DNA from: Planctomycetota bacterium
GTDB taxonomy: Bacteria > Planctomycetota > Brocadiia > SM23-32
Reading direction: 5' to 3'
Assembly: GCA_030628375.1 (NCBI GenBank)
Contig: DAOVRD010000006.1
Coordinates: 1-32,018, forward strand
Length of the DNA: 32,018 nt
In this document: piece after piece, positions 1-32,018 of the stretch
Layout of the letters: each line of letters begins with the position of its first letter
Position numbering within the stretch: the first letter of the stretch is position 1
Notes under the pieces: model-generated
Seen by the model: only the letters and a program-made list of their open reading frames with translations
What the model was told of the DNA's origin: nothing
Database searches by the model: none
Program-made: the position numbers and the translations under genes

Positions 1-264
1 CGCCGTCTGTCGCACCGGCCCCTTGCAGATGCCGTCCCGGCAGCCCGACTGGCGGCGCGGAGAGCGGAGTTCAGGTGGATTCTCTCCGGGCGGCGTGGGA
101 TTCGGGCTGAATGCTCTTCGCACAGCGGCCCGTGGCATGGGCGTTCCCGGCCTCAGTTACGAGTCCACGGCCCTCTACCTCGGCTCTTCCCCCTCGGGGT
201 CGCGCAGAGACTGAGAGGATGCCTGGCGCTCCCGGGTCCCGGCCGCACGTGTCCAGCAGGCAAT

Positions 265-1890
265 ATGGCTAAGGGCTATCTGATACCGGTTCTGCACTGT
301 CACCTGCCCTACGTGCACCATCCTGACTACGACGATTTTCTGGAAGAGGATTGGTTCTACGAGGCCGTGTCGGAGACGTACGTGCCGCTGCTCCACGTGC
401 TGGAGCGGCTCGAAGCGGACGGCGTGCCTTTCGCGCTGACCCTCTCGTTCAGTCCCACCCTCTGCGAGATGCTGTCCAACGATCTGTTGCAGCGGCGCTG
501 CGTGCGTTACCTGGAAAGGCGGGTGGAACTGGCGGAGAAGGAGATCGGGCGGACCGAAGGGGGACCGTTCTCCGAGGCCGCGCGCCTGTATCACCGGCGC
601 TATCGGGAGGTGCATCGGACCTACGCGGAGCGCTACGATCGGAAGCTGCTCCGGGGCTTTGCCGAACTGGCGCAGCGGGGCTCCATCGAGCTTATCGGTT
701 CGGCGGCCACTCACGCGCTCCTGCCTCTGCTGGACACGTCGGAAGGCAAGAGGGCCCAGGTGGCAGTGGGCCTGCGCAACTTCGAGAAGCACTTCGGCGG
801 CCGGCCCGGCGGTTTCTGGCTGCCCGAGTGCGCGTATGGGCCGGGCATTGACGATATCCTCGCCGAGTTCGGCCTGCAGTACTTCTTCGTGGATACTCAC
901 GGGGTGTTGCTGGCCGAGCCGCGGCCCCGGTTCGGCGTATTCGCCCCGCTTGCGACCCCGGCGGGCGTGCTCGCATTCGGGCGCGACGTCGAGTCATCCA
1001 GGCAGGTATGGAGCGCCGACGAAGGCTACCCCGGCGCGCCGGAGTACCGGGAGTTCTACCGAGACCTGGGCTATGACGCCGAGCTTGAATACCTGCGGCC
1101 GTACCTCCACGCCGACGGCGTCCACCGTTACCTGGGCTTCAAATACCATCGGATAACGGGCGACGTCCCGCTGGATCGGAAGGAGCCCTATCGGCCTGGC
1201 GACGCGACGGCGCGCGCCGAGGCGCACGCTGAGCATTTCGTGAAGCACCGGGTGGATCAGGTCAGTCGCCTCCACCGTGCAACCGGTCTGGATCCTGTGA
1301 TCGTCGCGCCCTACGACGCGGAGTTGTTCGGCCACTGGTGGTTGGAGGGCTTGCAGTTCCTGGAGTCGGTCTTCCGGCGGGCTGCGGTGCGCGACGAACT
1401 GGCGTGTGTTACGCCCGGCCATTACCTGCGGGATCGCCGGGACCGCCGGCCCGGAGCCGCGCAGGCGGGACGGCCCGCGCTGTCCACCTGGGGGGATCGC
1501 GGCTACTTCGAGGTCTGGGTCAACGGCTCGAACGACTGGATATACCCGCGCCTGCACGCAGCGGAGGCCGGGATGGTTCAGGCCGCGGTGAGCATGCCTG
1601 CGGCGGAGGGCCTTACGGGGCGCGCGCTGGACCAGTGTGCGCGGGAGTTGATGCTTGCGCAGAGCAGCGACTGGCCGTTCCTCATGTCCGTCGGGACCGC
1701 CCGGGACTACGCCGTCAGGCGTTTCAAAGACCTGATGGGGCGCTTTGACGACCTGTTCGGCCAGGTGCGCGCCGGCAAGATTGACAAAGGACGCCTGGAG
1801 ACATATGAATGGCTCGACGACGCCTTCCCCGAGATGGACTACACCGTTTTCCGGAAGAACCAGCACGGGCCCCATTCCTCGGCGGGATGA
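265..1890 (+). CDS. Glycoside hydrolase family 57, 1,4-alpha-glucan branching enzyme-like
   Basis: N-term GYLIPVLHCHLPYVHHP; GFWLPECAYGPG (GH57 catalytic Glu region); VIVAPYDAELFGHWWLEG (catalytic Asp region); C-terminal SSDWPFLMSVGTARDYAVRRFKDLMGRFDDL typical of GH57/DUF1957 branching enzymes. Confidence 0.9.
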   Translation: MAKGYLIPVLHCHLPYVHHPDYDDFLEEDWFYEAVSETYVPLLHVLERLEADGVPFALTLSFSPTLCEMLSNDLLQRRCVRYLERRVELAEKEIGRTEGGPFSEAARLYHRRYREVHRTYAERYDRKLLRGFAELAQRGSIELIGSAATHALLPLLDTSEGKRAQVAVGLRNFEKHFGGRPGGFWLPECAYGPGIDDILAEFGLQYFFVDTHGVLLAEPRPRFGVFAPLATPAGVLAFGRDVESSRQVWSADEGYPGAPEYREFYRDLGYDAELEYLRPYLHADGVHRYLGFKYHRITGDVPLDRKEPYRPGDATARAEAHAEHFVKHRVDQVSRLHRATGLDPVIVAPYDAELFGHWWLEGLQFLESVFRRAAVRDELACVTPGHYLRDRRDRRPGAAQAGRPALSTWGDRGYFEVWVNGSNDWIYPRLHAAEAGMVQAAVSMPAAEGLTGRALDQCARELMLAQSSDWPFLMSVGTARDYAVRRFKDLMGRFDDLFGQVRAGKIDKGRLETYEWLDDAFPEMDYTVFRKNQHGPHSSAG

Positions 1891-1900
1891 GTCGAAACAG

Positions 1901-1943
1901 AAAATGGGGACTGGCAACCCCGAGGGTGCCTGTATCCCATTTT
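1901..1943. repeat. REP-like imperfect palindrome 1
   Basis: AAAATGGGGACTGGCA ... TGCCTGTATCCCATTTT: arms are near reverse complements (AAAATGGG-GACTGGCA versus AAAATGGGATACAGGCA). Confidence 0.6.
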
Positions 1944-1957
1944 CCGGGATCGCAGCG

Positions 1958-2000
1958 AAAAACGGGACAGGCACAGAACGACGTGCCAGTCCCTGTTTTT
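1958..2000. repeat. REP-like imperfect palindrome 2
   Basis: AAAAACGGGACAGGCAC-AGAACGAC-GTGCCAGTCCCTGTTTTT: near-complementary arms sharing the GGGACWGGCA core with palindrome 1. Confidence 0.65.
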
Positions 2001-2343
2001 CGCCGCTGTCCCGTTCTCCAATTTGCCCGGTGTCAGCGGCCAGAAATAGCGGATACAACTGCACGCTCAGCTTCGCGTTGGGCGCCCTGGCAGGCGCCCC
2101 GGTTCCCTTGCGGACCGTGGGTAGGGGCTTCTGACAAAACAAACTTGCCAGGTTTGGCACGCCCATTGACATTCAGTCGGCCTGGACTCTCGCTGCGCTC
2201 GAGTTTGGCCGAAGTCGGCTTCGCTGCCGCCAGCGCCTTAACGGCCGCTCGGGGCGGTCACTGGCTGCGCTTTACGGATATTTGAGGGCGGAGGGTCGGG
2301 CCAAGACTCCGGTCCAGAGGGGCGCCGGGAACGGGCGCACTCT

Positions 2344-2370
2344 ATCCTGTAAATCCTGTACATCCTGTTA
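2344..2370. repeat. Short tandem repeat, three 9-bp units (ATCCTGTAA ATCCTGTAC ATCCTGTTA)
   Basis: Direct reading of three consecutive ATCCTGTNN units upstream of glnS. Confidence 0.75.
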
Positions 2371-2550
2371 AGGCCGTTGTATTGCCGCCCACCGCCACCG
2401 GGTCATCCATCTGATCCGCTTCGGGACAATTGAATGGCCCTGCGTCGGCAGCAAGCCCAGTTGACATGCCATCGCCCATGCCCGTACTATCAGTTGTCCG
2501 GCCTGGAGCGCTTCGGCCGGTGGGGTTACGGAGACCAGACAGGCGAGAAC

Positions 2551-4287
2551 ATGAAGGAACCGGAGACCGACAGGCACAAGAAAGACCCGCAAGGCGACGG
2601 GCGTCCCATGCACTTCATCCGTCAGATCATTGCGGCAGACGTGGAAGCCGGCAAGAACGACGGACGGGTTCATACGCGGTTCCCCCCGGAGCCGAACGGC
2701 TATCTGCACATAGGCCATGCCAAGGCCTTCTGTCTCAATTTCGGCATGGCCGAGGACTTCGGCGGGTTGTGCAACCTGCGGTTCGACGATACGAACCCGA
2801 CCAAAGAAGAGGTGCAGTACGTCGAGGCCATCAAGGAAGACATCCGGTGGATGGGGTTCGACTGGGGCGACCGGGAGTACTACGCATCCGATTACTTCGA
2901 GCAGCTTTACGACTATGCCGTCCGGCTCATCGAGAAAGGCAAGGCGTACGTCTGCGACCTCAGCTCGGATGAGATCCGGGCATACCGAGGCACGCCGACC
3001 GAACCAGGCCGCGACAGCCCGTACCGCGAGCGATCGGTCGAAGAGAACCTCGACCTGTTCGCGCGCATGCGGGCGGGCCGCTTCGAGGACGGCAGCCGCG
3101 CCCTGCGCGCCAAGATCAATATGGCCCATCCCAATTTGAACATGCGGGATGCCGTCATGTACCGAATCCTGCGCGCCACGCACCACAGGACCGGCGACAA
3201 CTGGTGCATCTACCCGACTTACGACTGGGCCCACGGCCAGTGCGACTCCATCGAAGGCATCACCCATTCTCTGTGCGACCTGGAGTTCGAGAACCACCGC
3301 CCCCTCTACGACTGGTTCCTGGACCGGCTCGGAGTTCATCACCCGCAGCAGAGCGAGTTCGCCCGGCTGGAACTCACCAACACTATGCTGAGCAAGCGGA
3401 GACTGCGACGGCTCGTCGAGGAAGGGCATGTGACGGGATGGGACGATCCCCGCCTGCCTACCCTACGCGGGCTGCGCAGACGGGGGTACACTGCCGGGGC
3501 CATCCGGAGCTTCTGCGAGAGGATCGGCGTGGCCAAGACCGCAAGCGTCGTTGACATGGCCCTGCTGGAGCATTGCCTGCGGGAAGACCTGAACAAGCGC
3601 ACGCCGCGCGTAATGGGCGTGCTGCGGCCGTTGAAGGTGGTCATAGACAACTACCCCGAAGGCCAGGTGGAAGAGCTGGACGCCATAAACAACCCCGAGG
3701 ATCCCAGCGCGGGCACACGGAAGATCCCCTTCTCCCGAGTTCTGTACATCGAACAAGACGACTTCCGCCAGCATCCCCCGAGGAAGTTCTACCGTCTGGC
3801 CCCGGGCCGGGAGGTCCGCCTGCGCTACGCCTATTTCATCACCTGCGTGGACGCAGTGAAGGACGAAACGACGGGCGAGGTGGTGGAACTGCATTGCACC
3901 TATGATCCGGCCACACGGGGGGGTGACTCCCCTGACGGCCGCAAGGTGAAGGCGACGCTGCACTGGGTCTCCGCAGCCCACGCGCTCGAAGCCGAAGTGC
4001 GGCTGTACGACCATCTGCTCAAAGAAGCAGAGCCTGGGGAGGAGGCCGGCGACGACTTCACGGCGCGTCTGAACCCCGGTTCGTTGCAGGTTCTCACGTC
4101 GTCTCGCGTCGAGCCCGGCCTTGCAGGGGCAGCGCCGGGGACTCGGTACCAGTTCGAGAGACTGGGCTATTTCTGCGTTGATCCGGATTCGTCAGACGAG
4201 AGGCTCGTGTTCAATCGGACGGTCACCTTGCGCGACAGATGGGCAAGGATCCAGAAAGCCGAAGAGAGACGCAGCAAGCTCACCTGA
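2551..4287 (+). CDS. glnS: Glutaminyl-tRNA synthetase
   Basis: [33 protein letters not shown] (class I HIGH), [56 protein letters not shown] (KMSKS equivalent), C-terminal anticodon-binding beta-barrel. Start chosen at internal ATG 2551; the ORF is open from 2434. Confidence 0.95.
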
Positions 4288-4702
4288 CAAGCTCAGCACC
4301 ACGACGGTAGCTGCTCAGCATCCGTCCGCCGCGCCGTATGCCGCGCAGTTCGCGGTCAATCGCAGCGAGGATGCCCTTGACCGCTCCCCCCAGTTCCCCG
4401 TACATCCAGCCGGCCTTCTCCACGGCGCAGCGACATCCGGCCACGTGCAGAGTCAACTGTTCGCGGTCCTTCGGAGGAAGCCGCACAATCTCGTCGCGCC
4501 GCCGCGACAATTCCTGTGCAAGGGCCGTTATGCGGCTGCAAACCGGCCGGACTGCACGCAGATGACCCCAAACGGCGTCTTCCACCTCATCCGCCGGGGC
4601 GCTGTCAAGCTCGGCCAGCGATTGCGCAAGCGTGTCGCACTGCTCGACGAGGTCCCGGACCAGTTCGACGGCGAGGCGCTGTGCGGAACCAGCGGAGGCC
4701 AT
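4280..4702 (-). CDS. Hypothetical helical protein, last gene of flagellar cluster (FlgN/FliT-like length and composition)
   Basis: 140-aa ORF contiguous with and downstream of the flagellar genes; predominantly helical, Leu/Ala-rich; stop overlaps the 3' end of glnS tail to tail. Confidence 0.65.
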
Positions 4703-4703
4703 G

Positions 4704-5303
4704 TCAGAGTTCGCCCTTCATTTCACGGATGAGGTCCGCAATGCCGACCAGCGCCGGCAGAAGCCCGTCCTCAAGGTCGGCTGCCAGGCCTTGCCAGTCC
4801 TCGTTCTCCTGGTGGCCCTGCATTGCCTGTAGGGCCTCCGAGACCCGGCCGAGCAGCGGCTCGGACGCATCCGCAAGCCCGCGCTGAAGGCCACACGTGT
4901 TCTGGACCTGGTAAAGGCACACGAGCAGTTGGTGCACCGCATCGAGCAGTCTGAACAGGTCGGCGTTGGCCTCCTTGACGGGTCCCTGGCGCAAGCCGCG
5001 AGCTACCTCCCCGGCCGCCTTCTGAACGACGGCGACCATACCCTCCACGTCCGTCAAGATGCGCAGCGAGTAACCCCGGAGATCGTCGGTGCCAATGGCG
5101 ACTTCGCAAGTGTCTCCCAGGACTTCTTCCCTGCGCTCGACCAGCTCTGCGCCGGTCCAGTTGCGTTGGCCCACCTTGACTTCCACGACGACTTCGTCGG
5201 GGGGCACCTTACCTGACGCACGCAGACCGTCCAGGAGACTCGCCAGAGTGGCGCCGTCATCCAGACCCTCGTTCAGGACCTGCCCGTTCACGCTGACTCT
5301 CAT
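4704..5303 (-). CDS. Hypothetical protein: possible ThiS/beta-grasp-like N-terminus plus helical C-terminus
   Basis: MRVSVNGQVLNEGLDDGATLASLLDGLRASG... resembles the N-terminus of beta-grasp proteins. ATG 5303 is preceded by AGAGGA at proper spacing; the ORF is open to 5327, overlapping flgL. Confidence 0.65.
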   Translation of the reverse strand: MRVSVNGQVLNEGLDDGATLASLLDGLRASGKVPPDEVVVEVKVGQRNWTGAELVERREEVLGDTCEVAIGTDDLRGYSLRILTDVEGMVAVVQKAAGEVARGLRQGPVKEANADLFRLLDAVHQLLVCLYQVQNTCGLQRGLADASEPLLGRVSEALQAMQGHQENEDWQGLAADLEDGLLPALVGIADLIREMKGEL

Positions 5304-5323
5304 GCTTGGTTCCTCTTTTGGAC

Positions 5324-6223
5324 TCACAGGAAATTGGCAATGGAAAGATTCCCAGAGCTTGCGGCCAGCTTCATGACGACTTGGAGCAGTGCCATATGGC
5401 TGTTGTACTCGATCGAGAGTTGGGAGATGTCGGCGTCCTGGCGGTCGGAGATGACCTGCTCGTTGAAGTGCTGCAGATTCTGGGTGACGGTTCGGAGGAG
5501 CTGGAGCTGAGAGTGCCGCTCGCCGAGCTGGCCCAGGGACTGCCGGATGTCCCCGTGACAGGTCTCCAGGCTGCCTATAAGGCGGTTTATCTCGTCCATG
5601 TCGTCCGCGCGCATGGCATCGCGGAGTTCAATGAGGGTTTCGAAGATATCCCCTTCTCCCTGGAAGATGCCCTTGCCGACCAGATTGGCTTCCGCCGTCA
5701 CACCCGGAGCGACGACCACCTCGGTGCTGACCATCGCGCCCACGTACACGACGGAATCAATGTCGCCGTCAATGTTTGTCGTCACCTCAAAAGGAACGGT
5801 CCGGGTGGACTGGCCGGAGAACACGTACGCGCCGTTGTGCTCCACGCTTGCCATGGAGATCAGAGTTTCCAGCAGGCCGTTGACGCCTTCCGCCATGGCA
5901 CGTCGGTTCGCTGGACTGTAGGTGCCGGTGGCCGACTGGATGGCCAGTTCCTTAACTCGGGAGATGGTCTCCGAGACGTTCTGCAGTGTGCTTGTGCTCA
6001 CGGAGAGCATGCTTTCGACCATGCCCAGGTTTTGCAGACAGGCGTCTATTTTTGCATTCTCGCGCTCAAGATACATGACCTGTCTTGCAGCGGGCACGTC
6101 GTCGGACACGGAGTTGAGCCTCTTCCCGGTGCTGAGCTGTTGGTTCAACTTGCTCAAACGTTCCAGGTTGTGGGAGATCGAGAAGATCAGGTTCCTGTCG
6201 AGCATGTTCTGCGTAACTCTCAT
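5324..6223 (-). CDS. flgL: Flagellar hook-associated protein 3 (FlgL)
   Basis: MRVTQNMLDRNLIFSISHNLERLSKLNQQLSTGKRLNSVSDDVPAARQVMYLE; GAYVFSGQSTRTVPF; C-terminal flagellin-like helix. Confidence 0.93.
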   Translation of the reverse strand: MRVTQNMLDRNLIFSISHNLERLSKLNQQLSTGKRLNSVSDDVPAARQVMYLERENAKIDACLQNLGMVESMLSVSTSTLQNVSETISRVKELAIQSATGTYSPANRRAMAEGVNGLLETLISMASVEHNGAYVFSGQSTRTVPFEVTTNIDGDIDSVVYVGAMVSTEVVVAPGVTAEANLVGKGIFQGEGDIFETLIELRDAMRADDMDEINRLIGSLETCHGDIRQSLGQLGERHSQLQLLRTVTQNLQHFNEQVISDRQDADISQLSIEYNSHMALLQVVMKLAASSGNLSIANFL

Positions 6224-6232
6224 CGCTTTCCC

Positions 6233-8230
6233 TTACATCAGGCTCACGAGCTCGGACAGCATGTCGTCCACGATAGAGATGTATCTGAGCGCGCCCTGGT
6301 AGAGCGTGCGTGCCTCGATCATCCGGATCATCTCCTCATCTATGCTGACGCCGGAGAAGGAGTCACGGCGGTTGGTCAGGTTCTTAACCAGTTGCTCCTG
6401 GTTCTGGAACTGGACGGAGCGCGTGTTCTTGCTGGTGCCGACGTGGCCGACCAGGGTGTCATAAAAGCCTGCCAGCGTGGCGGTTCCGGCAGACATCAGG
6501 TTCTCGGACTGCAGATCGGCCACGTCCAGGAACCGCTGGTTGTCGCCCAGCATTGGCCGCATCGCCCCCGCCAGACAGCTCGGCTCGTCGGCGACGCGCT
6601 GTGCCACACTGATGCCCCGCGCCCCAAGACCGTTGAAAAGAACGTTCAAGCCCAGCGCGTCCAGTACGCCGGCGGTGTCCATTTCGACATACGCCGTGAA
6701 CGAGAATCCGTCTGCGGCGGCGACGTTTCCTGCGCCCAGCGAGAGTTTCAGTCCATTTTCCACTTCGATCAGGTCGCGCGGGTCGTAATCGGCGTCTATC
6801 CGGCGATTCAGTGTCCGGAGGATCGGGCCGCTGGGCTGCCGCACGTCGATTCGAATGTCAATTGTGTCCGTACCGATTGCGCCTCCGTCCAGGAACGTGA
6901 CCTCGTAGACGAGATCATCCTCGCCGCCGTAATCGCCCAACACGACCGGCGAGGTCGGGTTGACAGCAGTGATATCACCGGGCTCGGCCGGGTCGGGGTC
7001 GTACGGCGTGGCGAACCCGAACGCATAGCCGTCATCGGCCTGCAGGTTCAGCTTGTCACCAACCACGGTGGCGTTCACGTGAACGACGGTCGCGTTTATG
7101 GCGTTCCTCAGATTCACCAGGAAAGCATCGCCTGCCTGAGTCGTGTCCAGAGCAAGTTCATACTGGGTCACCTCGCCGGTTGACTCGTCTTCCACGTTAA
7201 TGACCAGTTTCTCGCTCGCGCCGGCGGGCACGCCGTAGCCCTGATCGGAGAACGGCTCGCTGTCCGGGAACGCGTTCAATCCCTCCAGGCTGTGGAATCG
7301 GCCGGTGAGCCCCAACGCCGTGGTATGAATCAAGTTGACAGAGCGGCGCAGAGCGTTGGCCAGCTCGTCAAGCGCGGACTGGTACTGCGGCACCACGTCA
7401 TCGACGAGATCCAACAGCGCTCCAAGCCGCCCCTCGCGAACGTCTATGCGGTGCCCCGCCGCCTCCTCCCGCTGCACTATCAAGCCGTCCTCAGTGGGTG
7501 TAGCCGTTATGGGGATGTGGAGGTTCTCGTGCACAAGCAGCGTTCCCGAGCAACTGACGTTGACAACGCCGTAGTCGACCTCGTACAGCGAGACGTTGAT
7601 CAGCTCGGCCAGCTCGGAGATCAACTGGTCCCTGGTATCCTTCAGGCCGCCGGCCGAAGTCCTCCCCGTTTCGATGGTGCGGATCCGGCCGTTGAGGTCG
7701 GCTATCCTCTCAGTGAGTGCGTTGACGCGGTTGACGGTGGCATCAACGTTGCTGAGCAGGTTGTCCATGACGTCGGTCAGGCCGCCGTCCAACCGGTTCA
7801 AGGTGTCACACAGCGCCCGGGCTCTCTGCGCCACCTGCTCACGCAAGCTCGGGTCGTCGGGGTTGCCGGCCAGCAGATTAAGGCTCTGGAAGAACTCGCC
7901 AAGCCGGGCGCTGAGGCCGGCATCCGACGGCTCCGCGAAGAGAATCTCCAGGTGCGTCAGGACCTCCAACTCCGTCCCGAACCGTCCTCTGACTTGCACA
8001 TGCTCCAGCAACGCCCTCTCTATCAACTCGTTGCGGACCCGCCGCACATCTTCGACGGAGGCCCCCAGGCCGATGCGGACGCCGCCCGCCGTGGGACCGA
8101 TCACGGGAGCCACAGTGGCCCTCTTGATGTGATAACCGGGCGTGTTGGCATTGGCGATGTTGTCGCCAGCTATGTCAATGAGCTGGGCGGCCGTTCTGAT
8201 CGCGTTCACCCCAGTGCCAAAACCAGCCAT
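6233..8230 (-). CDS. flgK: Flagellar hook-associated protein 1 (FlgK)
   Basis: FGTGVNAIRTAAQLIDIAGDNIANANTPGYHIKRA; C-term GVSIDEEMIRMIEARTLYQGALRYISIVDDMLSELVSLM. Confidence 0.95.
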   Translation of the reverse strand: MAGFGTGVNAIRTAAQLIDIAGDNIANANTPGYHIKRATVAPVIGPTAGGVRIGLGASVEDVRRVRNELIERALLEHVQVRGRFGTELEVLTHLEILFAEPSDAGLSARLGEFFQSLNLLAGNPDDPSLREQVAQRARALCDTLNRLDGGLTDVMDNLLSNVDATVNRVNALTERIADLNGRIRTIETGRTSAGGLKDTRDQLISELAELINVSLYEVDYGVVNVSCSGTLLVHENLHIPITATPTEDGLIVQREEAAGHRIDVREGRLGALLDLVDDVVPQYQSALDELANALRRSVNLIHTTALGLTGRFHSLEGLNAFPDSEPFSDQGYGVPAGASEKLVINVEDESTGEVTQYELALDTTQAGDAFLVNLRNAINATVVHVNATVVGDKLNLQADDGYAFGFATPYDPDPAEPGDITAVNPTSPVVLGDYGGEDDLVYEVTFLDGGAIGTDTIDIRIDVRQPSGPILRTLNRRIDADYDPRDLIEVENGLKLSLGAGNVAAADGFSFTAYVEMDTAGVLDALGLNVLFNGLGARGISVAQRVADEPSCLAGAMRPMLGDNQRFLDVADLQSENLMSAGTATLAGFYDTLVGHVGTSKNTRSVQFQNQEQLVKNLTNRRDSFSGVSIDEEMIRMIEARTLYQGALRYISIVDDMLSELVSLM

Positions 8231-8239
8231 CGGGCCCTC

Positions 8240-8758
8240 CTATACGTCTTCATGGAAGGTGCTGAGGGTGTGGTTCCGCCCCACTGAACCGTCGGCTGAA
8301 TAGGTCCGATCGGGGCCTTCCCCCCCCGTCAGGGCGGTCAGTATCTGTTCGTCCAGTTCCAACGCCTGCCTCACGACCATGCTGGTGGCGGCGGCTTCCT
8401 GCCGGACCTTCTGCACCAGAAGCAGCAGTCGCTCACGGCGGTCGCTCAAGGCTACGGACAGCGGCCCATTGACCATCTCCACGAGCTTCCCGAGCGTGAC
8501 GGGGCCTTCGTGCTCGCCAGCGATGAGGGTCAGCTTCTCGCGCATGCACAGTGTGCGCTGCTCCAGGTCCGATTCCGCGGCCTGCAGCGACGCTTCTGTG
8601 CGCACCAGCTCCCCGAGTTCCCTCAGATCGCCCAGCCGCACGCATTCACTCATCTGTCTCATTAGCGACAGCTTGTGCCGGAGCAGCTCGACCTGCTCGT
8701 CCAGAACCGGCAGCAGTTCTTCAACCTCTTTCATCCAACCTGTCTCCGTATCGGGCAC
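8240..8758 (-). CDS. flgN: FlgN-like flagellar export chaperone
   Basis: Helical 172-aa protein directly upstream of flgK; LLPVLDEQVELLRHKLSLMRQMSECVRLGDLRELGELVRTE pattern. Alternative start 8734 would reduce the overlap with flgJ. Confidence 0.7.
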   Translation of the reverse strand: MPDTETGWMKEVEELLPVLDEQVELLRHKLSLMRQMSECVRLGDLRELGELVRTEASLQAAESDLEQRTLCMREKLTLIAGEHEGPVTLGKLVEMVNGPLSVALSDRRERLLLLVQKVRQEAAATSMVVRQALELDEQILTALTGGEGPDRTYSADGSVGRNHTLSTFHEDV

Positions 8759-9080
8759 CGAGGTGTTGGTGGATGTAGCGGCTCAGGGCATCTTCTGGAT
8801 GGCTGGCGACGGCCTGGGGCAAGAACAGACCGAAGAAGTCCCGCACGCCCTGTGAGAGGGGGCCGTCTTCTTCTTGCTCCGGGCGAACGGTCCGCTGCAT
8901 CTGCTGCACGAGCACGGTATAGAGCAGAGAGGCGAAGTCCCGCGACACCTGGGCCAGGTCGTCAGGCTTCTTGTCTGTGCCCTCGACGCCAGAAAGGCGA
9001 CTGGCCAGACGTTCTGCCCGTGTCGAGAGCAGAGAATCGAGGCCATGTTGGGCCGTCTCACATAATCCTGAGTTCAGCAT
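8721..9080 (-). CDS. flgJ: Rod-binding protein (FlgJ N-terminal domain only)
   Basis: DLAQVSRDFASLLYTVLVQQMQRTVRPEQEEDGPLSQGVRDFFGLFLPQAVA; positioned after flgI; no muramidase domain (119 aa). Confidence 0.85.
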   Translation of the reverse strand: MLNSGLCETAQHGLDSLLSTRAERLASRLSGVEGTDKKPDDLAQVSRDFASLLYTVLVQQMQRTVRPEQEEDGPLSQGVRDFFGLFLPQAVASHPEDALSRYIHQHLGARYGDRLDERG

Positions 9081-10179
9081 GGAGGGCTCCCGCCTCCCTG
9101 ATCGCCTGGAAGATGGATATGATGTCGCTCGGGCTGGCCCCCAGCATGTTGAGGGCCGCGGCCACTTCGCTCACTGTGGTGCCGCGGTTGATGACGGTCA
9201 GTCCGCCCTCCTGGAGGGGACTCTCGAGTATGCGCACGGTGGTGCGAGGCACAACCTGGGTCTGACCGGCCGACAGCGGCGGCGGCTGCGAGACCTCAGG
9301 CAACTCCTGGGTAATCACCGTCAGGTTGCCGTGGGAGACCGCCACCATGGATATGCCCACGTTCTGCCCCGCCACCACCGTGCCGGTGCGTTCGTTGATG
9401 ACAACGACGGCGGGCGAATCCGGTGTCACATCGAGCATCTGGATGGCGCTTATGAGTTCCATGACTTCTGCGGATTCCAGGGTCTTGGGAATCCGCACTC
9501 TGACCCGACCGGGATCCAGCACCGTGCCGTGGGCCTTTGTGGCATCCTCGATCGCAGTGACAATCCGCGTGGCGGTCGCGAAGTCGGGGTTCCGCACCAA
9601 CAGCGTAATGGTGTCGCCCTGAAGAAAAGTGGTCCTCACCTCTCGCTCGACGATAGCGCCGTTGGGTATCCTGCCCACAGTGGGATGTCCCTGCTGAACG
9701 TCCGCTGCGGCGCCGCCGAAGGCGAACCCCCCCACTATGATCGATCCCTGCACGACCGCGTATACATCCCCGTCCGCTCCCATCAGGGGCGTCAGCAGCA
9801 GAGTGCCGCCGCGCAGGCTCTTGGTCTCGTCGAATGCAGAGATGGTGACGTCCAGCGTGCTCCCCTTCTTTGCAAAGGGCGGCAGTTCGGCAGTCACGAT
9901 GACAGCGGCCAGGTTCTTGGCGTCCAGCTCCGACAGCCCGCGTGCGATGCGCATCTTCATGAGGATATTCTGCGCGATCTCACTTGTGAAGTCGCTCCCA
10001 CCGCCCGTGCCCGCCAACCCTACCACCAGACCAAATCCGTACAACTGGTTGGACCTGATGCCCTCGATGCTGGTGATGTCCTTAATCCGCGCGGCGCGTG
10101 CCGGAGCACGTGGCACCAGCGCGAACGCCACCACCAGAACAATAACCCAGGCACCTCGCTTGCTGTCGTGTCGGCGCAT
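9058..10179 (-). CDS. flgI: Flagellar P-ring protein FlgI
   Basis: Signal peptide, then ARIKDITSIEGIRSNQLYGFGLVVGLAGTGGGSDFT; C-term ALNMLGASPSDIISIFQAIREAGALHAELRIM. Confidence 0.97.
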   Translation of the reverse strand: MRRHDSKRGAWVIVLVVAFALVPRAPARAARIKDITSIEGIRSNQLYGFGLVVGLAGTGGGSDFTSEIAQNILMKMRIARGLSELDAKNLAAVIVTAELPPFAKKGSTLDVTISAFDETKSLRGGTLLLTPLMGADGDVYAVVQGSIIVGGFAFGGAAADVQQGHPTVGRIPNGAIVEREVRTTFLQGDTITLLVRNPDFATATRIVTAIEDATKAHGTVLDPGRVRVRIPKTLESAEVMELISAIQMLDVTPDSPAVVVINERTGTVVAGQNVGISMVAVSHGNLTVITQELPEVSQPPPLSAGQTQVVPRTTVRILESPLQEGGLTVINRGTTVSEVAAALNMLGASPSDIISIFQAIREAGALHAELRIM

Positions 10180-10207
10180 GACTTGTTCGCGTCCTCCGTG
10201 CAGACGA

Positions 10208-10831
10208 TCAGAAAGGCCACACGTAGCTCAGAATACGGTTCACTATGCCTTCTTTGATGTAGGCATCCGAACTTCCCCCGGTCTCGTAACGGATGTTCAG
10301 GTGTGCCACCATGCGGGAAGAAATGCTGTTGGCGCCGGAGACATCTTCGGGCCGGACGATGCCGTTCAGGACTGTAACGACCGTCTCCCCGGCGATGACT
10401 CGCTCGTTGCGCCCTGCGATGACCATGTTGCCGTTGGGCAGCATGTCTCTGACGGTCACCGTTATGCTGTCGGAGAACTGCCGGTTGCCGGTGTATTCGT
10501 CCGATCCCTCCATCTTGCGTGAAGACTGCTGTCGCAGGGCGCCCGCGGGGATCTCCATATCGACAATGGGAGACTCGAAGTACAGGCTGCCCGAGTGAGA
10601 GGTCTTCTTCTCCATCTCCCGCTCGCCTTCCAGCTTGAACGTGCTCTGGTCGGCGATAAGCACGGTGATGCAGTCTCCCACGTCCGCCGCGACATTGTCG
10701 CTGTAGAGGAACGCGGCATCCTGCTTCTTTCGATCCCAGATGGACTCGGCGTTCGCTGCGGGTAGAGCGGCGGCGAGTGCGAACAGCGCTGCCAGCCAGA
10801 CGACGACGGAGCTGCCTGTCCTATTCCTCAT
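10208..10831 (-). CDS. flgH: Flagellar L-ring protein FlgH (apparently non-lipidated)
   Basis: SIWDRKKQDAAFLYSDNVAADVGDCITVLIADQSTFKLEGEREMEKKTSHSGSL ... ITVTVRDMLPNGNMVIAGRNERVIAGE ... LSGVVRPEDV-type region (LNGIVRPEDVSGANSISSRMVAHLNIRY). Start set at MRNRTGSS (10831); ORF open to 10879. Confidence 0.93.
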   Translation of the reverse strand: MRNRTGSSVVVWLAALFALAAALPAANAESIWDRKKQDAAFLYSDNVAADVGDCITVLIADQSTFKLEGEREMEKKTSHSGSLYFESPIVDMEIPAGALRQQSSRKMEGSDEYTGNRQFSDSITVTVRDMLPNGNMVIAGRNERVIAGETVVTVLNGIVRPEDVSGANSISSRMVAHLNIRYETGGSSDAYIKEGIVNRILSYVWPF

Positions 10832-11828
10832 GACCAGCGCCTCCAATGGGCACTTCGATGGTCCCCTGCCCGACGGCAATGCCGACGACCTCCCGACCGG
10901 TGCTGAGATTCTTCGCGCGGGCTATCTCGCCCTCCCGTGCTCGGCCCAGCGCCGTGCCCAGCGTGACAACGCGGAGCGTGGCTGTCTGTGCCACCAGGAA
11001 GACGCGTTGATTGCGCTCTATGACGACCGGCCGCTGGGCATCACGGACCTCCCACCACGTCAGGACCTGGCCGGGCAGGATGGCGCGGGCGGCGGTCTTC
11101 CTCGATAGTTCCTCCAGCGACCGCACGCAGCGTCCCTGGATCCTTGTTGTCTCTCGCCGCAAGAAGACAATGTTCCGCGAGGAGAACTCCTCGCCAACTC
11201 CGATCTTGCACCGGGCCGCGGCCACCCGGTCGTAAATCCTGACGGCGAAACTGGTCGGCACCTTCTTCAAACGAACGCCGTCACGCACAACGTCCACGTC
11301 CACGCGAACGGTCCCCACCGGGGGGCCAGTCCCGAAAAGCGAAGGGCGCAGCTCCGCTTGCCCTCCGGCGGCGGGCACCATCACCGGCGCGACTTTGCGG
11401 AGAAGCTCGACATTCACATCCGGGCCACCCTCCGGGAAGTAGCTCTCCAGGTGTCGCCGAGCAACGGACACGATGCGCTCCGGTTCGATCCTGATGGAGG
11501 CCAGCTTCACGGCGCAGCACTCGGCGCCCCCGAAACGAAAGCGCCCGAGCTGGAATCCTGCCGAGAGCAGCCGCGCCTTGAGCAGCATGCGGCTGATCTC
11601 CCTGACGTGGCCCGGCCATGGGGAATTGCCCAGGGACAGATCTCGCACCTCGGCGGGAACCTTCTCGCCCAGCCGCGCCACGTCGCCGACCTTGAGGACC
11701 GGGGTCGAGACGACGGCCTCGTCCATCAGGGCTATCTCCCACGCCTGCTCTTGGGCCGCCCAGCAAGGCGAAGCCCACACAACAGCCACTGCAACGACGA
11801 ACCGGACGAGTCTAGCACTCATGCTCAC
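10821..11828 (-). CDS. flgA: Flagella basal body P-ring formation protein FlgA (SAF domain)
   Basis: Signal peptide; C-terminal SAF/ChapFlgA: LSRKTAARAILPGQVLTWWEVRDAQRPVVIERNQRVFLVAQTATLRVVTLGTALGRAREGEIARAKNLSTGREVVGIAVGQG. Confidence 0.92.
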   Translation of the reverse strand: MSMSARLVRFVVAVAVVWASPCWAAQEQAWEIALMDEAVVSTPVLKVGDVARLGEKVPAEVRDLSLGNSPWPGHVREISRMLLKARLLSAGFQLGRFRFGGAECCAVKLASIRIEPERIVSVARRHLESYFPEGGPDVNVELLRKVAPVMVPAAGGQAELRPSLFGTGPPVGTVRVDVDVVRDGVRLKKVPTSFAVRIYDRVAAARCKIGVGEEFSSRNIVFLRRETTRIQGRCVRSLEELSRKTAARAILPGQVLTWWEVRDAQRPVVIERNQRVFLVAQTATLRVVTLGTALGRAREGEIARAKNLSTGREVVGIAVGQGTIEVPIGGAGHEE

Positions 11829-12607
11829 GTCACCAGGTGATTGGTTGCCTGCAGGATTCTGTCGCCCGCCCGCACGACCTTCGAGTTCAGTTCGTAGGTT
11901 CGCTGGGCGATGATGAGGTCCACCAGTTCGGTGACCACCTCAACGTTGGACATCTCGAGGTAGCCCTGTTTGATGTCGCCCAGGCCCTCCAGCCCGGGTG
12001 TGGCGGTGGTCACAGGACCGGAGGCGATGGTCTCGGAGTAAAGGTTGCCGCCCTCGCTGGACAGCCCGGCCGGGTTGACGAAGTTGGCCAACTCGATGCT
12101 GCCGATAATGGAGGGTTCGGCGCCCGGCGTAGTGGCGGAGACCGTGCCGTCGCTGGCCACACCGATGGCAATGGCGTCCGTCGGGACGGAGAGCCGCGGA
12201 TACAGGGGATAGCCCTGAGAGCTCACGACGGTGCCGTCCGGACCCACCCGGAAGTTGCCGTCGCGAGTGTACTCGACGTCACCGGTGGGCGTCTCGATCT
12301 GGAAGAAGCCGGGGCCGGTGATGGCCAGATCCAGCTCGCCGGCAGTGTTTGCGACGCCGCCCTCGGTGAATATTTTCAAGGTCGAGACGGGGAACACGCC
12401 GCTGCCGACCTCCAGACCGGTCGCCATCTGAGTGGTCTCGGTCTGCGCGCCGCCCGGCCACCGCATGACTACGTACATCAGGTCCGCGAAGTCCACCTGG
12501 GACTTCTTGAACCCGGTGGTGTTGGCGTTCGCCAGGTTGTTCGCGATGGTGTCTATCCGGATGGTCTGGGCGTCCATGCCCGTGGCCGCCGTATACATTG
12601 CCTTCAT
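11825..12607 (-). CDS. flgG: Flagellar basal-body rod protein FlgG
   Basis: MKAMYTAATGMDAQTIRIDTIANNLANANTTGFKKSQVDFADLMY; C-term QGYLEMSNVEVVTELVDLIIAQRTYELNSKVVRAGDRILQATNHL. Confidence 0.97.
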   Translation of the reverse strand: MKAMYTAATGMDAQTIRIDTIANNLANANTTGFKKSQVDFADLMYVVMRWPGGAQTETTQMATGLEVGSGVFPVSTLKIFTEGGVANTAGELDLAITGPGFFQIETPTGDVEYTRDGNFRVGPDGTVVSSQGYPLYPRLSVPTDAIAIGVASDGTVSATTPGAEPSIIGSIELANFVNPAGLSSEGGNLYSETIASGPVTTATPGLEGLGDIKQGYLEMSNVEVVTELVDLIIAQRTYELNSKVVRAGDRILQATNHLVT

Positions 12608-12620
12608 AGCGTCCGCTCCT

Positions 12621-13352
12621 TTACATCGCCGTCTTGATGAGTTTACTGTTCAGGGAGTCCATCCTCTTGACCAAGCGGGAGCTGGCCTCGTAAGCTCTCA
12701 TGATTCCTATAAGCGCCACCATTTCCTTCACGGCTTCCACGTTCGACTCCTCGATGGCGCCCTGGATGACTTCGGCGTTGACGGCCGGCTCTGCCGCCGG
12801 ACCGTCGTTGCGATAGAGGCCCTGCCCTTCAGAGACCAGCAGGTCCGGACGCGGGATGTCCACCAGCGTCAGCCTGCCGATCGGTTCATCGCCGACCACA
12901 ACCTGGCCGTCGGTCTGCACCGTGACTTGCGCGGCGCCCTCGGGGACGTTCAGCACGCCGCCCTCGCCGACGAAACGATTCCCGCTCGCGTCCACCAGCT
13001 CACCGGAGGAGCTGAGGAGCACTCTGCCCTTCCGCGTGTATCGGCGCCCCGTGGGCGTGTCCAGCGCGAAGAACGCCTTCCCCTTCACGGCCAGGTCCAG
13101 CGGCCGGTTCGTCCGCCGTACGGGCCCTTGCGAGAGATCCAGCATCGGCCCGGTCAGATCGGGCCATATGGGAGACATCGTGCCCGGCTGGCCCGTGCCG
13201 GCCGAGGCGACGCTGCCCAGGATGGCATGGAAGCCGGTGACGCTCCGCTTGTAGCCGGAAGTGTTGGCGTTTGCCATATTGTCCGCCACGGTTTCCAGGC
13301 TTTCCAGCAGGCCGTGCATCCGGCTGCCCACCACGTAGATGCCGGCGTCCAT
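12621..13352 (-). CDS. flgF: Flagellar basal-body rod protein FlgF
   Basis: MDAGIYVVGSRMHGLLESLETVADNMANANTSGYKRSV; C-term QGAIEESNVEAVKEMVALIGIMRAYEASSRLVKRMDSLNSKLI; adjacent to flgG. Confidence 0.9.
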   Translation of the reverse strand: MDAGIYVVGSRMHGLLESLETVADNMANANTSGYKRSVTGFHAILGSVASAGTGQPGTMSPIWPDLTGPMLDLSQGPVRRTNRPLDLAVKGKAFFALDTPTGRRYTRKGRVLLSSSGELVDASGNRFVGEGGVLNVPEGAAQVTVQTDGQVVVGDEPIGRLTLVDIPRPDLLVSEGQGLYRNDGPAAEPAVNAEVIQGAIEESNVEAVKEMVALIGIMRAYEASSRLVKRMDSLNSKLIKTAM

Positions 13353-13497
13353 ACGGTCTTCTCCCGCCAGGAGGTAGGATCACTGCAATGGAAAGCAAAC
13401 ACTATGCCGGCAGCCGGCACAGTGCAGGGAAAGGTGTTCAGGCACCTCAGAGGACCTGAGACGCCTTGCGGGGGCAAGCCGGGGAACGCAGTCACCA

Positions 13498-13533
13498 GCG
13501 GAGTGCACCCCGGGGGCGGGAAGTTTTTTCCGC
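13498..13533. repeat. 36-bp intergenic element, copy 1 (upstream of flgF)
   Basis: gcggagtgcaccccgggggcgggaagttttttccgc; matches copy 2 at 18779-18814 at about 28 of 36 positions by hand, with 14 consecutive identities (GAAGTTTTTTCCGC). Confidence 0.55.
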
Positions 13534-13543
13534 GTTCGGAAAC

Positions 13544-14686
13544 CTATTCCTGCGCGGCGAGCTCCACTTCGTGCACCAGGCGGAACAGGTAGCGCCTCTC
13601 CTCAGCGTCCGCATCGGAGAACTCAATGCGGTAGAGGCAGCGGCCCCCCTCAACTGTCCCCATCTGGACTACGGTGCCCCGAATCTCGCGATCTTCCAGA
13701 GCGTCCTCCCGCGCCGCCCGCTCCGGGGAAACGTAAGCCGAAGGACGAAACCGGACAACCAGCGCCTCGCCTTCCTCATAATAACACGGACAGACCAGGG
13801 CCAGGCCCCCCAGGCTCAGGTCGCGCAAGGTGCCCTCGCGCTCGATGTCGGCCGCCTCCCAGCCGGCCCGGAACGTGACGGGCTTATTGACAGCCACCCG
13901 GTGGGACTGCCGCGCCTCGGCCCTCCGCACGCCAAGAGTGTGCGTAAGAAGGCACGACGAAGAGCCCATCCCAACGACCTTGGTGGCAAAACCGTAGGCC
14001 CGCCCTTCATCGTAGAAGACCACCTCCACCGCCGTCCCGGCCAGGTCATCGGGAACGGCGCTCAGGCCTGCCAAATGCAGAAAATCCGCGCGCTGCTCCC
14101 CCACTGTACCCAGACAAATGGGGCCTTGTCCTTGCTCAGCGCCCCTTACCTCCACGTCCTGTCCGCGCCTCAGCTCGCGGGAACTGTAGTACACCATGCC
14201 GGAATGAGATCCCAGGCCTATCTTCGCGCGCAGGATGCCCACAGTGTCGCTGGCGCGACGAGGGCCCTCACCGGGTCCCGCCGAGCAGAAGGGCCTCATA
14301 TAGCGATCCACGGCCCGCTCGAAGACCTCTGACCGTTCCAGGATGTGCGAAGGATTGTTCGGGCACTCGCGGCTGGCCAGCTTCCTGACCAGCGCGCGGT
14401 GTCGCGGTTCCAACCCGAGATCGCCGAGCTTCTGGCCGAACTCCTTCCAACTGGCGACCAACCGACGGCGCCGGCGCACCGCTCGCAGGAGAAGCTGGAG
14501 CAGCAACAGGAAGACGGCAACGCTGGCCGCCCGGAGAATGAACAGGGCAACACGGGGCCCCATCCCCCTGCCCAGCCACTGCTGGATGCCCTTCAGGGCA
14601 TCGGGCCCCGTCAGCAGCCGGCGGGATGCGTCCTGGATTCTGAACTCCCAGATGCGCTCAAGCGCGCTGAACACATACCCTTTCAC
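13544..14686 (-). CDS. Membrane-anchored PilZ-domain (YcgR-like) flagellar protein, predicted c-di-GMP binding
   Basis: N-terminal TM (RVALFILRAASVAVFLLLLQLLLRAVRRRRR); YcgR-N-like beta domain; PilZ motifs RQSHR (RxxxR) and DLSLGG (DxSxxG). GTG start at 14686 has GGAGG upstream. Confidence 0.82.
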   Translation of the reverse strand: MKGYVFSALERIWEFRIQDASRRLLTGPDALKGIQQWLGRGMGPRVALFILRAASVAVFLLLLQLLLRAVRRRRRLVASWKEFGQKLGDLGLEPRHRALVRKLASRECPNNPSHILERSEVFERAVDRYMRPFCSAGPGEGPRRASDTVGILRAKIGLGSHSGMVYYSSRELRRGQDVEVRGAEQGQGPICLGTVGEQRADFLHLAGLSAVPDDLAGTAVEVVFYDEGRAYGFATKVVGMGSSSCLLTHTLGVRRAEARQSHRVAVNKPVTFRAGWEAADIEREGTLRDLSLGGLALVCPCYYEEGEALVVRFRPSAYVSPERAAREDALEDREIRGTVVQMGTVEGGRCLYRIEFSDADAEERRYLFRLVHEVELAAQE

Positions 14687-14707
14687 GCAGGACCTCCACG
14701 GCGGAAG

Positions 14708-14733
14708 GCGGCACGACCTCCGAGGTCTGCCGC
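14708..14733 (-). promoter_or_regulatory. Strong intercistronic hairpin between flgE stop and pilZ-gene start
   Basis: gcggca-c-gacct-ccg-aggtc-tgccgc: 6-bp and 5-bp stems with one bulged base and a 3-nt loop. Confidence 0.5.
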
Positions 14734-14763
14734 ATTCCGGCGCACATTCAATACGCTCCGTCC

Positions 14764-16467
14764 TTATGTCACTATCGTTGCGAGTTGCTGAAGTATGTTG
14801 TTTGTAACACGGACTGTGCGCGAATTCACCTGGAAACCACGCTGCGCGACGATAAGACGGGTGAACTCGCGGGCGATGTCCACGTTTGAATCCTCCAGGA
14901 CGTTCTGCCGCACGGCCCCGGCCCGGCCTTGCTGTCCCTGGGAATATATGATGGAGCCGGCGGCGGGCGTATGCCGGTAGTAGTTGGCGCCGATACGCTC
15001 CAGCCCTTGCGGATTGCCGAATACGGCCAGTCTCAGGTCGGCGACCTCCATGGTCTCACCGTTGCTGAAGGTGCCGCTCAGAGTGCCTGAACCGTCAATG
15101 CTGATGCTTTGAAGAGCGCCTGTGCCGTAGCCGTCCTGATCAATGGCGCCGGCGGAGGAGTCGCCGCCCAGTTGCGTCAGCCCGTCGTAGAAGCCAGCCC
15201 GTCCGAAGTTCGCCACTATATCTTGCACGGACGCGATCCCGGGGAACTCCAGGCTGACGTTCGCATCCAGATCCGCGAAGCCCGGATCGGCCGAGGTGTT
15301 GCCGAAGGCATCCGTCTCGCTGATCCCCTGGTAGATGCCGTTCTCATCGAAGGTGATCCCGGCGATGCGTCGGTCAGGAATGCCGGAGGCGCCGCTGCAG
15401 CTATTGACGACCAGGTCCCAGACATTGTCGTAGGCCCCGTGGCGCACAAAGGAAACCGTGAGCGAATGGTTGCGGGACTGGCGGTCGTAAATGCTGATGT
15501 TAGTCGTCTGGGCGGTTGCGCCTCCTACGTTCAGGTAGTCGAAGTCCAGCGGCATGGCGGCCGGCTGGGCCGCACTGCTCAGATCAATGTCCATCAAGCT
15601 GTATCCCTCATTGGCCTCCCGTAGGATCAGCTTACCTTCCTCAAGAGTGGCCGTGCATGCGCTGGCCCCGCCGAAGGCCGCAGTTATCACGTCGAGCAGA
15701 TCCTGTATCGTTGTGCCGTCCTGTCCGACGCCCGGTCCGTAAGTGAACGTGCCGCTGACGGCTGTTCCGTCCGTCTGCTTGCCCGCAATCGCGATCGTCT
15801 CTCCGGCCACGAAGCTCAGAAGCTGGTCCACCTCAGAGAAATCACGTGTCGCGTCTGCGATGCCACCAGCCGTGAGGGTGTAGACCATGCCGCTGGCCTG
15901 GAGCCTGGTGGTGGTCGGCTCATAGTCGCTGGCGCTCAGATTACCCTTGAAGTCGATCTCCTCCGTCCGGTTGCCAGGCAGCTCGGTCCTGTAAGGAATC
16001 AGGATATCGCTGGAGCCCTGGAGCTGGAAACCGAACTCCTCGCCCGTCGTGCCCATCCTCTGGACGCGATGGCCCGTGGAAGGATCCACCAGGTATCCTT
16101 CGGAGTCCACGTCGAACGTGCCGTCGCGAGAGAACAGGTTGCTGATGCCGTCATTGACCACGAAGAACCCCGCCCCGTCCAGGGCCAGGTCGAAGTCCTT
16201 CTCGGTTGAGGTGAAACTGCCCTGCGCCATGTTCTTGTCCACCGAGGAGACGCGAACGCCCAGACCCACCTGGATGGGGTTGGTGCCGCCGATGTCCTCG
16301 CTGGCCCGCATGCCCCGGCTGAGCGTGCGGGAGAACATGTCCGAAAACGTAATGCGGTCTTCCTTGTAACCGGTCGTGTCGGCATTGGCGATGTTATTGC
16401 CGGTCACGTTGAGCATCTCTTGATAGGCGCGCATCCCGAGAACGGCTGTCTGTAACGCACTCGCCAT
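14764..16467 (-). CDS. flgE: Flagellar hook protein FlgE
   Basis: MASALQTAVLGMRAYQEMLNVTGNNIANADTTGYKEDRITFSDMFS; C-term NVLEDSNVDIAREFTRLIVAQRGFQVNSRTVRVTNNILQQLATIV. Confidence 0.97.
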   Translation of the reverse strand: MASALQTAVLGMRAYQEMLNVTGNNIANADTTGYKEDRITFSDMFSRTLSRGMRASEDIGGTNPIQVGLGVRVSSVDKNMAQGSFTSTEKDFDLALDGAGFFVVNDGISNLFSRDGTFDVDSEGYLVDPSTGHRVQRMGTTGEEFGFQLQGSSDILIPYRTELPGNRTEEIDFKGNLSASDYEPTTTRLQASGMVYTLTAGGIADATRDFSEVDQLLSFVAGETIAIAGKQTDGTAVSGTFTYGPGVGQDGTTIQDLLDVITAAFGGASACTATLEEGKLILREANEGYSLMDIDLSSAAQPAAMPLDFDYLNVGGATAQTTNISIYDRQSRNHSLTVSFVRHGAYDNVWDLVVNSCSGASGIPDRRIAGITFDENGIYQGISETDAFGNTSADPGFADLDANVSLEFPGIASVQDIVANFGRAGFYDGLTQLGGDSSAGAIDQDGYGTGALQSISIDGSGTLSGTFSNGETMEVADLRLAVFGNPQGLERIGANYYRHTPAAGSIIYSQGQQGRAGAVRQNVLEDSNVDIAREFTRLIVAQRGFQVNSRTVRVTNNILQQLATIVT

Positions 16468-16484
16468 GGAATTGCCTCCCCCTT

Positions 16485-16856
16485 CTAGAGGATCTTGCTG
16501 ACCTTGTTCAATGGGACTTCGACACCGTTGACCGTCAACTTCAGCGTAGAGTCCCTGGTGGACACGGCCTCGACCAGCCCGCTGAAGATTCCGCCCTCGT
16601 ACTCATACTCGACCTGCTTTCCGAGCAACCCCGTTCCGCCGATGACCTTGTACAGCTCCAGAATGTCCAGAAAGTTGTCGTTCAACTGCCGGATCCCGTC
16701 CACGGCCGTCAGTTGACTCATCTGGGTGATCATCTCGGAATTGCTCATGGGATCCATCGGATTCTGATTCTGTAGCTGCGCAATGAGCAGCTTCATGAAC
16801 AGCCCGCTGTCGGCGTTCCAAGTTGACGAGCTAGCCGCTGCGATCTCCATTTCCAC
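16485..16856 (-). CDS. flgD: Flagellar hook-capping scaffold protein FlgD (short form)
   Basis: FMKLLIAQLQNQNPMDPMSNSEMITQMSQLTAVDGIRQLNDNF; adjacent to flgE. Confidence 0.93.
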   Translation of the reverse strand: MEMEIAAASSSTWNADSGLFMKLLIAQLQNQNPMDPMSNSEMITQMSQLTAVDGIRQLNDNFLDILELYKVIGGTGLLGKQVEYEYEGGIFSGLVEAVSTRDSTLKLTVNGVEVPLNKVSKIL

Positions 16857-16862
16857 GCCTCC

Positions 16863-18620
16863 TTAAACCAAGCAGTCCATACGGCCCGACTCGCTGATGC
16901 GAACCCAGCCGACGCTCCGCTCTCCGAGCGGCTCGTCCAGATCGTCGGCACCAAGGTGAGAGGCGTCAACAGGCCCGTTGCCGTCGGCGGTCTCCCTTCG
17001 CTCCTCGTCCTGCCCGGGGTGGTAGTCACCCACCTCGAAACGGCTCACGTCCACGTGGGCCTCCTTCAAGGCCCGATCCAGGTCGGACAGCTCGTTCTGG
17101 ATGGCGGCGCGTACGTCCGGGTTTTCCACCCGTATGCGCACTTCCAGGACGCCGTCGCGCATCTCGATCTCCAACTTCATGCGCCCCAGCTCGGGTGGAT
17201 GCAACTGGACCCGCAATTCAGACCGGCTCCCGGACCGGACGTAGCGCGCCGCCCGCACGACTTCCTGTCGCGTCACGTCCACCGCCTGGCGCGTCGCCGC
17301 GCGAACGCCTGTGGGCGCTCCGTATCCCCCCCGCCCCGCCAGATGCCGACCGACGACACTGCCCACTGCGTCCCGCCCATCAAAGACGGATCCTTTCGCA
17401 GCACGCCCGCTCTCCGGCTCGACCTTAGGGCTGTGGGGAGCCTTCGGCCGGCGGCCGACGCCCTCGAGACGGCCTTTGAGTTCCCCGATATCGTCCGAGA
17501 CAGCGCGGGACTTTCTGCTCGCGCCGGATCGCGCCGCATCCGCTTCCTGCCACACCTGTCGGTTTTCCCCTCCGTCATAACCGCTGTCCGAGTTCAGGCC
17601 CGCTCGACTCCTGTCCGCAACGACCGTTCCGGGGCGCTCCCGACCCGCCGCCAACACCGGGGCCTGATCTGGCGTCGGGCCCCGAGGGGCGCTTGCCGGC
17701 AGAGCCTGTGTCCGGCTCGAAGCGGGTTCCTGCTTCGATCCGGTCGTGGTGGCTGCCTGCCACACTCGCCGAGCTCTCGGAGGCGATGTGCTGCGAACGG
17801 GCGACTCGCCGTCGGTTTGCGTCTTAAGTGCTCCAGCGGGAACGTCAGCATGCGGCGCATGCGGCCCATGCGGCGCATGCGGCCCATGCGGCACACGCGG
17901 CGCAAGCGGCGGGCTTCCCGTGGACGGACGCCCTGCGCGCTGTCCGTTCGACTTCGCGCCGGCGGACGGCGGCTGGGTTCCCCCGTCGGTCCCGGCCATC
18001 CGCGGAAGCGAAGACCCTCCGTTGCCACCAGTTCGCACCCTGACCCACCGGCCATCCCTGGGCGCCGTTTCGAGCGAAGGCGCCCGGCCGCGCACCCCGG
18101 TGTCGCGCACGTCTCTCGCTTGCGGCCGTGCGCGATCAGGGGCGGCACGACGCACCGGCGGGTCCATCGTCCGCGGGCCGCTTTCCGGCCGATGTTGCGA
18201 TCGCCCCGTTTGCTGGCCCGACGCTGCTCCGGACGCGGGGGCTTCGGCTCCGCCGCGGACCGGAGGTTCCGAAACCGCCCGCTCCGCCGCCGGCGGCTCA
18301 TCGAGGCCCGGCCCGCCATCCCGCGCCGGCTCGCTTGGGCAAGAGCTTGGCGTCTCAGGGCTTACGTCCTCGGACTGATCCCGCGGCGCAACCCTTGCTT
18401 CCTCCGGGTTGCTCTGCCAACCGTTCGATTCGGGTGACGCATGCTGAGCGCTGCGGTCAGGCTGCCCAACCGTCTGCAGGGACTCCTCCAAGACGGCGAA
18501 GAACCCGCTGGCACCAGTGGACTCCACCGGCCCTGACTGCCCGAGGAACTGGCCGCCCGGCGGACAGAGATAGTCTGCACCCAGCATGGATGTGAGGCTC
18601 GGACTCACGGCGGTCCTCAT
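16863..18620 (-). CDS. fliK: Flagellar hook-length control protein FliK
   Basis: Pro/Arg/Ala-rich low-complexity N-terminus; C-terminal Flg_hook domain SELRVQLHPPELGRMKLEIEMRDGVLEVRIRVENPDVRAAIQNELSDLDRALKEAHVDVSRFEV. Start uncertain (ORF open to a TTG at 18689). Confidence 0.88.
   Translation of the reverse strand: MRTAVSPSLTSMLGADYLCPPGGQFLGQSGPVESTGASGFFAVLEESLQTVGQPDRSAQHASPESNGWQSNPEEARVAPRDQSEDVSPETPSSCPSEPARDGGPGLDEPPAAERAVSEPPVRGGAEAPASGAASGQQTGRSQHRPESGPRTMDPPVRRAAPDRARPQARDVRDTGVRGRAPSLETAPRDGRWVRVRTGGNGGSSLPRMAGTDGGTQPPSAGAKSNGQRAGRPSTGSPPLAPRVPHGPHAPHGPHAPHADVPAGALKTQTDGESPVRSTSPPRARRVWQAATTTGSKQEPASSRTQALPASAPRGPTPDQAPVLAAGRERPGTVVADRSRAGLNSDSGYDGGENRQVWQEADAARSGASRKSRAVSDDIGELKGRLEGVGRRPKAPHSPKVEPESGRAAKGSVFDGRDAVGSVVGRHLAGRGGYGAPTGVRAATRQAVDVTRQEVVRAARYVRSGSRSELRVQLHPPELGRMKLEIEMRDGVLEVRIRVENPDVRAAIQNELSDLDRALKEAHVDVSRFEVGDYHPGQDEERRETADGNGPVDASHLGADDLDEPLGERSVGWVRISESGRMDCLV
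17848..17910. repeat. 9-bp minisatellite inside fliK, seven units (consensus GCATGCGGC)
   Basis: GCATGCGGC GCATGCGGC CCATGCGGC GCATGCGGC CCATGCGGC ACACGCGGC GCAAGCGGC; encodes (G/A)PH repeats in FliK (PHGPHAPHGPHAPHAD). Confidence 0.85.
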
Positions 18621-18778
18621 GACTGGAGAACATGCCTTTGGCCGATGGGGAGCAAGAGGTATGCCAAGCGAGGAGGCGCTTGAGCGCAAAAGCGCCCAGA
18701 GGCCCGAAGGGAGGCTTCAGGAGGCGTATGGACGGCTAGCCAGACGACACCGCCCGCTTCCCCGCCGGAAGACAAAGC

Positions 18779-18814
18779 GGGGAGTTCTTTCCCGGCGCGA
18801 GAAGTTTTTTCCGC
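18779..18814. repeat. 36-bp intergenic element, copy 2 (upstream of fliK)
   Basis: ggggagttctttcccggcgcgagaagttttttccgc; see copy 1 at 13498-13533. Confidence 0.55.
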
Positions 18815-18818
18815 AGCT

Positions 18819-19451
18819 CTACAGGCTGCTGATTATCCTGGGCGCCATTTGATCGGCAACAAACCGCAGGAAGTAGCGTGGCGAATTCAGCACGAGATCC
18901 GGCCCGTACCGGCCGTCTTCGCTGACGTGGTTGCGGCGGCAGTAGGCATCCATCATGCGCTGGACGGGCTTCTGGCCGGCGTCCCACTGCTCCGAGAGCG
19001 AAAAGAGCACTCTGCCCGTGGCGGTGTCTATGAACTTGAGACTGATCTGCACGGAAGGCGTCCGGTAGGGATTAATCTGATCCAGCGACCCCATGATCAT
19101 CGCGTCCGCCTTACACTCCTCACGCACCTGCACCAGAACAGCCAGAGGCATCTTGCCGCTGACGAAAGGGTCGTGTTCGTCGCGCAGGGAGGCCAGCGGC
19201 ACAAGCACCACGTCCGTCGCCGCCGTCTCATCGGCCAGCTTCTCTGCCAGCGCCCGGCTGAAGTCCTCTCCGTAGCCGTAGGAGCTGTACCGGCTGTGAT
19301 CGAAGAACTCTACGACCGCCACCCTTCGATAAGGGATGACACGGCCCGGCGGTTTCCGCGGTGTGCCCAACGGGAGCACGTTGCAGCCGACCAACCAAAA
19401 ACCGGCAATAGCCAACAAAGCAAGGCGTGGCGTTGTTCTTTCTCGTCTCAT
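18819..19451 (-). CDS. Putative outer-membrane lipoprotein with LpoB/CsgG/TolB-N-like domain
   Basis: Lipobox AIAGFWLVGCNVLP; RRVAVVEFFDHSRYSSYGYGEDFSRALAEKLADETAATDVVLVP...ADAMIMGSLDQINPYRTPSVQISLKFIDTATGRVLFSLSEQW. ATG at 19451 overlaps the upstream stop (ATGA); the longer ORF to 19949 runs antisense-free but overlaps the previous gene and lacks signal features. Confidence 0.78.
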   Translation of the reverse strand: MRRERTTPRLALLAIAGFWLVGCNVLPLGTPRKPPGRVIPYRRVAVVEFFDHSRYSSYGYGEDFSRALAEKLADETAATDVVLVPLASLRDEHDPFVSGKMPLAVLVQVREECKADAMIMGSLDQINPYRTPSVQISLKFIDTATGRVLFSLSEQWDAGQKPVQRMMDAYCRRNHVSEDGRYGPDLVLNSPRYFLRFVADQMAPRIISSL

Positions 19452-19996
19452 TCGATGCCCTTTTCCTTCTTGAAGATCTGCAGAAGCGTGAGAATCTGCT
19501 GAAGCACTTCCAGCTCGGCCTCTTCGGCCTGTCTCATTTCGTCGCGGAAGCCAAGGACGTCGGCTTGCCACGTCCGGAGCGCCGCTTCCAGTTCCTGGAC
19601 CTTTTCGTCGCCGGCTTGCAGTTGGGTCTGAAGCTGATTGACTGCGCTGCTTTTCTCCTGCAGTTGTTGCCTCAGCTCTGCGACCGTCTCCTGGAGCTTC
19701 TCGTTCTCCTCGCGTGCCTGGCTCAGCATGTTCAAGGTCTTGTTCAGAGTCTCTGTGAGCGCAAATCCCCCGGCGGCAAACGCAAGGACGGGCTCGGTCT
19801 CGACCAGTGGCGGCGGAGCCATGGTTTCGAGCAACGGAGGCGGCGTCGCCGCCGGTGGAGTCGGAGGCTGTTCGCCGGCCAGTGCTGGGGCGGTGGCTTG
19901 CGTCCCCCGGGTCGCCGGCAGGGGCGTAGTGGCGCAGGAACCGACGCACAGTGCCAATACGAGGAAAAGACCCACACTAAGAATCCTTGCTCTCAT
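19448..19996 (-). CDS. Putative coiled-coil lipoprotein
   Basis: MRARILSVGLFLVLALCVGSCATTPLP lipobox; LSQAREENEKLQETVAELRQQLQEKSSAVNQLQTQLQAGDEKVQELEAALRTWQAD coiled coil. ORF open to 20023. Confidence 0.75.
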   Translation of the reverse strand: MRARILSVGLFLVLALCVGSCATTPLPATRGTQATAPALAGEQPPTPPAATPPPLLETMAPPPLVETEPVLAFAAGGFALTETLNKTLNMLSQAREENEKLQETVAELRQQLQEKSSAVNQLQTQLQAGDEKVQELEAALRTWQADVLGFRDEMRQAEEAELEVLQQILTLLQIFKKEKGIE

Positions 19997-20246
19997 TTTC
20001 TCCTCCCTGTTCGGAGTACTCACACTGGAGCGTTGTCACGCGGCCACACGGGCAACGCACCTGTATCGCGCGAACGGTGCCGTCCTCGGCTCGCTCCACC
20101 TCGATCTCCGGCTCGCCCTCCGGGACCGGGGCAGAGGCCAGCCTCACGTCCAGCGTGCCCACCGGGACCTCGACGGCCTCCTGGCCAAGGAGGACTTCGC
20201 GAGCCTTGAGGACCTTCCTACCGCGACTGGTCAACCCGTTTCTCAT
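19977..20246 (-). CDS. Small hypothetical protein with CxCG...C motif
   Basis: 89 aa; IQVRCPCGRVTTLQCEY; tightly packed between neighbours in the operon. Confidence 0.6.
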   Translation of the reverse strand: MRNGLTSRGRKVLKAREVLLGQEAVEVPVGTLDVRLASAPVPEGEPEIEVERAEDGTVRAIQVRCPCGRVTTLQCEYSEQGGENESKDS

Positions 20247-20248
20247 GA

Positions 20249-20488
20249 TCAGGTCTCTACATCAAGGTTGCGGCCGACGTTGGACGGCACTTGAGCCGGC
20301 CTCCGGTCCTCGCGCCGCGGGTCCGCGTCGTGCCGTGGGGCGTCGACGTCCTTCTGTGCAAGGTCGCTCTCTTCAGCCATCTGTTCCCGGAATCGCCCCT
20401 TGTTGCCCTTAGGCTCCTCTCTGGAGGGGGGCCTGACCCGCCTGGGCTTATGGATACTGGCAGATCTTATTTCATCCGTCATCGTCAT
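20249..20488 (-). CDS. Small highly charged, probably disordered protein coupled to fliA
   Basis: 79 aa; ATG overlaps fliA stop by 4 bp (20485-20488). Confidence 0.55.
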   Translation of the reverse strand: MTMTDEIRSASIHKPRRVRPPSREEPKGNKGRFREQMAEESDLAQKDVDAPRHDADPRREDRRPAQVPSNVGRNLDVET

Positions 20489-21225
20489 TCCTCCAGCATA
20501 CGAGCCAGATTATAGAGCGCCGCGGTGTGCAGTTGGGACACCCTTGATTCGCTGATGCTGAAGACTTCGGCCATTTCAGACATGTAGAGTTCTTCGTAGT
20601 AGTACATCACGATGATCTGCTCTTGCCTTTCGGGCAGCGCACGAATGGCGGCCGTGAGACATTCGACCTTTTCCTTCCACTGAAGCTTGTCCAGGGGCGT
20701 GTCCAGGTCGCCGGCAGCCAGTCCCGCCAGGACGTTCTGGTGGCCTTCGTCTTCCTGGGCGGTCTGATCCAGAGAGCTAACGCGGTCCCACTTCTCGTAG
20801 GAGAGGTGCTCCAGCACATCATGCCGCGTCATCCCCATGGCGGTGGCGAGTTCCTCGATGGTCGGCTTCCTGCCGTGGTTTCCTTGAAACCGGTCAATCG
20901 CTTCCCGCAGGTTCTCAAGCTGCCGGCGGGCAGACTTGCTGAGCCAGTCGGTGTGCCGCAGATGGTCAACCATAGCCCCCTTGATACGCTGGTAGGCAAA
21001 GGTTCTGAACCTGACGCCCTTCGATTCATCGAACCGGTGAGCAGCTTCCACCAGACCCAGCGTGGCAGCGCCGATCAGGTCATCGCGAGACACTGTGGGG
21101 TTCACTTGGGCCGATAGGCGGTCGGCAAGGCGATGGACCAGATAAAGGTTATCCAGTACCAGCTTCTTGATTCGCCCGGCCTTGTCGCCGGCTTCTTGGT
21201 AGGCTGTCTCAGCCAGGTTCGCCAT
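20485..21225 (-). CDS. fliA: Flagellar RNA polymerase sigma factor FliA (sigma-28)
   Basis: VSRDDLIGAATLGLVEAAHRFDESKGVRFRTFAYQRIKGAMVDHLRHTDWLSKSARR; region 4 LPERQEQIIVMYYYEELYMSEMAEVFSISESRVSQLHTAALYNL. Confidence 0.96.
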   Translation of the reverse strand: MANLAETAYQEAGDKAGRIKKLVLDNLYLVHRLADRLSAQVNPTVSRDDLIGAATLGLVEAAHRFDESKGVRFRTFAYQRIKGAMVDHLRHTDWLSKSARRQLENLREAIDRFQGNHGRKPTIEELATAMGMTRHDVLEHLSYEKWDRVSSLDQTAQEDEGHQNVLAGLAAGDLDTPLDKLQWKEKVECLTAAIRALPERQEQIIVMYYYEELYMSEMAEVFSISESRVSQLHTAALYNLARMLEE

Positions 21226-21240
21226 TATCCGGCCCTGTCC

Positions 21241-21462
21241 TTACCCGGTCTTCTCTCTTCTGGATCGCCTCAAGCCGTCCCGCACCACGCCCATCGCCAG
21301 ATGCGTGCTCAGCCGCGCCACCAGGGCCACAACGACCCCGCAGATGGCCGCCTTCTTCATCGCCAGCAGCGGCGGACAGGAGTAGAGCAGCCCCACCAGC
21401 ATTGCGGCGCAGAAGGCCACAACGCCGCCGAGCAGCCCCACGTTCTTGGGCAGACTACTCAT
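21241..21462 (-). CDS. Small two-TM membrane protein between flhG and fliA
   Basis: 73 aa with two hydrophobic segments (VGLLGGVVAFCAAMLVGLLY; AAICGVVVALVARLSTHLAMGVV); start overlaps end of flhG. Confidence 0.65.
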   Translation of the reverse strand: MSSLPKNVGLLGGVVAFCAAMLVGLLYSCPPLLAMKKAAICGVVVALVARLSTHLAMGVVRDGLRRSRREKTG

Positions 21463-22279
21463 CTGCGGGCTCCATCATCTTCCGGAAGAAGCGTCCCAGG
21501 TCTTGTTGCCCGGACTGACTTCCGCTGACCAGTCGGGCGGCCAGCTTCCGGATGTCGCGGCTGCATGGCGCGGAAGCATAGTGGGTCAGAAAATCCACCT
21601 GCCGCTTGGTGGCCAGGCTAACGGTCTCGTCCCAACACACCGAGCCGAGGTATTCCAGGTCCCAGCCCAGGAAGCGCTTTGCCGTCCTGCGCAGACGGTC
21701 GAAGCCGCCCAGGGCCTCTTCCTTGCTGCTCGTCTGGTTCATCACGACAAGGACGCCTTTGTGTCCGTCGGGGCAGCGGGCGTTGAGCCCCTTGAGGAGC
21801 GCGTAGGCGTCGGTCAGCGCGGTAGGCTCCGTGTTGGTGACCAGGACGATGTCGTCGGCAGCCAGCAGGCAGTTGATGACCGTAGACGAAATCCCCGGCG
21901 CGGTGTCAACAACCACGTAATCCATTGCGGAGCAGTACCGCTCGATCTCCTCCAGGAAGGCCTTCACCCGCTCGTCCGTCAAGCGGCTCATTGCCTCCAC
22001 GCCCGAAGCACCGGGCAGGATCTTCAGGCCTCTGGGGCCCTCCACTATCACCTGTTCAAGCTCTTTGCCGTGAAGAAGCACGTCGCGCAGGTCGTGGCGG
22101 ACACTCAGGCCCAGCAGCACGTCCACGTTGCCCAACCCCATGTCGGCATCAAGCAGGAGGACCTGCACTCCGAGCAGGCGCAGGGACACGGCCAAGTTGA
22201 CGGCCACGTTCGTCTTGCCCGTGCCGCCCTTGCCGCTGGTGACGGCGATCATCCTGGGTTTGTCTCCGTTGTTTGTCAC
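21455..22279 (-). CDS. flhG: MinD/ParA-like ATPase FlhG (FleN/YlxH)
   Basis: AVTSGKGGTGKTNVAVNLAVSLRLLGVQVLLLDADMGLGNVDVLLGL; YVVVDTAPGISSTVINCLLAADDIVLVTNTEPTALTDAYALLK. Confidence 0.94.
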   Translation of the reverse strand: MTNNGDKPRMIAVTSGKGGTGKTNVAVNLAVSLRLLGVQVLLLDADMGLGNVDVLLGLSVRHDLRDVLLHGKELEQVIVEGPRGLKILPGASGVEAMSRLTDERVKAFLEEIERYCSAMDYVVVDTAPGISSTVINCLLAADDIVLVTNTEPTALTDAYALLKGLNARCPDGHKGVLVVMNQTSSKEEALGGFDRLRRTAKRFLGWDLEYLGSVCWDETVSLATKRQVDFLTHYASAPCSRDIRKLAARLVSGSQSGQQDLGRFFRKMMEPADE

Positions 22280-24411
22280 TGGCTCTGCTCACCACTTTCG
22301 GCCAAGGTTGAATGCGGTCCCTGCTTCGCTCCGGCGAAAGCAGGTTCTTCCTTCAGCGGCGTTATCACCCCAACGTTCGTCACCTGAGCGTCCTTGGTGA
22401 TCTCGTCGTAGGAAATGACGGGTATATCCGGGAACACCCGGCAGACGATGTTGTGCACGTAAGGTCGTATCTGCGCGTCGGTCAGAATGACCGTCTCGGA
22501 GCCGACACGGAAGGCGGCCCGGGTCTGTTCGGAGATGCCGGCGATGATCTGCCTCAGGCGCGCGGGCGGGATGTTGATGCGCACCTCGCCGTCGGTCTTT
22601 TCCAGGCAGTTGCGTATCTCCTCTTCGAGGTGGGGGTCGAACGAGAGCACGTTGATGCGGCCCTCGGAATCGGCGAACTTGCCGCAGATGGCCCGCGCGA
22701 GCGACTTCCTGAGCAGCTCGGTCAGCAGCGTCAGGTCCTTGACCTGCGGGGCGTAGTTTCCCAGCTTCTCCAATATAAGCGCGAGGTTGCTTATGGGGAC
22801 GCCCTCCGCGAGCAGGTTTTGCAGGACCTGCTGAACCTGGCCCACCGAAAGCACGTCCGGGATGAGTTCTTCGACGATGGCGGGATGCTCCCTCTTCACG
22901 TTGTCCACAAGGCGTTGCACGTCCTGGCGGTTGATCAGCTCGTCTGCGTGGCGCCTCAGGATCTCGGACAGGTGGGTTATGAAGACTGTTTCGGCGTCCA
23001 CGACGGTGTATCCCTCGGACTCGGCCAGCTCTTTCTCGCTCCTGGCAACCCACACCACGGGCAAGCCGAAGGTGGGCTCGGTAGTGCGAATGCCATCCAT
23101 ATCGGGCTCGCCGTCCGGCTTCATGACCATCAGCCAGCCGGGATGGAGTTCCCCTTCGGCCACCTTGTGCCCGGAGAGCTTTATGGAGTAGCGGTTGGTG
23201 TCCAGCTCCACGTTGTCCAGGATCCGTATCTTCGGCACGACCATGCCAAGCTCGCGGGCGAACCTCTTGCGCAGGGCCTTGATGCGCTCCAGGAGCGTGC
23301 CTCCCTTGGCCGGGTCTATGAGCTGAATGAGGTTGTACCCCACCTCGACAGCGAGCCGGTCGGGCTCCAGCAAGGACTGGATGAGCTGCTCCTCGCCCGG
23401 TTCTTTGGCCGCCGGCTTCTCAGCTTCGCCCTTGGGCGTGGGGCGTGCCAGGTCGGGCCGGCGCAGTACCACGTAGGTTCCCAGCAGAAACAGTGCCAAC
23501 ACCAGGAAAGGCAAGGTCGGCAAGCCGGGGAACAGCACGAAGCCGAACATGATGCCGGCAGCGATCCCGACGGCCCGCGAATTGGAGAAGATCTGGGCGC
23601 CCAGCTCTTTGCTGAGCGCTCTGTCCGTGGCCGTTTTCGTGATGATGATGCCCGCGGCGGTCGCCATGATGACGGCCGGCACCTGGCTGACCAGGCCGTC
23701 GCCCACGGTCAGGATGGCGTAGGTCTGGATCGCCTCGCGCACGCCCATGCCTTTGCCCAGGCCTATGACGATGCCGCCGATGATGTTGATGAACACTATG
23801 ACGATGCCGGCGATGGCATCGCCGCGCACGTACTTGCTGGCACCGTCCATGGCGCCGTAGAAATCGGCCTGGTGCACGATCTCCTCACGCCTGCGTCGGG
23901 CCTCGTACTCGTCAATGAGCCCGGCGCCCAGGTCGGCGTCTATGCTCATCTGCTTGCCCGGCATGGCGTCCAGGGTGAAACGCGCCGCCACCTCGGATAT
24001 CCGCTCGGTGCCCTTCGTGATAACGACGAACTGGATCACAATGATGATGAGGAACACGATGAGACCCACCACCATCTCGCCGCCGACGACGAACTGCCCG
24101 AACGACTCGATGACCTTCCCCGCGTAAGCGTGCAGCAGGATAAGGCGGGTGGAAGCGACATTCAGAGCCAACCGGAAAAGCGTGCCGATCAAAAGCAGCG
24201 TCGGAAACGTGGACAGCTCAAGCGGCGTCTTGACGCCCAGCACCACCATCAGAAGCAGCAGCACGTAAGCGAAGTTGCAGGTGAGCAGAACGTCCAGGAT
24301 CGGGGTCGGCAACGGCACGATGATGGCAACGAGGATGCCCATCACGCCGACGGCAAGCACGGCGTCACTGTGCCGGGAGAGGAACAAACTGGTTCTGTCT
24401 AAAGCGGTCAT
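22276..24411 (-). CDS. flhA: Flagellar export protein FlhA
   Basis: Multi-TM N-terminus; RFTLDAMPGKQMSIDADLGAGLIDEYEARRRREEI; TEPTFGLPVVWV; INVLSFDPHLEEEIRNCL. Confidence 0.98.
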   Translation of the reverse strand: MTALDRTSLFLSRHSDAVLAVGVMGILVAIIVPLPTPILDVLLTCNFAYVLLLLMVVLGVKTPLELSTFPTLLLIGTLFRLALNVASTRLILLHAYAGKVIESFGQFVVGGEMVVGLIVFLIIIVIQFVVITKGTERISEVAARFTLDAMPGKQMSIDADLGAGLIDEYEARRRREEIVHQADFYGAMDGASKYVRGDAIAGIVIVFINIIGGIVIGLGKGMGVREAIQTYAILTVGDGLVSQVPAVIMATAAGIIITKTATDRALSKELGAQIFSNSRAVGIAAGIMFGFVLFPGLPTLPFLVLALFLLGTYVVLRRPDLARPTPKGEAEKPAAKEPGEEQLIQSLLEPDRLAVEVGYNLIQLIDPAKGGTLLERIKALRKRFARELGMVVPKIRILDNVELDTNRYSIKLSGHKVAEGELHPGWLMVMKPDGEPDMDGIRTTEPTFGLPVVWVARSEKELAESEGYTVVDAETVFITHLSEILRRHADELINRQDVQRLVDNVKREHPAIVEELIPDVLSVGQVQQVLQNLLAEGVPISNLALILEKLGNYAPQVKDLTLLTELLRKSLARAICGKFADSEGRINVLSFDPHLEEEIRNCLEKTDGEVRINIPPARLRQIIAGISEQTRAAFRVGSETVILTDAQIRPYVHNIVCRVFPDIPVISYDEITKDAQVTNVGVITPLKEEPAFAGAKQGPHSTLAESGEQSQ

Positions 24412-25481
24412 GTTACCGGTCGCCTGGGCTTCCTTTTCCTCAACACGAAGGCAAGGATCTCGGCCACAGCGTAGAAGAGGTTGGCGGGTATCTCCGCTCC
24501 CACCTCGACGGTCTCATAGAGGGTCCGGGCCAGTTCTTTGCGCTCGATAAGGGGCACGTCGTGCTCACGGGCGATCTTCCTTATTCTCTCGGCCAGGTAG
24601 TTCCTTCCCTTGGCTACGACCGTGGGGGCGGACATGGCGTCTTCGTCCCATTTGAGCGCCACCGCGATCTGCGTGGGGTTGGAGACGACAACGGTGGCTT
24701 CGGGCACGGCCTGCATCATGCGGCTTTGCGCGACGGCGCGGCGTCTCTGCGCCTGACGCGTCCTGATCTGGGGATCGCCCTCATCGCGCTTCCGCTCATC
24801 TCTGACTTCCTGCTTCGTCATCATGAGCTGTTTCTCGTGTTGCCATCGCTGGTAGGCGTAGTCCAGGACGGCCACGGCCATCATGGCGACAGAGACCTGC
24901 AGCATCAGCGAAAGACACAGACGACGGCTCGCGTCAAGGATGCCCCAGGCGCTCTTGCCCACCAAAGCAACGATCCAGCTCAGCCGGCTGCGCACCAGGA
25001 AGTAAGCAATCAACACGATCACTGTGAGCTTAACAACCGCCACCAGAAAACGCATCACTGCGGAGAGCGAGAACAGGTTCTTCACACCCCGAATCGGGTC
25101 AATGAGGCTCAAGTTCGGCAGGATGCGTTTGGGCACCACCATGATGCCGGTCTGCATCACCGAGCACAGCAGGCCCACGCAGCCCACAAGGATCATCAGC
25201 GGCAGCACGACCTTGATCAGGACGCCGACGGTCTCGGAAACGGCGTTCAGCACGCCCTCCTGCGTAACAGTAAGGGCGCCCAGGTTGCCGAGCCTCCCCG
25301 CCATGTAGCCGGTGAGGTGCGGAAAAGTGTAGCCGCCAAACAGGACAAGGGCCCCCACACCTGCCAGAAGCACCAGCGCGTTGTTCACCTCCGCGCTCTG
25401 GGCGACGGTGCCCTGCTCACGCGCCCGTCGGCGTCTTCTTTGGGTCGGTTTCTCGGTCTTCTGCTGGGCGTTAGGTGGCAT
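24408..25481 (-). CDS. flhB: Flagellar export protein FlhB
   Basis: KTEKPTQRRRRRAREQGTVAQSAEVNNALVLL; KQEVRDERKRDEGDPQIRTRQAQRRRAVAQSRMMQAVPEATVVVSNPTQIAVALKWDEDAMSAPTVVAKG. Confidence 0.97.
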   Translation of the reverse strand: MPPNAQQKTEKPTQRRRRRAREQGTVAQSAEVNNALVLLAGVGALVLFGGYTFPHLTGYMAGRLGNLGALTVTQEGVLNAVSETVGVLIKVVLPLMILVGCVGLLCSVMQTGIMVVPKRILPNLSLIDPIRGVKNLFSLSAVMRFLVAVVKLTVIVLIAYFLVRSRLSWIVALVGKSAWGILDASRRLCLSLMLQVSVAMMAVAVLDYAYQRWQHEKQLMMTKQEVRDERKRDEGDPQIRTRQAQRRRAVAQSRMMQAVPEATVVVSNPTQIAVALKWDEDAMSAPTVVAKGRNYLAERIRKIAREHDVPLIERKELARTLYETVEVGAEIPANLFYAVAEILAFVLRKRKPRRPVT

Positions 25482-25501
25482 AGGGAACTCGTTCCTTCAG
25501 T

Positions 25502-26263
25502 CTAACCGCCGGCGCTCACGCCCCAGATGAACTGAATCGTCGCCCGCGTCACATCGCTGCTGCAGTGCACAAGCACGGGCATGAAAAGCGTCAGCCCGAT
25601 AAGGCCTACACCGATCCGCAGCGGAAAGCCGAGGACCAATATATTGACCTCGGGCACGAGCCGGGCCATGATGGCCATTACAATGCTGACCATGAAAGTG
25701 AGCAGAAGGAGCGGCGCAGCCAGTTGCAGAGCGATGAGGAAGCTGCTGGCAGCCGCCGTCACGCTGACGGCTTTCAGGAAATCCGCCGACAGAAATGCGC
25801 CCAACGGCCATCGGCCGAAGCTGTCGCGCACCGCTGCGATCATGAGATGATGGCCGGATACCGAGAAGAACACCAGCACTCCCACCAGTTCGCAGAAATT
25901 GCCGATGGGGGTCGCCTCGACGCCGCTGACCGGGTCGGCCGTTATTGCCAGGGCCATCCCCATCTGGCGCCCCACAAGCTCGCCCGTCATTCTGAGGGAG
26001 GAGAACACGATGTGCGCACTCACCCCCATCAGGCAGCCCAGCAGCGCTTCCGCCGCCACGTACAGGAAAAGCCGCGCGGGCGTCCACACCCCGGCCGGCA
26101 TGCGGGCACCACAGACCGGGAAGATGGCCAACGAAAGGACCAATACGACCAGAGCCTTGATGACGGCGGGCGCCTTGCCACGTCCCAGCACCGGCAGAAA
26201 TGTGAATATGCATCCCACCCTGACAAGAACCAGAAAGAACAGCATCAGGCCGCCCAAGGTCAT
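25502..26263 (-). CDS. fliR: Flagellar export protein FliR
   Basis: FFLVLVRVGCIFTFLPVLGRGKAPAVIKALVVLVLSLAIFP; FSLRMTGELVGRQMGMALAITADP-type region; position between fliQ and flhB. Confidence 0.94.
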   Translation of the reverse strand: MTLGGLMLFFLVLVRVGCIFTFLPVLGRGKAPAVIKALVVLVLSLAIFPVCGARMPAGVWTPARLFLYVAAEALLGCLMGVSAHIVFSSLRMTGELVGRQMGMALAITADPVSGVEATPIGNFCELVGVLVFFSVSGHHLMIAAVRDSFGRWPLGAFLSADFLKAVSVTAAASSFLIALQLAAPLLLLTFMVSIVMAIMARLVPEVNILVLGFPLRIGVGLIGLTLFMPVLVHCSSDVTRATIQFIWGVSAGG

Positions 26264-26266
26264 CCT

Positions 26267-26542
26267 TCACGCTCCGTAGAACCGCATCCACTGCAACACG
26301 TTCGTGGTGTAGGACACCACGACCTTCAGCATCCAGGGAAGCAACCAGAGCAGCACACCGACCACTGCGAGGATCTTCGGGATCATCGTCAGCGTCATTT
26401 CGCGGATGGAGGTCACCGCCTGGAAAACGGCCACAGTGAGTCCGACCACCAGGCCCGCCAGAAGCAACGGTCCGACGACCATCAGCCCCGTGATCAACAT
26501 CCTGCGGGCCATGAACAGCACCATCTGCTGCGTCACGGTCAC
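26267..26542 (-). CDS. fliQ: Flagellar export protein FliQ
   Basis: 91 aa; GPLLLAGLVVGLTVAVFQAVTSIREMTLTMIPKILAVV. Confidence 0.96.
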   Translation of the reverse strand: MTVTQQMVLFMARRMLITGLMVVGPLLLAGLVVGLTVAVFQAVTSIREMTLTMIPKILAVVGVLLWLLPWMLKVVVSYTTNVLQWMRFYGA

Positions 26543-27318
26543 ACTCCCCCGAAACTGAACACCAGCGACTCAGCCACCAACCGCCAGCCGTCCACCAACA
26601 CGAAGAGCAATATCTTCAAGGGCGCCGAGATCATCACCGGAGGCAGCATGATCATGCCCATTGAGAGCAACACCGACGCCACCACAAGGTCCACCATCAG
26701 AAACGGCAGAAAGAGCACGAAACCGAGTTCAAAGGCCCGTGTCAGCTCGCCGATCACAAAAGCGGGTATCAACACGTAGGTGGGGATATCGGCCTTCGTC
26801 TCCGGCTCCTCGATGCCGCCCATGTCCAGGAAGAAAGCCAGGTCGCTTTCCCGTGTCTGGCCGAACATGAACTCCCTGAGGGGTTGCACGCCCTCTTCGA
26901 TGGCCTCTTCGGCGCCGATGCTCCCCCGAAGGTACGGCTGGATGCCGCGGGCGTTGATTTCCTGCATCGTCGGCGCCATCACAAACAGGGACAAGAACAG
27001 GGCCAGCCCCACTACGACCTGGTTGGGCGGTATATTGCGCGTCGTCAGAGCGCGGCGAATGAAAGCCAGCACGATCACGATGCGCGTGAACGCCGTTGTA
27101 AGCATGAGCATCGCGGGCACGATGCTCAGCAGCGTCAGGAGCAGCAAGATCTTGATCGGCGTGGCAAGTGTGCCCGTGGACTCCGCGTCAATGCGCTGCG
27201 CAAGGCTGCTCATCTGGGACAGCGTGGGCATGCGGTCCGGCGATGGGTCTGCACTGGCCGAGGCGGCGCAAAGGGCCAAAGTGACAAAGACGACCAGGCA
27301 AGTCAGTCTCGCCTTCAC
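26539..27318 (-). CDS. fliP: Flagellar export protein FliP
   Basis: IKILLLLTLLSIVPAMLMLTTAFTRIVIVLAFIRRALTTRNIPPNQVVVGLALFLSLFVMAPTM; GTG start at 27318 overlaps fliO stop (GTGA). Confidence 0.96.
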   Translation of the reverse strand: MKARLTCLVVFVTLALCAASASADPSPDRMPTLSQMSSLAQRIDAESTGTLATPIKILLLLTLLSIVPAMLMLTTAFTRIVIVLAFIRRALTTRNIPPNQVVVGLALFLSLFVMAPTMQEINARGIQPYLRGSIGAEEAIEEGVQPLREFMFGQTRESDLAFFLDMGGIEEPETKADIPTYVLIPAFVIGELTRAFELGFVLFLPFLMVDLVVASVLLSMGMIMLPPVMISAPLKILLFVLVDGWRLVAESLVFSFGGV

Positions 27319-27791
27319 TCCCGAACCCCCACCAGTTTCTTGAACAATGACCGAAAGCCCTCTGTGCCGCCGGAGCCCTGTTCGGCGACAAGTTGCGGGA
27401 GCTCCTCTTCGGCGAACTCCGCCACTCGCGTCACACTGTCCCCCGCAGCGGCCAGCAGGACGATGCGGCCCGCCACCCGAACCAGGTAAAGGTGCAGCTT
27501 GCGCCCCACCATGCGTGCCTCCAGCAGCTCCATGTAGCGTCCCTTCCGGAGCAGCCCGCCCCCGTCCAGCTTCTTGACGACGTAAACACCGACGCAGATA
27601 AGGCCGATGACAAGCATGGTGCCCCCGACCACGCGCACCCAGGGCAGGCCCACGTGGTCGTCCTCCCACTGCCAGTGCAGCGCGGAGGCTTCGTCCGCCG
27701 CCACAGGTTCGGCCAACACCTCAATGGTCGGGGCGAGCGCCAACACGACCGCCAGCGCCAGCCACCATTTCGCTTTCCGCGCATGATGCAT
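27315..27791 (-). CDS. fliO: Flagellar biosynthesis protein FliO
   Basis: Single TM (VVGGTMLVIGLICVGVYVVKKL) and FliO-type domain LEARMVGRKLHLYLVRVAGRIVLLAAAGDSVTRVAEF; start at 27791 (ORF open to 27812). Confidence 0.85.
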   Translation of the reverse strand: MHHARKAKWWLALAVVLALAPTIEVLAEPVAADEASALHWQWEDDHVGLPWVRVVGGTMLVIGLICVGVYVVKKLDGGGLLRKGRYMELLEARMVGRKLHLYLVRVAGRIVLLAAAGDSVTRVAEFAEEELPQLVAEQGSGGTEGFRSLFKKLVGVRE

Positions 27792-28004
27792 TCGAGCCCC
27801 TCCGACAAACACAAAACCGGCCGAGGGAACAAGCGCAACAGGCGTACCACTGGGGGCGGTGGGCGCGAGAAAAGGGGCGGGGATGCGGACGAGATAAATA
27901 CTTGCTCACAAAGCGCTTACAACTGCCGTCGGGGCGAGACCCGATACGCCTGGGAGGGACCCGTGACCTGAGGGGCGAAGGGGCGAACAGAGACGTAGCG
28001 TTTC

Positions 28005-28403
28005 TCAACGTTCGTTAGTTTTGTCAACCTTCTGCTCGGCTCCGCCGAGTCCCCGAATACGCCCGCTGGGGTTGATGACCTCCGTTATGCGCAGGCCGAA
28101 GTTGTTGTCCACGACGACCACTTCGCCCCGGGCGAAACGCACGTCGCGCACGTAGAGGTCCACGGCCTCGCCGGCAGACCGGTCCAACTCCACGACGGAG
28201 CCCGTTCCCAATTGCAGGAGCTCCTGGATTGTCATGGTGGTCCGGCCCAGTTCGGCGGTGACGGGCATGGAGATATCGAGCACCAGGTCAAGACTGAGGC
28301 CCCCGCCGCCTTCTTCGTCCGTCAGTTCGCTGAATCCGGCGGCTTTCGCCTCCACGGGCTGCTCGTTCTGTTCTTTGTCGACTTCGTCGCCTTTCGCGGC
28401 CAT
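28005..28403 (-). CDS. fliN: Flagellar motor switch protein FliN
   Basis: LDLVLDISMPVTAELGRTTMTIQELLQLGTGSVVELDRSAGEAVDLYVRDVRFARGEVVVVDNNFGLRITEVI. Confidence 0.95.
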   Translation of the reverse strand: MAAKGDEVDKEQNEQPVEAKAAGFSELTDEEGGGGLSLDLVLDISMPVTAELGRTTMTIQELLQLGTGSVVELDRSAGEAVDLYVRDVRFARGEVVVVDNNFGLRITEVINPSGRIRGLGGAEQKVDKTNER

Positions 28404-28408
28404 CGTTA

Positions 28409-29380
28409 TCACTCCCTCATGATGAGTTTGACCGCGAGTTTCCCACTGGACGTGCCGGGGTATCCGCGGAACTTCACCTTGTCGTTCACCTTCACCTGAA
28501 GAGCATCTCCGATACGCGAGTCGAGCACGATCACGTCGCCCGGTTCCACCTGCACGAGCCTGGCCACCTGGACGTCAGCCGTTCCCAGAAGCACAATCAG
28601 CTCCACGGTCGAGCGCTTCAAGTTCGTGCGCACGGTACTGCCTATGTCCTCGTCGGCGCTGTGGGGCAGGACGTGCTCCAACTGGCCGGTTTCGGGCGGA
28701 AGGGCGCGCACCGCCTCGAAAGGCACAGCCAGCGACACCTGTCCAGATCCGACGTTGCTTTGCATCAGGAAGGAGAACTGCACGAAGTCCTCGCCGCCGG
28801 GGAACAAGTCCACAGTCTGCAAGTCCTGTGCGAAGGATCCCAACCGCACCTCGAACTCGCCGATCCTCTTCCACAGCTCGGGCAAGGGCTTCAAGAACGC
28901 CCGCACAAAACCGGACAAAACCAGGACGTCCAGATCGGTGAACTCAAGGGTGGCGGATTCGCTGGTCCCCACCTGGCCGCCCATCATCCTCTCCAGGGCC
29001 GCTGCGGCGAACTGAGTGTCCATTATCACAGCGCCGCGGTGGGCAAGCGGCTCCATCAGGAAAACGAAGCCCACCACTGCATCCCCCACCTCCTCGAGCA
29101 GGTTCGCCCACTTCATCTGCTCCATACTGACCAGTTGCATCTTGACGTTGCTGCGCAGCAGGCGGGACGCGTAGGTAGTGGCGTTCTGGGCGAGACTCTC
29201 GTTTATTCTTCTCAGTTTCTCCTGCTGGGACTTGTTGAACCGGCTGGGCTGGTGGAAGTCATACCCGTGGACTCGGCGGGCGGGCTCCACCTTCTCGACG
29301 GGCGCATCCTCACCCCTGGTGGCAGCCAGCAAGGCCTCCACCTCGTCCTTGGAGAGCTTGCCATCTTCGGCCGGGCTCAT
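28409..29380 (-). CDS. fliM: Flagellar motor switch protein FliM
   Basis: KLSKDEVEALLAAT N-term; YDFHQPSRFNKSQQEKLRRINESLAQNATTYASRLLRSNV; C-terminal SpoA domain GDVIVLDSRIGDALQVKVNDKVKFRGYPGTSSGKLAVKL. Confidence 0.96.
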   Translation of the reverse strand: MSPAEDGKLSKDEVEALLAATRGEDAPVEKVEPARRVHGYDFHQPSRFNKSQQEKLRRINESLAQNATTYASRLLRSNVKMQLVSMEQMKWANLLEEVGDAVVGFVFLMEPLAHRGAVIMDTQFAAAALERMMGGQVGTSESATLEFTDLDVLVLSGFVRAFLKPLPELWKRIGEFEVRLGSFAQDLQTVDLFPGGEDFVQFSFLMQSNVGSGQVSLAVPFEAVRALPPETGQLEHVLPHSADEDIGSTVRTNLKRSTVELIVLLGTADVQVARLVQVEPGDVIVLDSRIGDALQVKVNDKVKFRGYPGTSSGKLAVKLIMRE

Positions 29381-29880
29381 TGGACGTTGAGCTCCGTGAA
29401 AAGGACGCCCTCGATCTGGTGATCGCCGTACTCGCTCAACACCTTGTTGAAGCCGTCCTGGATGTCTCTACGCAGCCTGGTCAGAGCCGCACCCCCCTTG
29501 ACCTCATCGAGCTGCTTGTCCGACAGGTAGGCCAGGAGCCAATCCTGGAAGACGGCCTTCTTGTCGCCCTCGATCAGATTGCGGATGTCGGCGCTGGATT
29601 CCTTGCCCACCTGAAGGGTGATGTTCACCTTCAAGTAACGCGTCATGCGGCCCTCGTCCAGATTCGCCACGGTGGACCCGAACGGCACGTATTCATACCG
29701 GGCCTGATCGCTCTGCGACGTCTGGGCGCTCACTGGGACCTGGGGCGCCCCTGGCGCCCCGCTGATCAGGCGGGCCACTACCAGTCCCGTGGCTCCAGCG
29801 ACCAAGACGACCGCGGCCACGACAAGCACCACCAAGAGCACACCGCCTGATCTGGGATCACGATGTTTCGCTGGTTTCAC
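29377..29880 (-). CDS. fliL: Flagellar basal body-associated protein FliL
   Basis: Single TM; RYLKVNITLQVGKESSADIRNLIEGDKKAVFQDWLLAYLSDKQLDEVKG...VLFTELNVQ. GTG at 29880 has AAGGAG upstream and is preferred over ATG 29916. Confidence 0.88.
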   Translation of the reverse strand: MKPAKHRDPRSGGVLLVVLVVAAVVLVAGATGLVVARLISGAPGAPQVPVSAQTSQSDQARYEYVPFGSTVANLDEGRMTRYLKVNITLQVGKESSADIRNLIEGDKKAVFQDWLLAYLSDKQLDEVKGGAALTRLRRDIQDGFNKVLSEYGDHQIEGVLFTELNVQ

Positions 29881-30667
29881 TTTCTGCTGCTCCTTGCTCT
29901 CTGAACGCACGTACATACGGCTTGGTCAACATAATGTCAACTCTTAGCTGGGTAGCCGGCGGACCCACATGTCCATTCTCCGGAAGCTCCCGACGACAGA
30001 AGCTATAGAACCGCGTGGCAGCAGCTTCGCGCACGATCGGACTCATCTGGTCAACGAGCTTCTGGCGGACACGCTGGGCCGCGGCCAGCGCCCGCCGTGT
30101 CTGCTCCAGTTCTTCGCGGTCGGACCCACGCAGGACGGCCCCAATGCGGATAACGAAGCCTCGCGCCAGGATCAACGGCTGCAGGCGCGGGGCCAGTTCC
30201 TGGCAGAACTTCTCCTGCTCGGGGCCGAACTCCTCCTCCGCGTCAAGGTACGAGAAAGGCGTCGGAAGGGTCACCAGCCAGCCGACACCGTACCTGGGCT
30301 CCTGCACATCAAACTGGTCTTCCAGCGCCTCCAATGCGCGCTGGGCGTCCTCGCGCTCAGCGTCAATCCGGCGCAAGATGGACGGGTCGTCCTGGCCCTC
30401 GGCCGAACGATAGCGCGGACCAACTGCACCGGGAGCGACCCGGCCTCCCGCCCGGTCCCAGATGCCCCCGAGACCAAAGGTCTCCAGGGCCCGCACAAAG
30501 GATCCTTTGCCGGCGTAGAACAGCCCCTTGTGCTGCACCGGGGCAAACGCCTGCAGGATGATGAAGAAAGCCAGCAGCAGCGTCATGATCGAGCAGTAGG
30601 CCATCATGTAGCGCGGCGCGCCCTTTCGCCGCGGCTCCTCTTCTTGCGCGGGGGGGATGGGAGAAAT
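29858..30667 (-). CDS. Second MotB-like protein lacking the TM aspartate; predicted ATT initiation
   Basis: SPIPPAQEEEPRRKGAPRYMMAYCSIMTLLLAFFIILQAFAP aligns with the MotB TM (compare PAWMLTFGDTITLLLTFFLMLLTFS in the upstream motB); degenerate OmpA-like C-terminus. GGAGGT lies 7 nt upstream of in-frame ATT at 30667; the first ATG is 30607, inside the conserved TM preamble. Confidence 0.75.
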   Translation of the reverse strand: MSPIPPAQEEEPRRKGAPRYMMAYCSIMTLLLAFFIILQAFAPVQHKGLFYAGKGSFVRALETFGLGGIWDRAGGRVAPGAVGPRYRSAEGQDDPSILRRIDAEREDAQRALEALEDQFDVQEPRYGVGWLVTLPTPFSYLDAEEEFGPEQEKFCQELAPRLQPLILARGFVIRIGAVLRGSDREELEQTRRALAAAQRVRQKLVDQMSPIVREAAATRFYSFCRRELPENGHVGPPATQLRVDIMLTKPYVRAFREQGAAESETSETS

Positions 30668-30670
30668 GGC

Positions 30671-31363
30671 TCACACCTCCAACATGGTGATCTCGCACAT
30701 GCCCGGCAGCACGGGCGTATCAAGCAATTGAATATTGTCACTCAGGCCGACGTCCTTGCACAGGTCCGAGCTGTGCTGACGCAAGTAATGGACAACCTTC
30801 ATCGCGAAAGCCAGTGATTGGGCCTGCCTTTGGCCCGCCGGCACCTGCTGTGCGGCACTGGCCCGAACCACAATACTGTAGGCCTTGGCCCTCGTCATCT
30901 TGACGATACGGCTCAATATCTCATTTCCGGACCGGTCGAGTTCGGTCCCGACACCGAACAGGTCCACCAGAGCAACGCGTATCACCACTGCGCCTTTCAG
31001 TTGTTTCAGCACCGATATATCTATCTCTTCGGGGTATTTGCGCAGTTCCTCAAGGGGGCTTTCGTGCTCCATCGGCGGGGTTTCGGCACCCTCGGTATCC
31101 AACCGGGCCTCATGGAGGCGGCGCTGTTCCGGAGCCAGGTCGCCCATGCCCGGCTCGCCCGGGAATGCGGACATCTGGCGGCTGCCCCCCATTAACCCCC
31201 GGGCGAAGGCCTGGAAATCCTCCGGGTTCGGCGTGGAGAAGGTCAGCAGCATGAGAAAGAAAGTCAAGAGCAGCGTGATGGTGTCTCCAAAGGTGAGCAT
31301 CCAGGCCGGGGAGCCAGTGCTCCCTTCCGTCTCTTCCGCTGTTTGCTCGTCAGGCATCGTCAT
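30671..31363 (-). CDS. motB: Flagellar motor stator protein MotB
   Basis: GSPAWMLTFGDTITLLLTFFLMLLTFSTPNPEDF with conserved Asp; short OmpA-like C-terminal region. Confidence 0.88.
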   Translation of the reverse strand: MTMPDEQTAEETEGSTGSPAWMLTFGDTITLLLTFFLMLLTFSTPNPEDFQAFARGLMGGSRQMSAFPGEPGMGDLAPEQRRLHEARLDTEGAETPPMEHESPLEELRKYPEEIDISVLKQLKGAVVIRVALVDLFGVGTELDRSGNEILSRIVKMTRAKAYSIVVRASAAQQVPAGQRQAQSLAFAMKVVHYLRQHSSDLCKDVGLSDNIQLLDTPVLPGMCEITMLEV

Positions 31364-32018
31364 TGGGCCGGTTTCCTCTCACCGGGAGCCAGATAGGACG
31401 TCAACCGGTCCTCCAGAACGCTGGGGTTCACGCCGGCCTGAATGCCCGTCAGGCCCTCGATCATCATGCGGCGGACGGTCTCTCCTTCCTTGCTGCGGGT
31501 GGTCAGTTTCCCAGCCAGAGGGATGAACAACAGGTTGGCCAACAACGCGCCGTAGAAGGTGGTCAGCAAGGCCGTGGCCATGCCGACGCCGATCTTGGAC
31601 GGGTCGTCGAGCTCTCGGAGCATCTGAACCAGCCCGATCAGCGTGCCTATCATGCCGAAAGCGGGCGCCGCGTCTCCCATGAAAGACAGGATGCCGGCGC
31701 CCAGTCGGTTCCGCCGCTGCAAGGTGTTCAGCTCGATCAGCATGACTTCACGTATCTGGTCGCTCTCGGTGCCGTCTACGAGGAGCTGAAGCCCCTTGGT
31801 CAGGAAGTCGTCATCAAGCTGCCGCATGCTCTCCTCCAGGGCCAGCACGCCGTCCCTGCGAGCGGTTCGCGCGAACCCCGACATCTGTTCAATAACGCGT
31901 TCGGCCGGAGGGATGTTGACGGCGAATGTCCGTTTGACCACGCTGAATATCCGCAGGACCTCCGCCATGGGGAAGTGAACCAGCGTGGCGCAGAACGTGC
32001 CGCCCACCGTGATCAGCA
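31360..32018 (-). CDS. motA: Flagellar motor stator protein MotA, 5' end truncated by window edge
   Basis: GGTFCATLVHFPMAEVLRIFSVVKRTF; GAGILSFMGDAAPAFGMIGTLIGLVQMLRELDDPSKIGVGMATALLTTFYGALLANLLFIPLAGKL. The usual N-terminal TM lies beyond position 32018. Confidence 0.94.
   Translation of the reverse strand, partial: LITVGGTFCATLVHFPMAEVLRIFSVVKRTFAVNIPPAERVIEQMSGFARTARRDGVLALEESMRQLDDDFLTKGLQLLVDGTESDQIREVMLIELNTLQRRNRLGAGILSFMGDAAPAFGMIGTLIGLVQMLRELDDPSKIGVGMATALLTTFYGALLANLLFIPLAGKLTTRSKEGETVRRMMIEGLTGIQAGVNPSVLEDRLTSYLAPGERKPAQ

Follow-up and report, generated by a model that had tools for sequence, protein, structure and literature searches.

Background

In Vibrio, FlgO, FlgP and FlgT make the H-ring around the flagellar L-ring (PMC6375700), and PelC is a periplasmic lipoprotein that forms a 12-mer ring beneath the outer membrane (PMC12141448). 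Planctomycetota flagellar motors are little studied, and the conserved, unnamed gene set beside fliA and fliK analysed here provides defined targets in this phylum; an open-access literature search found no paper on Planctomycetota flagellar motors or on this gene set, which as far as could be found has not been described before.

A gene set between fliA and fliK

The window (the whole stretch of DNA that was analysed) is an entire contig of 32,018 bases, part of a 3.9 Mb MAG of the class Brocadiia, phylum Planctomycetota, and of a family in which no anammox member could be named. Its minus strand carries a complete flagellar cluster in the order motB, fliL, fliM, fliN, the fliO-R region, flhB, flhA, flhG, a 73-aa hydrophobic ORF, fliA, four ORFs, fliK, flgD, flgE, a PilZ protein gene, flgF/flgG, flgA, flgH, flgI, flgJ, flgN, flgK and flgL, several of these names being assigned from position and sequence reading. 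An earlier sequence-only reading had singled out the four consecutive ORFs between fliA and fliK, and they are minus-strand genes whose order and positions are those it gave. The upstream partner fliA (sigma-28; 20485..21225, minus strand; TIGR02479, 1.8e-62) is translationally coupled to the set, its stop codon sharing the ATGA at 20485-20488 with the start of dis (20249..20488, minus strand), which encodes a disordered, charged protein of 79 aa. Two bp separate dis from CxC (19977..20246, minus strand), the gene of an 89-aa cytoplasmic mini-protein with an N-terminal hIKxxxV-like motif and a C-terminal CxCG...C domain. CxC in turn overlaps by 20 bp with lipoCC (19448..19996, minus strand; 182 aa from an ATG or 191 aa from a GTG), a coiled-coil lipoprotein whose stop codon shares a further ATGA (19448-19451) with the start of lipo2 (18819..19451, minus strand), a lipoprotein of 210 aa. 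The downstream partner is fliK (hook-length control; 16863..18689, minus strand; PF02120, 8.5e-18).

Both ATGA junctions had been noted by that reading and are confirmed, as are the two lipoboxes (VGSC with Cys21 in lipoCC, LVGC with Cys23 in lipo2) and the long coiled coil, which in lipoCC is a long charged coil from about residue 75 onward. Its claim that the ORFs match no standard component also holds, no Pfam or NCBIfam family being matched above its curated cut-off by dis, CxC, lipoCC or lipo2, and PADLOC and PHROGs searches matched nothing meaningful; we claim no membership of any named family for these proteins. Elsewhere in the cluster, the 73-aa hydrophobic ORF between flhG and fliA (window 21241-21462; no PHROGs match) keeps its position in relatives, and the PilZ-domain protein between flgE and flgF/flgG (13544-14686), which has a hydrophobic N-terminal segment, is found in the same place in G005, a genome of the same family.

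Conservation and flagellar context

Homologues occur in the same order in same-family genomes at 33-59% identity, with fliA-dis-CxC-lipoCC-lipo2 retained in G005, G002 and G008. Because of these ordered homologues, and because the lipobox Cys of lipo2 is invariant in 35/35 aligned members from across the phylum, the four are not chance ORFs. A lipo2 profile run against a phylum sample of 294 genomes returned 131 matches, 71 of them strong (E<=1e-14). FlhA was present in 66/71 of the strong-lipo2 genomes (Fisher p=1.7e-12) and FlhA or FlgH in 70/71, four of the five FlhA-less genomes having FlgH; among FlhA-positive genomes, FlgH was found in 62/66 with lipo2 versus 77/109 without it (p=1.8e-4).

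In most other lineages examined the order is fliA-(dis)-CxC-lipoCC-lipo2, and most of 40 loci from other classes show flhB-flhA-flhG-fliA-CxC-lipoCC-lipo2; fliA lies upstream of lipo2 in 24/31 loci of other classes and fliK downstream in 9 of the 28 with room for it. In anammox bacteria (Brocadia, Kuenenia, Scalindua) lipoCC-lipo2 stands immediately before fliK, and in the anammox families the pair adjoins fliK-flgD-flgE on the upstream side with neither fliA nor CxC there. Where a locus had enough sequence, a same-strand fliK followed lipo2 in all 16 class loci and all 22 named anammox loci. Under a strict filter, a coiled-coil lipoprotein stood immediately upstream of lipo2 in 45/60 loci, and in one lineage (L147) lipo2 adjoins flgH-flgI. 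Divergent versions occur in family f33, where fliA is followed by CxC and a coiled-coil lipoprotein in most of six loci, with a lipo2-like protein detected in three. The majority of the lipo2 loci sampled in family f18 have no flagellar genes beside them. At several f18 loci, mostly outside flagellar clusters (L146, L150, L151, L132), a long lipoprotein that combines an N-terminal beta-like domain with a coiled coil comes before lipo2, as does a second coiled-coil protein, which is a lipoprotein in most. An FlgT_C domain suspected from sequence in the large f18 lipoprotein was rejected, Pfam and PDB profile searches being negative.

The conserved unit is CxC-lipoCC-lipo2, with dis optional, so that of the four-gene module originally proposed three genes stand and dis is dispensable. 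The module is widespread in Planctomycetota and not confined to the window's family. The neighbourhood survey, set beforehand as the test that could refute the sequence-only reading, thus found the ORFs conserved beside flagellar genes in relatives, and a flagellar role of the module is near certain.

Fold of lipo2 and location of the lipoproteins

That lipo2 carries an LpoB/CsgG/TolB-N-like pattern, as first suggested, agrees with its fold class. A profile (A5) built from 35 lipo2 proteins from across the phylum matched PelC (7.3e-7), LpoB (5.5e-4) and GNA1162 (6.9e-3) in the PDB, plus one chance match (0.19). With an AlphaFold (AF2) model of the window's lipo2 (pLDDT 80, pTM 0.73), the best Foldseek match was FlgT (3w1e; E 9.8e-8, TMq 0.52), with a Vibrio LPHT-ring entry (8z5n; 2.3e-7) second and the PelC dodecamer (3e-7), TolB and LpoB (1.8e-4) after it. 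The FlgT and PelC scores are nearly equal, at sequence identities of 10-16%, and the FlgT domain concerned is what we take to be its middle, TolB-N type domain. The protein has an FlgT-M-type fold as well as the PelC fold, the latter together with a lipoprotein signal, in a single domain rather than the three-domain architecture of FlgT.

Among Pfam families, LpoB was the most frequent, weakly matched by 11/35 lipo2 members (best 5.8e-6), and individual members also gave weak GNA1162-like and CsgG matches; the window's own lipo2 had no LpoB match (PF13036) at E<=1 and scored 12.6 bits against CsgG (PF03783), below the 20.8-bit cut-off, and CsgG-type pore hairpins are not evident in lipo2. Identification of lipo2 as FlgO was rejected, since PF17680 matched 1/35 members, only at 0.0069, and found nothing at the lipo2 locus in 58 genomes searched (cut-off 22.6 bits); FlgT_C (PF16538) had no match in the window's genome. 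Genuine homologues of FlgO, matching PF17680 at E about 1e-40, do occur in two f5 genomes (L051 and L052; G036 and G037), apart from lipo2. Assignment to the TolB-N/CsgG/LpoB-type superfamily is secure, and the choice within the superfamily is not.

In the model the first strand begins at residue 43, leaving a linker of ~19 aa after the lipid Cys23, and because this linker is short the domain would sit next to the membrane. In every lipo2 and lipoCC protein whose lipobox could be called, the +2 residue is other than Asp, so both are predicted to be sent to the outer membrane by the +2 rule, which is borrowed from E. coli.

FlgH is a lipoprotein in E. coli. The window's flgH (L-ring; 10208..10879, minus strand) encodes a protein without a lipobox, the signal peptide leading into ESIW, and among the Planctomycetota inspected (the window and L219-L258) nearly all have an FlgH that begins with an ordinary signal peptide and shows no clear lipobox Cys, the signal peptide running directly into S(L/I)W in many; the lipobox is kept in two (L243 and L249) and ambiguous in L253. 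An L ring without lipid anchors is at least a hint of why separate anchoring lipoproteins might exist. As an explanation particular to lipo2, loss of the FlgH lipid was rejected, because genomes without lipo2 also have FlgH without a lipobox.

CxC, dis and the distribution of FlgM

The dis protein finishes in a short C-terminal stretch similar to (I/V/L)D(V/L/I/F/Y)x(A/T), and equivalents of dis were found in 12/35 loci having fliA and CxC. Where dis is absent, CxC mostly overlaps the stop codon of fliA or lies almost against it. C65, C67 and G68 are invariant across 26 CxC homologues, and an AF2 model made from a single sequence, of low confidence (pLDDT 54) and too poor for a fold search, gave a three-stranded C-terminal domain. 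Searches of CxC against the PDB and Pfam returned no convincing homologue, a match to the CxCG of bL31 (0.065) being taken as chance. The N-termini of some Planctomycetota FliH proteins (L168, L176, L184, L195) bear an (I/V)IK-like motif similar to the beginning of CxC, and the two may have a docking motif in common; across FliH N-termini inspected at 30 loci for a CxC-like hIKxxx motif, the resemblance is suggestive at best.

CxC was found in 50/294 genomes, a count that leaves out sub-significant tail matches, and 49 of these have FlhA. Among the 175 FlhA-positive genomes, FlgM was present in 10/49 with CxC versus 94/126 without (p=9e-11), and within the lipo2- and FlhA-positive genomes in 5/38 versus 23/28, counts that are inflated by shared ancestry; kinship is handled by the family tally alone, which gave 2/18 versus 35/42 (p=1.8e-7). 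A hand count in family f33 found FlgM in most CxC-negative genomes and in 3/6 CxC-positive ones, each of these three with a second FlhA. Several f33 genomes (G142, G159, G189, G329; L210, L212, L214, L215) have two FlhA genes, one in a CxC-type cluster, which suggests two flagellar systems. Within the class Brocadiia, FlgM is present in the anammox genomes, whose modules have no CxC nearby, whereas in the window's family CxC is present and FlgM went undetected, PF04316 having no match in the window's genome or any of its eight same-family genomes. Since PF04316 matches neither dis nor CxC, both were rejected as FlgM. The exclusion has exceptions in f39 (weak FlgM matches), f54 and f56, and 32 FlhA-positive genomes have neither gene. 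The simplest reading is that flagellar systems of the CxC type run without FlgM, although in divergent lineages an FlgM may have been missed.

These distributions, the fliA-CxC junctions and the f33 tally raise the tentative idea that CxC, with or without dis, might be an anti-sigma-28 factor or another sigma-28 regulator that replaces FlgM, an addition to the collar proposed below rather than a competitor of it. Against this stand the swelling of the counts by shared ancestry, the exceptional families and the genomes with neither gene, as well as the result that no similarity to anti-sigma factors was found in sequence or structure; on balance we think such a role possible though doubtful. 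The earlier picture of a module made wholly of envelope hardware accordingly suits lipo2 and lipoCC but less so the fliA-coupled CxC, which may be a regulator and a possible answer to how sigma-28 is controlled in flagellated bacteria that lack FlgM.

A proposed outer-membrane collar and its alternatives

Our main reading, to which we give a probability of about 0.5, is that lipo2 and lipoCC form an additional collar around the flagellum at its passage through the outer membrane, as the sequence-only reading had suggested; the flagellar context and FlgT-like fold point the same way. Both lipoproteins would be exported and, having no Asp at +2, held by their lipids in the outer membrane's inner leaflet. 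There lipo2, with its single TolB-N/PelC-type domain near the membrane, would most likely multimerise and encircle the L/P ring as a ring or collar, at the site where rod and hook pass through, and lipoCC could act as a long helical strut of about 100 residues (~15 nm) that connects this collar with either peptidoglycan or the basal body. The pair would replace the Vibrio H-ring lipoproteins in function and may compensate for an FlgH that has mostly lost its own lipid anchor, while the fliA-coupled CxC gene would be the regulatory arm. Several observations count against the collar: TolB-N and LpoB belong to the same fold class as lipo2, which means that the fold by itself is no proof of a ring; compensation for FlgH would not be particular to lipo2 genomes, given that FlgH has no lipobox in genomes lacking lipo2 either; and most sampled f18 lipo2 loci are not beside flagellar genes. 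That one Planctomycetota cassette should combine an outer-membrane collar of its own kind (a lipo2 ring and lipoCC strut at an L-ring of anchor-less FlgH) with CxC as an FlgM-independent sigma-28 regulator is a speculative and rather unlikely whole.

The f18 loci would also suit lipoproteins of general envelope housekeeping that lie near flagellar genes by chance, but the co-occurrence with FlhA (66/71) and with FlhA or FlgH (70/71), and a tight overlapping order conserved over many families, already disfavour this and make it highly improbable. Coupling to wall synthesis had been offered as well, with lipo2 spanning the wall in the manner of LpoB and locally activating a peptidoglycan synthase to make room for the rod and rings, and lipoCC as a spacer. 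LpoB is indeed the Pfam family most often matched by lipo2 members and the second PDB family (6e-4 in round figures), yet Foldseek places it below FlgT and PelC and the module holds no synthase gene. LpoB crosses the periplasm by a long disordered linker, against ~19 aa from Cys to domain in lipo2; the absence of Asp at +2 in both lipoproteins and this short linker make an outer-membrane collar a better fit than an activator of the LpoB type, which we now consider improbable. A PelC/CsgG-type ring of lipo2 might instead gate hook or FliK-controlled substrates without being a structural collar, in keeping with PelC as top PDB profile match and with the anammox lipo2 directly preceding fliK. Flagellar export, however, does not normally need an outer-membrane gate besides the L ring, the pore hairpins of CsgG are not evident, and reading through the cluster turned up no gene for a PelB-like barrel; we hold such a gate to be even more doubtful.

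Comparison with known systems

CxC and dis resemble FlgM in being small proteins tied to fliA, dis sharing also its disorder, but CxC has a CxCG...C motif and neither protein is matched by PF04316. With LpoB, the PBP1b activator, lipo2 shares its fold and sub-threshold Pfam matches, although its linker is short and its context flagellar. The same holds for the CsgG/GNA1162-like proteins as regards fold class and sub-threshold Pfam matches, while lipo2 stays below the cut-off and no curli genes were noticed. PelC is closer, being an outer-membrane-type lipoprotein of similar size and fold and the best PDB profile match, but it belongs to a pel operon with the PelB barrel, whereas lipo2 stands in a flagellar context at nearly all loci. 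The Vibrio FlgT/FlgO/FlgP system shares that flagellar context; FlgT is the best structural match of lipo2, and FlgO is likewise a flagellar outer-membrane lipoprotein. FlgT differs in being soluble and three-domain where lipo2 is a single-domain lipoprotein, and the Vibrio H-ring is not paired with a coiled-coil lipoprotein or with CxC. Any H-ring-like structure in Planctomycetota would have to put the TolB-N/PelC fold to a use specific to the lineage.
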